From assembly GCA_947448725.1 (NCBI GenBank), contig CANFOM010000001.1:1-64000 (forward strand): DNA of 64,000 nucleotides, in the 5' to 3' direction. A program made the position numbers and the translations under genes. Source of the DNA: Bacteroidota bacterium (GTDB lineage Bacteria; Bacteroidota; Bacteroidia; Chitinophagales; Chitinophagaceae). Of the stretch, positions 1 through 64,000 are shown piece after piece (positions within the stretch are counted from its first letter, which is position 1; every line of letters begins with the position of its first letter). Below the pieces are notes generated by a model. It made no database searches, was not told the DNA's origin, and worked only from the letters and a program-made list of their open reading frames with translations.

Positions 1-159
1 AGGAAAGGTTTTTCCAAAGTCGTGATTCGAAAACTGGCTACATATTTTAAGGTGTCTCAAGAGGCTTTTAATCGGCCTTATGTTTTAAAATCTATAGAAG
101 TGAATGGCTTACACAATAGTCATTCAACCAAATCAAAGAAAGAATTAGTAAATCATTAG
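1..159 (+). CDS. C-terminal part of HTH antitoxin-like protein (cut by window edge)
   Basis: The open frame runs from base 1 to a TAG at 157-159 and encodes 52 residues. It contains RKLATYFKVSQEAFNRPY, the end of a helix-turn-helix domain as found at the C-terminus of HigA-like antitoxins in Bacteroidota. The N-terminus lies outside the window, so it is unknown whether the gene is intact. A second antitoxin relic follows 30 bp downstream, which suggests an eroding toxin-antitoxin locus. The family assignment rests on a short stretch only. Confidence 0.55.
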   Translation, partial: RKGFSKVVIRKLATYFKVSQEAFNRPYVLKSIEVNGLHNSHSTKSKKELVNH

Positions 160-189
160 GAGTTTTAAATTTCTAAAAAACAATTAAGT

Positions 190-369
190 ATGTTAAAGCC
201 AATTAAAACAAAAAAAGAATGTGCTATTGCTTTAGAGCGTGTATACAATCTGATGCAAAAATAAATTATTCCTAATTCTAAAGATTCAGATGAACTTGAA
301 ATTTTATCTATCCTTATTAAAGAATTTGAATCTAAGGAATACAAATTGCCCAAGCCTCAACAAAACTAG
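190..369 (+). pseudogene. Relic of HigA-like antitoxin N-terminal region with in-frame stop
   Basis: From the ATG at 190 the frame reads MLKPIKTKKECAIALERVY and meets a TAA at 262-264. The same frame then continues for 34 codons, with DELEILSILIKEFESKEY, to a TAG at 367-369. The two halves together resemble the N-terminal region of HigA-type antitoxins (KPIKTEKDY... then DELEIL...EKHY). The helix-turn-helix part that should follow is missing. An internal stop plus truncation marks this as a dead fragment, unless the stop is a sequencing error, and even then the HTH is absent. Confidence 0.7.
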
Positions 370-397
370 ATAGTTTTTATAAAACAAAGCTCTTGGT

Positions 398-529
398 AAG
401 ACTGCCAGCCTCGCTACGCTCGGCTGTCTTCTTCCCGTATTGAACTTACCCAAAGCCTTTCAAACAATCCCGATACTCGGGACTGTTTGTCTTTTTCATC
501 TCTCACCAACTTACGAAAGCAAGCTTTCG
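398..529. repeat. Three consecutive intergenic inverted repeats
   Basis: Three separate hairpins lie in tandem. The first pairs CCAGCC (405-410) with GGCTG (422-426) within flanking AAGAC/GTCTT. The second pairs CAAACA-TCCCGA (461-473) with TCGGGA-TGTTTG (477-489) and is followed by TCTTTTTC, so it could terminate plus-strand transcription. The third is CGAAAGC-AA-GCTTTCG (514-529). No ORF over this stretch looks real. They may be terminators or members of a dispersed palindrome family. Confidence 0.5.
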
Positions 530-548
530 ACGTTGTCTCAAAATGAAG

Positions 549-575
549 AAGCCCCAACACTTCGTGTTGAGGCTT
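549..575 (-). terminator. Terminator hairpin downstream of tRNA-Arg
   Basis: AAGCC-CAACA pairs with TGTTG-GGCTT around a small loop with one C/A mismatch. Read on the minus strand it lies 2 bp beyond the tRNA 3' end and is followed by a T-rich tract (TTCTTCATTTT). The position and the T tract fit a Rho-independent terminator for the tRNA. Confidence 0.65.
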
Positions 576-577
576 TG

Positions 578-649
578 TGGTCTCGCCAAGAATCGAACTT
601 GGATCTAGTGTTTAGGAAACACCTATTCTATCCATTGAACTACGGGACC
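578..649 (-). tRNA. tRNA-Arg (anticodon CCT)
   Basis: On the minus strand the 5' end GGTCCCG pairs with 3' CGAGACC, with one C/A mismatch. The D-arm GTTC/GAAT encloses AATGGATA. The anticodon arm GGTGT/ACACT has the loop TTCCTAA, giving anticodon CCT with T33 and A37. The T-arm is CCAAG-TTCGATT-CTTGG. The discriminator is A and CCA is not encoded. It decodes AGG. It is divergent from the TPR membrane gene. Confidence 0.92.
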
Positions 650-725
650 GCCGACCATTAGTTGGTCGATGAGCGCAAAAATAACCACATTATTTGGTAT
701 CTTTACGCCTCTAATACAACACAAT

Positions 726-1382
726 ATGGGTTTTTACAATATCATTATTAAGTTTCGCTTCTGGCTTAGTTTAGTGGCAGTTGCCTTGGGTTTAGGCCTT
801 GAGCTTTCCGGTATTGCTGGCTTTTGGCCTGTTTTTCCACTGTATTTTCTAGGATTTATAGGTATAGCAAGTCATTTTTTCATTGGCCCTCTTCGTCTGG
901 TGCAAGCACCCATGGAAGCTGGTGATATGGAGGAAGTTGACCGTATTTTATCTACCATCTGGTGGCCTCAACTTTTATACAAGCCTGTCCGCAGTACTTA
1001 CTATACTATCAAGGGGAATATTGCCATGGCCAAACAAGATTTTGATACCGCCGAAAAGCATTTGAAATATAGTAATGAATTAGGATCTGCTATGCCTGAA
1101 GCGGAAGGTGCTAACAAATTGCAACTAGGCATGATGGCTATGCAAAAAGGAGATACCAAACAAGGGGAGTCTTATATACGTGCCGCCATTCGTGCAGGTA
1201 TTCCGGATAAAGAAAGTGAAGCCGTTGCTTTTTTAAGCATGTGCCAAATTTTTATGAACAAACGCGAATTCCGCGCCGCAAAAGATTATTTCCGAAAAGC
1301 CAAAGCTTGCAAACCAACTACTAAGCAAGTGGTGGATCAAATTAAAGAAATTGAGAAATACATTTCTCGCATGCCTGGTTAA
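726..1382 (+). CDS. TPR-containing inner-membrane protein
   Basis: This 218-residue protein starts at the ATG at 726. A start 57 bp upstream is possible, but 726 puts MGFYNIIIKFRFW directly before the first membrane helix. Two hydrophobic helices (about residues 12-30 and 33-55) are followed by a soluble part with TPR-like helical pairs: YTIKGNIAMAKQDFDTAEKH, then KLQLGMMAMQKGDTKQGESY, then AFLSMCQIFMNKREFRAAKD. TPR units usually scaffold protein contacts, and the partner is unknown. Homologues of this layout are common in Chitinophagaceae. A terminator repeat follows. Confidence 0.8.
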   Translation: MGFYNIIIKFRFWLSLVAVALGLGLELSGIAGFWPVFPLYFLGFIGIASHFFIGPLRLVQAPMEAGDMEEVDRILSTIWWPQLLYKPVRSTYYTIKGNIAMAKQDFDTAEKHLKYSNELGSAMPEAEGANKLQLGMMAMQKGDTKQGESYIRAAIRAGIPDKESEAVAFLSMCQIFMNKREFRAAKDYFRKAKACKPTTKQVVDQIKEIEKYISRMPG

Positions 1383-1414
1383 TGATCGCATTTTTAAGTT
1401 TATCATCATATTCT

Positions 1415-1479
1415 AACCCACTCCAATTCGAGTGGGTTTTTTGTTGAGAAAATTTTCTAAAAGCTAAAGGTATAAATAC
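1415..1479 (+). repeat. Terminator-containing repeat, copy 1
   Basis: The hairpin AACCCACTC-CAATTC-GAGTGGGTT (1415-1438) with a following T run is a good Rho-independent terminator for the TPR gene. The sequence beyond it (GAAAATTTTCTAAAAGCTAAAGG, then TATAAATAC ending at 1479) recurs at 2198-2261 and 3063-3127, so the whole ~65 bp is repeated and not only the hairpin. It sits 38 bp before the PIN toxin. Confidence 0.85.
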
Positions 1480-1516
1480 GCTGTTTTTGCTTCCATAGGA
1501 TTTTTATTATTGCAGC

Positions 1517-1972
1517 ATGAAACAAAGAATATACCTTGATACTTCAGTTATTGGTGGCGTCTTTGATCATAAATTTGAAGAAATTACCAACAAGTTATTT
1601 AATTTGGTTAAGTTAAATCAAATTATAGTTGTGCTTTCGGATTTAACTGAAAATGAATTAAAACTAGCCCCATTAAGAGTCAGCAATTTCTTTTATTCAT
1701 TGGGTGAATACAATGTAGAATTTATAAATGGAACTGACGAGTCGAATCTTTTGGCAAATTGCTATCTAAATGAAAAAGTGGTTGGCCCAACTAGTTTTGA
1801 TGACTGCCACCACATAGCACTGGCCACCATTAGTAAAGTAAATATTTTAGCAAGTTGGAATTTTAAACATATTGTAAATGAAACTAGGATTAGAGGCTAT
1901 AATTCTGTAAATTTGAAACTGGGATATAATCAGATTAAAATTCTATCACCATTAGAGATAATTAATTTATGA
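1517..1972 (+). CDS. PIN-domain toxin of a type II toxin-antitoxin pair
   Basis: This 151-residue PIN-like ribonuclease has the expected acidic metal-binding residues: D8 in YLDTSVIGG, E47 in ENELKLAP and D95/D96 in FDDCHHIALAT. The SWNFKHIVN motif near residue 114 and the RGYNSVNL C-terminal region match the PIN subfamily common in Bacteroidota and Cyanobacteria. PIN toxins cut RNA in a metal-dependent way and are held inactive by a small antitoxin. The stop overlaps the ATG of the next gene (ATGA), so the two are translationally coupled. The antitoxin lies downstream of the toxin, which is the reverse of the most common order. A partial second copy of this gene lies at 2790-2870. Confidence 0.85.
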   Translation: MKQRIYLDTSVIGGVFDHKFEEITNKLFNLVKLNQIIVVLSDLTENELKLAPLRVSNFFYSLGEYNVEFINGTDESNLLANCYLNEKVVGPTSFDDCHHIALATISKVNILASWNFKHIVNETRIRGYNSVNLKLGYNQIKILSPLEIINL

Positions 1973-2154
1973 AAACAAAAAGTAATATAATCCAGGGGTT
2001 TGACACAGTTAAATTTTTTCGAAAAGTAAAAGAAAAAATATCCAAAGAAATTTATGGGATGTCCAATGATCAATTAAAGGAGTATTTTAAGAATAATTCA
2101 AAAGAAAATTATTTTAAAAAGTATAATGAATTAAAGAATGAAAAAATTAATTAA
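1969..2154 (+). CDS. Small antitoxin of the PIN pair
   Basis: A 61-residue, highly charged protein begins inside the PIN stop codon (ATGA overlap at 1969). The core GFDTVKFFRKVKEKISKEIY and GMSNDQLKEYFK is the pattern of small antitoxins that follow PIN genes, with an N-terminal strand-helix and a C-terminal Lys/Glu-rich helix. No DNA-binding domain is visible, so autoregulation through this protein is not evident. A paralogue with the same spacing of key residues is encoded at 2860-3045. Function is inferred from position and pattern. Confidence 0.75.
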   Translation: MKTKSNIIQGFDTVKFFRKVKEKISKEIYGMSNDQLKEYFKNNSKENYFKKYNELKNEKIN

Positions 2155-2197
2155 AAATATACTTTAAAGAAAAGGAATAATAGCCATTATATTTCTT

Positions 2198-2261
2198 AAC
2201 CCACTCTAATTCGAGTGGGTTTTTTATTGAAAATATATTCTATGTGTTGATGGTATAAATA
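2198..2261 (+). repeat. Terminator-containing repeat, copy 2
   Basis: The hairpin AACCCACTC-TAATTC-GAGTGGGTT (2198-2221) with a T run is followed by a diverged middle and then the shared GGTATAAATAC ending at 2261. It terminates the PIN operon. It differs from copies 1 and 3 mainly in the AAAATTTTCTAAA segment. Confidence 0.8.
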
Positions 2262-2331
2262 CGCTTTAACTGTATTTGGTAGGAGGCTATTTTTAAGTTG
2301 AAAATAAATAATAAACCTATAAGTTGATTTT

Positions 2332-2427
2332 ATGAAATTTGTTCCTATCTTTACAGTGCCAAACGATTGTGATTTATGGTCGACTTGTTATCCCGAAGAT
2401 GAAACCCGAGTAGAGATAGTAGATTAA
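2332..2427 (+). CDS. Possible 31-residue ORF upstream of Xre regulator
   Basis: The ATG at 2332 opens MKFVPIFTVPNDCDLWSTCY and ends at TAA 2425-2427, 9 bp before the Xre gene. The composition (W, two C, PED) looks protein-like and not random AT-rich sequence. It might be the start of a degraded toxin or host-factor gene that once paired with the Xre protein. I do not recognise a family, and it may not be translated. Confidence 0.35.
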   Translation: MKFVPIFTVPNDCDLWSTCYPEDETRVEIVD

Positions 2428-2436
2428 AAACATTTT

Positions 2437-2778
2437 ATGAAAACACAAAGCAACTATTTGCATAATGCAAAGTTTAGAATTGAAAATAAGAAATGGCTTT
2501 CCTATTCTAGCAATATTACATTAAGGGTTTTAGCCGCAATTGAAGAAAACGAGCAGATGACACAGAAAGCTTTAGCTGAAATGATTGGAGTAAGCCCTCA
2601 ATACATTAACAAGGTTTTAAAAGGTCAAGAAAACCTATCTCTGCAAACCATTGCAAAATTGTCAGACGCGTTGAATGTAGAACTTATTACCTTTCCTAAA
2701 TTTCTATTTGATGAACCAATTAACAAGGTATTTAAAAAAACTTCAAGTAAAAGTCAATTAAAAAAGATGGAAAAGTAG
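2437..2778 (+). CDS. Xre-family helix-turn-helix regulator / antitoxin-like
   Basis: This 113-residue protein has a classic Cro/C1-type HTH at about residues 38-90: QKALAEMIGVSPQYINKVLK, then SLQTIAKLSDALNVELITF. The first 30 residues (YLHNAKFRIENKKWLSYSS) and the basic tail are typical of Xre antitoxin-like proteins of Bacteroidota. No recognisable intact toxin adjoins it. Upstream is a 31-codon ORF, and downstream is the stub of a PIN toxin followed by its antitoxin. It may be a solitary regulator left after module decay, or one that acts on the local operon. Confidence 0.8.
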   Translation: MKTQSNYLHNAKFRIENKKWLSYSSNITLRVLAAIEENEQMTQKALAEMIGVSPQYINKVLKGQENLSLQTIAKLSDALNVELITFPKFLFDEPINKVFKKTSSKSQLKKMEK

Positions 2779-2789
2779 AAGGTAGTTAT

Positions 2790-2870
2790 TATAATTCTGT
2801 AAATTTGAAACACAGATATACAGTATTAGAAATCAGACCTCCTAATCAAATTATAGATTATGAAAATTAA
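2790..2870 (+). pseudogene. C-terminal stub of a second PIN toxin
   Basis: In the frame that ends at TAA 2868-2870 the sequence reads YNSVNLKHRYTVLEIRPPNQ, then IIDYEN. It matches the C-terminus of the intact PIN toxin (YNSVNLKLGYNQIKILSP), and 22 bases are identical to 1898-1919. Nothing of the PIN catalytic part lies upstream, because the Xre gene ends 11 bp before. The stub overlaps the ATG of the next antitoxin just as in the intact pair, so a whole PIN-antitoxin module once stood here. Confidence 0.85.
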
Positions 2871-3045
2871 CGAGTCAGTACCAAAAAATTTTGATTCTGT
2901 CAACTTCTTTAGAAAAATTAAGGATAAGATTTCAAAAGAAACTTATGGATTATCAAATGAACAATTGAAAGAGTATTATAAAGATGCTAATAAAGAAGCA
3001 TTTTTTAAAAGACTTGATGAGGCTAAAATAAAGTTTAATAAGTAG
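2860..3045 (+). CDS. Orphan PIN-type antitoxin, paralogue of 1969-2154
   Basis: This 61-residue protein is clearly homologous to the antitoxin at 1969-2154. Both share FDSVNFFRKIKDKISKETYG versus FDTVKFFRKVKEKISKEIYG, the LSNEQLKEYY helix and equal length. Its toxin partner is reduced to a stub, but this ORF is intact. It may cross-neutralise the neighbouring PIN toxin or be a leftover. Its own start lies within the stub, so translation would depend on the upstream transcript. Confidence 0.75.
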   Translation: MKINESVPKNFDSVNFFRKIKDKISKETYGLSNEQLKEYYKDANKEAFFKRLDEAKIKFNK

Positions 3046-3062
3046 ATCAAACAAATATTTCA

Positions 3063-3127
3063 AACCCACTCCAATTCGAGTGGGTTTTTTGTTAAGAAAA
3101 TTTTCTAATTGCTAAAGGTATAAATAC
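3063..3127 (+). repeat. Terminator-containing repeat, copy 3
   Basis: The hairpin AACCCACTC-CAATTC-GAGTGGGTT (3063-3086) plus T run is followed by GTTAAGAAAATTTTCTAA and GCTAAAGGTATAAATAC, nearly identical to copy 1. It terminates the Xre/antitoxin unit and lies 65 bp before the lipoprotein gene. Confidence 0.85.
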
Positions 3128-3191
3128 TGCGATTGTGTTTTAGTTCCTTAACTACATTTAATATATTAAATCAATAATAAAAAAATGTAGT

Positions 3192-3896
3192 ATGAAAAAT
3201 CTAAATGCACTTCGGTCTATCAAACTCTCTTATTTATCAATTCTATTAATAGGTGTTTTTTTAAGCGCATGCAATAAGAGTAGTTTATATCCAAATGAAC
3301 CTCAGTCTTCAACAAATGAGATTGCATTAAGCGAAGATTCGATTTTCAAATCTCTTGTAATTGATCTAAGAGATTATAATGAAGTAGTGTCCAATGCCCA
3401 TGCAGATACTATCATGAATCAATATGATTTTGAAATAAACTTTAACAATGCAGTTCAAAAAAATGATCTTAACGCTAGAAAATTAATTGCAAATACTATG
3501 GGGTTTGCAAATGAAAATGAATTCTGGAAAATAAGAGATGATATGACATCTAAAATCGTAGCGTTATCAAAAAAGTATAATTTAAATAAAATATCCCCAA
3601 ATAATCTTAATAAAATAATTACCAATCAAATAAGCACTAGTACAATAATTGGTTTAAATAATAAAAGATTTACCTCTTTGAGGTATGATAATGCTGGATG
3701 TTTGGATATTTTTAGCAATTGTAAAAATCAGGCTAGTTCAAATTACGCGCTTGAGCAAGTTAATTGTGTTGACTTTGGTGTTTTTGGATGGACGCTTATC
3801 GGAGGTGCTTTGTTTATTGCATGTGAGGCTGCCTCCAACTATCATCTTTATGTGAGCGATAGAAGCTGTAATATCAATTTAAAATATTGTAAATAA
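3192..3896 (+). CDS. Cysteine-rich lipoprotein of unknown function
   Basis: This 234-residue protein has a lipoprotein signal (hydrophobic stretch about 14-24, lipobox LSAC with C27). The middle is a charged, helical, low-similarity region. The last ~65 residues hold six cysteines (AGC, SNC, VNC, IAC, RSC, KYC) and a Gly/hydrophobic patch, FGWTLIGGALFIACEAA, which suggests a disulfide-stabilised C-terminal domain in the periplasm or on the surface. Five bases downstream a small membrane protein begins. I do not recognise the family. A secreted antagonistic or signalling role is only a guess, based on the mix of small membrane partners and toxin-antitoxin neighbours. Confidence 0.7.
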   Translation: MKNLNALRSIKLSYLSILLIGVFLSACNKSSLYPNEPQSSTNEIALSEDSIFKSLVIDLRDYNEVVSNAHADTIMNQYDFEINFNNAVQKNDLNARKLIANTMGFANENEFWKIRDDMTSKIVALSKKYNLNKISPNNLNKIITNQISTSTIIGLNNKRFTSLRYDNAGCLDIFSNCKNQASSNYALEQVNCVDFGVFGWTLIGGALFIACEAASNYHLYVSDRSCNINLKYCK

Positions 3897-3901
3897 ATAT
3901 T

Positions 3902-4171
3902 ATGTCAACTACAAACTTAACTACCGAACAAAAAGAACTAAGAAATCTACTTTATTTTATCAATGCACTTTTAATGATAGTATACGTTATCTCGAATTAT
4001 TATAAATTAATTCATCAGGAGTATCAAAATTTATTGAATTCATTAATGGTGATTTTGTATGGGATTATTTTTACTATTGGCTACCGAAAAAAAATTATTA
4101 ATAAATCTTCTCTAATTTTTACCTTATTGTTTGTTGCTATAATTATGACCATTGCGCTATATAAACGCTAA
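3902..4171 (+). CDS. Small membrane protein
   Basis: This 89-residue protein has three hydrophobic segments (about 14-31, 44-61 and 67-85) and a basic C-terminus. It starts 5 bp after the lipoprotein stop, so the two are almost certainly co-transcribed. No family is recognised. If the lipoprotein were an antagonistic or exported factor, this would be in the place of an immunity or anchoring protein, but nothing in the sequence proves that. Confidence 0.6.
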   Translation: MSTTNLTTEQKELRNLLYFINALLMIVYVISNYYKLIHQEYQNLLNSLMVILYGIIFTIGYRKKIINKSSLIFTLLFVAIIMTIALYKR

Positions 4172-4229
4172 TTGCCAGCAAAACATAGTTCAGTCTATCT
4201 TTTTTTATTCAAAAAATTAAAAATTAGCA

Positions 4230-4466
4230 ATGCCTTCATTAGCCTTAATAAAATTTGCAATAATTATAGGATTCATTTTACCCCTTTTAATTTTTATCAA
4301 TGTTGTTGTGTATATTGTTAAGAAGGAAGTGATTAAAACAACTTTACTTCGTAGTTTGAAAGTATTTCTAGCCGCCATAGTTATTATTGTAATGTTAGGT
4401 TGGTTGATTAATGTATATCGCTCCAACCTAACTAAACAGGGTCCTTTAATTATCAAGCAGAATTAA
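4230..4466 (+). CDS. Small membrane protein
   Basis: This 78-residue protein has two long hydrophobic helices (about 5-30 and 43-65) separated by a basic loop. It lies 58 bp beyond the previous small membrane gene and 33 bp before the YefM gene. A 79-codon reading frame on the opposite strand over the same bases is its shadow. The hydrophobic periodicity supports the plus-strand choice. Function unknown. Confidence 0.5.
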   Translation: MPSLALIKFAIIIGFILPLLIFINVVVYIVKKEVIKTTLLRSLKVFLAAIVIIVMLGWLINVYRSNLTKQGPLIIKQN

Positions 4467-4499
4467 GAAAATGTACGTAATTTTGTACAAAATCATTTT

Positions 4500-4769
4500 A
4501 TGACCAAAGTACTATCCGTTACAGAATTTAGAAGTAATCTGGCTACCGAGCTTGAGCTTATAGGGAATAATAGTAGAAATCAACTTATTATTAAAAGACC
4601 TAAGAGCAAGGGTAATATAGTGGTGATATCGCAAGAAGCCTATAATTCAATGGAGGAGACTTTATATTTATTATCAAGCAAGAAAAATAGAGAACACCTT
4701 TTAGAAAGTATGCATCAAGCTAAAGACGGTAAAACAACCAAAATAAAATTAAAAGATCTCTGGAAATAG
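4500..4769 (+). CDS. yefM: YefM/Phd-family antitoxin
   Basis: This 89-residue protein has the Phd/YefM pattern: an N-terminal TEFRSNLATELELI, a strand with VVISQEAYNSMEET, and a C-terminal toxin-binding segment rich in K and D (KLKDLWK). YefM binds operator DNA through its N-terminal dimer and wraps YoeB with its tail. The YoeB-like toxin overlaps its 3' end. The sequence LSVTEFRSNL at the start is a good match for the family. Confidence 0.88.
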   Translation: MTKVLSVTEFRSNLATELELIGNNSRNQLIIKRPKSKGNIVVISQEAYNSMEETLYLLSSKKNREHLLESMHQAKDGKTTKIKLKDLWK

Positions 4770-5020
4770 AGTTAACTGATAACGCTAAAGCCGACCTTTT
4801 ATATTGGAAACTTAACAATCAAGTTAAGATAATCAAAAGAATAATCGTTTTATTAGAAAATATACTTAGCACTCCTTATTCAGGAATTGGGAAACCAGAG
4901 CCATTAAAGTATGAACTAACTGGACTTTGGAGTAGAAGAATCAACAATGAACATAGAATAATCTATTCCGTTTCTGGTAATATTATTTTAATTTATTCTT
5001 TAAGATTTCATTATTATTAA
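4748..5020 (+). CDS. yoeB: YoeB/Txe-family toxin with non-ATG start
   Basis: A frame ending at TAA 5018-5020 encodes EIELTDNAKADLLYWK, then GIGKPEPLKYELTG, LWSRRINNEHRIIYS and RFHYY, an excellent match to YoeB mRNA interferases (conserved E, SRRI, EHR and terminal HY). The frame has no ATG. The upstream stop is TAA 4730-4732, and the only plausible starts are ATT 4748 or CTG 4760, both inside the yefM gene. Expression may rely on translational coupling and a rare start, or the start codon may have been lost. It is missed by ATG-based gene finding. The 5' boundary given is the ATT. Confidence 0.8.
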   Translation: MKRSLEIELTDNAKADLLYWKLNNQVKIIKRIIVLLENILSTPYSGIGKPEPLKYELTGLWSRRINNEHRIIYSVSGNIILIYSLRFHYY

Positions 5021-5043
5021 TTTATAAATCAACTTCAATAATC

Positions 5044-5280
5044 ATGCAATTCGATATCGTTTTCGCTAAATTTTTACTAAATAAAAAAATTCCTATCAAC
5101 ACTGTAAAATATATTTTAAGTACAGTTTATTTATTGACTGGTTTAGTAATGTATTTTACTGTGTTTGATAAAGACAATAGTATTGGCGGTGGAATTGTTT
5201 TTATACTTGTATTTCTTTTCTTTGGTGTCCTACGATCAAAAAATTTAGAAAACTATTTGAAAAATAGAAATAAACTCTAA
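5044..5280 (+). CDS. Small membrane protein
   Basis: This 78-residue protein has two hydrophobic helices (about 19-40 and 47-64) and a basic tail. It lies 23 bp after the YoeB toxin and its stop overlaps the convergent purN stop by 4 bp. No family is recognised. It closes the plus-strand accessory island. Confidence 0.5.
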   Translation: MQFDIVFAKFLLNKKIPINTVKYILSTVYLLTGLVMYFTVFDKDNSIGGGIVFILVFLFFGVLRSKNLENYLKNRNKL

Positions 5281-6212
5281 CTCAACAACCGCTCTATCGT
5301 TGGCGCGAAATGTGCATGCTCAAGCGCATGTATTTTATTGGCTAAGGTTGCGGGTGTGTCGCTTAAAGTAACTTCACATTTTGCTTGATAAATAATTCCA
5401 CCCTCATCATAATGTTCATTCACCCAATGTATCGTGATGCCTGATTCTTTTTCTCCCGCTGCTATTACCGCTTCATGCACTCTTGATCCATACATTCCCT
5501 TACCTCCATACTTTGGTAATAATGCTGGATGTATATTGATAATGCCTTTTGGATAAGCGCGCACCAATACCTCGGGCACTTTCCATAAAAATCCAGCCAA
5601 CACGATAAATTGTATTTCGGCATTGTGTAAACTTTCTACATATCCGGTTGCCGTAAACTCGTCCTTTTTAATCATTAAAGTAGGTATTCCTTTCTCCTTG
5701 GCTATCTCCAACACCCCTGCGCCAGGCACATTACAAACTATTAATGAAACTTTGATGCGTGCCGCAGCCAAACCCCCTCCCTCAAAATATTCAATAATTT
5801 TTCTCGCATTACTCCCTGCTCCCGATGCAAATATGGCAACATGAATAGGCGCCGGAGTCAAATTTGCCGTCGAAATGGAACCAGACACAGCATCAGCCGC
5901 GGCAGTAACCCCTACTTCTCCTTCGCCACCCAATCCAAATAATCTACCTCCAACCCTGCCCAAATACCCCTTAAAAAACGCAAATTGCCCTGTAAAGAAA
6001 CTCACGAAAATGACCGAAAAAGGCCATAAAATGGTCAAAATTAGGGGATAAATGAGCCAAAAGGCCCAATTTTTGTCCAAAAACACCAAATTCAATATTT
6101 TGCTACAGAGCCTTCCACTGAGACTGCCGCCCAAGGCAAAAGTTAGGATAATTAGCCAAAATTGGCCTGGTCCCACCCCCCATTTATTCTGTAGTTTTTG
6201 AATCCCTTTCAT
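5277..6212 (-). CDS. purN: Membrane-domain/PurN fusion: phosphoribosylglycinamide formyltransferase
   Basis: This 311-residue protein has two parts. Residues 1-90 form a membrane domain (hydrophobic 17-32 and 50-72, motifs LTFALGGSLSGR and GQFAFFKGYLGR) that resembles small DUF6787-type Bacteroidota proteins. After a Gly/Ala/Ser linker, residues 123-311 are PurN, which makes FGAR from GAR and 10-formyl-THF in purine synthesis. The evidence for PurN is the phosphate loop SGAGSNARKI, the catalytic Asn/His in INIHPALLP and the Asp in HYDEGGI. No ATG occurs near the PurN start. A TTG at codon 118 (just before TPAPIHVAIF) could allow separate translation, so this is either a true fusion or two products from one frame. 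Confidence 0.88.
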   Translation of the reverse strand: MKGIQKLQNKWGVGPGQFWLIILTFALGGSLSGRLCSKILNLVFLDKNWAFWLIYPLILTILWPFSVIFVSFFTGQFAFFKGYLGRVGGRLFGLGGEGEVGVTAAADAVSGSISTANLTPAPIHVAIFASGAGSNARKIIEYFEGGGLAAARIKVSLIVCNVPGAGVLEIAKEKGIPTLMIKKDEFTATGYVESLHNAEIQFIVLAGFLWKVPEVLVRAYPKGIINIHPALLPKYGGKGMYGSRVHEAVIAAGEKESGITIHWVNEHYDEGGIIYQAKCEVTLSDTPATLANKIHALEHAHFAPTIERLLS

Positions 6213-6448
6213 TAGCCCTCAAAGGTGCCTTTTTTTTCCAAAACCACCCACCGATTCCAAAATAAATTCCTCCACAGCAAACTAACATTACATTATTATG
6301 ACATTCGTCACCCTTTTTTTTCTCAGTTCCCTGAAACTCAATAAATTCAATAAAAAAAACTTGCCTTTTTGTTAGTGTTGAATCCTATTGTTAAGTAATT
6401 TCGCCCCCGTTCGAGGACATTTTTACACCCTAGACACTTTTTGTGTAT

Positions 6449-7699
6449 ATGACAATTTTAAGAAGCCTAGCCAAGATCGTTTCGATCTTCCTATTTATCA
6501 CCCTTAGTTCATCTATCGGAAATCAATTGAATGCGCAAGATGGGAAAGCTCTTTTCTCACAAAATTGTGCTTCATGCCACGCGGTTAATAAAAAATTAAC
6601 TGGTCCTGCACTCGCAGGCGTAGAAGATCGTTGGCCTGATAAAAAGAATTTGTATGCATGGATTAAAAACAATGCTGCATTTTTAAAAACAGGAGATCCT
6701 TACGCAACTAAATTGTACAACGAGTACAATAAAACTGCAATGAACTTGTTTCCTACTTTAGCCGATAAAGATATCGATGCTATTTTAGGTTATATCAAAT
6801 CAGTTCCTGCTGCTGGTGCTGCACCAGTTGGTGGCGCCGCTGCTGCTCCTGCTGAAGAAGGAGATAGCACTTTGGTTTTTGGTTTACTTGCTTTAATATT
6901 AGCTGTTGTTTCTTTAATACTGTTACAAGTTAATAGCAACTTAAAAAAATTATCTGATGATAAAGCAGGCATCCCTGCTACCGAGCCAGTTCCTTTTTAC
7001 AGAAACAAAGCTTACATCGCTTTCGTCTCTATAATTTTATTTATTGTGGGCGGTTACATGACTACCGTTGGTGCCATGGGCCTAGGTCGCTCCAAAGATT
7101 ATCAACCCGAACAACCTATTTACTATTCTCATAAAGTACACGCAGGCGTTAATCAAATTAACTGTCAGTACTGTCATATTGGTGTGTACCAAGGCAAACA
7201 AGCTACACTTCCTAGTGTGAATGTTTGTATGAACTGTCACTTAGCCATTAATGAATACAAAGGAGAACCTTTGAAAAGAGAAAATGGTGATGTAGTTGAT
7301 GGTACTGCCGAAATAAAAAAATTATACAAATACGCTGGCTTCACCGAAGGACAACCTTGGGATGCGGCTAATGCTAAACCTATCGAGTGGGTGCGTATTC
7401 ACAACTTACCTGATCACGTTTACTTTAACCATGCGCAACACGTGAACGCTGGTCAAGTAGCTTGTCAACAATGTCATGGCGAAATTCAAAAAATGGGTGA
7501 AGTAAAACAATTTACAGATTTAAGTATGGGCTGGTGTGTGAACTGTCATAGAAACACACAAGTTCAATTTAAAGACAATGGTTTTTACAGCATCTATGAA
7601 AAATTCCATGCCGATTTAAAAAGCGGTAAGATTGATAGCACGAAAGGAATTACAGTAGAAAAAATTGGTGGTACGGAGTGTCAAAAATGTCACTACTAA
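6449..7699 (+). CDS. actA: Alternative complex III subunit A, multiheme cytochrome c
   Basis: ActA is the heme-bearing periplasmic subunit of alternative complex III, which oxidises menaquinol and passes electrons to the oxidase. The ATG at 6449 gives 416 residues. A GTG two codons upstream also opens the frame. A signal peptide is followed by a class I cytochrome c domain (CASCH near residue 40), two hydrophobic segments (about 146-165 and 188-207), and a C-terminal region with five CxxCH motifs (CQYCH, CMNCH, CQQCH, CVNCH, CQKCH). That makes six heme sites, where the classical ActA has five. It is the first gene of a long operon. Confidence 0.95.
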   Translation: MTILRSLAKIVSIFLFITLSSSIGNQLNAQDGKALFSQNCASCHAVNKKLTGPALAGVEDRWPDKKNLYAWIKNNAAFLKTGDPYATKLYNEYNKTAMNLFPTLADKDIDAILGYIKSVPAAGAAPVGGAAAAPAEEGDSTLVFGLLALILAVVSLILLQVNSNLKKLSDDKAGIPATEPVPFYRNKAYIAFVSIILFIVGGYMTTVGAMGLGRSKDYQPEQPIYYSHKVHAGVNQINCQYCHIGVYQGKQATLPSVNVCMNCHLAINEYKGEPLKRENGDVVDGTAEIKKLYKYAGFTEGQPWDAANAKPIEWVRIHNLPDHVYFNHAQHVNAGQVACQQCHGEIQKMGEVKQFTDLSMGWCVNCHRNTQVQFKDNGFYSIYEKFHADLKSGKIDSTKGITVEKIGGTECQKCHY

Positions 7700-7755
7700 T
7701 CACTGTTGATTTAATAAAGATTAATAAAGAAGCGTAATATTTTATATACATTACT

Positions 7756-10700
7756 ATGGAGCAAAAAAAGCACTGGCAAAGTTTTGGAGAATTAAATAAT
7801 TCTGAAGCTTTTAACAACGAAGTTCAAAACGAATTCAAGGAAGAACTTCCTTTTGTTGAAGACGAATCTACTTTGGAAAAAGGAGAAAGTTTTTTACAAG
7901 CTAAAGCACCTCGTCGTGACTTTCTAAAATATGTTGGTTTTAGTACCGCTGCAGCTGCAGTGGCTGCTAGTTGCGAAATGCCTATTAAAAAAGCTATTCC
8001 TTTCGCTAACAAACCCGAAGATATTGTTCCTGGTATCGCCGATTATTATGCTACGACTTATGTGCAAGATGGTGATGTAGTAAGTGTAATTGCTAAAGTG
8101 CGTGATGGTCGCCCTATTAAATTAGAAGGTAATGATTTAAGTCCAATCACTGCTGGAGGTACTTCGGCTCGTGTGCAAGCTTCTGTCTTAGATTTATATG
8201 ATACCGCTCGTTTGCGTTTTCCAAGTATTGCTGGTAAAGAAGCTACTTTTGAAGACATCGATAAAGCTATTGCTGGTGAATTAAATACTGACGCAGTTAT
8301 TGTTACTAGTTCTATTACTTCTCCTTCTACCAAACAAATCATTGCTCAATTTTTAGCAAAACATCCGGGTAGCAAACATGTTACTTACGATGCAGTTTCT
8401 CACAGCGCTATGTTATTAGCCAACGAAGCTAGTTATGGTAAAAAAATAATTCCTTCTTATCATTTTGAAAAAGCAAAAGCCATTGTTTCTTTAAGTGCCG
8501 ATTTCTTGGGTACTTGGTTAAGCCCTGTTGAATTTGCTAGACAATATGCAGTGGGTAAAAAAATAGATGAAAAAAATCCTGCGATGAGCAAACATATCCA
8601 CTTTGAAACAGTGGCGAGTTTGACCGGCTCTAATGCAGATGATAAATATTTATGCCGTCCTTCGGAATTGCCTTTAGTAGCTGCTGCTTTATTAAGCGCA
8701 GTGAATGGTGGTGAAATAAATGGCATTACTGATGCTAAATTAAAAGCAGGAATTGAATCGGCTGCAAAAGCATTAACTGCTAATAAAGGCGCTGCTTTAG
8801 TGGTGTCGGGTAGCAACAATGTAAATGAACAAATTATTGTTAATGCAATTAATAATGCCATTGGCGCCAATGGTACCACGATTAATTTTGGGGCAACTTT
8901 AAATTATCGTCAAGGTATTGATAGCGATTTTGCCAACTTAGTTGAGGATATGAATGCAGGTAAAGTAAACGCTGTTTTATTTTATGGCGCTAACCCTGTT
9001 TACACTTGGCCTGCTGCTGATAAAGTAAAAGCAGGTTTAGCAAAAGTAAAAACTACTATTTCTTTCAATGCTAAATTGGATGAAACTACAGCAGTTTGTA
9101 AATTCGTTATTCCCGATCACCATTTCTTAGAAAGTTGGGGAGATGCTGAACCAATCTCTGGTCACATTTCTTTTATCCAACCTACGATCTCTCCTTTATT
9201 TAAAACTCGTGCTTTCCAAGATTCATTATTAAAATGGTCTGGAGATGCAGCTGATTATACTACTTACTTAAAAAATTATTGGTCTGCTAAATTAGGTGGC
9301 GAAAATGGTTGGAACAAAACACTTCAAGCTGGTGTATTGAATCCAACTACTTCTACTAATAGCGGCGCTACTATTAATGCTGCTGCGGTTAACAATGCAG
9401 TGGCTGCAGTAAGTGCTACTAAGGCTGCCTCTAATGATAAGCTTAAAATTGAATTAGCCCTTTACCAAAAAGTTGGTATTGGTGCAGGTCAAGGTGCAAG
9501 CAACCCTTGGTTACAAGAATTACCCGATCCAGTAACACGTGCTACTTGGGACAACTATATTATAGTATCTCCTTCGATGGCGAAATCTTTATTAAACATC
9601 GACTTAACCAATCCTGGTCAAGCAGATGCTTATGAAGTTAAACCGCCTAAGCAAGTGGTTAAATTAACGGTGGACGGAAAAACAATTGAACTTCCTGTTT
9701 TAATTATACCTGGTACACATCCTCAAACCGTTGGTATTGCTGTGGGTTACGGCCGCGCAGAAGCTATTGGTAAATCGGTAATTGGTACTGGTAAAAATGC
9801 CTATCCTTTAGCTTGCATCGAAAATGGTTTAGTTCATTTTAGTTGCAGCGATGTTACCTTAACAGTAACTGGCGAAACTTATCCAGTGGCTTTAACTCAA
9901 ACACATTTCCGTTACGATACTGCTCAAGGGGTGCGTACCGAAGTAGTAAAAGAAATTTCTTTTGCTGAGTATACAAAAAATCCAAAAGTAATTTTAGAAG
10001 ATAGAGAAGCAGAAACTAAACCTTACGGCGGATTAGAAAATTATGAAGCACAAGGAACTATTTATCCAGTATACGATCGTCCAGGAATTAAATGGGGCAT
10101 GAGTGTGGATTTAAATAGTTGTAATGGTTGCGGTGCTTGCGTAGTAGCATGTAACGCAGAGAACAACGTTTCTGTAGTAGGTAAACCAGAAGTTTTACGT
10201 GGTCATGAAATGCATTGGTTGCGTATTGATAAATATTTTAGTGGTGATATGGATAATCCTAAAGTGGTTTTCCAACCTTTAATGTGTCAACATTGCGACA
10301 ACGCTCCTTGTGAGAACGTTTGTCCAGTAGCTGCCACCAACCATAGCTCTGAAGGTTTAAACCAAATGACCTATAACCGTTGTATTGGTACTCGTTATTG
10401 CGCAAACAACTGTCCTTTCAAAGTACGTCGTTTTAACTGGGCCGATTATACTGGTGCAGATAGTTTCCCTGATAATCAAGTGGGTGAAGTAAACGATGTA
10501 GTATTAAATATGGGTGACGACTTAACAAGAATGGTATTGAATCCTGATGTGACTGTTCGTTCTCGTGGGGTGATTGAAAAATGTTCTTTCTGCGTTCAAC
10601 GTTTACAAGCTGCTAAATTAGATGCGAAAAAAGATTCTCGTCCAATGGTAGATTCAGATGTGAAAGTAGCTTGTCAACAATCTTGTCCTACCAACGCCAT

Positions 10701-10857
10701 TAATTTTGGTAACGCCAACGATAAACACAGCGCTATTACTAAAGTTCGTTTGGAAACGCCGAACCGTCAGTTTTATGTGTTGGAACAATTACACGTATTA
10801 CCTAATGTGACTTACTTAACCAAAGTGAGAAACTCTAATGAAACAGCAGAAGCTTAA
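7756..10857 (+). CDS. actB: Alternative complex III subunit B, molybdopterin-like/iron-sulfur protein
   Basis: This 1033-residue fusion of a molybdopterin-oxidoreductase-like domain (about 50-720, without recognisable cofactor ligands) and a ferredoxin-like domain is the usual ActB layout. A twin-arginine-type signal (RRDFLKYVG, then an Ala-rich stretch and a Cys) is near residue 50. The C-terminal domain has cysteine clusters CNGCGACVVAC, CQHCDNAPCENVC, CIGTRYCANNC and CSFCVQRL...CQQSC, matching the three [4Fe-4S] and one [3Fe-4S] centre known for this complex. It moves electrons from the quinol site in ActC to the hemes. Confidence 0.95.
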   Translation: MEQKKHWQSFGELNNSEAFNNEVQNEFKEELPFVEDESTLEKGESFLQAKAPRRDFLKYVGFSTAAAAVAASCEMPIKKAIPFANKPEDIVPGIADYYATTYVQDGDVVSVIAKVRDGRPIKLEGNDLSPITAGGTSARVQASVLDLYDTARLRFPSIAGKEATFEDIDKAIAGELNTDAVIVTSSITSPSTKQIIAQFLAKHPGSKHVTYDAVSHSAMLLANEASYGKKIIPSYHFEKAKAIVSLSADFLGTWLSPVEFARQYAVGKKIDEKNPAMSKHIHFETVASLTGSNADDKYLCRPSELPLVAAALLSAVNGGEINGITDAKLKAGIESAAKALTANKGAALVVSGSNNVNEQIIVNAINNAIGANGTTINFGATLNYRQGIDSDFANLVEDMNAGKVNAVLFYGANPVYTWPAADKVKAGLAKVKTTISFNAKLDETTAVCKFVIPDHHFLESWGDAEPISGHISFIQPTISPLFKTRAFQDSLLKWSGDAADYTTYLKNYWSAKLGGENGWNKTLQAGVLNPTTSTNSGATINAAAVNNAVAAVSATKAASNDKLKIELALYQKVGIGAGQGASNPWLQELPDPVTRATWDNYIIVSPSMAKSLLNIDLTNPGQADAYEVKPPKQVVKLTVDGKTIELPVLIIPGTHPQTVGIAVGYGRAEAIGKSVIGTGKNAYPLACIENGLVHFSCSDVTLTVTGETYPVALTQTHFRYDTAQGVRTEVVKEISFAEYTKNPKVILEDREAETKPYGGLENYEAQGTIYPVYDRPGIKWGMSVDLNSCNGCGACVVACNAENNVSVVGKPEVLRGHEMHWLRIDKYFSGDMDNPKVVFQPLMCQHCDNAPCENVCPVAATNHSSEGLNQMTYNRCIGTRYCANNCPFKVRRFNWADYTGADSFPDNQVGEVNDVVLNMGDDLTRMVLNPDVTVRSRGVIEKCSFCVQRLQAAKLDAKKDSRPMVDSDVKVACQQSCPTNAINFGNANDKHSAITKVRLETPNRQFYVLEQLHVLPNVTYLTKVRNSNETAEA

Positions 10858-10891
10858 AATATTTAGATTAAAAAATTAAGAAATAGTAGAT

Positions 10892-12337
10892 ATGCATATT
10901 AAGTACGAATCACAGTTGCGCGAACCCTTGGTATATGGTGAGAAAAACTTTCACCAAGTTACCGAAGATATTTTGCGCCCTATCGAAGTGAAGCCATCTC
11001 GTTTATGGTACATTGGTTTTTTCATTGCTGTTACTCTTTTATTATTTGGGGTATACAGTTTGTACCGTGAGGTAACTTATGGTGTGGGCCAATGGAACTT
11101 AAATAAAACCATCGGTTGGGGTTGGGACATTACTAACTTCGTTTGGTGGGTAGGTATTGGTCACGCTGGTACTTTAATTTCTGCTGTATTATTATTATTC
11201 CGTCAAGGTTGGAGAACAGGGGTGAATCGTGCCGCAGAAGCGATGACTATTTTCGCCGTTATGTGCGCTGGTCAATTCCCTATCTTCCACATGGGTCGTG
11301 TTTGGTTGGCGTTTTTCATTATGCCTTATCCTAACTCTCGTGGTCCATTATGGGTGAACTTTAACTCTCCTTTATTGTGGGACGTTTTTGCCATCTCTAC
11401 TTACTTCACTGTTTCCTTATTATTCTGGTACTCTGGTTTATTACCTGATCTAGCTACTGTTCGTGATCGCGCCTTTACTAAACTTAGAAAAAAATTATAT
11501 GGTATTGCTTCTTTTGGTTGGACAGGTTCTACCAAACATTGGCAACGTCACGAAAGTTTATCTTTAGTGTTGGCTGGTTTAAGTACGCCACTGGTATTGT
11601 CGGTGCACACTATTGTATCTTTTGACTTTGCTACTTCTGTAATTCCTGGTTGGCATACGACCATCTTCCCTCCTTACTTTGTGGCTGGTGCGATTTTCTC
11701 TGGCTTCGCCATGGTTCAATCTTTATTATTAGTGGTTCGTAAAGTATTTGGTTTAACCGATTACATTACGATTGGTCACATCGACTTAATGAATAAAGTA
11801 ATTGTACTTACTGGTTCGATTGTAGGTATCGCTTACTTAACAGAATTATTTATGGGTTGGTATTCTCAAAATAAATATGAAGGATATACTTTTTGGTATA
11901 GCCGTGCTTATTTATTTAGCCCTTATGGTTGGAGCTATTGGGGTATGATGGCTTGTAACGTATTGTCTCCTCAAATTTTCTGGTCTAGAAAAATGAGAAG
12001 AAATGTTTTTGTTACTTTCTTCATGAGTATCATCGTTAACATTGGTATGTGGTTTGAGCGTTTCGTTATCATTGTTACTTCTTTATACCGTGATTATTTA
12101 CCTTCTAGTTGGTCTGTTTACTACAGCCCTTCTATTTGGGAGATTGGTTTTTATATGGGAACCTTTGGTTTATTCTTTACTTGCTTCTTCTTGTTCGCTA
12201 AATATTTCCCTGTGATTGCGGTTGCAGAAATTAAATATGTGTTAAAGAGAAGTGGTGAATCTTACAAACCCGAATTTGAGAAATTGGAAGCCCAAACCTT
12301 GGATTCATTTGTTCACGATAATGCGCATGCACATTAA
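10892..12337 (+). CDS. actC: Alternative complex III subunit C, NrfD-like quinol-binding protein
   Basis: This 481-residue NrfD/PsrC-family integral membrane protein has about ten helices. It starts with a soluble N-terminal segment (YESQLREPLVYGEKNFHQVT) that is typical of ActC. Motifs such as WWVGIGHAGTLISAVL and MTIFAVMCAGQFPIFHMGR lie in the helices that form the menaquinol site. It ends with a His-containing tail. The gene is 34 bp after actB and 26 bp before actD. Confidence 0.95.
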   Translation: MHIKYESQLREPLVYGEKNFHQVTEDILRPIEVKPSRLWYIGFFIAVTLLLFGVYSLYREVTYGVGQWNLNKTIGWGWDITNFVWWVGIGHAGTLISAVLLLFRQGWRTGVNRAAEAMTIFAVMCAGQFPIFHMGRVWLAFFIMPYPNSRGPLWVNFNSPLLWDVFAISTYFTVSLLFWYSGLLPDLATVRDRAFTKLRKKLYGIASFGWTGSTKHWQRHESLSLVLAGLSTPLVLSVHTIVSFDFATSVIPGWHTTIFPPYFVAGAIFSGFAMVQSLLLVVRKVFGLTDYITIGHIDLMNKVIVLTGSIVGIAYLTELFMGWYSQNKYEGYTFWYSRAYLFSPYGWSYWGMMACNVLSPQIFWSRKMRRNVFVTFFMSIIVNIGMWFERFVIIVTSLYRDYLPSSWSVYYSPSIWEIGFYMGTFGLFFTCFFLFAKYFPVIAVAEIKYVLKRSGESYKPEFEKLEAQTLDSFVHDNAHAH

Positions 12338-12363
12338 TTATAATATCGATTAAGAAAAAGATT

Positions 12364-12951
12364 ATGGCACAAAAGAAATTTGTAGTTGGTTGTTTTGATG
12401 AAGAAAAGGTTTTATTCCCTGCAGTAAAGCAAGTGCGTGCTGCTGGTTATAAAATCAAAGACGTATACACGCCCTTCGCTGTGCATGGTTTAGACCACGC
12501 ATTGGGTATGCGCGAAACAAGCTTACACACCGCTGGTTTTATTTATGGTATTACAGGTACCGCTACTGCAGTTAGTGCTATTAGCTGGATTTTTACCAAA
12601 GACTGGCCTTTAAATATTGGTGGTAAACCTCACTTTGCTTTACCAGCTTGGATTCCTATTATATTTGAGTTAACCGTTTTGTTTGCTGCGGTAGGTATGG
12701 TAATGACTTTTTGTTGGTTATGTCAATTAGCACCTGGTGTTAAAAAACATCATTTTCACAAACGTGCTACCGATGATTTATTTGTAATGGTGATTGAGTG
12801 CACCGAAAAAACAAATGCAGAAGATTTAGTAGCCTTATTAAAATCAAATGGTGCGGTAGAAACCGATATCCAAATAGCAGAAGAAGGTTGGTGGTTTGGT
12901 ACCTATGATAAGAACGACGATTTATATAACAACAAACAAGTGGCCCTTTAG
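12364..12951 (+). CDS. actD: Alternative complex III subunit D (DUF3341)
   Basis: This 195-residue DUF3341 protein has the usual N-terminal FVVGCFDEEKVLFPAV segment, then an amphipathic part (YTPFAVHGLDHALGMR), two membrane helices (about 58-78 and 95-120) and a soluble C-terminal domain. ActD is a structural subunit without cofactors that anchors the peripheral part of the complex. Its length is as expected. Confidence 0.93.
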   Translation: MAQKKFVVGCFDEEKVLFPAVKQVRAAGYKIKDVYTPFAVHGLDHALGMRETSLHTAGFIYGITGTATAVSAISWIFTKDWPLNIGGKPHFALPAWIPIIFELTVLFAAVGMVMTFCWLCQLAPGVKKHHFHKRATDDLFVMVIECTEKTNAEDLVALLKSNGAVETDIQIAEEGWWFGTYDKNDDLYNNKQVAL

Positions 12952-12991
12952 CACTAACAATAATTAGATCAAGTATAATCTAACCAGAACG

Positions 12992-13594
12992 ATGAAGAAA
13001 AAAAATAACATTAATAAGAGTCTGCTTTTAAGCATGGTTATGGCAGTAGTTGCTTTAACAAGTTGCGACGATGTAAAGCGTACGCCCGGTAAGATCTATA
13101 TGCCCGATATGGCTTATAGTCGTGCGTATGAAACTTATGCAGATCATAGCAATTTAACTGAAAAAGGAATTCATTACGATAACCTTCCTGTTGTGGGCAC
13201 AATGGCACGTGGTAAGGAAATGCCTTTTCCTTATGCAAAAGATAAAGCAGGTGATACTACTAATTACCATGCTTCTAAATTGGTACCCAATCCAATTGAT
13301 TCTTTAAATGAAAAAGACGCGGCCGAAGCTGAACGTTTGTATTTAGTGAACTGTGGTATTTGCCATGGCGCTAAATTAAATGGCAACGGTCCTTTGTATA
13401 AAGATGGCAATGGTCCTTATCCTGCAAAACCTGCTACTTTAGTAGGCGATGTAAAATATGAGAGCATGCCTGCTGGTCAAATGTTTTATTCTGTTGCTTA
13501 CGGAAAAAACTTGATGGGCTCTTATGCATCACAATTGAATAAGCGTCAACGCTGGATGATTATTAAATATATTAAGAATAAACAAAAGAAGTAA
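12992..13594 (+). CDS. actE: Alternative complex III subunit E, monoheme cytochrome c lipoprotein
   Basis: This 200-residue lipoprotein (signal to LTSC, C near 28) has one heme site, CGICHG, near residue 118. The MPFPYAKD and NGNGPLYKDG segments are typical of ActE. It is a periplasmic mono-heme subunit that relays electrons towards the oxidase. It overlaps nothing and is followed at once (1 bp) by actF. Confidence 0.93.
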   Translation: MKKKNNINKSLLLSMVMAVVALTSCDDVKRTPGKIYMPDMAYSRAYETYADHSNLTEKGIHYDNLPVVGTMARGKEMPFPYAKDKAGDTTNYHASKLVPNPIDSLNEKDAAEAERLYLVNCGICHGAKLNGNGPLYKDGNGPYPAKPATLVGDVKYESMPAGQMFYSVAYGKNLMGSYASQLNKRQRWMIIKYIKNKQKK

Positions 13595-13595
13595 G

Positions 13596-14825
13596 ATGGC
13601 ATCTATTAAAGAGCAATTTGAAATTCCTGGTAGTCTTAAAACATGGTCTTATGCTTTAATTGGCATAGGTGGCGCTGCATTATTATACGGCATGTTTACC
13701 AAAGGCTTTAGCAGTGACGAACATGAGCAAGTGCATTTTTGGGGAACCTTAATGTACAACAGTATTTTTTGGACTTTAGTGACCAATGCTGCTATGTTCT
13801 TTTTATGTTTTAGTACCATGGCCATGGCTGCCTGGATGCAATCTTTTAGAAGAATTGCCGAAGCCATTTCTACTTTAGTACCCATCTTTGGTGGTATTAC
13901 TTTATTGGTTTTATTTTATGTAGTACTTTCTCATAATCATCATATCTACCATTGGTTAGATGCTGAAGCAGTTGCAAAAGATCCTATCTTAAAAGGAAAA
14001 TCTGGTTTCTTAAATCCTACTTTCTTTATTATATGGACAACATTAACTATTTCTCTTTGGAGTTATTTCGGATACAGAATGCGTCAAATTAGCTTGGAAG
14101 CAGATATCGCTCCTATGGATGCAGACACTGCTCATAAATTTAATGTACGCAGTATGGTTCGTTCTGGATTTTTCTTAGTGTGGTTTGGTTTAACCGTAGC
14201 TTCTACTGTGCCTTGGTTGTGGTTAATGAGTATTGATGCTCATTGGTATTCGACCATGTATAGCTGGTATACTTTTGCTAGCTCTTTTGTGGCAGGTATG
14301 GCTTTAATTGCACTTTGGTTAATCTACATGAAAAATAAAGGATACATGGAATTGTCCAACAGCGAGCACTTACATGACGTAGGTAAATTCATGTTTGCCT
14401 TTTCTATCTTCTGGACTTATTTATGGTTCTCTCAATACATGCTTATTTGGTACGCCAATATTCCTGAAGAAACCGTTTACTTCAAGCACCGTGTGCAAGG
14501 AGCGTACAAACCTATTTTCTTCTTAAACTTATTTATCAATTTCCTTTGCCCATTAATCATATTAATGAAGCGCTCTGCCAAACGTAATTTTACTTTGATG
14601 GCGTTTATGGCCGTGCTTATTTTATTTGGTCACTGGATTGATTTTTACCAAATGGTGATGGGTAGCTTAATGAAAGAACACGTGAGTTTGGGTTGGTTTG
14701 ATTTTGGTATTTTATCTTTCTTTGTAGGGTTGATGATTTTAATGGTTGCGCGTTCTATGGCTAGCAAGCCTTTAATTGCGAAGTACCACCCATTCCTTAA
14801 AGAAAGTATTATTCATCAAGTATAA
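13596..14825 (+). CDS. actF: Alternative complex III subunit F, NrfD-like membrane protein
   Basis: This 409-residue integral membrane protein has about ten helices and is related to ActC. It begins with KEQFEIPGSLKTWSYALIGIGG. The WSQY-like segment (WFSQYMLIWYANIPEETVY) and the final AKYHPFLKES tail are typical of ActF in Bacteroidota. It is thought not to bind quinol itself and to take part in proton-translocating architecture. It is followed after 24 bp by coxB, in keeping with an Act-oxidase supercomplex. Confidence 0.93.
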   Translation: MASIKEQFEIPGSLKTWSYALIGIGGAALLYGMFTKGFSSDEHEQVHFWGTLMYNSIFWTLVTNAAMFFLCFSTMAMAAWMQSFRRIAEAISTLVPIFGGITLLVLFYVVLSHNHHIYHWLDAEAVAKDPILKGKSGFLNPTFFIIWTTLTISLWSYFGYRMRQISLEADIAPMDADTAHKFNVRSMVRSGFFLVWFGLTVASTVPWLWLMSIDAHWYSTMYSWYTFASSFVAGMALIALWLIYMKNKGYMELSNSEHLHDVGKFMFAFSIFWTYLWFSQYMLIWYANIPEETVYFKHRVQGAYKPIFFLNLFINFLCPLIILMKRSAKRNFTLMAFMAVLILFGHWIDFYQMVMGSLMKEHVSLGWFDFGILSFFVGLMILMVARSMASKPLIAKYHPFLKESIIHQV

Positions 14826-14849
14826 TTATTGATTTAGAAAAAACGAATT

Positions 14850-15899
14850 ATGAGTTTATATTTATCCGTTGCAATTATCGTCCTCATTTTTGTGGTAATT
14901 TTTCAAATTGCCAAAGCAAGTGAATACGTATCTATTTTAAAAGGTGAAGAAGCCAGTCGTCAACAAAACAACAAGATCAATGGATTTTTGATGGTTGCTT
15001 TTTTAGTGTTGGGCTTCGTTGGTATTTATGTATGTAATAAAGCCTATTATGGTAAAACACAAATGGCTCAAGGGGCTGCAAGTATTCAAGGCCAAAAGGT
15101 AGATGAAATGCTTTTTGTCACTTTAATCATTACAGGCATTGTATTTGTGATTACCCAAGTGTTGTTATTTTGGTTTGCTTACAAATACCAAGAAGATAAA
15201 AATCGTAAAGTTTTCTTTTTTGCGCATAGCACTAAATTAGAATTAATCTGGACTGCTATTCCTGCTATTGCACTTACTGTACTCGTAGTGTTTGGTTTGC
15301 GTAACTGGTTTTTCTTTACAGGTGAGCCACCTAAGAATGCAATGGTGGTAGAAGTAACTGGGAAACAATTTGGTTGGATTTTCCGCTACTCAGGTAAGGA
15401 CGCCATCTTTGGTAAAAAATATTACAAGAACATAGATCCTGCTACCAATTCTGTTGGTATTATTTGGGATGATAAATATGCACAAGACGATATTTTAACA
15501 GAACAAACAATGTATGTTGTTAAAGGAACCCCTGTTAAATTAATCATTGGGTCTAGAGACGTTATTCATGATGTGGGTTTAACTCATTTCCGTTTGAAAA
15601 TGGATGCCGTTCCTGGTATTCCTACTACGATGTGGTTTACACCTATCTATACCACTAAAGAAATGCGTGAAAAAACAGGCAACCCTAATTTCGCTTATGA
15701 AATTTCTTGCGATCAAATGTGCGGCAATGGTCACTATTCTATGAAAGGGGTGATTGAAGTAGTTGATCAAGAAGAATATGATTTGTGGATGGCGAAACAA
15801 AAGCCACAATACTTTACTGCTTTCCCGGAGAAAGATCCGTCCGCAGTGCCGGTAGCAAAGGCAGACAGCACCACGAAAGCCACCACAGCAAAAATGTAA
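14850..15899 (+). CDS. coxB: Cytochrome c oxidase subunit II
   Basis: This 349-residue subunit II has three or four N-terminal hydrophobic segments (more than the usual two, a Bacteroidota trait) and a periplasmic CuA domain. The CuA ligands are visible in SCDQMCGNGHYSM (two Cys, His, Met) and the upstream His in VIHDVGLTHFRLK. No cytochrome c domain is fused, so electrons probably arrive from the Act complex. A low-complexity Ala/Thr/Lys tail ends the protein. Confidence 0.95.
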   Translation: MSLYLSVAIIVLIFVVIFQIAKASEYVSILKGEEASRQQNNKINGFLMVAFLVLGFVGIYVCNKAYYGKTQMAQGAASIQGQKVDEMLFVTLIITGIVFVITQVLLFWFAYKYQEDKNRKVFFFAHSTKLELIWTAIPAIALTVLVVFGLRNWFFFTGEPPKNAMVVEVTGKQFGWIFRYSGKDAIFGKKYYKNIDPATNSVGIIWDDKYAQDDILTEQTMYVVKGTPVKLIIGSRDVIHDVGLTHFRLKMDAVPGIPTTMWFTPIYTTKEMREKTGNPNFAYEISCDQMCGNGHYSMKGVIEVVDQEEYDLWMAKQKPQYFTAFPEKDPSAVPVAKADSTTKATTAKM

Positions 15900-15968
15900 A
15901 ATAGTTTCTTAAGTAAAAAATCACTTAAGATTTTAAAATAGAAAGATTAAAATTATTAAATAAAAGGT

Positions 15969-17774
15969 ATGAGTCACGAAGCAGCATTACATAATCATGA
16001 AGGTCAAGGACATGATGATCATGGTCATCACGAACATCATGATACTTTCTTAACTAAATATGTATTTAGTCAAGACCATAAAATGATCGCGAAGCAATTC
16101 TTGATCACTGGTATGGTTTGGGCAGTACTAGGTGGTTTAATGAGCGTACTTTTCCGATTGCAATTAGGATATCCTGATGCTAGTTTTCCTTGGTTAGAGT
16201 CTATCCTAGGTAAATGGGCTAAAGGTGGTCAAATTACCCCCGAAGCTTATTATGCTTTAGTAACTACACACGGTACGGTATTAGTATTCTTTGTATTGAC
16301 AGCTGGCTTGTCTGGTACTTTTGCTAACTTTTTAATTCCATTACAAATTGGTGCACGCGATATGGCGTCTCCTTTTTTAAATATGTTAAGCTATTGGTTC
16401 TTCTTTACTGCGAGTATTGTTATGTTGTCTTCTTTATTTGTAGAAACAGGACCCTTTAGTGGTGGTTGGACTGCTTATCCTCCCTTATCTGCATTGCATG
16501 ATGCTTCACCTGGTTCTAAATCGGGCATGGACTTATGGATTATTGCGATGGCTTTATTCGTTGTGTCTTCTTTATTAGGAGGTTTAAATTATATCGCTAC
16601 CATTTTAAACATGCGTACTAAAGGTATGAGCATGACTCGTTTGCCTTTAACTATTTGGGCTTTATTCTTTACTGCAGTATTAGGCGTATTGTCTTTCCCA
16701 GTATTGTTGTCTGGTATGATCTTATTAATTTTTGATAGAAATTTCGGTACTAGTTTTTATCTTTCTGATATTTATGTAAATGGGGTTGGCGCTTTATCTA
16801 ACGAAGGCGGTTCGGCTATTTTATTCCAACACTTATTCTGGTTCTTAGGTCACCCCGAGGTTTACATTATATTATTACCTGCCATGGGTATGGTTTCTGA
16901 AATCATGTCAGTGAATTCTCGCAAACCTATCTTTGGTTATATGGCGATGTTGGGTTCTTTATTTGCAATTGCCATTTTAGCCTTCTTGGTTTGGGCGCAC
17001 CATATGTTCGTTACAGGACTAAATCCTTTCTTAGGATCGGTGTTTGTATTATTAACGTTATTAATTGCGGTACCTTCTGCTATTAAAGTATTTAACTGGT
17101 TAACTACTTTATGGAGAGGCAATATTCGTTTCACGCCAGGTATGTTATTTGCTATTGGTTTTGTAAGCTTATTTATCTCTGGTGGTTTAACAGGTATTTG
17201 GTTAGGTAACGCTGCTTTAGATATTTATTTACACGATAGTTATTTTGTGGTGGCGCATTTCCATATTGTAATGGGTGTGGCAAGTATGTTTGGCATGTTT
17301 GCCGGTGTTTACCACTGGTTCCCTAAAATGTATGGTCGCTATCTAAATAATTCATTAGGGTACATTCACTTCTGGATTACCATTGCCGGCGCTTATATGA
17401 TTTTCTGGCCAATGCATTACCAAGGTTTAGCGGGTATGCCTCGTCGTTATTTCGATTTTAGCATTTGGGAAAGCTTTAAGCAATTTGCCGAATTAAATCG
17501 TTTCATTAGTACCGTAGCGATGATTGTTTTTGCTGTTCAAATTTTATTCTTAATTAATTTCTTCTATTCAATATTCAAAGGACGTAAAGTGACTGTGCTA
17601 AATCCTTGGGAGTCTAATACTTTAGAGTGGACAACACCTATTCGCCCTGGTCATGGCAACTGGCCTGGTGAAATACCAGAAGTACATCGCTGGCCTTATG
17701 ATTACGGTAAAGATGGACATGACTTCATTCCACAAGATGTTCCTGTGGGTGCGGATGAAACGGACACACACTAG
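15969..17774 (+). CDS. coxA: Cytochrome c oxidase subunit I
   Basis: This 601-residue heme-copper oxidase catalytic subunit has about twelve helices. The N-terminus is very His-rich (HNHEGQGHDDHGHHEHHD), possibly a metal-binding tail. Heme a ligand His is in TTHGTVLVFF. The HPEVYIILLP motif carries the CuB His, the cross-linked Tyr and the D-channel Glu of A1-type oxidases, AHHMF holds two further CuB ligands, and HFHIVMG holds the heme ligands. It reduces oxygen to water and pumps protons. It is terminated by a strong hairpin at 17793. Confidence 0.96.
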   Translation: MSHEAALHNHEGQGHDDHGHHEHHDTFLTKYVFSQDHKMIAKQFLITGMVWAVLGGLMSVLFRLQLGYPDASFPWLESILGKWAKGGQITPEAYYALVTTHGTVLVFFVLTAGLSGTFANFLIPLQIGARDMASPFLNMLSYWFFFTASIVMLSSLFVETGPFSGGWTAYPPLSALHDASPGSKSGMDLWIIAMALFVVSSLLGGLNYIATILNMRTKGMSMTRLPLTIWALFFTAVLGVLSFPVLLSGMILLIFDRNFGTSFYLSDIYVNGVGALSNEGGSAILFQHLFWFLGHPEVYIILLPAMGMVSEIMSVNSRKPIFGYMAMLGSLFAIAILAFLVWAHHMFVTGLNPFLGSVFVLLTLLIAVPSAIKVFNWLTTLWRGNIRFTPGMLFAIGFVSLFISGGLTGIWLGNAALDIYLHDSYFVVAHFHIVMGVASMFGMFAGVYHWFPKMYGRYLNNSLGYIHFWITIAGAYMIFWPMHYQGLAGMPRRYFDFSIWESFKQFAELNRFISTVAMIVFAVQILFLINFFYSIFKGRKVTVLNPWESNTLEWTTPIRPGHGNWPGEIPEVHRWPYDYGKDGHDFIPQDVPVGADETDTH

Positions 17775-17792
17775 TTAAAATATATTCAGTAG

Positions 17793-17820
17793 TACAATGC
17801 CCTGATTGCAGGGCATTGTA
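17793..17820 (+). terminator. Terminator after coxA
   Basis: The stem TACAATGCCCTG (17793-17804) and CAGGGCATTGTA (17809-17820) is a perfect 12 bp with a four-base loop, followed by ATTT. It divides the act-coxBA transcript from the ctaB-coxC part and may be partly read through. Confidence 0.8.
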
Positions 17821-17883
17821 ATTTGATAAACATGCACTTGAATTTCTTTTTTGTTGAATCATGGTTTTGAAAAACTTTTCTAA

Positions 17884-18744
17884 TTGAAACAAACGCTTAC
17901 TAATTACGCACAGTTAATGAAGTTCACCCTAAGTTTTACGGTGGTTTTTACTTGTGTAATTTGTTATATGTTGGCGCCAACAGTTAGAGCCTATGATTGG
18001 TCCATGATTTTGCTTTTAACTTTTGCAGGTTTATGTATTACTGGTAGTGCGAATGCGATTAATCAAGCCGTGGAAAAAGATACTGATGCACAAATGAAGC
18101 GTACGGCTAATCGGCCGGTGGCTGCTGGCCGAATGACTCAACAAACCGCTTATATTTTTGCTATTATTGCCGGAATAGTAGGCGTGGTTATTATGTGGAA
18201 GTATTTTAATATTTCTTCCGCTTTACTTTCTGCTTTTAGCTTATTCTTATATGCGTTTATTTATACGCCCTTAAAAAAAATAAATTCTATAGCAGTTTTA
18301 GTAGGCGCTTTTCCTGGAGCCCTTCCTTGTTTGATTGGATGGGTAGCAGGCAATGATGATTTTGCTTACGCTGGATGGGCTTTATTTTTAATTCAATTCT
18401 TATGGCAGTTCCCTCACTTTTGGGCCATCGCTTGGGTTTCTCATACGGATTATTCTAGAGTAGGTTTTAAATTATTACCTGCTAAAGAAGGACCTACACG
18501 TTTTACTGCATTGCAATCTATCATGTATGCGGTGTTAATGATTCCTATCGGTTTCTTACCTCATTATTTAAACCTAACTGGTAATGTAAGTATGTGGATT
18601 TTACTAGTGGCTAATATTTTTATGGTGGTGCAATGTGTTCGCTTGTATCAAAATATGGGAGTACCCGCAGCAAGAAGAGTGATGTTTAGCAGTTATATTT
18701 ATTTACCTATTGTTTATTTGGCTTTACTCGCAGATAAATTATAA
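17884..18744 (+). CDS. ctaB: Protoheme IX farnesyltransferase (heme O synthase)
   Basis: This 286-residue UbiA-family prenyltransferase with about eight helices adds a farnesyl group to heme b, giving heme O, the precursor of heme A. Motifs are NQAVEKDTDAQMKRTANRP (the DxxxD Mg-pyrophosphate site and R/P) and YTPLKKIN. The start is TTG at 17884. An ATG 33 bp later would remove the conserved first residues, so TTG is preferred. It serves the neighbouring oxidase together with ctaA at 56403. Confidence 0.93.
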   Translation: MKQTLTNYAQLMKFTLSFTVVFTCVICYMLAPTVRAYDWSMILLLTFAGLCITGSANAINQAVEKDTDAQMKRTANRPVAAGRMTQQTAYIFAIIAGIVGVVIMWKYFNISSALLSAFSLFLYAFIYTPLKKINSIAVLVGAFPGALPCLIGWVAGNDDFAYAGWALFLIQFLWQFPHFWAIAWVSHTDYSRVGFKLLPAKEGPTRFTALQSIMYAVLMIPIGFLPHYLNLTGNVSMWILLVANIFMVVQCVRLYQNMGVPAARRVMFSSYIYLPIVYLALLADKL

Positions 18745-18754
18745 ATATTTTATT

Positions 18755-19336
18755 ATGGCAACAGATGTAAAAACAGGCGCTGAAAAAAATAAAATTCATC
18801 CCTACAAAATGGTCCTTTATGCAGGACTTGGTAGTATCGTGATGATGTTTGCTGGTTTAACCAGTGCTTATATTGTAAAAAAGAGTCAGGCCAACTGGTT
18901 GGATTTTGAGCTGCCCAATGTGTTTCTCATTTCCACTTTTGTTATTTTACTAAGCAGTTTCACCATTCAAATGGCGGTCAAAAAAGCCAAGGAAGGCTTG
19001 CAAAACCAATACCGTGGATTTTTGAGCGTTACTGCTATTTTAGGAGTCGTTTTTATGATTTTGCAGCTTCAAGGTTTCATGGCTTTGCAGACCAATAATA
19101 TTGCTTTAACTGGCCCAAGAAGTAACTCGGCAGCCTCTTTTTTGTTTGTTATTACCCTTTTACACCTATTTCACGTTTTGGGTGGGGTTTTAGCACTTAT
19201 TGGAGTGTCTTTTAAGTCATTTTCGGCCAAAAACAACCTAGAAAATACCTTGCCGGTACAATTGCTATCAACTTACTGGCATTTTGTAGATATACTTTGG
19301 ATTTACCTTTTCGTCTTCCTTCATTGGATTGGGTAA
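18755..19336 (+). CDS. Cytochrome c oxidase subunit III-like protein (first copy)
   Basis: The protein has 193 residues from the ATG at 18755. An upstream in-frame ATG would overlap ctaB and is not favoured. About five helices include LLHLFHVLGGVLALIG and the final WHFVDILWIYLFVF, which is the signature end of subunit III. Bacteroidota oxidase operons commonly carry two such proteins. This one starts 10 bp after ctaB. Confidence 0.9.
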   Translation: MATDVKTGAEKNKIHPYKMVLYAGLGSIVMMFAGLTSAYIVKKSQANWLDFELPNVFLISTFVILLSSFTIQMAVKKAKEGLQNQYRGFLSVTAILGVVFMILQLQGFMALQTNNIALTGPRSNSAASFLFVITLLHLFHVLGGVLALIGVSFKSFSAKNNLENTLPVQLLSTYWHFVDILWIYLFVFLHWIG

Positions 19337-19427
19337 ATGGCCAAAATTGTTAAAGATAAATACAAAAAAAGCCGGTTTTTTGATACGAATATCCTTGATA
19401 GCCAATATTTTTGCACTGAAATAGAAA

Positions 19428-20120
19428 TTGAACATGTCAACAACAACAACCGCTTCGCCAAATGAAGCAAAATTGTGGGGAGGAGGAAAAAGTCCTTTTA
19501 ATTCTGAGTACGGAAAAGTAATGATGTGGTACTTTTTGATGAGTGACGCATTTACTTTTGGTGCTTTTTTAATCTCTTATGGTACAGTCCGTTTTTCAAC
19601 CAACGGATGGCCTAATTCCAATGAAGTTTTTAGAAGTTTTCCATTCGCTCCAGAAGGAGTGCATGCACCCTTGGTGTTTGTAAGTATTATGACTTTTATA
19701 TTAATCATTAGCTCTGTTACCATGGTATTAGCAGTACACGCTGGTAAAAACATGGACAAGAGTGGTGTGGTTAGAAATATGATTTGGACCATTATTGGTG
19801 GGCTTGCTTTTTTAAGCTGTCAAGCATGGGAGTGGAATCACTTACATAGCGAAGGCGCTTGGTGGGGTATGAATCCATTTTTAAATGCAGATGGTACGGC
19901 TAGCAGCACGAACTTTACCAACTTCTTTTTTACCATTACTGGTTTTCATGGCTTCCACGTTTTTAGTGGGGTGGTGATTAATATTATTATGTTGATTATG
20001 ACTTTGTTAAATAAGTTTGAGCAAAGAGGTCATTACTTAATGATTGAAAAAGCTGGTTTGTACTGGCACTTTGTGGATTTAGTTTGGGTATTTGTATTCA
20101 CCATCTTTTATTTATTATAA
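19428..20120 (+). CDS. Cytochrome c oxidase subunit III-like protein (second copy)
   Basis: The 230-residue subunit III homologue ends YWHFVDLVWVFVFTIFY like the first copy. It carries the GFHGFHVFSGV segment with conserved His and the MSDAFTFGAF helix. Subunit III stabilises subunit I and the proton pathway. It lies 91 bp after the first copy; that gap has a short AT-flanked GCCGG and a promoter-like TATTTTTG but no clear terminator. Confidence 0.92.
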   Translation: MNMSTTTTASPNEAKLWGGGKSPFNSEYGKVMMWYFLMSDAFTFGAFLISYGTVRFSTNGWPNSNEVFRSFPFAPEGVHAPLVFVSIMTFILIISSVTMVLAVHAGKNMDKSGVVRNMIWTIIGGLAFLSCQAWEWNHLHSEGAWWGMNPFLNADGTASSTNFTNFFFTITGFHGFHVFSGVVINIIMLIMTLLNKFEQRGHYLMIEKAGLYWHFVDLVWVFVFTIFYLL

Positions 20121-20138
20121 CAAGCACAAGAAATTTAT

Positions 20139-20609
20139 ATGTCACATACACACACAGATCAGGAAGCGCATAACAAAGAGGCGATGGCTGAAATTAAAAA
20201 AGTAACCATCATCTTATCGGTATTTACAATTATCGAATTGATTTTAGGATTTTGGATGATAGGAATGACTTCTGTTGGTTTAAAATTAGCTGTTAAAGGA
20301 ACCATTGTTATTTTGATGATGGCAAAAGCTTTTTATATTGTTGCTTACTTTATGCACTTAAAGCATGAGGTAAAAAACTTAATCATGACAATTGTCGTGC
20401 CTTTGATGTTATTTGTTTGGTTTATTGCTGCCTTTTTATGGGATGGTAATTCCTTCAGAAATTTACGTAACAATTATGATCCTTATTTTAAAGAACAAGC
20501 TACCATTAAAGTAGAGAAGAAGGAAGAAGGAGAACATGGCGCTACTAAACATAAGGCTACTGAAGTGAAAGAAATACCTGCGCCTAGCGCACCTGTTGAG
20601 AAGCATTAA
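20139..20609 (+). CDS. Cytochrome c oxidase subunit IV-like protein
   Basis: This 156-residue CyoD/CtaF-type protein has three helices (about 26-46, 50-70 and 80-101) and the conserved AYFMHLKHE motif. A charged Lys/Glu-rich tail follows. It starts with a His-containing SHTHTDQEAHN. It is an accessory assembly subunit and the last gene before a terminator. Confidence 0.9.
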   Translation: MSHTHTDQEAHNKEAMAEIKKVTIILSVFTIIELILGFWMIGMTSVGLKLAVKGTIVILMMAKAFYIVAYFMHLKHEVKNLIMTIVVPLMLFVWFIAAFLWDGNSFRNLRNNYDPYFKEQATIKVEKKEEGEHGATKHKATEVKEIPAPSAPVEKH

Positions 20610-20652
20610 TATGATTCTTAAGTTAGGAGCTCGAGGCCCTTTTCAAATAATT

Positions 20653-20681
20653 AAAACCACCCCGATCCTAGAGGTGGTTTT
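20653..20681 (+). terminator. Terminator after subunit IV gene
   Basis: AAAACCACC (20653-20661) pairs with GGTGGTTTT (20673-20681), followed by a T/A-rich tract. It sits 43 bp after the subunit IV stop and just before the Sco gene. Confidence 0.75.
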
Positions 20682-20693
20682 TAAATTTATAAA

Positions 20694-21512
20694 ATGTCAA
20701 AAAAATCTTTCTACGGTTTAATCATTGCCCTTTTTATTCCTGTTGCATGTTACTTGTGGTTAAAATCGGCCAGTGACCATGCGGTGGTGATGCCTAGGCA
20801 TTATTTATTAGACACGGTGATAGAGCAGGTGGTAGATGGCAAACAAAAATCAGACAGTGTTTGGCATACCACCAAAAACATCAGCCTGATCAATCAATTA
20901 GGTGATACCGTTTCTATATACGATCAACATGGAAAAATTATTATCCTTGATTTATTTTTTACCAGCTGTGGTAGTATTTGCCCCAAGCTTACTGGTAATA
21001 TGAGCAAGTTGCAGCGCTCTTTTTCTAGAGGTGGCGATGTGCGCAATAGGGTAGATACTTCTATTGTTCAGTTTATGTCTATTAGTGTAGATCCTGTTAG
21101 AGATAGCGTTTCCACATTAAGAGCTTATGCCAATAAGATGGGCGTGATTTCGGATAACTGGTGGTTGCTTACTGGCAATAGAGATTCTATTTACAAATTT
21201 GCTTTTGAAGAATTAAAAGTAGATCAATTTAGCAAAGAGCTCATTAACCCCGATTTTGTACATACCAGTCGCTTTATTTTGATTGATAAAAAAATGCAAG
21301 TACGTGGTTATTACAATGGCTTAGATTCGACCTCGATTTTAAAATTGGCCAAAGATGTGGGTTATTTAATGTTAGAGAAAGACAAGACAAAAAGAAATGA
21401 AGTATTCCAACAGATTATTGACCTTAGTTGGCTGTGGTTATTAATAGCTGTATTAGTGAGTGGATTTGTTTATTATTTTAATACAAAGTTTAATAAACCT
21501 AAAACAAAATAA
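20694..21512 (+). CDS. SCO1/SenC copper chaperone for CuA
   Basis: This 272-residue Sco protein has an N-terminal membrane anchor (about 5-23), a thioredoxin-like fold with the copper-binding TSCGSICP (CxxxC) and the distal His in DFVHTSRFILI, and an unusual C-terminal membrane helix (about 244-263). It delivers copper to, or reduces, the CuA site of CoxB. It has the same orientation as the oxidase genes. Confidence 0.93.
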   Translation: MSKKSFYGLIIALFIPVACYLWLKSASDHAVVMPRHYLLDTVIEQVVDGKQKSDSVWHTTKNISLINQLGDTVSIYDQHGKIIILDLFFTSCGSICPKLTGNMSKLQRSFSRGGDVRNRVDTSIVQFMSISVDPVRDSVSTLRAYANKMGVISDNWWLLTGNRDSIYKFAFEELKVDQFSKELINPDFVHTSRFILIDKKMQVRGYYNGLDSTSILKLAKDVGYLMLEKDKTKRNEVFQQIIDLSWLWLLIAVLVSGFVYYFNTKFNKPKTK

Positions 21513-21599
21513 ACAACATTTTAAAGTAAGTTTTTACTTTGCAATTCATGGTAGAAAGATAAAATTTGAAATTAACTTATAGCCCCAAAATATTGATTT

Positions 21600-22184
21600 A
21601 TGTTAGCACCTGTAATGAAAAAGAATGACAAGCAAGCGAAATTATTAATAGGAATATTTTCGGTGGTGGTATTGGGGGCAGTAACATTTTTAAGCAAATT
21701 TACATTGGTTGTTGAATTGCCTTTTGACAAACATATTTTTGCATTAATCAATGCGCTCTTAAATGCAACCGTGGCGGTTTTATTGGTAGCTGCTTTGATT
21801 GCAGTAAAACAAAAAAATTATACAGCCCATAAAAATATTATGCTTACCGCATTATTATTATCCGTACTTTTTTTAGTTTCTTATATAGCCCACCATCTAT
21901 TGGCAGGCGAAACTAAGTTTGGAGATACGGATCATGATGGACTAGTAAGTGCTGCAGAACTAGTGGTAGTAGGGAATACAAGAGGTTTGTATTTTTTATT
22001 ATTAGCGACACATATTATTTTAGCTGCCACAAGTTTACCTTTTATATTATTTACAGCGTATCGTGGTTTAACTGGCGAATATGCCGATCATAAGAGAAAA
22101 GCCAAAAGAATGTGGCCTATTTGGTTTTATGTAGCTGTGACAGGCCCCTTGGTATACATGATGATTAAGCCTTATTATTCCTAA
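21600..22184 (+). CDS. DUF420-family membrane protein with EF-hand-like loop
   Basis: This 194-residue protein has about five helices and is related to the DUF420 (CtaG-like/YozB) group often encoded beside oxidases. His residues in YTAHKNIM, IAHHLLAGE and LLATHIILAA are placed as in the family. Between helices, residues 109-120 (DTDHDGLVSAAE) fit a complete EF-hand calcium loop (D1, D3, D5, G6, V8, E12). It is probably an oxidase assembly factor. The loop is likely periplasmic. Confidence 0.85.
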   Translation: MLAPVMKKNDKQAKLLIGIFSVVVLGAVTFLSKFTLVVELPFDKHIFALINALLNATVAVLLVAALIAVKQKNYTAHKNIMLTALLLSVLFLVSYIAHHLLAGETKFGDTDHDGLVSAAELVVVGNTRGLYFLLLATHIILAATSLPFILFTAYRGLTGEYADHKRKAKRMWPIWFYVAVTGPLVYMMIKPYYS

Positions 22185-22216
22185 ACTATAATTCACTACT
22201 ACTAGTAGTTGTAGAT

Positions 22217-22387
22217 TTAATTTGGTTTAGTAGATTTTACTATTTTTTTAACTTTAGTTGTAGACTTTAGATTCTCAGATTTATGCTTTTTTATGTAAGC
22301 ACTAATTTCTTGAAAATCTTTTTTAGTCATTTTGCTAGGCCCTATTAAAAAATCAACACCTGCCGGTTCAATAATAATATTTTTCAT
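22217..22387 (-). CDS. Small basic protein, partner of GNAT-like gene
   Basis: This 56-residue ORF reads MKNIIIEPAGVDFLIGPSKM, then TKKDFQEISAYIKKHK, then a Lys/Thr-rich tail. It starts 2 bp after the stop of the GNAT-like gene (22390-22917) and is surely in the same transcript. The strand-strand-helix composition and charge resemble small antitoxin-type proteins. I do not recognise a family. The ORF is short, but its tight coupling to the upstream gene supports it. Confidence 0.6.
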   Translation of the reverse strand: MKNIIIEPAGVDFLIGPSKMTKKDFQEISAYIKKHKSENLKSTTKVKKIVKSTKPN

Positions 22388-22389
22388 AA

Positions 22390-22917
22390 CTAACTATTTT
22401 TTGGGAAATATTTATTGATAAGTATTAAAGATTCTATTGGGTTAATGATCATTTTTTGGCCACTTGTATTAACTGCTCCTAAAGTTAATTCATAATGCTT
22501 AATTAAACTTGTTTTAGCATTAAAAGATATGTATCCTTCGAATCCATATTCTAAAGACATTTTACAGGCGTATGCGACTAAATTACCTGCTACTCCTAAA
22601 TACATTTTATGCTTATTCCTATTAAAATTGGCTGTTTCAAGCAAGTCCATAAATACATGATCAGATTGTATACTTATACTAATTAGACCCTGGGTAATAT
22701 TTTTATTATTTTCTAATGTTAATTTATACACAAACCGCCCATTAGTATTAAATTCTTTTACCCAATCAAATAACCACTTTTTATTACCTCTCAATTTTTC
22801 AATATCTTTTTTATCTAATAATACAATATTAGTTTTAAAACTATCTCCTGTAATTCTATTCTGAATTGAATTTGTTAATGTGTCAATGAGAAAACCTTGG
22901 TTTATTATTTGCATCAA
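22390..22917 (-). CDS. GNAT-like acetyltransferase family protein
   Basis: This 175-residue protein has a GNAT-like second half: MDLLETANFN, then MYLGVAGNLVAYACKMSLEY in the place of the acetyl-CoA loop and helix, then GYISFNAKTSLIKHYEL and a final PIESLILINKYF. The usual R/Q-x-x-G-x-G/A loop is not clear, so activity is uncertain. A 56-residue ORF follows after 2 bp. This could be a GNAT toxin/antitoxin-like pair or an ordinary modifying enzyme with a small companion. Confidence 0.6.
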   Translation of the reverse strand: MMQIINQGFLIDTLTNSIQNRITGDSFKTNIVLLDKKDIEKLRGNKKWLFDWVKEFNTNGRFVYKLTLENNKNITQGLISISIQSDHVFMDLLETANFNRNKHKMYLGVAGNLVAYACKMSLEYGFEGYISFNAKTSLIKHYELTLGAVNTSGQKMIINPIESLILINKYFPKNS

Positions 22918-22972
22918 GCAACCTAATAAAACTAATTGCGCTTAATTGGAGTAATTATACTTAGTTTTTATA

Positions 22973-23320
22973 TTAAAATCCCAATTCTTTAATTGGGTCC
23001 CAGTAGTGTTTTTCGAAATCTACAATGGTTTCGTTTTTTACTTTTATTTTTTCTTTCAGTAATAATTCTTGCATTAGGGTAGGGGTAGCAAAATGAGCTT
23101 TGCCTGTTAGCATGCCATTTCTATTAACGACACGGTGTGCTGGTACTTTGGGTTTTATACCATGAGAGGCATTCATGGCCCAGCCTACCATTCTTGAACT
23201 TCTGCCTGTTCCTAAGTATTTAGCAATGGCTCCATAACTGGTTACTCGACCTTTAGGGATGAGTCTTACCACATCAAATACATTTTGAAAAAAATCTTTC
23301 GTTTTAGGCGTGTAGTTCAT
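22973..23320 (-). CDS. Alkyltransferase-like (ATL) DNA-binding protein
   Basis: This 115-residue protein is the C-terminal domain of the O6-alkylguanine alkyltransferase family: PKGRVTSYGAIAKYLGTGRS (helix-turn-helix and arginine finger region) and VPAHRVVNRNG. The reactive Cys of PCHRV is replaced by Ala61, so it cannot transfer alkyl groups. ATLs bind alkylated bases and hand them to nucleotide excision repair. It lies 3 bp after trmB in the same direction. Confidence 0.9.
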   Translation of the reverse strand: MNYTPKTKDFFQNVFDVVRLIPKGRVTSYGAIAKYLGTGRSSRMVGWAMNASHGIKPKVPAHRVVNRNGMLTGKAHFATPTLMQELLLKEKIKVKNETIVDFEKHYWDPIKELGF

Positions 23321-23323
23321 CTT

Positions 23324-24169
23324 TTATTCCTCTGTTTTTGGAAGTGTTCTTTCCCTTTTGGCGTCATGGGTTTCCGTTACTTCAAATTCAGCGATGAGTT
23401 CTTTTAATATTTCATCTTTTGCAATGGGCAAATCTTTATCAATTTTAAATTGAATATAATGAATACGATTGCTGCTAGCAATGTTTAAACCTTCATAATA
23501 TGTTTTAATCGATAATTTTTCATTCCATTGATTGGATTGGACGAAGGCTGTTTCGTATAAATTATCGGTAGCAGTGATAACAGTAAGTTCGAAAAGTTCA
23601 ATCACTGTTTTAGTAAATAAGTATAAATTAGGACTATCTGTTTTTAAATGTACAATACCGCCTGGTTGTAAAAATTGTTGGTACAGTCTTAAAAATTTTG
23701 GATGGGTTAAACGTTTTTTGGCTTTGGACAATCTTAATTGAGGATCGGGGAAAGTGACCCATATTTCGGCTACCTCATTCGTATCGAAATAATTAGTGAT
23801 TTGGTCTATTTGCGTTCTTACAAAAGCTACATTATGGATGCCTTCTTTATTGGCGATACTGGCCCCTTTCCAAATACGATTTCCCTTAATATCTAACCCT
23901 AAAAAATTTTGATTCGGGAACATCCTGGCCAAACCTACCGCATATTCGCCTCTGCCACAAGCTAGTTCTAAGGTTAGTGGTTTGATTGCTGAATGATTGG
24001 TGGTAGTATTGTTTTTTATAACTGAAAGCTCATCTAGTGAAATGGGATAGGGACCAATAGCTAGTTTTTCAAAAAACGAATTCCATTTGCCGGGCATTGC
24101 CTGTGGATTTTCCAATACATTCTCGTACTGCTTAATAGCTGCAAATTTGATTAGTTTTTTCTGCCCCAT
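23324..24169 (-). CDS. trmB: tRNA (guanine-N7)-methyltransferase
   Basis: This 281-residue TrmB makes m7G46 in tRNA. The SAM site is LELACGRGEYAVGLA, followed by NFLGLDIKGNRIWKGA. The catalytic/substrate motif is VTFPDPQLR, and LKTDSPNLY follows. It is longer than the typical ~220 residues because of an N-terminal extension of about 60 residues, as is usual in Bacteroidota. It is co-transcribed with the ATL gene. Confidence 0.93.
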   Translation of the reverse strand: MGQKKLIKFAAIKQYENVLENPQAMPGKWNSFFEKLAIGPYPISLDELSVIKNNTTTNHSAIKPLTLELACGRGEYAVGLARMFPNQNFLGLDIKGNRIWKGASIANKEGIHNVAFVRTQIDQITNYFDTNEVAEIWVTFPDPQLRLSKAKKRLTHPKFLRLYQQFLQPGGIVHLKTDSPNLYLFTKTVIELFELTVITATDNLYETAFVQSNQWNEKLSIKTYYEGLNIASSNRIHYIQFKIDKDLPIAKDEILKELIAEFEVTETHDAKRERTLPKTEE

Positions 24170-24240
24170 ACTGCAAATATAAACTGCTTTACTTTATAAT
24201 AAAGAAGAAGAATTAAGCTGGCTTAGGAATTTGAAATCTA

Positions 24241-25131
24241 TTAAAACACTAATTTTTTAAAGGCGGAACTTACTCTTTTAAATAATTGTTTGATTCTTGT
24301 AGTACCTGACATATTTAATTCAGGCAATGGTCCATTAAAGCGTTCTCCTCGACGTAACATTTTTTTTGTTAAAAAGCTGGAGGTATAACCCCATTTATTG
24401 ATGAACTGATAATACCCTTTATTTAATTTTGCTCTTCCTACCGATTTTGATCCGAAATGGTAAGCCCTGCTAGCACTCACTCCTTTAAAATACCTGACGC
24501 CTGCCTTCCATAATTTATTTGAAAAATCAGGATCGGAATACATGCCCGGTGAAAATTCAATACTGTATCCGCCCACGGCATCCCAGAGTTTAGTGGGTAA
24601 TAGATTAGGTGGCCAGGTGGCACCAGACCAATCATTAAACTCCAAATTCATATATTCTTTTAATAAAGCGTCTTCCTTAAAATTGGTAAAATTAGACCCG
24701 TAATTTTTTTCAATCACACAATTACTTGAGGCATTGGGTTCTATTACCGTGGAAGATAAAAAAAACAGTGTGTGCCCAATACTTTCTATTTCATCTTGTA
24801 AATGTTTATCCCAATGAGGACATAAATACATATCGTCATTCACATAAACGATATAATCTGTTTTTACAATACTTCTTGCACAATTTAAAGCATAACATAC
24901 GCCAATATTTTCTGTACTATAAGTGTAATTGATATCTGCCTGTGCCTCTACCCATTCAAGTGTACCATCTACGCCAGCGTTTACATGTACAATAATTTGG
25001 TGGGTATAGCTGGAGTTTTTTCGAATGCTTTGAATACAAAGTTTTAAATAGTCAAGATTATTCCAACTAGGAATTAAGATGGAATATTTTGCATTTTCAG
25101 GAACTAATCTTTCACGATAAGTATGGATCAT
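24241..25131 (-). CDS. Family 2 glycosyltransferase
   Basis: This 296-residue GT-A enzyme has the N-terminal YSILIPSWNNLDYLKLCIQS, the donor-binding ENIGVCYALN and the DxD-like VYVNDDMYLCPHWD. The acceptor region has GATWPPNLLPTKLWDAVGGY. No membrane helix is visible, so it probably acts at the cytoplasmic face on surface glycans. Donor and product cannot be told. It stands alone. Confidence 0.88.
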   Translation of the reverse strand: MIHTYRERLVPENAKYSILIPSWNNLDYLKLCIQSIRKNSSYTHQIIVHVNAGVDGTLEWVEAQADINYTYSTENIGVCYALNCARSIVKTDYIVYVNDDMYLCPHWDKHLQDEIESIGHTLFFLSSTVIEPNASSNCVIEKNYGSNFTNFKEDALLKEYMNLEFNDWSGATWPPNLLPTKLWDAVGGYSIEFSPGMYSDPDFSNKLWKAGVRYFKGVSASRAYHFGSKSVGRAKLNKGYYQFINKWGYTSSFLTKKMLRRGERFNGPLPELNMSGTTRIKQLFKRVSSAFKKLVF

Positions 25132-25296
25132 GGATAGGGTCTATTTTTGCTTAAGATTTCCTTAAATCAGTTAAAATTTTTGTTAACGTTTTTATTAATG
25201 ATTTAACTTAGTATAATCAACTTAGCTTTAAACTATTGATTCAAACTACAATCTAATAATTATAAATTGATTTATAAAAATTTTAATACTGTTACT

Positions 25297-26220
25297 ATGA
25301 AAAAAATTAAAAGTTCAATTATTCTATTGGCTACCTTATTATTGGTCCTAACAAGTACAACACTATTAGAGGCCCAAAGAGGGGGCAGAGGAGGCGGATT
25401 TAGCCGTGGAGGCTTTGGTGGCGGCGGCTTTGGTGGAGGGGTTTCTAGAGGGTTTAGCGGCGGCGGTACTGTAAGAGCAGCGACCAGCGTTGGTGTAAGA
25501 TCTAATGTAAGTGCCGGCGCTGTTGGAGGTGCTTTTGGAGGTGCACGTTTAGGCGTGGCTGGCGGTAGAATGTACCGAAACGTTCCTAGGTCTTTTATGA
25601 GGCTTAGTTTTGGAGGGAATCCTTATTATTTTAATAATGGCTTATTTTATGGATTTTATGGCGGCTATTATGGAAGCATCTTTCCTCCATTTGGTATTTC
25701 TATAGGCGCTTTACCTTATGGCTATTGGGGATTCAATTATGGAGGTTATCCTTATTACTACCATAGTGGAATCTATTACCGTCAAAATGAGAATCAATAT
25801 GAAGTAGTGCAAGCACCAGTTGGCGCAAGCGTTCCTAGAATTCCTACAGAAGCTAAAGTAGTGGTGGTTAATAATGAAAAATATTTTGAGTACAATGGTA
25901 CATATTATAAAGAATATGTAAAACAAGATGGAACTATTTGGTATTTAATAGCCGGCTTAAATGGTGTGTTAAATACTGCAGAAACCACAGAAGTTGCAAA
26001 CGTTCAAAATGCAGGGGTTGAAAATAATGCCAATCTACCAGCAACGATTTCGGCTGCAACAATCAAACAATATACTATTGGTGACCTTGTTGATGCTTTA
26101 CCAACGGATTGCAAATCTGTCATTATAAATAATAGAAAATATTTTGTTTCTTCTACGAATGTATACTTTGAAGAATTTATAGAAAACAATATTTTAAAGT
26201 ATAAGGTAGTTGGGAAATAA
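25297..26220 (+). CDS. Secreted Gly-rich DUF6515-like protein
   Basis: The ATG at 25297 (a TTG 30 bp upstream is less likely) gives 307 residues. A signal peptide ends near LEAQ. Then comes an Arg/Gly/Phe low-complexity part (RGGRGGGFSRGGFGGGGF), a Tyr/Gly-rich middle (YGFYGGYYGSIFPPFG, YPYYYHSGIYYR) and two short repeats of the type VVVNNEKYFEYNGTYYKEY and VIINNRKYFVSSTNVYFEEF. The YxxGIYYR and 'NNxKYF' units are the DUF6515 pattern. It is likely exported and bound to the outer surface. Role unknown. Confidence 0.75.
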   Translation: MKKIKSSIILLATLLLVLTSTTLLEAQRGGRGGGFSRGGFGGGGFGGGVSRGFSGGGTVRAATSVGVRSNVSAGAVGGAFGGARLGVAGGRMYRNVPRSFMRLSFGGNPYYFNNGLFYGFYGGYYGSIFPPFGISIGALPYGYWGFNYGGYPYYYHSGIYYRQNENQYEVVQAPVGASVPRIPTEAKVVVVNNEKYFEYNGTYYKEYVKQDGTIWYLIAGLNGVLNTAETTEVANVQNAGVENNANLPATISAATIKQYTIGDLVDALPTDCKSVIINNRKYFVSSTNVYFEEFIENNILKYKVVGK

Positions 26221-26258
26221 ATTATATCAATTTTAAAATTATGTAGTTTGAGTTGTTA

Positions 26259-26292
26259 TCAAGGCCCTGTTTTTTCAGGGCTTTGATTTTTT
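26259..26292 (+). terminator. Terminator after DUF6515-like gene
   Basis: TCAAGGCCCTG (26259-26269) pairs with CAGGGCTTTGA (26276-26286), with a T-rich loop and a six-base T run after it. Strong Rho-independent form. Confidence 0.85.
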
Positions 26293-26334
26293 AACTTAAA
26301 TACGGCCTCTTTTTTAACTCTTATTTGTTTTGCT

Positions 26335-27219
26335 ATGAAAAATATCCATTTACTAAGTGCAGGTTTTATTTTATTGCTTTCTTTAACTTATTGTAGCCCT
26401 CAAGAATTCCCATTAGGTAATTTTCAAAAAACGCCTATTTTGGCAGATGGCAATGCAGAAGATTGGGGTTTGCCTTTAAGATTTGGTTCAGATGGAGGCG
26501 CTTTACAATACAATATTACCAATGATAGTAGAAATATATATGTTAGTGTAGCTACGAATGATCAAGCTACTCAAATCAGTATTTTAAGAGCTGGAATTTC
26601 TATTTATGTAGATACCAAGGGAAAAAAGAATAAAACCATGGGCCTTAGTTTTCCTGCGAATGAAGCACTTGAAGGAGAACATAATAGAAGTGTATCCCCA
26701 GCCAATTATAAAAAACAAAATTTAATGGACAAGGATATTTTTAAAACCTTTGGTTTTATTAATATGGAAAATACAAACTATGCCATTTCAGATACGAGCG
26801 CCATTAAAATGGGTATCAATTATGATGCATTTGGGAATCTTATATTTGAATCTATTATCCCACTTAAATATATTTTCAATAAATCATTGAATGCTAAAAC
26901 TGCGCCAAGTATAAGTATAGGAATTGTTTTAAATCCATTGACTATGAGAAGTGGAAACCGAGGACCCAATAGTGCAGGAGGAGAAACTGGAATGCGCAGT
27001 GGCGGCGGTGGTATGGGGGGCGGAATGCGAGGAGGTGGAATGAGTGGTGGTGGTATGGGAGGTGGGGGAATGAATGGTGGAGGAATGGGAGGTGGGATGC
27101 GCGGCGGCGGCGGTGGAATGGGTGGTGGTAGAAGAGGTGGTGGTGGAATGCGCGGTGGTGGCGGTTCTTTCACACCACAAAATTTAGCCAATTGGTATCA
27201 ATTTAAATTAGCTTTTTAA
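26335..27219 (+). CDS. Lipoprotein with DOMON/CBM9-like domain and Gly-Met repeat
   Basis: This 294-residue lipoprotein (LTYC lipobox, C near 20) has a beta-sandwich-like domain that starts KTPILADGNAEDWGLPLRF, the usual opening of CBM9-like or DOMON-type domains, and a C-terminal FTPQNLANWYQFKLAF that closes it. Between them, about residues 215-282, lies a Gly-Met-Arg tract of units such as GGGMGGGMRGG. The tract is unusually long and Met-rich, which would suit metal (copper) binding or a flexible surface linker. Antisense proline-rich frames over this tract are shadows. Confidence 0.75.
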   Translation: MKNIHLLSAGFILLLSLTYCSPQEFPLGNFQKTPILADGNAEDWGLPLRFGSDGGALQYNITNDSRNIYVSVATNDQATQISILRAGISIYVDTKGKKNKTMGLSFPANEALEGEHNRSVSPANYKKQNLMDKDIFKTFGFINMENTNYAISDTSAIKMGINYDAFGNLIFESIIPLKYIFNKSLNAKTAPSISIGIVLNPLTMRSGNRGPNSAGGETGMRSGGGGMGGGMRGGGMSGGGMGGGGMNGGGMGGGMRGGGGGMGGGRRGGGGMRGGGGSFTPQNLANWYQFKLAF

Positions 27220-27224
27220 TACCA

Positions 27225-28502
27225 TTAAAATACTTCTCCTAAATTTACAAAAAAACCTTGAGAACTATTGTTGCCAAACCCATAATCTATACAAATATTT
27301 GTTTTAGAAAACTTATTCATTTTTATTCTTAAGCCAAGTCCATAACCAGGCAATACCGATTTATAGGTAGTGGAAAGTTCGTCAGAAAATTTTTCTGCGT
27401 TTAAAAAAAGCACACCACCTAATAATCCATTTTTGCTTATTCCAAATCGATATTCTGTTTCTACATAAGACATATTGTTTCCTCTAAATCTACTCTGTAT
27501 ATAACCTCTTCCAGTGTTGTATTGGTCATCCCAGCCTGTGGCAGGCATTAATAAATAAGGAGGAGCCCCACTTAAGGTCAACCACTCATAACTCCAAAAG
27601 GCCAAGGTGTTTTTTGAACCCTGAGGAAAATTAAAATACTTCCTTGTATCTATTAATAAAGATTGCCAATAATGGTCGCTACCTATTAAAGGCAAGTTAT
27701 CTCTAAAATTTATATTAAAATAGGTACCGTTTGCTGCATTAATTTGATTCGTTCTTGAATCATACAATATACTAAAAACCGGGCCTACCGAAATTTCATT
27801 AGTACCTAATTCTTTTCCAATTAATTTATTAATTCTTTTTGTTGCGGGATCTAATACGGTAATATCCCAAAATTGATCATAATAAATTCCAGTTCCAACG
27901 TACCAATTTTTTGCAAATGAAAATAAAATTTTATCGTGCAATTTTACGCCACTAAAATTAATGGTATGGGCTTTATTGGGGTCTGTTCTTCCACCTAGTC
28001 CATAGATACTCGATGGATAAACTATATATCTATTATCAGAAATGAAATTAATTTTATCTTTTTTTAACCAAATGTCTGCATACAATGGGAAGATGGTTTG
28101 GCTGTATTGAGAATAAGTAAAGCTGGTGGTTATAGATGAAATTTTTGCATTGCTATCGGCATGTGTATAAAATGCAATATTACTGCTTACTACTCCTGCC
28201 ATACCAGTTTGTAAGGTATACCCAACTGCTGGTAATAAGGAAAGATGATATTTATTTTTATCTCTTGTATTGTTTGAGTCAATCTTTTTTTTAGTAAATG
28301 CATGAAAATAATCTGTGATGTCTTTTTCGGTGTGCATCTCATTTAGTTCATGATATTTCTTTGGTAGCAGGGTATCTAAATTATTATGAAAAGGACTGGC
28401 GATAATCCAACTACTCATAATCAGTAAAAAAGAACTAAGCAGCGCCTGTTTAACTAAATAGGTTGAAATATGTTTTCTTTTGATGAATGGCGCCTCTAGC
28501 AT
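27225..28502 (-). CDS. Outer-membrane beta-barrel of the Omp85 superfamily
   Basis: This 425-residue protein has a signal peptide, no clear POTRA domains, and a C-terminal barrel that ends in Phe. The motif GRGYIQSRFRGNN is the conserved loop-6 R-G-[YF] element of the Omp85/BamA family, and strands such as YVETEYRFGISK and LPGYGLGLRIKM are typical. It is shorter than BamA and probably a surface or export pore rather than the assembly factor. It is convergent with the Gly-Met lipoprotein gene, 5 bp apart. Confidence 0.82.
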   Translation of the reverse strand: MLEAPFIKRKHISTYLVKQALLSSFLLIMSSWIIASPFHNNLDTLLPKKYHELNEMHTEKDITDYFHAFTKKKIDSNNTRDKNKYHLSLLPAVGYTLQTGMAGVVSSNIAFYTHADSNAKISSITTSFTYSQYSQTIFPLYADIWLKKDKINFISDNRYIVYPSSIYGLGGRTDPNKAHTINFSGVKLHDKILFSFAKNWYVGTGIYYDQFWDITVLDPATKRINKLIGKELGTNEISVGPVFSILYDSRTNQINAANGTYFNINFRDNLPLIGSDHYWQSLLIDTRKYFNFPQGSKNTLAFWSYEWLTLSGAPPYLLMPATGWDDQYNTGRGYIQSRFRGNNMSYVETEYRFGISKNGLLGGVLFLNAEKFSDELSTTYKSVLPGYGLGLRIKMNKFSKTNICIDYGFGNNSSQGFFVNLGEVF

Positions 28503-28657
28503 TAAAAATCAATCAGTTATAAAATAATTATTACTTAATTGAAGTTTAGACTTTAATTTTGCTTAAAAGTTTAATATATAAATTGATTTATATAAAAGAG
28601 TAGTAAAAATTTGGGTAATTCAATGAATAAATTTTACGAAATCCAAAAGCAATGTCA

Positions 28658-30160
28658 TTATAATTTTAATTCACCCCAACCCTTTCGATATTCTCTTTTG
28701 ATAAATTGATTGGCCGGATCAAAATTAGTAACCCTCATATTGGCTCCATCCCATTGCAATGCTTTATACCTGCCACTAAATTTATAGCTCTCCATATTGC
28801 CATACACTGGGTCTTTTCTTTTAATTTTTTCACGAATATTAAAACTGCGTAATAATAAATTTCCCAACAATACGGTTTCTGTTAATGGTCCAGCATATCC
28901 CACAAAAGGAGAATCTACTTCCATATTTCCATAGCCTGCAATGCTTGCATCTACCCATTGCCACCAATGTCCATCCATTTCGCCTTTTACCCTTGCGTAT
29001 TTTTGTGGTACATTAATATCTTTATTCAAACTCAATGGTAATAATCTTGGATGCGTTCCGCCCCATCCACAAGATACTTTTCCTTTGGTTCCAATAAATA
29101 AAGTGGCGCCTTCAAAATCATTTTCTGTTGGCCAATTTCCTATAGCTTCATTAAAATTTAAATCAGGATCTAATTCATTGACACGTTCTGGAGTAATACC
29201 TCCATCCATCCAAAATAAATCCAAATCTTTCCCATTTTTTTGTTTGAACTTAAATTTTAAAGAACTTGATACCGGCCCACTCTCAGAATATATACCCTCT
29301 TTGAATATACCACTGTAAACAGTACTTGCACTTCCAGAGATTTCTGTTGGATAACCTAATTCTAATAATTTGAAAGGAGGTCCAATGATATGGCAGCCCA
29401 TATCACCTAAGGCGCCTGTCCCAAATTCCCACCAGCCTCTCCAATTAAATGGAACTAAGTTGTCGATGTAATTTGTTTTTTGTGCTGTACCCAACCATAA
29501 GTCCCAATTTAATTCTTTAGGAATTGGTGGGGTTGCTTTTGGCCAAGCAATGCCTTGTGGCCAAACGGGTCTGTCGGTCCAACAATATACTTTTTCAATA
29601 TCACCAATAAGGCCTGCTTCAAACCATTCGCGCATGGTTCGCATACCATCGCAAGAAGCACCCTGGTCGCCCATTTGCGTGACTACTTTATATTTTTCGG
29701 CAGCTTGTGTTAATATTCTTGCTTCATATATATCATGCGTTAATGGTTTTTGTAAATACAAATGTTTTTTTAATTGCATGGCACTTAGTCCAACCAATGC
29801 ATGATTGTGATCGGGAATAGCTACGGTGACGGCATCAAAGTTTTTACTTTCTTTGTCAAACATTTCTCTCCAATCATGATAAAATTTTGCTTTAGGAAAT
29901 TGCTTTCTTTTGGAAGCTGCGGGCCGCTCATCCACATCGCATAAAAAAGAAATATTGGTATTTTTATTGGGCGTATTAGCCAAATGTTGAATATCATTGT
30001 CGCCCTCGCCACCACAACCTATGGCTGCAATATTTAGTTTGTCGCTTGGCGCTACATAACCTACACCTCCTAATACGTTTCTTGGAACAATATAAAAACC
30101 TGCAGTGGCGATGGCAGCTTTTTTAATAAAATCGGCACGCCCAAGCTTATTTTTTTTCAT
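28658..30160 (-). CDS. Gfo/Idh/MocA-family oxidoreductase with signal sequence
   Basis: This 500-residue NAD(P)-dependent sugar oxidoreductase has an N-terminal export-like segment (RADFIKKAAIATAGFYIVP), a Rossmann motif NIAAIGCGGEGDNDI, the AIPDHNH region and LYLQKPLTHDIYEAR, with QKP in place of the usual EKP. The C-terminal domain has WWEFGTGALGDMGCH. Secreted Gfo/Idh/MocA proteins are frequent in Bacteroidota and Planctomycetota and act on sugars or glycosides. The substrate is unknown. It diverges from the TolB-like gene. Confidence 0.87.
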   Translation of the reverse strand: MKKNKLGRADFIKKAAIATAGFYIVPRNVLGGVGYVAPSDKLNIAAIGCGGEGDNDIQHLANTPNKNTNISFLCDVDERPAASKRKQFPKAKFYHDWREMFDKESKNFDAVTVAIPDHNHALVGLSAMQLKKHLYLQKPLTHDIYEARILTQAAEKYKVVTQMGDQGASCDGMRTMREWFEAGLIGDIEKVYCWTDRPVWPQGIAWPKATPPIPKELNWDLWLGTAQKTNYIDNLVPFNWRGWWEFGTGALGDMGCHIIGPPFKLLELGYPTEISGSASTVYSGIFKEGIYSESGPVSSSLKFKFKQKNGKDLDLFWMDGGITPERVNELDPDLNFNEAIGNWPTENDFEGATLFIGTKGKVSCGWGGTHPRLLPLSLNKDINVPQKYARVKGEMDGHWWQWVDASIAGYGNMEVDSPFVGYAGPLTETVLLGNLLLRSFNIREKIKRKDPVYGNMESYKFSGRYKALQWDGANMRVTNFDPANQFIKREYRKGWGELKL

Positions 30161-30494
30161 AAGGACTTGTTTTATTTTTTTATCATTTTTGATCCAGTCA
30201 TCATTTTGGTATTTATCTTATAAACCTTTAAATATAAGGTACTTAAAATTATTTATTAATGTACAAAAGAAAGCTACATAATGCCAATCTTAGATCTTAT
30301 CAATAGTGCTTTGATTCAAACGTATTTAATATTTAAAGAATATACAAAATATTATTAATCAAATATTTAAATAATAATACTACCCTAATGTCCTAAAAAC
30401 AACAATGCTGTATTTTTTTATAAAAAGTACTATATGGAATGCCTATTTCATGTAACTTCAAAACATTAATTTATTTAGTTAAAACTTTTATACG
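30161..30494. other. Divergent intergenic region, no gene seen
   Basis: This 334 bp AT-rich region lies between the divergent oxidoreductase and TolB-like genes. Both promoters should lie here. I see no ORF, tRNA or strong hairpin, and no confident match to the Bacteroidota TTG-N19-TAnnTTTG promoter. Confidence 0.5.
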
Positions 30495-32078
30495 ATGCCA
30501 TCAATAAAAAAGTCCACCCTTAGCGGTTTTAGTACTGTAAAAAGAATTTTCATTTTTATATTTTTAGCTGATTGCTTTATATTTTTTCATTCAAATGTAA
30601 TTGCTCAAAATACTGTTGGAATTTTTAGCAATCATAGTGATATTGGTAACCCAAAATTATCGGGGGATGTTCAATATAACAAAGATGACCAAATTTATAA
30701 TTTAAAAGGAGCAGGCTATAATATTTGGTTTGGTCGTGATGAATTTCATTATGCCTATAATAAAATAAAAGGCAATTTTATTTTAACGGCTAATTTTAAA
30801 TTGAAAGGAGTGGGAAAGGATCCTCATCGCAAAATAGGATGGATGATAAGAGCTAGTGCTACTGAGGATGCTGCACATATGACAGCAACAGTTCATGGAG
30901 ATGGTTTAACTGCCCTTCAGTGGAGAACCATGCGTGGCGCCTATATGAGAGATCCACAAGATGAAATTTTTACTAAAAAAACAGCTACTGAAATTATACA
31001 GTTAGAAAGAAACGGGAAAGAATTTATAATGAGGGTAGCCAATGTGGGTGAACCTTTACAAGAGATTGGTAGAACTAGTGCAATTGATATTCCAGATGAA
31101 GTATTAGCCGGTATTTTTATATGCAGTCATCATCCAGATGTGATTGAAGAAGGGGAGGCTTGGAATGTAAGAATAGAAAGTACCGTACCAGAAACTCACA
31201 ATGGCTATAAGGATGGCATATTAAGTAGTAAACTAGAAATACTAAATGTATTGGATGGGAAAAGAAAAGTCGTATATGAAGATAAAGGCAGATTTGAAGC
31301 GCCCAATTGGATGCCTGATGGCAATACTATATTATTTAACCAAGGAGGTAAAATATATACGGTTCCTGTTACTGGCGGGACCTCCACTTTAATTAATACA
31401 GGTAATGTGCTTAATAATAACAATGATCATGTTATATCATTTGATGGAAAAACGCTGGGCATCTCCTCTAAAAGGGACGGATTCATAGGCGGCGGAAGCA
31501 CTATTTATTATTTACCACTCGCAGGCGGGGACCCCATTTTAGTAACAGACAGCACGCCCAGTTATTTACATGGTTGGACGAAAGACAATAAAGAAATAGT
31601 GTATACGGCTCAACGAATTAGTAAAAGCCCAGCCTATAATATTTTTAAAAAATCAATTAATGGGGGCGCTGAAGTTCAATTAACCAATTTAAAAAAAGGA
31701 CTAGCAGATGGACCCGAATGTTCTCCTGATGGAAAATTTATTTATTACAATTGTAACTTAAGTGGCAATATGCAATTGTGGCGTATGAAAATGGATGGAA
31801 CAGATCCAACGCAGCTAACTTTTGATGAAAATAATAATTGGTTTGCGCATGTTTCTCCTGACAATAAATGGATTGCTTATATTTCTTTTTCTAATACCAT
31901 TGATGCCACAGATCATCCTTTTTATAAAAGAGTCAGCTTACGCTTAATGCCTGTTAGTGGTGGAGCGCCAAAAGTAATTGCTTATTTATATGGTGGCCAA
32001 GGAACTTTTAATGCACCTAGTTGGAGCCCAGACAGTAAGTATTTATCTTTTGTAAGTAATAGTGGGCCTATCCAATAA
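30495..32078 (+). CDS. Secreted TolB-like beta-propeller protein with lectin-like N-terminal domain
   Basis: This 527-residue protein has a signal peptide (ending near VIAQ). An N-terminal concanavalin A-like domain follows (about 38-225, with NFILTANFKLKG, HRKIGWMIRAS and EEGEAWNVRIE). The C-terminal half has PD40/TolB propeller repeats (APNWMPDGNTILFNQGGKIY, DGPECSPDGKFIYYN, WFAHVSPDNKWIAYIS, APSWSPDSKYLSFVS). Such proteins bind or sense polysaccharides in the periplasm or on the surface, next to sugar oxidoreductases. Function otherwise unknown. Confidence 0.8.
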   Translation: MPSIKKSTLSGFSTVKRIFIFIFLADCFIFFHSNVIAQNTVGIFSNHSDIGNPKLSGDVQYNKDDQIYNLKGAGYNIWFGRDEFHYAYNKIKGNFILTANFKLKGVGKDPHRKIGWMIRASATEDAAHMTATVHGDGLTALQWRTMRGAYMRDPQDEIFTKKTATEIIQLERNGKEFIMRVANVGEPLQEIGRTSAIDIPDEVLAGIFICSHHPDVIEEGEAWNVRIESTVPETHNGYKDGILSSKLEILNVLDGKRKVVYEDKGRFEAPNWMPDGNTILFNQGGKIYTVPVTGGTSTLINTGNVLNNNNDHVISFDGKTLGISSKRDGFIGGGSTIYYLPLAGGDPILVTDSTPSYLHGWTKDNKEIVYTAQRISKSPAYNIFKKSINGGAEVQLTNLKKGLADGPECSPDGKFIYYNCNLSGNMQLWRMKMDGTDPTQLTFDENNNWFAHVSPDNKWIAYISFSNTIDATDHPFYKRVSLRLMPVSGGAPKVIAYLYGGQGTFNAPSWSPDSKYLSFVSNSGPIQ

Positions 32079-32137
32079 TTTAAGAAATCATTAAATCTCT
32101 TTATTTAAATTAATTATTAGTAATTTTAAGCCACTTA

Positions 32138-32878
32138 ATGAGCATTAAATATTATATACTTTCTTTGTTTTTATTGTGTTCCATTTTTTTAAATGCACAA
32201 ACTAGGCAAGTTCAATATGGACAACAAACTTGGTTGGATTATTTAAATCAAAATAGATATTCCAAACAATGGGGTTCTTGGATTGATCTTCAACTAAAAT
32301 TAACCGATCATTATTTTAATGCTGTATTAGCCAGTGAATCTACTTTAGGCGCCACCTATTATACCAAAAATAATTTAAAAATAGTTGGTGCATTAACTTA
32401 TGTTGATCAAATTCATGCGGGTTCTAATGAATATCATCTTGCCGAATATCGCCCTTGGCAAATGGTGCAATTAAATACAGAATCTCCGCATTCTAAATTT
32501 CTTCAATGGTTAAGACTGGAGGAAAGGTTTAAACAAACCACTAGTAACGATGCGCCTACTTCCAACTATGATTTTACCTATCGACTTAGGTATTATTTTT
32601 TAAGTCAAATTCCCTTGACACAGCATCATTATCAAAAAGGTAGCTTTTCGTTGGTGCTCTCTGACGAAATATATATTAATTATGGGAAAAGTATAGTGTA
32701 CAATACTTTTGATCAAAACAGAATCTCAGCTGGGTTTTATTACTATTTAAATAAGGATAATATTTTTCAATTTGGCTATACCAATGTGTATCAACAATTA
32801 AGTGCTAAAAATAAATTTTCTAATTTAGATGTACTTAGGGTTTCCATTTTTAACAATATTAATTTTGGAACGCACTAA
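32138..32878 (+). CDS. DUF2490-like outer-membrane protein
   Basis: This 246-residue protein has a signal peptide (ending FLNAQ). It then has alternating strand patterns (QQTWLDYLNQNRYSKQWGSW, WLRLEERFKQ, FTYRLRYYF, SDEIYINYGKS) ending FNNINFGTH. This is the DUF2490 barrel family, which is widespread in Bacteroidota. It lies 59 bp after the TolB-like gene and may be co-transcribed. Role unknown. Confidence 0.82.
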   Translation: MSIKYYILSLFLLCSIFLNAQTRQVQYGQQTWLDYLNQNRYSKQWGSWIDLQLKLTDHYFNAVLASESTLGATYYTKNNLKIVGALTYVDQIHAGSNEYHLAEYRPWQMVQLNTESPHSKFLQWLRLEERFKQTTSNDAPTSNYDFTYRLRYYFLSQIPLTQHHYQKGSFSLVLSDEIYINYGKSIVYNTFDQNRISAGFYYYLNKDNIFQFGYTNVYQQLSAKNKFSNLDVLRVSIFNNINFGTH

Positions 32879-33002
32879 TCATTATAGATTTTAAGAAAGA
32901 AATTAAATTCTATTAATTCAATATAACTTTTATTTATTGTAATTATTTTTTTGTAATTTGGTAAAGCATTCTATTTGAATTTTTCTATCTAAATTATTAA
33001 AC

Positions 33003-33992
33003 ATGGAAATTATTAATATACTTTACGACCAAGTAAAAAATTTCTTTGGCATGGATGGGTTAATTAACCTAATCAAAACAAGCAACTACTCATCTCTTTT
33101 AACTTATGATGGAATTACTAAAGTAATACAACCAATTCTTCCTATTGTATTAATACTTGAATTATTAAGAGGTTTATTGTATAAAAAATTTAATGTCATC
33201 AATTACAAGATTCCTTTTTATTCTTATGTACTTAATTCAATATTGGGCAGATATATTTCTATTGGCATGACCATATTGTGTATTGGATTTTTTGAAAAGT
33301 ATGCTATAATTCATATCAACTTTACCTGGTATTGGTTAATCTATGGCTATATCATTTGGGAATTTGCTCATTTTATTTATCATTATTTAGGACATAAAGT
33401 AAGACTATTTTGGTGCTTACATTCCACCCATCATGCCCCAGAAAGTATGCATCTTGCCATTTCTTGGTCTCACTTTTTTTTAGAGGGTCCGTATGCTGAT
33501 ATTATAAGGACTTCCATTTGTATATTGGCTGGAGTGCCACCTCCTATGCTTTTTGTAATTATGTTTATTGACGGCACTTGGGGTTCTTTCATTCATATTG
33601 GTGATACAATCATTAAAAATGCAAGACTTGGTTTTTTAGGAAAATTTATTTTAACGCCTTCTCATCACAGAGTACATCATGCAAGAAATCCTTTATATAT
33701 GGATACCAATTTTTGTAATCTATTAAATATTTGGGATAAGGTTTTTAAGACCTATCAAAATGAAGATGCGAAAATTGTTGTTGAATATGGAATTACTAGA
33801 CCCCTTAAGCCCAATAGTTTTTTAGATGCCTATTTTGGAGAATTCATTGAATTAGGAAAAGATGTTTACCACGCACCAGGTATCCTGAATAAATTTTTAT
33901 ATTTTTTTATGCCACCAGGCTGGAGCCATACAGGACAACATAAAACGGCTAAGGTCATGAGAGAACAATATTTGAATGCTAACAAGGTGTAG
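33003..33992 (+). CDS. Sterol desaturase / fatty acid hydroxylase family protein
   Basis: This 329-residue integral membrane protein has His-box motifs of the diiron hydroxylase family: HFIYHYLGH, LHSTHHAP and SHHRVHHARN (HxxxH, HxxHH, HxxHH). Several helices precede them. It hydroxylates or desaturates a lipid in the membrane. In Bacteroidota the substrates may be sphingolipids, carotenoids or fatty acids, and the sequence does not decide. It is a stand-alone gene. Confidence 0.87.
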   Translation: MEIINILYDQVKNFFGMDGLINLIKTSNYSSLLTYDGITKVIQPILPIVLILELLRGLLYKKFNVINYKIPFYSYVLNSILGRYISIGMTILCIGFFEKYAIIHINFTWYWLIYGYIIWEFAHFIYHYLGHKVRLFWCLHSTHHAPESMHLAISWSHFFLEGPYADIIRTSICILAGVPPPMLFVIMFIDGTWGSFIHIGDTIIKNARLGFLGKFILTPSHHRVHHARNPLYMDTNFCNLLNIWDKVFKTYQNEDAKIVVEYGITRPLKPNSFLDAYFGEFIELGKDVYHAPGILNKFLYFFMPPGWSHTGQHKTAKVMREQYLNANKV

Positions 33993-34130
33993 TAATCCAG
34001 CTCCATTTTACCTCTATTTGCCCTCTATTGGTTAGCGTTTTGCAAAAAGCCTAGCCATTTCGCTTTGCTATCTCTACATCTTTCTTTAACTTCCCATACC
34101 AATGTAATTTCTATTATTAAAACCATTCAA

Positions 34131-37100
34131 ATGAACGATTTTTTTAAGCTTGTAAAAGCTGCTGCTTTGCTCGTGTTTTTTGCAACTATTGTATCCTGCA
34201 ATAACCAGGATAATTCAAATGCAAAAAATAATAAATCAGATAGTATTGCCGAACTACAAAAACACCTTGCAGAAAATGCATTAAAAGGATTATCTGTTTT
34301 TGAAGATTTGGCCGCACAAACTGTGGCAACCGAACCAATGCTTAAAAATCCAACTAATATTGATGTGGATGAAAGAGGTAGAATTTGGGTTACGGAAGCT
34401 TATAACTATCGCCCTGCAATTAATGGCAATCCTACTAATCCTAAGGGCGATCGTATTATGATATTAGAAGATACCGATGGGGATGGCAAAGCCGATACCG
34501 CTAAAGTGTTTTATCAAGGTCCAGAATTAAATTCACCATTAGGTATTTGTGTATTGGGTAACCGCGTTATTGTTTCTCAAAGTCCTAATGTGTGGGCATT
34601 TTATGATGACAATGGAGATGATGTAGCCGATCGTAAAGAAATTTTATTTCAAGGTATTGGTGGTGAACAGCATGACCATGGCGTACATGCTTTTACTTTT
34701 GGCGTAGATGGTAAATTGTATTTTAATTTTGGTAATGAAGGGAAAACATTAAAAAATAAAAATGGTAAAACAGTATTAGACCAAGATGGTGAAGAGATTG
34801 GGCCAAAAAAATATACACAGGGTATGGTTTTTCGTTGCGATCCTGACGGATCTCATGTAGAATGTTTGGCGAATAATTTTCGCAACCCTTTTGAAGTAGC
34901 CGTAGACAGCTATGGAAGTTTATGGCAAAGTGATAATGACGATGATGGCAATAAAGGGGTTCGTATCAATTATTTATTACCCTATGGCAACTATGGATTT
35001 AAAGATGAAATGACAGGTGCTGGATGGGATGCCAATCGTACCAATATCGAAGATTCTATTCCGTTTCGTCACTGGCATTTAAATGACCCTGGGGTTGTGC
35101 CCAATTTATTACAAACAGGTTCGGGTTCTCCAACAGGTATGCTGGTTTATGAAGGAAACTTATTACCTAAGAAATTTCAAGATCAACTCATTCATTCCGA
35201 TCCAGGACCCAATGTAGTTCGCTCTTATTCAATACAAAATAATGGCGCTGGTTATTCAGTGGACATTATCAATATATTAAAAGGGGATAAAGACCAATGG
35301 TTCCGACCAGCAGATGTTTGTATTGCCCCCGATGGATCATTGATTGTAGCCGATTGGTACGATCCAGGAGTAGGCGGTCATCAGGCAGGCGACCAAACTC
35401 GTGGCCGTATTTATCGAGTTGCTCCAGCGACTGCCGCTAAATATGTAATTCCTAAACAAGATTATACTACCCCGGCTGGTGCAGTGGCGGCTTTACAAAG
35501 TCCTAACCTTGCTGTACGTCATCATGCTTTTACTAGCTTACAATCTTTTGGAGATAAATCTATTGTTGATCTTGAAAAATTATGGAATTCAACAGGCAAT
35601 CCTAAAATGCGCGCAAGGGCTTTTTGGGCTTTAGTAAAATTACCTAAAGCAGCTGCACAAAAATATATTGATCAAGCTGCAAAAGACAATAACCCCAACA
35701 TTCGTATAGTAGCCATTAGGGCTGCTGCGCAGTTGAAACAAAATTTGACTCCAGTATTAAATGCTTTAGTAAATGATGCCGATGTTCAAGTAAGAAGAGA
35801 AGTTGCTATTGCACTTCATCATCATACAGCTCCCGAAGCAGCAGGCTTATGGGCTAACCTTGCCAATAAATATGATGGTAAAGACCGTTGGTACTTGGAA
35901 GCTTTAGGTATTGGTGCAGATAGACAATGGGATCAATTTTTTAAAGCCTATGTTTCCATTGTAAAAGATCCTTTGAAAGATGCTGCTGGAAAAGATATTG
36001 TATGGCGTGCTAGGACAGAGGAAGCTGTTCCTTATTTAGCCAAGTTGGCCGCCGATGAAAAAGTAGCTATAAAAGATCGCCTTCGTTATTTTAGAGCCTT
36101 TGATTTTAATACTGGTCCTTTAAAAGCTGGCTTGCTTTTAAAGATGATTGAAAATAATAAAAGCAAAGATGTAGCATTGAATAAATTAGTGCTTTTTGCT
36201 TTAGATATAAAATCGGTCAATCAATCTCCTATTGCTCAACAAGCATTGCAACAAGTGGTTAAATTAGTTTATGGCACAAAGGAATATTTTGACTTGGTAA
36301 AACGCTATGAAATAAAATCGGAAAGCAATAATTTACTTCAGTTGGCCATTAATAAAAAGGATGAAGACATTGGGAAAAAATCTGCAGGCTTGTTACTTTC
36401 TTTTGGAGGTAGCAAATTGGTATGGGCTATATTAAATGGGAAAGATACTGCTCAATTAAAATCGCTATTAACCAGTATCAGTAAAGTAGGTAGTAAAGAA
36501 TCTATCGATATTTTACAAACCATTGCCTTATCCGATAAATACGAAAAAAATATACGCAAAGAAGCGGCTGGAAAAATTGGTAAAAGCTGGGATGGGGAAG
36601 AAAGAGTACTGACTATTTTAAAAAATAAAAAAGTGCCTCAGGATTTAATACCAGATGTAGTGCTCAGTGTGAGTGGCGCTTGGCGTGGCTCGGTAAGAGC
36701 CGAAGCAGAAAGTTATTTGCCCAATCAAATGGCAGCGACGGCTTCTGTGATGCCTACCTTATCTAGTATCAATGCACTTAAAGGAGATGCCGTGAATGGG
36801 AAAACTGTTTATATCAATACCTGTGCAGTATGCCATAAAGTAAATGCAGAAGGAAATGATTTTGGTCCTAAACTTTCTGAAATTGGTTCTAAGTATCCTA
36901 AAGAAGGTTTGCTCAATACTATCTTACATCCATCGGAAGGTATTAGTTTTGGTTTTGAAGGGTGGACGCTTAAATTAAAAGATGGTTCAACAGTTACGGG
37001 CATTATTGCTAGCAAAACAGAAACCGATATTGACCTAAAACTTCCTGGCGGCACCAAGGAACAATTTAAAACAAGCCAAGTGCAATCTATCACACAGCTT

Positions 37101-37196
37101 AAAGAATCCATGATGCCAGAAGGTTTGTATAAAACCATGAGCACTCAAGGCATGGCCGATTTGATTGCTTACTTGCAACAACTTAAGAAAAAATAA
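34131..37196 (+). CDS. PVC-type dehydrogenase: beta-propeller, HEAT repeats and cytochrome c
   Basis: The 1021-residue lipoprotein starts at the ATG at 34131 (signal to IVSC; a start 66 bp upstream would put an extra 22 residues ahead of the signal). The N-terminal propeller (residues about 55-440) has DIDxRG-like units, TNIDVDERGRIWVTEAYNY and EDTDGDGKADTA. HEAT-like repeats follow (about 450-880). The C-terminal cytochrome c has CAVCHKVNAEGNDFGPKL with one heme. This matches the PVC-type heme-binding family abundant in Planctomycetota, Verrucomicrobiota and some Chitinophagaceae, thought to oxidise sugars in the periplasm. ThuA follows directly. Confidence 0.9.
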   Translation: MNDFFKLVKAAALLVFFATIVSCNNQDNSNAKNNKSDSIAELQKHLAENALKGLSVFEDLAAQTVATEPMLKNPTNIDVDERGRIWVTEAYNYRPAINGNPTNPKGDRIMILEDTDGDGKADTAKVFYQGPELNSPLGICVLGNRVIVSQSPNVWAFYDDNGDDVADRKEILFQGIGGEQHDHGVHAFTFGVDGKLYFNFGNEGKTLKNKNGKTVLDQDGEEIGPKKYTQGMVFRCDPDGSHVECLANNFRNPFEVAVDSYGSLWQSDNDDDGNKGVRINYLLPYGNYGFKDEMTGAGWDANRTNIEDSIPFRHWHLNDPGVVPNLLQTGSGSPTGMLVYEGNLLPKKFQDQLIHSDPGPNVVRSYSIQNNGAGYSVDIINILKGDKDQWFRPADVCIAPDGSLIVADWYDPGVGGHQAGDQTRGRIYRVAPATAAKYVIPKQDYTTPAGAVAALQSPNLAVRHHAFTSLQSFGDKSIVDLEKLWNSTGNPKMRARAFWALVKLPKAAAQKYIDQAAKDNNPNIRIVAIRAAAQLKQNLTPVLNALVNDADVQVRREVAIALHHHTAPEAAGLWANLANKYDGKDRWYLEALGIGADRQWDQFFKAYVSIVKDPLKDAAGKDIVWRARTEEAVPYLAKLAADEKVAIKDRLRYFRAFDFNTGPLKAGLLLKMIENNKSKDVALNKLVLFALDIKSVNQSPIAQQALQQVVKLVYGTKEYFDLVKRYEIKSESNNLLQLAINKKDEDIGKKSAGLLLSFGGSKLVWAILNGKDTAQLKSLLTSISKVGSKESIDILQTIALSDKYEKNIRKEAAGKIGKSWDGEERVLTILKNKKVPQDLIPDVVLSVSGAWRGSVRAEAESYLPNQMAATASVMPTLSSINALKGDAVNGKTVYINTCAVCHKVNAEGNDFGPKLSEIGSKYPKEGLLNTILHPSEGISFGFEGWTLKLKDGSTVTGIIASKTETDIDLKLPGGTKEQFKTSQVQSITQLKESMMPEGLYKTMSTQGMADLIAYLQQLKKK

Positions 37197-37237
37197 TATA
37201 AAAATCATTTTACTAATAATCATTAATTAATCATTCT

Positions 37238-37999
37238 ATGAAATCTATCAAAAGGGGAATTCTATTAAGTTTATTCATTTTTGGATCTTCTTATTTTTTA
37301 TTGGCACAAAAGCAATTCAATGCCTTGCTAGTAACCACCACAAGAGGATGGCATCATGAATCTATACACGCAGGTGTACTAGCCATTCAACAATTAGGTG
37401 TTAAAAATAATTTTAAAGTTGATTTATTGGAAAACAATAATGGCTTTACGGATAAAACTTTAGCCAATTATCAAGTGGTGATTTTTTTAAATACCACTGG
37501 CAATATACTTAACGATGAGGAGCAAAAAGTAATGGAACGTTTTATACAATCAGGCAAAGGTTTTATGGGAATACATAGCGCCTCTGATACAGAGTATGAT
37601 TGGGCTTGGTACACACAATTAGTAGGAAGAATGTTTCATATTCATCCTGCCATTCAAACAGCACGTTTAAATGTTTTAGATGCCTCTTTCCCAGGGCTTG
37701 AAGGCTTTGCGAATAATAAACAATGGACCGATGAGTGGTATGAATTTAGTGCTGATAAAGTAAGTGGTTTAAAAACAGTATTATCCATTGATGAAAATTC
37801 TTATAACCCAAAGGTAGCTTGGGGCACAGTTACTGGAAATGGAATGGGAACATTTCATCCAATAGCATGGTACCATGATTTTGATGGAGGCCGTGCCTTT
37901 TATACGAATCTTGGACACATGCCTACCGACTTCTCTGATCCAACTTATTTAAGTCATATTACTGCTGGTATAGTTTGGGCAGCGACTGGGAAAAAGTAG
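37238..37999 (+). CDS. ThuA-domain protein (trehalose-utilisation type)
   Basis: This 253-residue protein has a signal peptide (ending LLAQ) and the ThuA glutamine-amidotransferase-like fold: ALLVTTTRGWHHESIHAG, FLNTTGNILNDEEQK, GKGFMGIHSASDTEYDW and GRAFYTNLGHMPTDF. It lies 41 bp after the PVC-type dehydrogenase, a pairing often seen in sugar-oxidation clusters. ThuA-type proteins are linked to trehalose or ketosugar metabolism, but the exact reaction is unknown. Confidence 0.88.
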   Translation: MKSIKRGILLSLFIFGSSYFLLAQKQFNALLVTTTRGWHHESIHAGVLAIQQLGVKNNFKVDLLENNNGFTDKTLANYQVVIFLNTTGNILNDEEQKVMERFIQSGKGFMGIHSASDTEYDWAWYTQLVGRMFHIHPAIQTARLNVLDASFPGLEGFANNKQWTDEWYEFSADKVSGLKTVLSIDENSYNPKVAWGTVTGNGMGTFHPIAWYHDFDGGRAFYTNLGHMPTDFSDPTYLSHITAGIVWAATGKK

Positions 38000-38030
38000 A
38001 AGAAGCTTTTCAAAAATAACTAAAATAAAA

Positions 38031-38059
38031 AAACCTACTGGGAGTGACCTAGTAGGTTT
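38031..38059. terminator. Bidirectional terminator between convergent genes
   Basis: AAACCTACT (38031-38039) pairs with AGTAGGTTT (38051-38059), with A-rich and T-rich flanks on either side. It can serve both the thuA gene and the phosphodiesterase on the opposite strand. Confidence 0.75.
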
Positions 38060-38113
38060 TTTATTGGCTGTATAAGACTGCATACTATTGTAAAAGACTA
38101 CGTCCTACTCTGA

Positions 38114-38878
38114 TTATTTAAAAAATTTTCCTAATTGTTCTATATGATCGGTATTGATATAATCTATCTTTAATTTAATAAACTCTTGCCAGGCATTTAG
38201 ATCATCTGGGCTAGCATAGAATCTAATTTTTTTTCCTTTTTGATGTGTGCTGTTAATAATAGAATCCATTTTTTTATGATCTGCGTTTACCATAATACCT
38301 TTGCCATCCCAATTAAAATATTTGGTAAAATCTGCACTAAATAGCCCAATTTTATTTAATTCGCTTGTTGTATAATCCTTATCTAAATCGCCATCAAAAT
38401 AAATATAGTTGGGATAGCTTGTAAAATCATTGACTTTTGGCCTATTGCCTGTGATGACGATTTTAATTTTATGGGCGTTGATGATGGTAGTATAAGTGTT
38501 GAGTATTTGAACTAATTTATTAATGGTCCTATTGGGATCTGTCTTAATATCTATCAGTAATTGCAAAGGCATGACACTATCAGCGTAGGGGTATCCATTA
38601 TTTACATTTATTTTATTCTTAATAGGATCAAGGTATAAGGCTTGAAGGGTTCTTTTCTTTTGAATATCGCCAAAAGTATGGCCTACAAATAAGCTATCGT
38701 TATAATAAAATATATCTACTTCAATAGAACCAAAACCTTGATCATAGGCTGTAAAAAAGGGAATGGGATTTTGGTAATCATTATGAGAATGCGCGTTGGA
38801 TATATTATAATGTTGGCCAAAGCTAATATTGAGAAAAAATATATTTAATATAATGCATAGCAGTTTAATTATTTTCAT
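38114..38878 (-). CDS. PI-PLC-like phosphodiesterase fold protein
   Basis: This 254-residue secreted protein (signal ending ISFGQ) opens with SNAHSHNDYQNPIPFFTAYD and GFGSIEVDIFYYNDSLFVGH, the His/Glu/Asp pattern of the glycerophosphodiesterase/PI-PLC TIM-barrel superfamily. Further motifs are LLIDIKTD and INTDHIEQLG. It is closest to the AIM6-like subgroup by the AHSHNDY start. The substrate is unknown. Confidence 0.8.
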   Translation of the reverse strand: MKIIKLLCIILNIFFLNISFGQHYNISNAHSHNDYQNPIPFFTAYDQGFGSIEVDIFYYNDSLFVGHTFGDIQKKRTLQALYLDPIKNKINVNNGYPYADSVMPLQLLIDIKTDPNRTINKLVQILNTYTTIINAHKIKIVITGNRPKVNDFTSYPNYIYFDGDLDKDYTTSELNKIGLFSADFTKYFNWDGKGIMVNADHKKMDSIINSTHQKGKKIRFYASPDDLNAWQEFIKLKIDYINTDHIEQLGKFFK

Positions 38879-38960
38879 AATATGGTTTTTTGTAAATTTT
38901 AAATGTGAGTTAATAAAAGCTATACTTTTATTTTATGCTGTTACTTCTAATAAATACAAT

Positions 38961-40310
38961 TTAATTATCAACTTCTAAGCCTGCTATACCCTTATCAATT
39001 GCTAATATTGTTTTTAAAAGTACATTAGTTCCATTTGCAATATCCAATATGGTTGAAAACTCTTTAGGTGAGTGACTAATACCGCCAACACTAGGTATGA
39101 AAATCATAGCCGATGGCGCTATCGAAGCTACTTCCTGCGAATCATGCCCTGCACCACTTTGCATAAGCTTGGTTGTCAATCCCAAATCGTTTGAAACATT
39201 AAAGATGACTTGCTGTAAAACTTTATTGGTTAATGCTGGCTTAGAAGCATTGGCTTGCAATTCAAATATTACTTTTACTTTAGATTCATTAGCAATTATT
39301 GCCGCACGTTTTTCAATTTGTGCAAAGAGCATATCTATCTTATCATCTGACAAATCACGAATTTCTAAACCTAGCACTACTTTGCCCGGGATTACATTGT
39401 AGGCACCAGGTTGTAACGTCATTTTCCCTACCGTACCCACTTGATTTCCCTCTACACTATTCACCACTTCATTTACTGCAATGATAAATTTAGATGCTGC
39501 CAATAACGCATCCTGCCTCTTATTCATTGGGGTAGTACCCGCGTGATTTGCAAAACCTTCCCATGTAACTATCCAATGTCTAAGCCCCACAATACCTTCT
39601 ACTACCCCTATATTTAATTTTTCACTTTCTAAAATTCCTCCTTGCTCAATATGCAATTCCAACCAAGCATAAAGGTCTCCTTTGTTTCTAATACATGACT
39701 GAATGTTATCAGGATTCCCACCAATGGCTTTTATTCCTTCCGCCATAGTTAATCCTGATTGACTTTTTTGGAGAAGACCTTCCGTAGTTAATTTTCCAAC
39801 CATTGCAATACTCCCAATAGTACCACCTTCCTCATTAGCAAAAATGATTAGTTCAAGCGGATGATCTGTAATTATATTTTTTTCATTTAATATCTCTATT
39901 ATTTCTAATGCACCTATTGAACCTACCGTGCCATCATAATTACCTCCGTCAGGTACCATATCAATATGCGAGCCAAAAGCAATTGGTTTTAATGAAGCGT
40001 TCTTTCCCTTACGTTTTCCAATAATATTTCCTGCAGCATCAATAATTGGATTCAACCCTGCTTTTTTCATCAAGTCCATGAACCATGCCCTTCCTTCTAT
40101 ATCTGCTTTTGTATAGGCAACCCTGTAGCCGCGTCCTTTGTCGTCCAAACCAAATTTCGCTAATTCAAATATGCGATTTGATATACGATTAGAATTCACT
40201 TTAAAAGTATCGGCAGTTGCCATACTATTACTAAATGAATTTTTTATTCCAAATGCTGAAATCCCAAAGGCTGTTATTGCTGAATTTTTTATAAAGGCTT
40301 TTCTTTTCAT
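38961..40310 (-). CDS. M20-family amidohydrolase (allantoate/N-carbamoyl amino acid type)
   Basis: This 449-residue zinc enzyme has an N-terminal export-like segment (RKAFIKNSAITAFGISAFG). Metal and catalytic motifs are AFGSHIDMVPDGGNYDGTVG, IIFANEEGG and AWLELHIEQGG, and the late His is in GGISHSPKE. This is the hydantoinase/carbamoylase subfamily, which includes allantoate amidohydrolase. The nearby molybdenum hydroxylase genes would suit a purine or hydantoin role, but the two loci are in opposite orientation and separated by the RNA locus. Confidence 0.85.
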   Translation of the reverse strand: MKRKAFIKNSAITAFGISAFGIKNSFSNSMATADTFKVNSNRISNRIFELAKFGLDDKGRGYRVAYTKADIEGRAWFMDLMKKAGLNPIIDAAGNIIGKRKGKNASLKPIAFGSHIDMVPDGGNYDGTVGSIGALEIIEILNEKNIITDHPLELIIFANEEGGTIGSIAMVGKLTTEGLLQKSQSGLTMAEGIKAIGGNPDNIQSCIRNKGDLYAWLELHIEQGGILESEKLNIGVVEGIVGLRHWIVTWEGFANHAGTTPMNKRQDALLAASKFIIAVNEVVNSVEGNQVGTVGKMTLQPGAYNVIPGKVVLGLEIRDLSDDKIDMLFAQIEKRAAIIANESKVKVIFELQANASKPALTNKVLQQVIFNVSNDLGLTTKLMQSGAGHDSQEVASIAPSAMIFIPSVGGISHSPKEFSTILDIANGTNVLLKTILAIDKGIAGLEVDN

Positions 40311-40570
40311 GTTTAAATTTATCCCATTTTTTTTAAATAACAGTTAATGTGTTTTTAGTATTAATTGTTCATTATTCATTTTTTGAATGAGTACTTTTGA
40401 ATCATAGGCTGGGAAATATTGTTTATTGGCCCATATTTCAAATAAGTTACGATAATAGGGACTTCATTGACCTAAACTATTAAACATCAGACTTACCTCA
40501 AATGATTATAAAATAGCCTAATAGTTTAAGATGGTAAAACTTTAAAGAAAAATAATTTTAGTGAAACTTG
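40311..40570. other. Intergenic region upstream of amidohydrolase, no gene seen
   Basis: This AT-rich stretch should hold the minus-strand promoter of the amidohydrolase. I see no ORF or tRNA in it. The terminator of the tRNA-like RNA begins next to it. Confidence 0.5.
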
Positions 40571-40580
40571 TAAAAATAAA

Positions 40581-40621
40581 AAACCCTTTAATACATTACA
40601 AATTAATGAATTAAAGGGTTT
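40581..40621 (-). terminator. Terminator of the tRNA-like RNA gene
   Basis: On the minus strand AAACCCTTTAA (40621-40611) pairs with TTAAAGGGTTT (40591-40581) as an 11 bp stem. The loop can itself form a short CATTA/TAATG stem. TTTATTTTTA follows. It begins 9 nt after the tRNA-like 3' end, so the RNA has its own transcription unit. Confidence 0.85.
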
Positions 40622-40629
40622 ATAGTAGC

Positions 40630-40791
40630 TGTAGGGGGAGGGATCGAACCTCCATGAGGCAGTTAGCTAAAACACAAAGTTGAGTGGTCTACCCTGGTCA
40701 CCTATTTCTAGATGGCTCTATGTTTCGTTTATCCCGTTATCCCCACCTCCGAGACGAGGAGGCATGTTTGCCAAAATTTCATCACCCCACA
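40630..40791 (-). ncRNA. tRNA-like RNA with aberrant anticodon loop and 92-nt variable-region insert
   Basis: Minus-strand reading: acceptor strand TGTGGGG (40791-40785) pairs fully, with one G-T, with the 3' strand at 40636-40630. D-arm ATG/CAT (40782-40780 with 40666-type position 40764-40766) encloses a loop with TTGG. A 5-bp arm CCTCC/GGAGG (40762-40758 and 40750-40746) has the 7-base loop TCGTCTC. The T-arm GGAGG-TTCGATC-CCTCC (40653-40637) is perfect and directly abuts the acceptor. Between the anticodon arm and T-arm are 92 nt, closed by TGGGG/CCTCA. The anticodon loop lacks U33 and has T at 37, so it probably does not decode. CCA is not encoded. No tmRNA-like tag is visible. Identity unknown. 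Confidence 0.75.
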
Positions 40792-40839
40792 GTATGTAAG
40801 AACTCATCATTTGAGTGGTTTATCATTCATTTGATAGAG

Positions 40840-40870
40840 TAAAACTAACGTAATGGACTTTATGTTGCAA
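40840..40870 (-). promoter_or_regulatory. Promoter-like element for the tRNA-like RNA
   Basis: On the minus strand TTG (40870-40868), a 20-base spacer and TAGTTTTA (40847-40840) come close to the Bacteroidota promoter form TTG-N19-TAnnTTTG. It would start RNA near 40834, about 43 nt before the tRNA-like 5' end. Confidence 0.45.
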
Positions 40871-40942
40871 ATATTTTAACTAAAATCTTTAAAATATAGA
40901 AAAATATTAATAAATTGCCTTATTATTTAAAATTATATAAAT

Positions 40943-41431
40943 ATGGAGCCTAAAATTAACCCCAAATTAAACGTTGACAAAAGCCTTGACAATCTTGATT
41001 TGCAAATTATTCAAGCCATGATGCAGGATGCAGAAGTGTCCTATGCCGATTTGGGCAAGCAGTTTTTTGTATCGGGCGGTACCATTCATGTGCGCATTAA
41101 AAAATTAGAAGAACTAGGCATTGTACAAGGCAAACGACTAGCCGTGGACTTAAAAGTTTTGGGTTATGACATCATTGCTTTTATTGGTATTTATTTAGAG
41201 AAGAGTTCTATGTATGATACTGTTGCATTGGCTTTAAAAAATATTCCTCAAGTAGTGCGCGTTAATTATACCACTGGAAATTATAGCATGTTTGTGGAGA
41301 TTGTTTGTAAAGACATTCAACAACTTCGTTTTGTGTTGCATGATGAACTGCAAAAAATTAAAGGCATTGAACGTACCGAAACCTTAATCTCGTTAGAAGA
41401 AAGTTTTTCGCGTAATGTGAAGATTGTATAA
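40943..41431 (+). CDS. Lrp/AsnC-family transcriptional regulator
   Basis: This 162-residue protein has an N-terminal winged HTH (LDLQIIQAMMQDAEVSYADL, then FVSGGTIHVRIKKLEELGIV) and a C-terminal RAM ligand-binding domain (IAFIGIYLEKSS, VRVNYTTGNYSMFVEIVC, IERTETLISLEES). Lrp-type proteins form octamers that sense amino acids or similar ligands. It lies 34 bp before the molybdenum hydroxylase genes on the same strand and may control them, or it may be global. Confidence 0.9.
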   Translation: MEPKINPKLNVDKSLDNLDLQIIQAMMQDAEVSYADLGKQFFVSGGTIHVRIKKLEELGIVQGKRLAVDLKVLGYDIIAFIGIYLEKSSMYDTVALALKNIPQVVRVNYTTGNYSMFVEIVCKDIQQLRFVLHDELQKIKGIERTETLISLEESFSRNVKIV

Positions 41432-41465
41432 AATATCAATCGTAAATTACATCAAACCTAAGCTT

Positions 41466-42071
41466 ATGAAACCCTGTAATCAGCATGATGGCAGAAGGGG
41501 CTTTTTAAAAAAATCGGCTTCTATAGCAGCCTTATATATGACCCCTGCCTGTTTGGTGAAAACCTATGCAATGGATGCAATTGTTCCATTACCTATTGCC
41601 AAGGAAAAATTAGCTATTACCATTAACGGCAAATTAATGAACCTCGAAATTGATGCAAGAACCACATTGCTCAATTTATTAAGAGAAGATTTATCTTATA
41701 CAGGTACTAAAAAAGGTTGTGAGATGGGACAGTGCGGCGCTTGCACCATTCACATTAATGGCAAGAGAACTAAGTCATGTATACAATTGGCTTTGAGTAA
41801 TCAAAATAATAAAATAACTACGATCGAAGGTTTAAGTGATGGACTAAGCTTACATCCTATGCAAGCAGCCTTTTTAAAAAATGATGCTTTCCAATGTGGA
41901 TATTGTACTTCTGGTCAAATAATGTCTGCAGTGGCTTGCGTTAGAGAAGGGAACGCTAAGTCTAGAAAAAGTATTCAAACCTATATGGATACTAATATTT
42001 GTAGATGTGGCGCCTATCAAAACATTGTTGATGCCATAGAAGAAGTGGCTAAAACGGGTGCTAAAATTTAA
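41466..42071 (+). CDS. Molybdenum hydroxylase small subunit ([2Fe-2S])
   Basis: The 201-residue protein starts at the ATG at 41466; an earlier ATG would overlap the Lrp gene. A twin-arginine-type signal, RRGFLKKSASIAALYM, precedes the first [2Fe-2S] domain with CEMGQCGACTIHINGKRTKSC-type spacing (seen as CEMGQCGAC and KSC). The second cluster domain has CGYCTSGQ and TNICRCGAY. It passes electrons out of the large subunit. Together they resemble isoquinoline 1-oxidoreductase/xanthine dehydrogenase. No FAD subunit is present. Confidence 0.92.
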   Translation: MKPCNQHDGRRGFLKKSASIAALYMTPACLVKTYAMDAIVPLPIAKEKLAITINGKLMNLEIDARTTLLNLLREDLSYTGTKKGCEMGQCGACTIHINGKRTKSCIQLALSNQNNKITTIEGLSDGLSLHPMQAAFLKNDAFQCGYCTSGQIMSAVACVREGNAKSRKSIQTYMDTNICRCGAYQNIVDAIEEVAKTGAKI

Positions 42072-42089
42072 TTACTTTAATTCAATCTT

Positions 42090-44330
42090 ATGAAGTCGAA
42101 TAATTACAATACAATATTTTTAGAAGACGAGCGGGTAGATGGTGCGGACAAAGTAACTGGTAAAGCTAAATACACTGCAGAACATAATTTACCCAATTTG
42201 GCTTATGCTGTTTTTGTGACCAGTACCATTGCTAAAGGAACCATAAAAAACTTAGATACCAGTAAAGCCTTAGCTATGCCTGGTGTGTTAGATATTATTT
42301 ATTATGGTAATTGCCCGGCTGTACCTGGTTACATTTCCAATGCAGCAGAGCGACCTAAAAATGTTTTTGAGTGGAGAGGGTACAAGATTTTGTATGACAA
42401 TAAAGTTCGTTTTTTTGGACAACCCATTGCATTGGTGGTTGCGGATACTTTTGAAAATGCCAATGCAGCCATTCGTTTTGTAAAAGCAGACTATGAAGTG
42501 GAGAAATTTGAAACTAATTTTGACAAAGCAAGATTAGATCCTGCAAATTTAAAAGGACCAGTTAATTATAAAAGAGGCACAGAGAAAAAATTTAAAGAAG
42601 CCAATTTTTTCATTGATGCCGAATACAATATTCCTTTAGAAGTTCATAATGCGATGGAACTTTTTGCTACTATTGCTTATTGGGAAGCGGAGGATAAAGT
42701 TACTTTGTATGATAAAACACAGGGGCCAAAGAGTACACAATCTACCGTGGCAAAAACTTTTGGGTTGCCCGATAAAAATGTAAGAGTGATTGCTGAAAAT
42801 GTAGGTGGTGGATTTGGGAGTGGTTTGAGAAGTTGGCCACATGTACCTGCTGCTTGTATTGCTGCTAAAAAATTAAATCGTCCTATAAAATTAGTACTTA
42901 CAAGACCACAGATGTTTACTTTGGTAGGGTATCGTCCGCAGAGTTGGCAAAAAATAGGTATAGGCGCAGATGCTGCTGGAAATTTTATTGGTATTTCACA
43001 TGAAGCCATTAGCAATACCTCGAGGTATGAAGATTTTAGAGAAGGCATAGTTGATGTTTCTAAATTTTTATATGCATGTGAAAATGTAGATACTAAGTAT
43101 CAATTACTTCCATTGGATTTAAGTACGCCTATTTGGATGAGAGGCCCTGGTGAAGCAACCGGCTGTTTTGCATTAGAGTCGGCTATTGATGAGCTTTCCT
43201 ATAAATTAAAAATAGACCCGATTCAATTAAGAATTAAAAATTTTACTACCATTAATCCTGAAAATAAATTACCCTTCTCGGACATCAATCTTAAAGATTG
43301 TTATGCTTATGGGATGGAAAAAATTGGATGGAAAAATCGTCCATCCATACCAGGTACTGTTAAAGAAAATGGATGGTTTATTGGTTATGGCATGTCGGTG
43401 GGTGTGTTTGGTGCAGGCAAGGGTTCAGCCTCGGTGAGAATAGTTTTAAGTAATGATGGTAAATTATTATTAGAGTGTGCTGTGAGTGATATGGGTCCAG
43501 GTACCATGACAAGTATGTCTATAATTGCTGCTGATGCTTTGCAAATGCCTATTCAAAAAATTAAGTTTAAGCTGGGTGATTCAGATTTACCTCCAGGCCC
43601 TTCGCAAGGAGGTTCTGGCACTACTTCTACTGTAGGTTCTGCCGTAGACCTAGCATGCAAAACGCTACAACAAAAATTAAAAGAATTAGCCATTCAATAT
43701 GCGCCAGCCTTTGCTACAACTTCTGCAGATGCTTTGGAAGTTAAAAATGAAATGGTAATTTCGAAAACGAATGCTTCTATTAAAATTGATTTAGTGGCTT
43801 TGTTAAAATTAGCCAATCAAGAAAAAATAGATTTAACCATTAATTCTAATGGGAAAAATGCAGAACAACTTAAATACACGAGCAATTCTTTTTCAGCGCA
43901 CTTTGTAAAATTAGCTGTAAATGCAAAAGACGGAAGCATTAAAGTTTTAAATGTAGTCACTACAGGTGACGCAGGTAAAATCATAAGTCCTAAAACAGCA
44001 AGGAGTCAAATGCTTGGTGGTGTGGTGGGAGGTATTGGAATGGCTTTGACTGAAAAAGTAGAAATAGATCAATTGACTGGTCAAATTATCAATGCAAGTT
44101 TTGGCGCTTACCATGTTCCTTTGCATTCTCAGATTCCACCTACTGATGTTTGGTTTGTTAATAAACCAGACATCCATATGAATGAAATTGGAGCCAAAGG
44201 GATTGGTGAAATTGCCTTAATTGGTTTTGCGGCAGCAGTGGCTAATGCAGTATATAATGCTACTGGCAAAAGAGTAAGAGATTTACCTATTACGCCCGAA
44301 AAATTAGGTTATAAAACAATAAAGGCCTAA
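42090..44330 (+). CDS. Molybdenum hydroxylase large subunit (xanthine dehydrogenase family)
   Basis: This 746-residue molybdopterin-binding subunit has AKYTAEHNLPNLAYAVFV at the start, the GGGFGSGLRSWPHVPA cofactor loop, GPGEATGCFALESA, GPSQGGSGTTSTVGSAVD, and the C-terminal GAKGIGEIAL with the catalytic Glu. It hydroxylates an N-heterocycle or aldehyde. It lies 18 bp after the small subunit. No CoxI/XdhC-type maturation gene is nearby. Confidence 0.92.
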   Translation: MKSNNYNTIFLEDERVDGADKVTGKAKYTAEHNLPNLAYAVFVTSTIAKGTIKNLDTSKALAMPGVLDIIYYGNCPAVPGYISNAAERPKNVFEWRGYKILYDNKVRFFGQPIALVVADTFENANAAIRFVKADYEVEKFETNFDKARLDPANLKGPVNYKRGTEKKFKEANFFIDAEYNIPLEVHNAMELFATIAYWEAEDKVTLYDKTQGPKSTQSTVAKTFGLPDKNVRVIAENVGGGFGSGLRSWPHVPAACIAAKKLNRPIKLVLTRPQMFTLVGYRPQSWQKIGIGADAAGNFIGISHEAISNTSRYEDFREGIVDVSKFLYACENVDTKYQLLPLDLSTPIWMRGPGEATGCFALESAIDELSYKLKIDPIQLRIKNFTTINPENKLPFSDINLKDCYAYGMEKIGWKNRPSIPGTVKENGWFIGYGMSVGVFGAGKGSASVRIVLSNDGKLLLECAVSDMGPGTMTSMSIIAADALQMPIQKIKFKLGDSDLPPGPSQGGSGTTSTVGSAVDLACKTLQQKLKELAIQYAPAFATTSADALEVKNEMVISKTNASIKIDLVALLKLANQEKIDLTINSNGKNAEQLKYTSNSFSAHFVKLAVNAKDGSIKVLNVVTTGDAGKIISPKTARSQMLGGVVGGIGMALTEKVEIDQLTGQIINASFGAYHVPLHSQIPPTDVWFVNKPDIHMNEIGAKGIGEIALIGFAAAVANAVYNATGKRVRDLPITPEKLGYKTIKA

Positions 44331-44348
44331 GTAGTTATTATTTAATAA

Positions 44349-46133
44349 CTATAATTTATAGCCATCGTCTGCTACCAATTGAGCGCAAATTCTTCTGCGG
44401 GCTTCTTTGCTATTAAAAGCGTCTACTTTGGTGAATCTTTTTAAACCAATATTCATCATGCGTAATTCATCCCCCTCTGCAAAAGCATTCACAGCATCTT
44501 TTCCTGCTTTATTAATAGCATCGGCTGCATCATAAATATAAGTGCGCACGATATCTGCTTGCACTGCCACCGCAGCTTCGCCTTTCATCGCAGTTAATTT
44601 TTCTAATCTTAACAATGCCGACTCCGCATGATAAGTAATGATAGACATATCCGCAATGTTCATTAATATTTCTTGCTCTTTATTCAAGGTCATCATTAAT
44701 TTTTGTACTGCAGCACCTGCTACCATTAAAATGCATTTTTTAAAATTAGCAATGGCTTCTTTTTCTTTGGCAAATGGGGTATCTTCTCCAACACCAAAAT
44801 CGGGAATGCTCATTAATTCCTTTTGAACATTCATAGCTGGCCCCATTAAATCTAACTTGCCTTTCATCGCACGTTTTAATACCATGTCCACGGTTAACAA
44901 TCTATTAATTTCATTGGTGCCCTCGTATATTCTGTTGATACGACTATCGCGGTAAGCTTTTGAAATAGCATATTCATCACTGTATCCATTGCCTCCATGT
45001 ATTTGCACGCCTTCGTCCACTACAAAATCTAATACCTCACTTCCAAACACTTTTAAGATGGCACACTCTATGGCATATTCTTCGGCGGCACCTAATAAAG
45101 ATTCAGATAAGGTTTTACCTGCGGCCATTAAAATTTGTTCTTGCTCATCTATATTGTAGGATACTCGGTACAATGCACTTTCACCTACCCACAAACGAAT
45201 GGCCATTTCGGCTAACTTATGTCGGATGGCTCCAAACTTTACAATGGGTAATTTAAACTGCTCTCTTGCTTTTGCATATTGTACCGATTCGCTTAAAGCC
45301 CTTCTAGCACCACCGATGGTGGCTGATCCTAATTTTAATCGCCCAATATTTAAAATATTAAAGGCGATAATATGTCCTTTGCCAATTTCACCTAATACGT
45401 TTTCAACTGGCACTTTGCAATCTTGAAAATACAATTGTACGGTAGAGGATCCTTTAATGCCCATCTTATGTTCCTCTGGTCCTTGTGTAAATCCTTCGGT
45501 TCCTCTTTCGATAATGAAAGCTGTAAATTGTTCTCCATCTATTTTTGCAAATACCGTATACACATCGGCAAAACCTCCATTGGTGATCCAACATTTTTGT
45601 CCATTGATGATATAATGTTTTCCATCGGCTGATAATTTTGCAGTGGTTTTTGCACTTAATGCATCTGAGCCACTATTGGGTTCGGTTAATCCATAGGAAC
45701 CTTTAAATTCACCTGTTGCTAATTTGGTGACATACTTTTGTTTTTGCGCTTCTGTTCCAAAATATAAAATGGGTAAAGTACCTATTCCTGAATGCGCTGC
45801 ATTGGCCACAGAAAAAGAATAACCCGCTCCTAAATATTCAGCAACAATTACAGAAGTAACAAAATCTTTTCCCAATCCACCATAGGCTTCTGGTACGGTA
45901 ATGCCTAATAAGCCCAGTGCGCCTGCTTTTTCCAATAGGGAAGGCATTAAGCCTGGCTCTAATTTATCAATACGGTCTGCCACTGGCAATACTTCTGTAT
46001 CTACAAATTGAGTACACATATCGCGTACCATAATTTGCTCCTCATTAAATTGCTCAGGAATGAATATTTCATCAGCACTCACTTCTTTGATGATCCATTC
46101 ACCGCCTTTAATTACTGTCTTAGTCGTTTCCAT
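44349..46133 (-). CDS. Acyl-CoA dehydrogenase
   Basis: This 594-residue acyl-CoA dehydrogenase is of the longer (very-long-chain/ACAD9-like) type with a C-terminal extension. Motifs are YGLTEPNSGSDALSAKT (FAD-binding), GQKCWITNGGFADVYTVF and the catalytic Glu region RINRIYEGTNEINRLL. FAD-linked alpha,beta-dehydrogenation of acyl-CoA starts beta-oxidation. A MarR-type regulator is encoded 45 bp upstream in the same direction, so the two probably form an operon under the palindromic operator at 46639. Confidence 0.93.
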   Translation of the reverse strand: METTKTVIKGGEWIIKEVSADEIFIPEQFNEEQIMVRDMCTQFVDTEVLPVADRIDKLEPGLMPSLLEKAGALGLLGITVPEAYGGLGKDFVTSVIVAEYLGAGYSFSVANAAHSGIGTLPILYFGTEAQKQKYVTKLATGEFKGSYGLTEPNSGSDALSAKTTAKLSADGKHYIINGQKCWITNGGFADVYTVFAKIDGEQFTAFIIERGTEGFTQGPEEHKMGIKGSSTVQLYFQDCKVPVENVLGEIGKGHIIAFNILNIGRLKLGSATIGGARRALSESVQYAKAREQFKLPIVKFGAIRHKLAEMAIRLWVGESALYRVSYNIDEQEQILMAAGKTLSESLLGAAEEYAIECAILKVFGSEVLDFVVDEGVQIHGGNGYSDEYAISKAYRDSRINRIYEGTNEINRLLTVDMVLKRAMKGKLDLMGPAMNVQKELMSIPDFGVGEDTPFAKEKEAIANFKKCILMVAGAAVQKLMMTLNKEQEILMNIADMSIITYHAESALLRLEKLTAMKGEAAVAVQADIVRTYIYDAADAINKAGKDAVNAFAEGDELRMMNIGLKRFTKVDAFNSKEARRRICAQLVADDGYKL

Positions 46134-46178
46134 AAAATATTTTTTAAAATTTCGATGTATTTTTCTATTTCGTTTAAA

Positions 46179-46634
46179 TTAGATTAAATCTTTGCTCGTT
46201 AAATTATCATATACTCTTTGTAAAACATTTTTGACCACCTCAATCTCTTCTTTAGTAATATTAAGTAATGCTTCATTCATCGTTTGATTCGCTAACTCAT
46301 AAGTAATTTGTTGCAATGGTTTTGCGATATCAGTTAGATACACCAAATTAATTCTACGATCTTCTTTGCTCGCTACACGAATCACCAGTTCTTGTTTTTC
46401 TAAATTATCTATGAGCCTGGTGGTACTTGCTTTGTCTCTAAAAGTTCTAATGCCTAATTCTAATTGACTTAGGCCATCCTCTTTCCATAAATGATATAAA
46501 ACAGACCATTGCTCGATGGTGATATCGAGTCCTGCCTTTCTAAAATTCTTTTGTAATCGACGGGCAACGGCCGTGGTGGCCATGCCATTAATGACGCTGT
46601 AGAGTTCTCCTCTTTTGAATTGGTTGTTTGACAT
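46179..46634 (-). CDS. MarR-family transcriptional regulator
   Basis: The ATG at 46634 gives 151 residues. An upstream ATG would cross the operator palindrome and is not favoured. The winged HTH is seen in TIEQWSVLYHLWKEDGLSQL, ELGIRTFRDKASTTRLID and RVASKEDRRINLVYLTD. It is likely a repressor of itself and the acyl-CoA dehydrogenase gene, with an acyl-type or phenolic effector, as often found with MarR proteins. The effector is not evident. Confidence 0.9.
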   Translation of the reverse strand: MSNNQFKRGELYSVINGMATTAVARRLQKNFRKAGLDITIEQWSVLYHLWKEDGLSQLELGIRTFRDKASTTRLIDNLEKQELVIRVASKEDRRINLVYLTDIAKPLQQITYELANQTMNEALLNITKEEIEVVKNVLQRVYDNLTSKDLI

Positions 46635-46638
46635 ATAG

Positions 46639-46654
46639 TTAGTTATGCAACTAA
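46639..46654 (-). promoter_or_regulatory. Palindromic MarR-type operator
   Basis: TTAGTT-ATGC-AACTAA is a perfect palindrome (6+4+6) whose end lies 5 bp before the marR ATG. The size and TAGTTGCATA core match the usual MarR-family operators. It supports autorepression of the MarR/acyl-CoA dehydrogenase transcript. Confidence 0.7.
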
Positions 46655-46799
46655 TATAAAAGTACAACCAATTTTGTTGATTTTGCTATTAATTTGGACT
46701 TTTTTGTCCTTTTTATTAGAATTTGACCCGTTTTTGGTTAAAATAAGGTCATTTTGCTCAAAATGAAAAGGAGCTAAAAAGGGGTAAATTATTCCAATT

Positions 46800-47582
46800 C
46801 TATTCCAAAGCCCTGTCTAAATGAACATAACCACCGTCCACATATAATAATTGCCCCGTGGTATGACTTGATTTTTCAGATAGTAAAAAAGCTACTGTAT
46901 TGGCAATTTCTTCTTTGGTGGTGAAACGTTTGCCCAATGGAATTTTATCTTGAATTGATTTTAATTTTTCTGCTGGGTTAGGTAAGGTTTGTATCCACCT
47001 TTCATACAATGGAGTATAACATTCTGCGACAATGACCGAATTAACACGAATACCATACTTTAATAATTCTACTGACCATTCTCTGGTGAGTGCATTGCGT
47101 CCTCCATTGGCTGCAGCATAAGCAGAAGTTCCTCCTTGTCCAGTTTCGGCAGTCTTGGAACTGATATTGACTATATTGCCTTTTGATTTTATTAAATAGG
47201 GTAGTGCATGATGTGCCAATAAATAATAATGCACTACATTTTTATGCAAGCTTTTCATAAACAACTCATAGTTGCCTTTTTCCAAACCGATGCTATCATT
47301 TTCTCCAGCGTTATTCACCAATCCATCAATAGTACCGTGCTTTGCAATTATTTTTTTGATGGCATTTTCACATTCAGTTGGATGGGTTAATTCTGCTACT
47401 ACCTGATCGGCTTGATAACCTTGTTGCTGAATGGATTTGACCAATGCCAAATTATGTTCTTCACTTCTGCCTATGATAATAGGGATTGCGCCTTCTGCTG
47501 CGAGTATATTGGTAATACCTTCGCCAATGCCTCTTGCACCGCCCGATACGATAATTATTTTTCCTTGAAGTTGTAAGTCCAT
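46800..47582 (-). CDS. SDR oxidoreductase, probable L-fucose dehydrogenase
   Basis: This 260-residue short-chain dehydrogenase has the NAD-binding SGGARGIGEG, NNAG and SSKTAETGQGGTSAYAAANG. The canonical YxxxK is Y155-A-A-A-N159, so the catalytic Lys is replaced by Asn. The region VIVAECYTPLYERWIQTLP is typical of L-fucose dehydrogenases of this pathway. It would oxidise L-fucose to its lactone as first step, and it is the last gene of a five-gene operon. With N159 the activity should be confirmed. Confidence 0.78.
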   Translation of the reverse strand: MDLQLQGKIIIVSGGARGIGEGITNILAAEGAIPIIIGRSEEHNLALVKSIQQQGYQADQVVAELTHPTECENAIKKIIAKHGTIDGLVNNAGENDSIGLEKGNYELFMKSLHKNVVHYYLLAHHALPYLIKSKGNIVNISSKTAETGQGGTSAYAAANGGRNALTREWSVELLKYGIRVNSVIVAECYTPLYERWIQTLPNPAEKLKSIQDKIPLGKRFTTKEEIANTVAFLLSEKSSHTTGQLLYVDGGYVHLDRALE

Positions 47583-47585
47583 AAT

Positions 47586-48413
47586 TTAAAGTTTATAAAA
47601 TTTTATTGCATTGCCTGCAAAAATAGCTTCTTGTTCTGTGTTACTAAAAGTATTGAAATATTTTTGTACCCCCTTTAACCATTTTGAATAAGACGTTGCG
47701 ACTAAACAAACTGGCCAATCACTTCCAAACATAATTCTTTCGGGTCCAAAAGCAGCTACCACCGTATCTAAATAAGGCTCTAAAGTGGCCATGGTCCAGG
47801 TTTCCCAATGGGCTTCCGTAGCCATGCCACTTATTTTACAATACACATTTGGATATTTTGCAAGCGCAGTGATTTCTTTTTTCCAATCTTCGATCTCCCT
47901 ATTTTTAATAGTTGGTTTGGCCACATGATCTATTACAATTGGTAGTTCGTTTACTTGTTTAATTAATTCATTGGCTTCTTTTAATTGATGCGCATAAATT
48001 AATAAATCATAGGTATAATGATGTACTGCTAACTTTTTTAAACCTTGTAGTAATTTTGGTTGCAACATAAACCCTGGTGCTTGACCTTGTATAATATGTC
48101 TAAATCCTTTGAGTGCTTTTACATCCAAATAATTTGCTAATGTATCTTCCAAATTGGCTGCTCGCAAATCTACCCAGCCTACCACGCCTTTTATAAATGA
48201 GTGCTCTTTGGCAAGTGCCAATAAAAAATCTGTTTCCTCAGTTGTTTGATCTACTTGTACACTAACGCATCCTTCTACTTGATTTTCTTTTAACAGGGGG
48301 GCTAATTGTTCTGGTAAAAAATCTTTTCTAATAGCCCTCATGTCTTCATTGATCCAATCATGTCTTGTGGCATCGTAATTCCAAAAGTGTTGATGGGTGT
48401 CAATTATTTTCAT
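47586..48413 (-). CDS. Amidohydrolase, probable L-fucono-lactonase
   Basis: This 275-residue amidohydrolase-2 family enzyme has metal motifs DTHQHFWNYD, IVIDHVAKP and IMFGSDWPV. It hydrolyses the sugar lactone to the acid. Closest context is L-fuconolactonase/L-rhamnonolactonase. It lies 3 bp before the SDR gene and 12 bp after the FAH gene, as expected for a compact operon. Confidence 0.85.
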   Translation of the reverse strand: MKIIDTHQHFWNYDATRHDWINEDMRAIRKDFLPEQLAPLLKENQVEGCVSVQVDQTTEETDFLLALAKEHSFIKGVVGWVDLRAANLEDTLANYLDVKALKGFRHIIQGQAPGFMLQPKLLQGLKKLAVHHYTYDLLIYAHQLKEANELIKQVNELPIVIDHVAKPTIKNREIEDWKKEITALAKYPNVYCKISGMATEAHWETWTMATLEPYLDTVVAAFGPERIMFGSDWPVCLVATSYSKWLKGVQKYFNTFSNTEQEAIFAGNAIKFYKL

Positions 48414-48425
48414 GCTTGCTAATTC

Positions 48426-49274
48426 TTATGGTTGATATGCAACTACGGTTTGTTTGCTTGTACCTAATCCGTCTATGCCTAATTCTACTACATCGCCTGG
48501 TTTTAAATAAATATTGGGGCTAAAGCCTAAGCCAACGCCAGCAGGGGTTCCCGTGCTGATTACATCGCCAGGTAGTAAAGTCATAAAATGACTGCAGTAA
48601 GATATAAGTTGTGGAATATTAAATATTAAATCATCAGTATTGCTGTCCTGCATCATCTTCCCATTTAAACTTAACCACAATCTTAAATTATGCGGGTTCG
48701 CAATTTCATCTTTAGTAACCATCCAAGGACCCAATGGTGCAAAGCTATCACAACCTTTTCCTTTGTCCCAGGTACCACCACGTTCTAATTGAAATGCTCT
48801 TTCGCTTACATCATTGTGTAGCACATACCCTGCTACATAATCCATCGCAGCAGCTTCACTTACATAACTTGCTTTTTTGCCAATAACTACCGCTAACTCT
48901 ACTTCCCAATCTGTTTTTTCTGAATTTTTTGGGATGATGATATTGTCAAATGGGCCTGTTAAAGAAGTGGTGGATTTCATAAATAAAATAGGCTCCGTTG
49001 GAATGGCCGCTCCTGTTTCTTTAGCGTGCTTGGCATAATTTAATCCAATGCATAATATTTTTGAAGGCCTTGCAACTGCTGATCCTATTCTTTCCTTACT
49101 ATCTATGGAGGTCAATTTTTCTTTGGCTATTACTTCTGTTAATTTTTCCAAACCTTGGTGGGTGAAAAATTTTTCATCGTAATCTTTTATAAATGTACTT
49201 ACATCATAGTTGGTTCCATCTATATGTACACCTGGTTTTTCTTGTCCCTCTTTTCCGAATCTTATTAATTTCAT
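48426..49274 (-). CDS. Fumarylacetoacetate hydrolase family, probable 2,4-diketo-3-deoxy-L-fuconate hydrolase
   Basis: This 282-residue FAH-fold enzyme has ILCIGLNYAKHAKETG, TDWEVELAVVIGKKA (metal Glu pair), HNDVSERAFQLERGG and STGTPAGVGLG. It splits the diketo acid to pyruvate and lactate, the last step of the oxidative L-fucose pathway. Homologues are often mis-named ureidoglycolate lyase. Context favours the deoxysugar role. Confidence 0.87.
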   Translation of the reverse strand: MKLIRFGKEGQEKPGVHIDGTNYDVSTFIKDYDEKFFTHQGLEKLTEVIAKEKLTSIDSKERIGSAVARPSKILCIGLNYAKHAKETGAAIPTEPILFMKSTTSLTGPFDNIIIPKNSEKTDWEVELAVVIGKKASYVSEAAAMDYVAGYVLHNDVSERAFQLERGGTWDKGKGCDSFAPLGPWMVTKDEIANPHNLRLWLSLNGKMMQDSNTDDLIFNIPQLISYCSHFMTLLPGDVISTGTPAGVGLGFSPNIYLKPGDVVELGIDGLGTSKQTVVAYQP

Positions 49275-49293
49275 TGTATCTATTTTATATTTC

Positions 49294-50058
49294 TTAACTG
49301 TTTAAAGTGGTAAACCCTCCATCAATGCAATAATCGCTTCCTGTTATAAAACCTGCTTCATCACTGCATAAATACAAAACCTGATGCGCAATCTCAATGG
49401 GTTTACCCATTCTTCCAATAGGTTGTGTTTTTGATAATTTTTCAAACATTTCTGTTTCTTTGCCTGGGTAATTCTTTTTTAAGAATCCATCTACAAATGG
49501 GGTGTGCACTCTGCCTGGTGAAATACTATTACACCTAATGCCTTCTTTGATAAAATCTTTAGCTACACTTAATGTCATGGCATGCACTGCACCCTTACTC
49601 ATACCATAAGCAAAGCGGTCCGATATACCTACTTTAGCTACCACCGAACTTATGTTTACAATAACACCTCCTCCCGATTTTTGCATCACAGGTATACCCG
49701 CATGCAAACTATTGTACACGCCTTTAACATTCACGTTAAATATTTTTTCAAAATCTTCTTGACTCGTATTAATTGCATTGCCAATATGAGAGATGCCTGC
49801 ACAGTTGACCATGATATGGATACTACCTATTTCTACATAGGTTTTTTTCATGGCTGCTTGATCGGTCACATCAATGGCTACTGCTTTTGCTTGTCCTCCA
49901 TTTTTTTCAATTTCTTGTACCGTTGCTTCACCTTGCTCTTTATTTAAATCCAGTACATATACTTTGGCACCCTGCTTTGCCAATACCAAGCAAACTTCTT
50001 TTCCAATACCACTTCCTCCGCCAGTTACTACTGCTATTTTATTAGTAAGTAAAAACAT
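49294..50058 (-). CDS. SDR oxidoreductase, probable 2-keto-3-deoxy-L-fuconate dehydrogenase
   Basis: This 254-residue short-chain dehydrogenase has VVTGGGSGIGKEV, NCAGISHIG, NISSVVAKVG and the intact catalytic AYGMSKGAV (YxxxK). It oxidises C-4 of the 3-deoxy-2-keto acid. It sits between the FAH and dehydratase genes. Compare the sister SDR at 46800, which lacks the Lys. Confidence 0.87.
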   Translation of the reverse strand: MFLLTNKIAVVTGGGSGIGKEVCLVLAKQGAKVYVLDLNKEQGEATVQEIEKNGGQAKAVAIDVTDQAAMKKTYVEIGSIHIMVNCAGISHIGNAINTSQEDFEKIFNVNVKGVYNSLHAGIPVMQKSGGGVIVNISSVVAKVGISDRFAYGMSKGAVHAMTLSVAKDFIKEGIRCNSISPGRVHTPFVDGFLKKNYPGKETEMFEKLSKTQPIGRMGKPIEIAHQVLYLCSDEAGFITGSDYCIDGGFTTLNS

Positions 50059-50076
50059 ATTGTTTCATTTTTATTT

Positions 50077-51726
50077 TTATAAGGATACACCTCTTTTCCA
50101 TGGTATAAAATCGTCTTGTTGCAATTGCACTGCTTTGGGAATCACTTTTCCACTGGCTGCAAGTATACAATACGCTAAAATTTCTTCTCCCATTTGTTCG
50201 ATGGTTTTTATGCCATCAATAATATCGCCTGTATTGATATCGATAATGTCTGACATTTTATTGGCGAGCTTCGTATTGGTAGCAATTTTAATTACTGGGC
50301 AAACTGGATTGCCTGTTGGTGTGCCTAAACCAGTTGTAAATAAAATTAATGTTGCTCCACTTGCCGCTTTTCCTGTGGTGGCTTCGACATCATTGCCTGG
50401 CGTACACACCAGGCTCAAACCCGCTTTGGTAGCTGGTTCGGTATAATCCAAAACATCCACAACTGGCGCAGTGCCTCCTTTTTTACAAGCGCCTGCACTT
50501 TTGATGGCATCAGTGATCAAACCATCTTTAATATTACCAGGGGAGGGATTCATATGAAATCCACTACCTACTGCATGAGCCATTTTATTATAGTCTTCCA
50601 TCAATCGAATAAATTTAGTGGCTGTTGGTTCATCCACACATCTATCTATTAATTCTTGTTCGGCACCACATAACTCTGGAAATTCTGCTAATAATATTTG
50701 TCCGCCTAATGCCACCAATAAATCTGCTGCATGACCCACCGCTGGGTTGGCAGATATTCCACTAAAGCCATCGCTGCCTCCACATTTTACGCCAATGCAT
50801 AATTTACTTAAGGGAGCTTCTTTTCTTTCTATTTTATTAACTTCAATTAATTCTTTGATGGTAGATTGTATGGCTGACTTAATTAATTGCTCTTCACTTT
50901 GTGATTGTTGTTGTTCAAAAACAAGTAATGGTTTATTAAATTTTGGATTTCTAGTGGTTAGCTCTTTTTTAAAATCATCTATTTGCAAATGTTGACAGCC
51001 TAAGCTTAACATGGTAATGCCTGCTACATTGGGATGATCGGCATAGGCAGCCAATAAATCACTTAGGGTGGCAGAGTCTTGCCGGGTGCCACCGCATCCT
51101 CCATTGTGGTTTAAAAATTTGATGCCATCTATATTTTTAAAAACTCTTTTGTGTTGGGGTGCATTGGCCGTTTGCTCATCTATCAATATATTTTTTTCTT
51201 GACCAATATTATTTACCACCTGTTCTGCAAATGCTTTGTACTTATCGGTAATCGTATAACCCAATGCATAATGCAAGGCTTCTTTGATTACATCTAAATT
51301 TCTATTTTCACAAAACACCGTTGGAATAAATAACCAATAGTTAGCTGTGCCTACTTTGTCATCACTTCGGTGATAGCCATTAAAGGTTTTGTTTTTATAT
51401 TTACTTACATCGGGCGCCTGCCATTGGAGCTTTACATTTCGATAAGCATAAGCATCGGCTTCATGTTTCGTATTTTCTACAGACATTCTTTCGCCTACTG
51501 CTACTTGCTCGGTAGTAATTTTACCAACGGTTATCCCATACATAGTAATAAGCCCTCCTTTTAGTAAGGGTTGTATAAAAAATTTATGTTTTTCTGCAAC
51601 ATCCTCTTTTAAAATATATGCTTGATCTTGGTATACAATGGAGTCGCCTTTTTTTAAATTAGCTAGCGCAACCAACACATTGTCCTTGGGATGAATTTGT
51701 AAAACAAGTTGCTTTTGATGGCTCAT
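50077..51726 (-). CDS. UxaA-family dehydratase (altronate/fuconate type)
   Basis: The ATG at 51726 gives 549 residues; an upstream start would add 19 residues without family match. An N-terminal SAF domain (LQIHPKDNVLVALANLKKGD) is followed by the large UxaA domain with HNGGCGGTRQDSATL, KCGGSDGFSGISANPAVG and CTPGNDVEATTGKAASGA. UxaA enzymes dehydrate sugar acids with iron. Here it is the first gene of the operon, where other bacteria use an enolase-family fuconate dehydratase, so it is likely to take that step. Confidence 0.87.
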   Translation of the reverse strand: MSHQKQLVLQIHPKDNVLVALANLKKGDSIVYQDQAYILKEDVAEKHKFFIQPLLKGGLITMYGITVGKITTEQVAVGERMSVENTKHEADAYAYRNVKLQWQAPDVSKYKNKTFNGYHRSDDKVGTANYWLFIPTVFCENRNLDVIKEALHYALGYTITDKYKAFAEQVVNNIGQEKNILIDEQTANAPQHKRVFKNIDGIKFLNHNGGCGGTRQDSATLSDLLAAYADHPNVAGITMLSLGCQHLQIDDFKKELTTRNPKFNKPLLVFEQQQSQSEEQLIKSAIQSTIKELIEVNKIERKEAPLSKLCIGVKCGGSDGFSGISANPAVGHAADLLVALGGQILLAEFPELCGAEQELIDRCVDEPTATKFIRLMEDYNKMAHAVGSGFHMNPSPGNIKDGLITDAIKSAGACKKGGTAPVVDVLDYTEPATKAGLSLVCTPGNDVEATTGKAASGATLILFTTGLGTPTGNPVCPVIKIATNTKLANKMSDIIDINTGDIIDGIKTIEQMGEEILAYCILAASGKVIPKAVQLQQDDFIPWKRGVSL

Positions 51727-51825
51727 AGTAGGGTTGTGTTTTAGTGCTATTGAATGGGTATACAATTTAAATAAAACAATCAAAAAATCCTATTTCTTCC
51801 TTATAAAAGCGGTTAACTTTGTGGC

Positions 51826-52974
51826 ATGCACACCCTTTTAGATTGGATCGTAGCCATTTTAACCATTTTATATGCTGTTTTATTAATGGCCTATCGTTAT
51901 TGGTTTGGAAGCTTGCATTTTTTTAAAGCTGGATCGGCTTTGAATGCGGATCTTCCTACAAAACCTACTCATTTTTCAATTGTTGTTCCTGCTCGTAATG
52001 AATCTGAAAATATTAAAATTTGCGTTGAATCTATTTTAGCTCAAAATTACCCCACTGATTTTTTTGAAATTTTAGTCATTGATGATTTTTCTGAAGATGA
52101 TACTGCTTTGATTGTAAAAAATTTGCAGGAGCAATATGCCAATGTACATTTATTAAGCATGGCAGACTTTTTTAAACCCAACGATATTAGTTCCTATAAA
52201 AAGAAAGCCATTGAAAAAGCTGTGCAACATGCTAAAGGAAATTGGATTGTGACCACCGATGCAGATTGTATCGTGCCTCCTAATTGGTTATTATTATTTC
52301 ATCAATACATCGAACAACACCAACCTGTTTTTGTTGCAGCACCTGTTATGTTTATTAAAGAAACCGGAATATTGAATCAATTTCAATTGCTTGATTTTTT
52401 AGCATTGCAAGGCATTACGGCTGCTGCAGTGGGCGCTGGCAAACACTCTATGAGCAACGGAGCCAATTTGGCTTTTGAAAAATCGGCCTTTATTGCTGTT
52501 GGTGGTTATCAAGGGGTGGATCAGATTGCTAGTGGAGATGATATGTTTTTAATGCATAAAATGAAAATGACATTGTCTAATAGGATTGGTTATTTATTTC
52601 ATCCAGATGCTATTGTATTTACCAAAGCCATGCAAAATTGGAAAAGTTTTATCATGCAAAGAATTAGATGGTCGAGCAAAGCGCGTTTTTATGATGACCG
52701 TTCTATTTTTTGGGTGTTGCTTTTAGTGTATCTTTTTAATTTTAGTTTTTTAGTTATGCTTTTGATGGGCCATTTTGGGAGTTTATTAATTGCCTTGGCT
52801 TTTAAAACTTTTTTTGAAGTATTTTTTTTAGATCCAGTGGCGAAATTTTACAATTTGCAATCCCAATTACGCTACTTTGCTTTATACCAACCCCTTCATA
52901 TTACTTATACCATTTTGGCTGGCCTTTTTGGCCAAGTAAAAACCTATACTTGGAAGGGGAGAAGGGTAAAATAA
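51826..52974 (+). CDS. Membrane-bound family 2 glycosyltransferase
   Basis: This 382-residue GT2 has an N-terminal helix (about 5-25), a GT-A domain with SIVVPARNESENIKICVES, VIDDFSEDDT, TTDADCIVPPNW and the QxxRW motif QRIRWSSKARFYDD, and two or three C-terminal helices. The DxD and QxxRW motifs suggest processive or polyprenyl-linked sugar transfer on the cytoplasmic membrane. The ATG is 42 bp from the divergent operon's upstream in-frame start at 51783. Confidence 0.9.
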   Translation: MHTLLDWIVAILTILYAVLLMAYRYWFGSLHFFKAGSALNADLPTKPTHFSIVVPARNESENIKICVESILAQNYPTDFFEILVIDDFSEDDTALIVKNLQEQYANVHLLSMADFFKPNDISSYKKKAIEKAVQHAKGNWIVTTDADCIVPPNWLLLFHQYIEQHQPVFVAAPVMFIKETGILNQFQLLDFLALQGITAAAVGAGKHSMSNGANLAFEKSAFIAVGGYQGVDQIASGDDMFLMHKMKMTLSNRIGYLFHPDAIVFTKAMQNWKSFIMQRIRWSSKARFYDDRSIFWVLLLVYLFNFSFLVMLLMGHFGSLLIALAFKTFFEVFFLDPVAKFYNLQSQLRYFALYQPLHITYTILAGLFGQVKTYTWKGRRVK

Positions 52975-53124
52975 GGGTCTGTGGAAGCATTTCCCCTAAA
53001 AAAGGGGTTTTGATTTGTCTTTTGGCCTAATTTTACTGCGGATTTCGACATATAATTTGAAGTTTTATAGCTTTAAATTGACCTTCTTTATGTAATTTTG
53101 CCTACTAAAAAATAGAATTAACTT

Positions 53125-54165
53125 ATGTCTACTGAAACAATAGAAAGCACCGTTGCTGCCTTAACCGCTAAAGATTTTGCAACCGACCAAGAAGTACGTT
53201 GGTGCCCTGGTTGTGGTGATTATTCCATTTTAGCTTCTGTACAAAGAGTAATGCCAACAATTGGCGTTGCAAAAGAGAATATTGTTATTATTAGTGGTAT
53301 TGGTTGTAGCAGCCGTTTCCCTTATTATATGAACACTTATGGAATGCATTCGATCCATGGTCGTGCTACAGCAATTGCTAGTGGTTTAAAAGCTAGCCGT
53401 CCAGAATTAAGTGTGTGGATTGTTGCTGGTGATGGAGATTCAATGAGTATTGGTGGTAACCATACCATTCATATGTTGAGAAGAAATTTAAACGTTAATT
53501 TTTTAGTGTTCAATAACCAAATTTATGGTTTAACCAAGGGTCAATATTCTCCTACCTCTGAAGTAAATAAAGTTACTAAGAGTTCTCCTCAAGGAAGTAT
53601 TGATCATCCATTTAATCCTGCAGCATTGGCTTTAGGTGCAGATGCAAGTTTTGTTGGACGTACTATGGATCGTGATCCTAAACACATGCAAACAATGATT
53701 GCACGTGCCGAAAAACATCAAGGCACTTCTTTCTTAGAGATTTATCAGAACTGTAATATATTCAATGATGGCGCTTTTGAAATTTTTACGGAAAAAGCAA
53801 CCAAGCAAGTACATGGCTTATATGTGGAGCAAGGAAAGCCTTTAACCTTTGGTGCCAATAGTGAAATGGGTATTCGTTTTGATGGCATGCGCCCAGAAGT
53901 GGTAGAGATTGGAACCAAGTATAGCGCTGATGATATGTGGATCCATGATGAAAAAGATTTTTACAAAGCACAAATATTAACCCGCTTATTTGACAATCCT
54001 TCTGAAGTGGGAGCGGTGTTTCCAAGACCATTTGGTGTTTTTTATACCAACGACCGTCCTTGTTATGAAGAAATGATGTCTTTACAAATTCAAGAAGCTT
54101 TGGCTAAAGGCGCTGGCGATTTAGATAAATTAATTCGCGGTAAAGAAACTTGGGAGATTAAATAA
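53125..54165 (+). CDS. korB: 2-oxoacid:ferredoxin oxidoreductase subunit beta
   Basis: This 346-residue TPP-binding beta subunit has RWCPGCGDYSILASVQ, GIGCSSRFPYYMNTYG, WIVAGDGDSMSIGGNH and FNNQIYGLTKGQYSPTSE, which matches 2-oxoglutarate:ferredoxin oxidoreductase. It makes succinyl-CoA (or the reverse) with ferredoxin. The alpha/gamma partner, which usually lies just upstream, is not in the window. A clear terminator follows. Confidence 0.92.
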   Translation: MSTETIESTVAALTAKDFATDQEVRWCPGCGDYSILASVQRVMPTIGVAKENIVIISGIGCSSRFPYYMNTYGMHSIHGRATAIASGLKASRPELSVWIVAGDGDSMSIGGNHTIHMLRRNLNVNFLVFNNQIYGLTKGQYSPTSEVNKVTKSSPQGSIDHPFNPAALALGADASFVGRTMDRDPKHMQTMIARAEKHQGTSFLEIYQNCNIFNDGAFEIFTEKATKQVHGLYVEQGKPLTFGANSEMGIRFDGMRPEVVEIGTKYSADDMWIHDEKDFYKAQILTRLFDNPSEVGAVFPRPFGVFYTNDRPCYEEMMSLQIQEALAKGAGDLDKLIRGKETWEIK

Positions 54166-54201
54166 AAACGAAAAGTCTGTTTTGACTTTGACCTATATTA
54201 C

Positions 54202-54231
54202 AAATAAGCCTCGAGGAGGCTTATTTTTTTG
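54202..54231 (+). terminator. Terminator after korB
   Basis: The stem ATAAGCCTC (54204-54212) and GAGGCTTAT (54216-54224) with loop GAG is followed by a T run. It is shared between korB and the convergent LuxR-type gene. Confidence 0.85.
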
Positions 54232-54250
54232 CGCCTAAGTGAGCAAAAAA

Positions 54251-54898
54251 TCATAAGTCTATAAAATTATGTTTAAGCGCCGTCATCACCATGGCGGTGC
54301 GTTGACTCACTTTTAATTTTTTAAATACTCTATCCCGATAACCATAAATGGTATTGATACTTTTGTGCAATGTTTTGGCAATTTCATCATAATTCATATC
54401 CTTGCTGCATTGTTGTATAAATAGAATTTCATTTTGAGTGAGGGGCTTTCGGTTGTAGTTAAATTCTTTTATAGCAATCTCGCCTAACACATTACTGGTA
54501 ATTAGTTTTGATTTATCGGCCGATAAATTAAACCGGGTTCTGTTGCGCACGGTGTATTTTAAATCAATTAATGGTTCGTCGGTAAAAAATATTCCATGTA
54601 ATCCATTTTTCATTAAGTAACAGATAGACTTCATAAATTTTGAATCTGATTTTAAAAGTATAAAAGGATGCGCGCTTTTTGACTTAATGGTTTTAATGAC
54701 TATTTGTAGCTCCCTATAATTATAACTATCCGATAAAATACATAAATCTGGTATCAAAGAACCTGTTTTTATAAAATGGCAAAATTCTTGAATAGAACCG
54801 CTACTGTATTGTACTTTACAATCGGCTTGCTTTTCAATGGCCAATTGAAAAGCACTGCGTGTTATGATTTTTTCTTCCAGATAAATGATGTTAAACAT
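54251..54898 (-). CDS. LuxR-type response-regulator-like protein with degenerate receiver
   Basis: The ATG at 54898 gives 215 residues. The N-terminal region has a receiver-like pattern (FNIIYLEEKIITRSAF, LIPDLCILSDSYNY, ILLKSDSK). The phosphoacceptor position aligned with PDxxLLD is S56 followed by D57, so phosphorylation is doubtful. The C-terminal HTH is a clear NarL/FixJ type: LTQNEILFIQQCSKDMNYDE, then IAKTLHKSINTIYGYRDRVF. No partner kinase is near. Confidence 0.82.
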   Translation of the reverse strand: MFNIIYLEEKIITRSAFQLAIEKQADCKVQYSSGSIQEFCHFIKTGSLIPDLCILSDSYNYRELQIVIKTIKSKSAHPFILLKSDSKFMKSICYLMKNGLHGIFFTDEPLIDLKYTVRNRTRFNLSADKSKLITSNVLGEIAIKEFNYNRKPLTQNEILFIQQCSKDMNYDEIAKTLHKSINTIYGYRDRVFKKLKVSQRTAMVMTALKHNFIDL

Positions 54899-54969
54899 GG
54901 TGTATGGTTTATACAAATTAAACCTAAACTTATTGGAATAAAAATAGGTAAATTTGTATCCTACACTAT

Positions 54970-55578
54970 ATGCTCATTAGAATACACCCCGACAATCCTC
55001 CTGCTAGACTACTTACTATGGTGAAAGAATGTTTAGAAAGTGGCGGCATTATTGCTTATCCCACCGATACTATTTATGGGCTTGGTTGTTCTATTTTGCA
55101 TCATGAAGCCGTGGAGAAAATTTGCGCAATAAAAAAAGTAAATCCAGAAAAAGCGCAGCTTAGTTTTATTTGTGCCGATTTAAGCGATTTGAGTGCCTAT
55201 GCTAAAAGTATAGACAATTCTTTATATAGAATTTTGAAAAAGACCTTGCCTGGCCCCTTCACTTTTATTTTACCTGCCAGTAAACAAGTACCTAAAATTT
55301 TACAATCCAAGAAAAAAACAATTGGCTTACGTATACCTAATAATAATATTGCGCTCTCTATTATTCAAACCTTAGGCCATCCTATTTTATCGGCCTCTTT
55401 CCCTGGAGAAAATATTGAAGACTATACCGATCCTGAAATTATCTATGAACATTGGGGCAATCAAATTGATATGGTAGTGGATGGTGGTATTGGTGGTATT
55501 ATTCCTTCGACGGTGATTGATTGTACTACCGATGAGTATGTATTACTGCGCCAAGGATTGGGTGTGTGGGAGTATTAA
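54970..55578 (+). CDS. Sua5/YciO/YrdC-family protein, probable L-threonylcarbamoyladenylate synthase
   Basis: This 202-residue YrdC-domain protein starts MLIRIHPDNPPARLL. Core motifs are IIAYPTDTIYGLGCSI, LPGPFTFILPAS, KKKTIGLRIPNNNIAL and PSTVIDCT. The family makes threonylcarbamoyl-AMP for t6A37 of tRNA. YciO-type members have a similar sequence and less certain function, and the PDNPPARLL start is YciO-like. Confidence 0.85.
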   Translation: MLIRIHPDNPPARLLTMVKECLESGGIIAYPTDTIYGLGCSILHHEAVEKICAIKKVNPEKAQLSFICADLSDLSAYAKSIDNSLYRILKKTLPGPFTFILPASKQVPKILQSKKKTIGLRIPNNNIALSIIQTLGHPILSASFPGENIEDYTDPEIIYEHWGNQIDMVVDGGIGGIIPSTVIDCTTDEYVLLRQGLGVWEY

Positions 55579-55592
55579 TGAATCCAAAGAAT

Positions 55593-56195
55593 TTATAATA
55601 GGGATAACTGAGGAGGTAGAATTTTAAAACTCTTTCTATGTTCGAAACATAAGCCATAACGGGCGATGGCCGCGCGGTGCGCGGCAGTGCCGTATCCTTT
55701 ATTTTTATTCCAACCATACTGCGGGTATTGTTCGTGTAACATTTGCATCCAAGTATCCCTTGCTGTTTTAGCGAGGATACTGGCAGCGGCAATATTGGCA
55801 TATTGCCCATCGCCCTTTATGATGGTTTGATGCGGTACTTTTTTATAGGCATAAAAACGATTCCCATCTATAGCAATAAATTTTGCTTTTGGTTTTAATT
55901 GATCTAAGGATAAATGCATGCATTTGATAGCAGCTTTTAAAATATTGGAGGCATCAATTTCTGCAGCTGATTGTTGTGCAACGGCCCAGCTGATGGCGGC
56001 ATCTTTTATAATAGGGGCTAATAGGTCGCGTTGAGTTTCTGTTAATTGTTTACTATCATTTAATAAAGGGTGATAGAAATTTTTTGGAAGTATAACTGCC
56101 GCTGCAAATACGGGCCCTGCATAACAGCCTCGGCCTGCTTCATCGCAGCCCGCTTCTAATAAAAGATTTTGATATTGATTAATTAATTTAGGCAA
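55593..56195 (-). CDS. rnhB: Ribonuclease HII
   Basis: This 200-residue RNase HII cuts RNA in RNA/DNA hybrids. Catalytic motifs are AGCDEAGRGCYAGPV (first D-E), LLNDSKQLT, FIAIDGNRF and the ASILAKTARD helix. It is of usual length. It is convergent with the YrdC-family gene. Confidence 0.95.
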   Translation of the reverse strand: MPKLINQYQNLLLEAGCDEAGRGCYAGPVFAAAVILPKNFYHPLLNDSKQLTETQRDLLAPIIKDAAISWAVAQQSAAEIDASNILKAAIKCMHLSLDQLKPKAKFIAIDGNRFYAYKKVPHQTIIKGDGQYANIAAASILAKTARDTWMQMLHEQYPQYGWNKNKGYGTAAHRAAIARYGLCFEHRKSFKILPPQLSLL

Positions 56196-56402
56196 GGTTA
56201 AATTTATTCAATGTCAAATAAAAGGGTTTTAATAAGAGCAAACCTAACTATTTTGAGCATTTCTTAATATAGATTTCTGTTTAATAGATCATTGTAAAAT
56301 TGAAGCATATTGGCGACAAACCAAAATCATTCTACAAGAAATAAAAATCATTCTCTTAACCTTGTTTGATTACTTTGTACCTTTGTGTTCTAAAACTAAG
56401 GC

Positions 56403-57476
56403 ATGGAATTGAACGACCATAAATCAAACAAAGTAGCCAATTGGCTATTATTAGGGGTGTTTATGACGGTGGTTCAAATTGCTTTAGGGGGCATTACGCG
56501 TTTAACAGGCAGTGGCCTTTCCATTACAGAATGGGACGTGGTAACAGGGGCGCTTCCCCCAATGAGTGAAACCGCATGGCAAGTATTATTTGCGAAGTAT
56601 AAAACCACTCCACAATTTCAGCTGCTCAATTTTGAATTTACTATTTCCAATTTTAAGTTTATTTTTTTCTGGGAATGGTTTCACCGCTTATGGGCTCGAA
56701 GTATTGGTTTAGTATTTGCCTTTGGGTTTATCTACTTTTTAATTAAAAAATATTTTCAACCAAAAATGATAAAGCCTTTATTGGTTTTATTTTTATTGGG
56801 CGCATTACAAGGGGCTATAGGTTGGATTATGGTGGCTAGTGGATTAGAAGGAGATGCTGTTTATGTAAAGCCTACTCGTTTAGCACTTCATTTTATTTTT
56901 GCCTTAGGCTTATTGGCTTATACCTATTGGTTTGCCTTATCGCTTACTGTGCATCCTATCCGTCGTAATAGTGGCAATCAAGATGCAAGTAATAAAATAA
57001 GTGCCATACGAAATTTTGCATGGGTTATTCTATTACTTTTATTTTTTCAATTAATTTATGGCGCTTTAATGGCTGGACATAAAGCAGCCAACGTGGCCAG
57101 CACTTGGCCTTTGATTAATGGACAATGGGTGCCAGCAAATTTATTGGGGAAGGAAGGCTTTATTATTAATGCAGTCAATAATACCATTTGGATTCATTTT
57201 GTGCATAGGGGCTTGGCCTACATACTCTCATTTTTAATAGTGCTTTGGACCAGCCGACTGCTGAAATTACAAGGGAATAATTTTTGGGTACGTGCCCGAA
57301 TTCTGCCAGCCCTAGTCGTTTTTATACAAGTGATTTTAGGTATTTTTACCGTGTTGGCAAGTGCGCATATTGTTCCGGGTGTTTGGGGTGGTTTTGAATG
57401 GTTGGCACAACTGCATCAGTTGGTAGGCATGTTATTATTATTATCTGTGATTAATATTTTGTACGCGACTAAATAA
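56403..57476 (+). CDS. ctaA: Heme A synthase (COX15/CtaA)
   Basis: This 357-residue enzyme has eight helices. The motifs TRLTGSGLSITEWDVVTGAL, FWEWFHRLWARSIG, LALHFIFALGLL, HFVHRGLAYIL and LAQLHQLVGM hold the four heme His. It oxidises the C8 methyl of heme O to give heme A for the coxAB oxidase. It is 30 kb from ctaB. The gap to pdxH is 6 bp, so they are co-transcribed. Confidence 0.95.
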   Translation: MELNDHKSNKVANWLLLGVFMTVVQIALGGITRLTGSGLSITEWDVVTGALPPMSETAWQVLFAKYKTTPQFQLLNFEFTISNFKFIFFWEWFHRLWARSIGLVFAFGFIYFLIKKYFQPKMIKPLLVLFLLGALQGAIGWIMVASGLEGDAVYVKPTRLALHFIFALGLLAYTYWFALSLTVHPIRRNSGNQDASNKISAIRNFAWVILLLLFFQLIYGALMAGHKAANVASTWPLINGQWVPANLLGKEGFIINAVNNTIWIHFVHRGLAYILSFLIVLWTSRLLKLQGNNFWVRARILPALVVFIQVILGIFTVLASAHIVPGVWGGFEWLAQLHQLVGMLLLLSVINILYATK

Positions 57477-57482
57477 AAAATT

Positions 57483-58124
57483 ATGCAAAAGGATATCGCT
57501 TCTTTACGCCGTGATTATCAAATGGCTTCCTTAGATGAAGTAGATACTGCTGCCCATCCAATGGATCAATTTACGCATTGGTGGGAGGAAGCCATTGCAA
57601 GTAATATAGATGAAGTGAATGCTTTTGTACTTTCTACCATTGATGACAAAAACGCTCCTTCGTCGCGCGTAGTTTTATTAAAAGGATACACCCCTGAAGG
57701 TTTTATATTCTTTACCAACTATGATAGTGATAAAGGCAAAGAGATAGCCGCTAACCCAATTGTAGCGATGAATTTTTTCTGGAAAGAATTAGAACGTCAA
57801 GTGCGCATTACAGGTACAATTAAAAAAATTAGTACAGAAGATAGTGGAGAATATTTTCATTCACGACCCTTGGGAAGTCAAGTAGGGGCTTGGGCTTCAC
57901 CGCAAAGTCAAGTGATAGCCAATAGAGAATTTCTTGAAAAAAACTTTGCAGAAAATACCGAAAAATACAAAGAGGGAACTGTGCCTTTGCCACCACATTG
58001 GGGTGGTTATATAGTGCATCCTTTTAAAATGGAATTTTGGCAAGGCCGCAGTTCGCGCTTGCACGATCGTATACAATACAGTTTTGAAAAAGACAATTGG
58101 GTTAAAGTAAGATTGGCGCCTTAA
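57483..58124 (+). CDS. pdxH: Pyridoxamine 5'-phosphate oxidase
   Basis: This 213-residue FMN enzyme makes pyridoxal 5'-phosphate. Motifs are SSRVVLLKGYTPEGFIFFTN, RQVRITGTIKKIS, HSRPLGSQVGAWASPQS and the C-terminal FWQGRSSRLHDRIQY. Full length. It lies 6 bp after ctaA. Confidence 0.95.
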   Translation: MQKDIASLRRDYQMASLDEVDTAAHPMDQFTHWWEEAIASNIDEVNAFVLSTIDDKNAPSSRVVLLKGYTPEGFIFFTNYDSDKGKEIAANPIVAMNFFWKELERQVRITGTIKKISTEDSGEYFHSRPLGSQVGAWASPQSQVIANREFLEKNFAENTEKYKEGTVPLPPHWGGYIVHPFKMEFWQGRSSRLHDRIQYSFEKDNWVKVRLAP

Positions 58125-58154
58125 TTATTTTTTATTTTTATTTTGCCACCTTGT

Positions 58155-58193
58155 TTCAAACTTGAGGTTTCAAATTGAAACCTCAAGTTTGAA
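58155..58193. terminator. 39-bp perfect palindrome between convergent genes
   Basis: Arms of 19 bp (58155-58173 and 58175-58193) are perfect inverted copies, TTCAAACTTGAGGTTTCAA and its complement, with a single A at the centre. It is placed between pdxH (+) and the transketolase gene (-). It may be a bidirectional terminator, but the T-run is weak, and the perfect symmetry is unusual. Confidence 0.7.
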
Positions 58194-58244
58194 TATATTT
58201 CGTCAACCTGGATTTCCCCCTCTTATAATTTGAAGTAATTTCAA

Positions 58245-59210
58245 TTATCCTTTTCTTCCTAATACTTTCTTCGCTGCTTCTACAACATTCGGTGTGTCTA
58301 ATCCGTATTTAGCGAGCAATTGATTCGGTGTTCCGCTTTCTCCAAAAGTATCTTTCGTGCCAATGTATTCAATAGGAATAGGAAAATGCGTTGCTGCTAC
58401 TTGTGCAATAGCATCCCCTAAGCCACCAATAATATTATGTTCTTCGCATGTAACAGCGCAGCCTGTTTTTTTAATACTTTCCACAATGGCTGCAACATCT
58501 AAAGGCTTAATGGTATGTATATTTATTACTTCTACACTCACCCCTGTGGCTTCTAAAATTTTACCAGCTTCAATGGCTTTCCATACTAAGTGTCCGCAGG
58601 CAAATAAAGTAATGTCTTTTCCTTCACTTAATTTTTGTGCTTTACCAATTACAAAATCCGATCCATCTTCTTTCGTAAAATTAGGCCACTTAGGTCTTCC
58701 AAAACGTAAGTACACTGGGCCATGGTGTTTAGCGATGGCTTTAGTGGCTGCTTTGGTTTGGTTAAAATCGCAAGGCACCACCACCGTCATACCTGGTAAC
58801 ATTTTCATGAGTCCAATGTCTTCTAATATTTGGTGTGTCGCACCATCTTCTCCCAATGTTAAACCTGCATGTGAAGCACAAATTTTTACATTCTTATCGG
58901 AGTAAGCAACACTTTGTCTTATTTGATCGTACACTCTTCCTGTACTAAAATTGGCGAAGGTAGTGGTGTAAGGAATTTTTCCTCCTATGGTTAAACCCGC
59001 AGCCATACTTATCATATTGGCTTCGGCAATACCCACTTCTATAAAACGATCTGGAAATTCTTTAATAAAGGGTCCCAATTTAAAGGAACCTGCTAAGTCG
59101 GCAGTTAATACTACTACTTCACTATTTTCTTTGGCCAACTCATGAATACCTTCACCAAATCCACCTCTGGTTTCTTTTTCATTAAGGGCTACAATGTCTT
59201 TTACGTTCAT
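58245..59210 (-). CDS. Transketolase C-terminal subunit
   Basis: This 321-residue Pyr/C-terminal half of transketolase has VVVLTADLAGSFKLGPFIKEF, GIAEANMISMAAGLTIGGKI, SHAGLTLGEDGATHQ and a final EHNIIGGLGDAIAQ. Split transketolases are usual in many bacteria, with the N-terminal half adjacent and upstream. Here the upstream gene is carB-like, so the N-half must lie elsewhere. It acts in the pentose phosphate pathway. Confidence 0.92.
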   Translation of the reverse strand: MNVKDIVALNEKETRGGFGEGIHELAKENSEVVVLTADLAGSFKLGPFIKEFPDRFIEVGIAEANMISMAAGLTIGGKIPYTTTFANFSTGRVYDQIRQSVAYSDKNVKICASHAGLTLGEDGATHQILEDIGLMKMLPGMTVVVPCDFNQTKAATKAIAKHHGPVYLRFGRPKWPNFTKEDGSDFVIGKAQKLSEGKDITLFACGHLVWKAIEAGKILEATGVSVEVINIHTIKPLDVAAIVESIKKTGCAVTCEEHNIIGGLGDAIAQVAATHFPIPIEYIGTKDTFGESGTPNQLLAKYGLDTPNVVEAAKKVLGRKG

Positions 59211-59240
59211 ATCTTTTTGATTTACTTCTGTCCAGTTAAT

Positions 59241-60887
59241 TTAATTTTCGAAGGTAGAATAAAAGTACGGCGTCTTGGCTGCAAACTCGGCACTACAAGT
59301 ATCTACCATCTTGTACACTCTAGTAATTCCCAAGGCCTTTCTTTTTTCATACACTGCATCATCATTGGTATTGCCTGTCAATAATTTAGCAATTTGCATA
59401 TCGCTAAAACCATGCTGCTTGGCTTCCTTCATTAATTCTGTAGGGATAGTTTCTAAACTATGTTTCAATAATTCTTTTTCAATATTGCAAATGATTCTTA
59501 TTTGGTACAAAAACCAATTGTCAATACCTGTAGCTGCTGCAATTGAACGAACAGTAGAGCCTTGCATTAAAGCATCTTTGATTCTGAAGATACGATCCCA
59601 TTTTGGAATTTTTATATACTCCATTAACTCTTCGTTCTTCATTAAACTCTTTCCATAATAGCCCAAACCTATCGCTTCGTTTTCTAAACTTTGACATGCT
59701 TTTTGTATGGCTTCTGTAAAACTTCTTCCTATGGCCATTACTTCTCCTACACTTTTCATTTGCAATCCTAAAGTATCATTAGCGCCTTTAAATTTATCAA
59801 AATTCCATCTTGGCATTTTTACAATTACATAATCTAAGGCTGGTTCAAAATAAGCAGATGTAGTTTGTGTAATTTGATTTTTTAATTCATCTAATCTATA
59901 ACCTATTGCCAATTTCGCTGCAATTTTTGCAATAGGATACCCTGTTGCTTTTGATGCTAGTGCAGAGGAACGTGATACCCTTGGATTAATTTCTACCGCA
60001 ATCAATTCTTCTGTTGCTGGATTTTGTGCAAACTGCACATTACATCCTCCTGCAAAATTTCCTAAACTACGCATCATCAACATGGCTTTATTACGCATGT
60101 CTTGAAAGGAAGTATCGCTCAAAGTCATGGCAGGCGCTACGGTGATAGAATCTCCTGTATGCACTCCCATAGGATCTAAGTTTTCAACGGTACATATAAT
60201 TACAACATTGTCTGCTTGATCTCTTAATAATTCTAATTCATATTCTTTCCATCCCAACACCGCTTTCTCTACTAGTACTTCATGAATGGGAGAGGCCTTT
60301 AATCCTTTTTCTAAGGCAGCATCTAATTCAGAAGCGTCATGTACAAATCCACCTCCGGTTCCACCTAATGTAAATGAAGGACGAATCACCAATGGAAACC
60401 CTATTACCTGTGCAAATTCTTTTCCTTCTAAAAAACTATTCGCTACTTTACTTGGCGCCACAGCAATTCCAATTTTTACCATCAATTGTCTAAACTGTTC
60501 TCTATCTTCTGCCAAATCTATTGCTGCTACATCCACACCAATCATTCTACAATTGTATTGTTTCCACAATCCAATTTCATCTGCTTCCTTACACAAGTTC
60601 AAAGCCGTTTGACCACCCATAGTTGGAAGTACCGCATCAATTTGATTTTCTTGTAATATTTTTTCAATACTTTCAATCGTCAAAGGCAATAAGTAAACCT
60701 TGTCGGCCATCATTGGATCGGTCATGATGGTGGCTGGATTACTATTGATCAGGATTACTTTGATGCCTTCTTCTCTTAAGGATCGAGCTGCTTGAGAACC
60801 AGAGTAGTCAAATTCGCAGGCTTGACCAATAATAATGGGTCCAGAACCTACAATTAATACCGATTTAATGGATGTGTCTTTTGGCAT
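59241..60887 (-). CDS. carB: Carbamoyl-phosphate synthase large subunit, N-terminal half
   Basis: The ATG at 60887 gives 548 residues, about half of the usual CarB. It covers the first ATP-grasp (carboxyphosphate) domain and the oligomerisation domain: MPKDTSIKSVLIVGSGPIII at the start, RPSFTLGGTGGGFV, ENLDPMGVHTGDSITVAP, EINPRVSRSSALASKATG, and the end RVYKMVDTCSAEFAAKTPYF. It stops two codons after the point where other CarB proteins continue into the second half. The second ATP-grasp half is not in the window. CarB carboxyphosphate synthesis feeds arginine and pyrimidine synthesis. It is either a natural two-gene CarB or a truncation. Confidence 0.9.
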   Translation of the reverse strand: MPKDTSIKSVLIVGSGPIIIGQACEFDYSGSQAARSLREEGIKVILINSNPATIMTDPMMADKVYLLPLTIESIEKILQENQIDAVLPTMGGQTALNLCKEADEIGLWKQYNCRMIGVDVAAIDLAEDREQFRQLMVKIGIAVAPSKVANSFLEGKEFAQVIGFPLVIRPSFTLGGTGGGFVHDASELDAALEKGLKASPIHEVLVEKAVLGWKEYELELLRDQADNVVIICTVENLDPMGVHTGDSITVAPAMTLSDTSFQDMRNKAMLMMRSLGNFAGGCNVQFAQNPATEELIAVEINPRVSRSSALASKATGYPIAKIAAKLAIGYRLDELKNQITQTTSAYFEPALDYVIVKMPRWNFDKFKGANDTLGLQMKSVGEVMAIGRSFTEAIQKACQSLENEAIGLGYYGKSLMKNEELMEYIKIPKWDRIFRIKDALMQGSTVRSIAAATGIDNWFLYQIRIICNIEKELLKHSLETIPTELMKEAKQHGFSDMQIAKLLTGNTNDDAVYEKRKALGITRVYKMVDTCSAEFAAKTPYFYSTFEN

Positions 60888-61002
60888 AGCGTACAAAAAT
60901 ATAAATTGCGCAAACCTACTAAAATTTGCCCGAATTTGACCCATTTTAACCCTAAACATTTTTGTCCTTTTTAAATGCTATCTTCACCGCCAATTCAAGT
61001 AT

Positions 61003-61467
61003 ATGGCAGTTATTAAAGAAGGTTCTAAAGCACCGGCCTTTAAAGGCGTTGATCAGCATGGAAATACAGTTTCAATAGCCGATTTTAAAGGCAAAAAATT
61101 AGTCCTTTATTTTTACCCAAAAGACGATACGCCAGGTTGTACAGCTCAGGCTTGTAACCTGCGTGATAATTATAAAGCATTGCTAAAGAAAGGCTTACAA
61201 GTGTTAGGCGTGAGTGTGGATTCGGTAAAATCACACGAAAAATTTATTGCAAAATTTGATTTGCCTTTTTCTTTGGTGGCAGATGAAGACAAAAAAATTG
61301 TAGACAAATACAATTTATGGGGCCAGAAAAAATTTATGGGACGTACTTATATGGGAACTACCCGCACTACTTTTTTAATTGATGAAGCAGGTATTGTAAA
61401 ACATATTATTGAGAAGCCCGATACAAAAGATCATACCAAAGAAATTTTAGCCATTAGCGGTTGGTAA
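61003..61467 (+). CDS. bcp: Thioredoxin-dependent thiol peroxidase (BCP-type peroxiredoxin)
   Basis: This 154-residue peroxiredoxin Q has YFYPKDDTPGCTAQACNLRD with the peroxidatic Cys in PGCT and a resolving Cys five residues later. GVSVDSVKSHEKF and RTTFLIDEAG support the fold. It reduces peroxides with thioredoxin. The start follows the divergent carB promoter. Confidence 0.95.
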   Translation: MAVIKEGSKAPAFKGVDQHGNTVSIADFKGKKLVLYFYPKDDTPGCTAQACNLRDNYKALLKKGLQVLGVSVDSVKSHEKFIAKFDLPFSLVADEDKKIVDKYNLWGQKKFMGRTYMGTTRTTFLIDEAGIVKHIIEKPDTKDHTKEILAISGW

Positions 61468-61475
61468 CTTTTAGA

Positions 61476-63608
61476 TTATCGCGCAACTACATATACCAAC
61501 CAGCTCATCATGTAAGCGAGTCCGGTCATCATAAAAAACTGTATGGTGGGCCATTTCCAACTTTGTGTTTCTCGTTTTACAACAGCCAGTGTACTCATAC
61601 ATTGCATAGCCAATACATAAAATATCATTAAAGATAATGCAGCGGCTAAACTATAAACAGGTGTGCCGTCGGGCCTTACTGCTGCTTTTAATTTTTCTCT
61701 CAGTGAACTATTGTCTGATTCTTCTACACTATACAATGTAGCCATAGTGCCTACAAATACTTCTCTTGCTGCAAAAGAAGTTACTAGTGCAATACCAATT
61801 TTCCAATCAAATCCCATAGGTGCAATCACCGGCTCTAATTTCTTTCCTAAAATACCCGCGTAAGAATTTTCTAATTTTTGCGTACGATACTCTTTCTCAA
61901 TTTGCTTTGTAGTAGTTAGATTGGAGGCGTCTCCTGTATTTTTTAATATTGATTTTTGTTGCGCATAATGTTCGTTTACTTTTTGCATGGGTTCACTTGG
62001 CCCATAGCTACTTAAAAACCATAATAGTAAACTTATAACTATAATTACTTTACCTGCGTCTCTTACAAATATGCCCGCTTTTTGTATCATCGTCGTACCT
62101 ACGTTTTTCCAACGAGGGGCTCTGTATACAGGCAACTCTAATATAAAATAACTCTTCTCTTTTATTTTAATAAACCATTTCAATACCATGCTCGCTAACA
62201 AAGCCATCACTATACCCATCACATACAAGCCCATCATCACCAAGCCTTGTAAACTTAAAAAGCCAAAATATATTTTTTGATCAATCACCAATGATATTAA
62301 GATTGTATATACAGGTAATCTTGCACTACAACTCATAAATGGAGTGACCATAATGGTGAGTAATCTTTCCTTTTTATTTTCAATATTACGCGCGCTCATA
62401 ATAGCAGGTACCGCACAAGCAAACCCACTAATCATAGGCATGACACTCTTTCCATTCAATCCTACTTTTCGCATTAATTTGTCACTTAAAAAACTAATGC
62501 GTGCCATATAGCCCGTATCTTCTAACAAAGTAATCAACCCAAATAGAATCATAATTTGAGGCACAAAAACAACAATGCCTCCAATACCCGCTACCAAACC
62601 ATTGACGAGCAAATCCTCCCACCAAACATTGGGTAATATTGAGTTTAAGTAAGTTGTTAAATGCGTAAAAATCCATTCAATTCCATCCATCGGAAATTTA
62701 GCCATCCAAAATACCGACTGAAATAAAACAAATAATACGCTTAGTAATATGGCATAGCCACCTATTCGATGTAGAAATATATTGTCTAATTTTTCTGATC
62801 TTTTTTTCTTCGCAGTAGGGTCGGGTTCTACCACTCTACTTTTCATAATTTCTTGTATGTGACTATACCTTTGTAATATTTCTTGTGCCTGTGTTTTGGT
62901 ATGATTAAAATCGTTGTCAATTTCTATTTGCTCTATTTGTGTTTGCATTTCATGCTCTAATGGAAATGCTTCATGATGCATTAAATAATGCAAGGCCGCA
63001 TAATCGCTATGCGTTGGATATAATTTTTTAAAAGAATCAATGGCGGCGGGAGCCAGCTTTTTATTATCAATAAAACTCTCCTGATTTTTTGAACGAGTTG
63101 TTTGAATAATATTCGTTAACGCCGTCTTTAATTCAATCAGTCCTTTGTTTTTTCTAGCGTCTATAGCTACTACTGGTATTCCTAAATCTTCTTGCAATCC
63201 TGCAATGTCAATTTTAATTCCTTTTTTAGCTGCTAAGTCATTCATGGTAAGTGCCAATACTACCGGAATTTTTAAATCAATTATTTGACTACAAAAAAGT
63301 AAATTTCTTTTTAAATTACTGGCATCTGCAATTAATAAAATTAAATCCGTTTTTAAGTCGGCATCTACGCCCATGAGTACTTTATAAGCCACCCATTCAT
63401 CTTCTCTTTTTGGATAAAAACTATAAGTGCCTGGTAAGTCGATTAAAGTTGTTAGTTGTCCACCCAATTCCAATTGCCCTGTTTTTTTGTCTACGGTGAC
63501 GCCTGGGAAATTGCCTACTTTTTGGTGCATGCCTGTGAGGGCATTAAAAAGTGAGCTTTTTCCGCTATTGGGGTTCCCCACGAGTGCAATATGTATACCG
63601 GCTTTCAT
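61476..63608 (-). CDS. feoB: Ferrous iron transporter B
   Basis: This 710-residue FeoB has an N-terminal G domain with GNPNSGKSSLFNALTG (G1), VTVDKKTG (switch), LIDLPGTYSF (G3) and LTMNDLAAKKG (G4), then a helical GDI-like part and about ten membrane helices with FACAVPAIMSAR and a GYMARI motif. It imports Fe2+ across the inner membrane. No FeoA or FeoC gene is next to it in the window. Confidence 0.95.
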   Translation of the reverse strand: MKAGIHIALVGNPNSGKSSLFNALTGMHQKVGNFPGVTVDKKTGQLELGGQLTTLIDLPGTYSFYPKREDEWVAYKVLMGVDADLKTDLILLIADASNLKRNLLFCSQIIDLKIPVVLALTMNDLAAKKGIKIDIAGLQEDLGIPVVAIDARKNKGLIELKTALTNIIQTTRSKNQESFIDNKKLAPAAIDSFKKLYPTHSDYAALHYLMHHEAFPLEHEMQTQIEQIEIDNDFNHTKTQAQEILQRYSHIQEIMKSRVVEPDPTAKKKRSEKLDNIFLHRIGGYAILLSVLFVLFQSVFWMAKFPMDGIEWIFTHLTTYLNSILPNVWWEDLLVNGLVAGIGGIVVFVPQIMILFGLITLLEDTGYMARISFLSDKLMRKVGLNGKSVMPMISGFACAVPAIMSARNIENKKERLLTIMVTPFMSCSARLPVYTILISLVIDQKIYFGFLSLQGLVMMGLYVMGIVMALLASMVLKWFIKIKEKSYFILELPVYRAPRWKNVGTTMIQKAGIFVRDAGKVIIVISLLLWFLSSYGPSEPMQKVNEHYAQQKSILKNTGDASNLTTTKQIEKEYRTQKLENSYAGILGKKLEPVIAPMGFDWKIGIALVTSFAAREVFVGTMATLYSVEESDNSSLREKLKAAVRPDGTPVYSLAAALSLMIFYVLAMQCMSTLAVVKRETQSWKWPTIQFFMMTGLAYMMSWLVYVVAR

Positions 63609-63811
63609 GTGGTGGCAAAGCTATGGCTTATGACTGGCTAGTACTTACGAAATAAGAAATTGAGCACTACTTTAGGACTGACCCTCATCATAAAATTAGC
63701 TAACAAAAATAAACCTACTTGTATAAGAAATGTCCTGCTAGCAAAGGTTTTTGAAAGAAGACACCGAATTACTAACTGCTTTATTTAACTTTGAGCATTA
63801 AATTGATCCTA
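63609..63811. other. Intergenic region between feoB and peptidase
   Basis: These 203 bp hold the divergent promoters. A minus-strand TATTTTTG fits the -7 box of Bacteroidota promoters, but no well-spaced TTG was found. No FeoA-like ORF and no clear Fur-box could be recognised. Confidence 0.35.
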
Positions 63812-64000
63812 ATGCGTAAATGGCTACTCTTATTAATTTTAAGTACACCCTTTTTTTTACCTGCACAACATTTAAGTAATGCTGATAAAAAATTAGTAAA
63901 AGCTTTAAAAAATCACATACAATTTTTAGCTAGTGATGCATTAGAAGGTAGACGCGCTGGTACCAATGGGGAACAGAAAGCAGTGGACTATATCATTGGT
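63812..64000 (+). CDS. N-terminus of an M28-like secreted peptidase (cut by window edge)
   Basis: The ATG at 63812 opens a 63-codon frame that runs off the window. A signal peptide (RKWLLLLILSTPFFLPAQ) is followed by HIQFLASDALEGRRAGTNGE and QKAVDYIIG, the standard beginning of M28 zinc aminopeptidases in Bacteroidota. The catalytic part is outside the window, so the identification is by this start only. Confidence 0.8.
   Translation, partial: MRKWLLLLILSTPFFLPAQHLSNADKKLVKALKNHIQFLASDALEGRRAGTNGEQKAVDYIIG

Follow-up and report, generated by a model that had tools for sequence, protein, structure and literature searches.

A 64,000-nt stretch of DNA from a member of the Chitinophagaceae, here called the window, carries an apparently stand-alone gene for a tRNA-like RNA. 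On comparative evidence, the RNA belongs to a family whose fold and whose spread among Bacteroidota are well supported. Its anticodon-like loop retains GUC, has mostly lost the combination of U33 and a purine at position 37, and is followed by a giant variable arm. Our best explanation, to which we give slightly less than even confidence, is that the RNA is matured like a tRNA, is probably aspartylated and does not decode, and that the domain in its variable arm does the work.

A tRNA-like RNA gene in the window

The RNA is read from the minus strand, from 40791 to 40630, with G73 and C74 at 40629-40628 (Table 1). The parts that the earlier note had described (an acceptor stem, a T-arm, a D-arm with GG, a loop TCGTCTC and a 92-nt insert) are all in the sequence of that strand. 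The acceptor strands pair as UGUGGGG/CCCUACA with one G-U. In the anticodon-like loop, GUC lies at 40753-40755 and C38 at 40751. The variable region of 92 nt is closed by GGGG/CCTC, 40741-40744 being paired with 40656-40659. As read from the alignment, unscored, the hairpin in the insert varies in length and sequence within the genus and keeps its pairing. A covariance model (R1) was built from 24 aligned sequences; the window RNA, itself one of these 24 training sequences, scores 185.8 bits with it (E 3e-48).

Table 1. Features of the tRNA-like RNA gene in the window, and copies of a second, different tRNA-like element
Feature	Position	Strand	Remarks
tRNA-like RNA gene as modelled, N-1 to C74	40628..40792	-	mature body 40630-40791
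Acceptor stem, 5' strand	40785..40791	-	7 bp, UGUGGGG
D-arm	40764..40782	-	tRNA-Leu-like, 3-bp stem, GG in loop
Anticodon-like arm	40746..40762	-	5-bp stem, loop TCGTCTC at 40751-40757
Giant variable arm	40656..40744	-	4-bp covarying stem, GATAAA/CTAA internal loop, then insert domain
Helix around insert core, 5' strand	40716..40725	-	partner 40670-40679
Insert hairpin	40699..40714	-	GAAA (GNRA) tetraloop
GGGTAGACCAC	40684..40694	-	window copy of the long-form element GGRUNGACCAC
T-arm	40637..40653	-	GGAGG TTCGATC CCTCC, 5-bp stem
3' acceptor strand CCCTACA	40628..40636	-	discriminator G73, encoded C74
Bacteroidetes-type promoter	40840..40870	-	TTG-N20-TAGTTTTA, one mismatch to TAnnTTTG
AGTTCTT	40798..40804	-	recurring; lies some 10 nt 5' of the RNA
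Intrinsic terminator hairpin, then T run	40578..40621	-	
Second element, copy	L268:9979-10113		
Second element, copy	L268:4587-4707		
Second element, copy	L269:10173-10281		
Second element, copy	L269:10650-10809		
Second element, copy	L321:3169-3299		
Second element, copy	L325:5950-6100		
Second element, copy	L414:431-581		
Second element, copy	L415:492-596		

Rfam 15 and ARAGORN both miss the RNA; their sole find in the whole window is an ordinary tRNA-Arg at 577-649. The RNA had been called undescribed, and neither it nor 16 further loci gave an Rfam match at the gathering score; at a permissive threshold the sub-threshold matches were at chance level, far below the gathering scores. ARAGORN called nothing at 42 loci of the RNA except a 78-nt oddity in L369, and nothing at the position of the RNA in 80 viral loci. 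The open-licence full texts that we searched held no recognisable description of the RNA.

Covariation of the cloverleaf

By folding energy, the 162 nt were indistinguishable from shuffled sequences (z = -0.79), and the minimum-energy fold was not a cloverleaf. This measure is uninformative here, and the case for the RNA therefore has to be made by comparison. When relatives were searched at the DNA level, homologues turned up throughout the genus; they align over the whole RNA except at contig ends and in L028, which is without part of the insert. In the 24 aligned sequences, drawn from the genus and from other families, the 25-pair cloverleaf has standard pairs in all 597 cells. Nine pairs are changed on both sides. 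The middle pair of the D-stem alternates between U-A and C-G among relatives. There are 35 double-changed cells against a shuffle mean of 6.5, and none of 500 shuffles of the alignment reached the observed value for any of five measures.

A second set comprised 55 distinct, mostly more distant sequences, none of them used in training. Here 98.6% of 1371 cells pair, 15 pairs are doubly changed, and double-changed cells number 151 against 36 in shuffles (0/500 reach the observed value); because this alignment was fitted to the model, it is biased towards the structure. Covariation is present in all five helices in both alignments. The earlier note had proposed a search of relatives for a conserved, covarying model, and homologues with compensating changes are abundant. 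Two of the results by which it would have been refuted, a significant Rfam hit and a lack of homologues or compensating mutations, thus did not turn up. Its view that this is not a decaying tRNA agrees with the covariation and with the recurrence in relatives of the promoter element and of a terminator-like T run.

For all further counts, 381 aligned matches were reduced to 337 unique sequences, 330 of them with both full acceptor strands. These sequences are related, and the counts overstate the independent evidence.

Distribution among Bacteroidota

In the genus of the window, 119 of 147 genomes matched the model at 1e-8. The number becomes 118 once three cases are considered: in G1088 and G1109 the matches are pieces of genuine copies at the end of a contig, and that in G013 is tRNA-sized and was excluded. 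Some genomes appear to be without the RNA, but single absences are unproven, many of the searched genomes of the genus being incomplete. The partial model matches L409 to L411 likewise proved to be copies truncated where a contig stops.

In the order, 300 of 396 genomes matched at E <= 0.01. About 238 of the 396 are strong, with a best match of E < 1e-20 (counted by eye); the other 62 have E values of 7e-14 or weaker, within the range of ordinary tRNA genes. About 111 of the 133 genomes sampled from the window's family are strong, again by eye. A search of the class gave matches at 1e-6 in 145 of 395 genomes, with 67 strong by eye, 12 of which come from the window's order. The scores leave a gap, since the weakest long match in the class has 84 bits and the tRNA-sized matches have at most 62 bits. 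Two odd matches in the class are a 109-nt one in G584 (61 bits) and a 78-nt form in G485 (62 bits). A sample of 296 genomes from the phylum, the widest taxonomic range over which the model was run, adds two genomes of a family outside the class (f134), with three neighbouring copies each.

The pattern of the anticodon arm occurs in at least 120 stretches of named species genomes, including Cytophagales and Saprospiraceae; the 80 titles among the matches listed are all Bacteroidota or uncultured relatives. Named carriers include Chitinophaga pinensis, Dyadobacter, Spirosoma, Cyclobacterium, Algoriphagus, Emticicia and Marivirga. The RNA is mostly 109 to 212 nt long. A similarity search of a plasmid collection with the window RNA gave nothing useful.

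No neighbouring gene is universally shared. Among the neighbour clusters that do not overlap the RNA, the largest is present at 26 of 120 loci; 12 of these are listed and are Chitinophagales by title. A larger cluster (74 loci) was set aside: judging solely by where its representative lies, we take it to be a translation of the antisense strand of the RNA.

Some copies are unusual in arrangement or form. Tandem arrays with regular spacing occur in L213 (five copies, 3687-4631) and in G630 (three copies, C1:5110192-5110562). Two apparently decayed extra copies in the genus (L412:427-573 and L413:285-425) have lost the 5' half of the frame and kept the insert and the T-arm. A divergent copy in a genome of the window's genus (L416:398-569, G1110) scores 72.7 bits and has an enlarged D-loop. 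The 78-nt form in G485 (L369:1038-1115) is a tRNA-sized relative with the loop CTATCTC and no insert, which ARAGORN names tRNA-Asp(atc); perhaps it lost the variable-arm domain, or never had it.

Ends, promoter and terminator

All 24 ordinary tRNA genes tabulated from the genome encode C74, and 17 of them are without a full CCA. The 3' end of the RNA follows the same rule: G73 and C74 are present in 330/330 full-length unique sequences, C74 being invariant, and the next base is free. This pattern in the genes suggests that the RNA is likely to be matured like a tRNA.

The promoter-like element and the terminator described in the earlier note are present, with small corrections. A Bacteroidetes-type element lies about 48 nt upstream, whereas a sigma-70 scan was blank on the RNA strand. 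We named the element after a consensus of the type TTG-N20-TAnnTTTG, which we take to be that of Bacteroidetes promoters. The terminator hairpin is present downstream (Table 1), although the one site that a simple terminator scan gives is on the plus strand, within the RNA.

The promoter element and a terminator-like T run recur. TAnnTTTG was found within 70 nt upstream of 151 of 274 non-viral copies, compared with 23 of 274 in a control stretch (-150 to -80), and GTTCTT upstream of 97, compared with 5 in the control. When the TTG element was added, there was only a small excess (52 of 274 copies, 28 of 274 in the control); some sites are lost to the 70-nt limit. GTTCTT, or AGTTCTT, presumably resembles the boxA antitermination element. 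Downstream, 213 of 275 non-viral copies have a run of at least five T within 80 nt. Among viral copies, the two upstream motifs were present in 7 and 2 of 49, and the T run in 13 of 51.

The anticodon-like loop and aspartate identity

Loop bases were counted in 142 seven-base loops, all from genome sequences found with the model (143 minus one; 90 from the alignment with most training sequences and 52 from the alignment with none). The species-contig and viral sets were excluded because the pattern by which they were selected fixes the anticodon arm. U35 and C36 occur in all 142 loops, C38 in 140 and G34 in 137. Position 33 is T in 113, G in 12, C in 11 and A in 6, and position 37 is T in 127, C in 8, G in 6 and A in 1. 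Only 7 of the 142 combine U33 with a purine at 37. The genome's own tRNAs have U33 in 24/24, a purine at 37 in 24/24 and C38 in 2/24; these are 24 of 27 above the cut-off, and the three left out (L032, L055, L056) share their anticodons with tabulated ones. The window RNA has C33 and U37, as noted earlier from its sequence. The pyrimidine at 37 is typical of the family, whereas C33 is not, most relatives having U33. This conservation pattern indicates that the RNA is probably not used in decoding.

The bases that are kept are those of aspartate. According to a review (PMC9976931), bacterial aspartate identity resides mainly in G73, G34, U35, C36 and C38. All five are present in the window RNA and occur together in 136 of the 142 model-found RNAs. 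In the long form of the RNA (see below), positions 34-38 read GUCUC in 213/213 seven-base loops, most of them pattern-selected, and in 79/79 among the model-found ones.

The acceptor end agrees less well. The same review gives G1-C72 and G2-C71 as strictly conserved in bacterial tRNA-Asp, calls G1-C72 crucial and lists G10 as a core determinant. The RNA has G2:C71 in 330/330 sequences, but U1:A72 in 328/330, and among 143 model-found sequences only 21 have G10 (A10 in the window RNA). Its acceptor end equals that listed there for bacterial tRNA-Gln (G73, U1-A72, G2-C71), yet the Gln anticodon bases are absent; serine identity wants C72 and leucine A73 (PMC9976931). The strongest hint to mechanism thus comes from the loop, and the main weakness of the aspartate reading lies in the acceptor end. 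The very large variable arm could in addition hinder binding to aspartyl-tRNA synthetase (AspRS), and GUC might be conserved for a different reason, such as pairing with GAC in the insert. Each of 14 genomes had one bacterial-type AspRS above the cut-off, including 7 that gave no strong match to the RNA, so that no co-occurrence signal was seen.

The variable arm and its conserved element

The variable arm starts with a covarying 4-bp stem and an internal loop resembling GATAAA/CTAA, followed by an insert of 27 to 119 nt (4 nt in one odd case). The long form is characterized by the element GGRUNGACCAC, which is exact in 212 of 330 inserts, matched at 9 or 10 of its 11 positions in 3 and at no more than 8 in the rest. 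Among 330 shuffled inserts, none matched at 11 positions and 10 matched at 9 or 10, most reaching no more than 8. Because the non-matching inserts score no better than shuffled ones, the element is all-or-nothing in these sequences. The first long-form set had been picked by the letters GACCAY, which made those letters invariant by construction; the recount given here scored the whole element.

A helix of at least 5 bp flanks the element in 177 of 215 cases, compared with 235 of 1075 when halves of different sequences were combined; 91 distinct sequences of the helix occur. Weaker evidence comes from two bases seven positions apart, the first directly before GAC, which pair in 168 of 215 against 134.6 expected if they were independent. 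Element-bearing RNAs are 138-212 nt long and element-less ones 78-201 nt, and the two forms are often neighbours (as in L083, L085 and L370). Complementarity of GGGUUGACCAC or CUGUCUCG to rRNA was unconvincing, 16 and 11 of 100 shuffles being as good, in a comparison with one partial operon (L408) in which the start of the 16S is missing.

Copies in predicted viral contigs

The anticodon-arm pattern was found in 80 predicted viral contigs, all of which (80/80) also match the model with at least 78 bits. Many of these copies are identical and hence not independent; 51 are unique and full-length. A protein cluster common to 48 of the 80 contigs has a representative that matches the terminase large subunit family. 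Of the 80 stretches, which are parts of contigs, 44 contain no tRNA according to ARAGORN and the others up to 20 genes; the RNA is thus not merely a passenger in tRNA arrays, although further tRNAs may lie elsewhere in those phages. It directly adjoins a tRNA-Ser gene in L250, L293 and L300. A tmRNA is also encoded in 3 of the 80 stretches, beside tRNA genes (L300:1840-2225, L311:1417-1818 and L259:1813-2169).

All 51 unique full-length viral copies are of the long form, compared with 164 of 279 non-viral copies; the two samples were drawn differently, and the contrast is only suggestive. The distribution in phages suggests a role that matters in infection. A similarity search of a phage collection with three queries gave nothing useful. 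Four matches in Enterococcus phages were dismissed as 30-nt pieces over annotated tRNA-Asn.

A second, different tRNA-like element was also noticed (Table 1). Its hypervariable body is enclosed by a constant frame of the tRNA-Leu type, AGTCAGGTGGCGGAAT(N)GGTAGACGC ... ACAGGTTCGAATCCTGTCCTGACT, after which AC usually comes. A scan (L417 onward) picked out at least 120 viral stretches, and 76 of the 120 listed fit the whole frame, with a total length of 75-165 nt in 75 of them and 281 in one. No constant anticodon arm is visible in 16 examined copies, and ARAGORN calls some copies odd tRNAs.

Comparison with known RNAs

The RNA shares with the class II tRNAs (tRNA-Leu and tRNA-Ser) a 7+5-bp acceptor/T branch, a 3-bp D-stem, a Leu-like D-loop and an extra variable arm. 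It differs from them by G73 (A73 in Leu), by its Asp-like loop, by a much larger variable region with a domain of its own and by the absence of a constraint to U33 or to a purine at 37. The tRNA-sized matches of 80-89 nt reach about 60 bits with the model and, from their length and D-arm, are taken to be tRNA-Leu. With tRNA-Asp(GUC) it has in common G34, U35, C36, C38, G73 and G2:C71; unlike tRNA-Asp, it has U1:A72, mostly no G10, a pyrimidine at 37 and the giant variable arm.

Like tmRNA (RF00023), the RNA has a free-standing gene and tRNA-like ends and occurs in viral contigs, but it keeps an anticodon arm and a D-stem, has no tag frame and is shorter. We rejected identity with tmRNA, as the earlier note had done: the locus gives no RF00023 match, a frame of at least 9 residues ending in AA-stop is found in 0/330 full-length RNAs, the window's included, and the genome has its own tmRNA. 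The latter is cut at a contig end (G000:C4, L059), with a tag ...GEANFAMAA* that was read by eye, the Rfam match being a weak piece of 18 bases.

Allo-tRNAs and tRNA-Sec-like RNAs, as presented in the main text of PMC7609411, resemble the RNA in being non-canonical tRNAs with long variable arms. The RNA differs in its standard 7/5 branch, its Asp-type loop and a structured insert with a conserved element, and that main text contains no occurrence of 'bacteroid' or 'cytophag'.

Discussion

In the explanation that we tentatively prefer, a stand-alone Bacteroidota gene would be transcribed into an RNA with a tRNA-core fold, which would be matured like a tRNA and receive CCA. The RNA would have no part in codon reading, because U33 and a purine at 37 are not kept. 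Its anticodon-like loop would instead be a recognition handle for AspRS, and the CCA end would most likely be aspartylated, or the RNA at least bound by AspRS. The large variable arm would present a separate domain, in the long form GGRUNGACCAC at a covarying helix, to a partner that would use or sense the charged RNA. Aspartylation is a specific and testable part of this scheme, with evidence on both sides. A bolder version is possible though doubtful in our view: throughout the class, these would be non-decoding RNAs charged with aspartate by the ordinary AspRS, with the variable arm as a separate domain, and phages would carry the long form as infection depends on it.

The same loop bases would also fit an uncharged decoy or regulator, which binds AspRS or other tRNA enzymes and tunes their availability without being an amino-acid donor, much as tRNA mimics within synthetase mRNAs regulate the synthetases themselves. 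We consider this somewhat unlikely. The RNA retains the Asp identity bases of the loop and of position 73 and yet has U1:A72, which is not the pair of Asp, as a decoy might, and anticodon mimicry for yeast AspRS is a described precedent (PMC9976931). The acceptor end, G73 and C74 are, however, as conserved as the loop, which would be needless for a pure binder, and no link to aspS was seen in the copy number of AspRS in 14 genomes. Were the RNA instead a decoding isoacceptor of tRNA-Asp, reading GAC and GAU under special conditions in spite of its giant variable arm, the nearly invariant GUC, the complete tRNA fold, the tRNA-type 3' end and U33 in 113/142 would be explained. With a pyrimidine at 37 in 135/142 and a base other than U33 in 29/142, against 24/24 for purine 37 and U33 in the genome's own tRNAs, and with an ordinary tRNA-Asp(GTC) in the genome, we regard this as quite unlikely.

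The viral copies raise another reading, that of a translation-linked or counter-defence RNA with which phages would replace or shield a host RNA that comes under attack in infection. It draws on the model match in 80/80 pattern-found viral contigs, the long form in all 51 unique full-length viral copies versus 164/279 non-viral ones (in samples drawn differently) and the 44/80 viral stretches without an ARAGORN tRNA. We nevertheless think it unlikely, as it leaves unexplained a chromosomal gene that is kept over families without a shared neighbour, and many of the 80 contigs carry identical copies that are not independent. Bacterial Y RNAs occur in phages too and reportedly mimic tRNA, so that a YrlA-like RNA bound by a Ro60 orthologue would be a further candidate, one that we find scarcely conceivable. 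Unlike YrlA, the RNA has ends formed by an intact acceptor stem; a TROVE (Ro60) protein is present in 9 of 119 genomes of the order but was not found in this genome (G000, about 95% complete). A relic of a tRNA, or a selfish copy without function, might account for the decayed extra copies (L412, L413) and for the genomes that appear to be without the RNA. It is nonetheless highly improbable given the strong constraint on pairing, the recurring promoter and terminator features and the retention over a class.

Our best reading remains a tRNA-matured, probably aspartylated and non-decoding RNA with a working variable-arm domain. A covarying RNA that is common in the window's family goes unseen by the RNA and tRNA annotation tools used here. 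Aspartate identity has seemingly been separated from decoding in nature, which makes testable whether aminoacyl-RNAs are kept for jobs outside translation. If the bolder version is true, bacteria would have another kind of free-standing tRNA mimic in addition to tmRNA and the Y RNAs.
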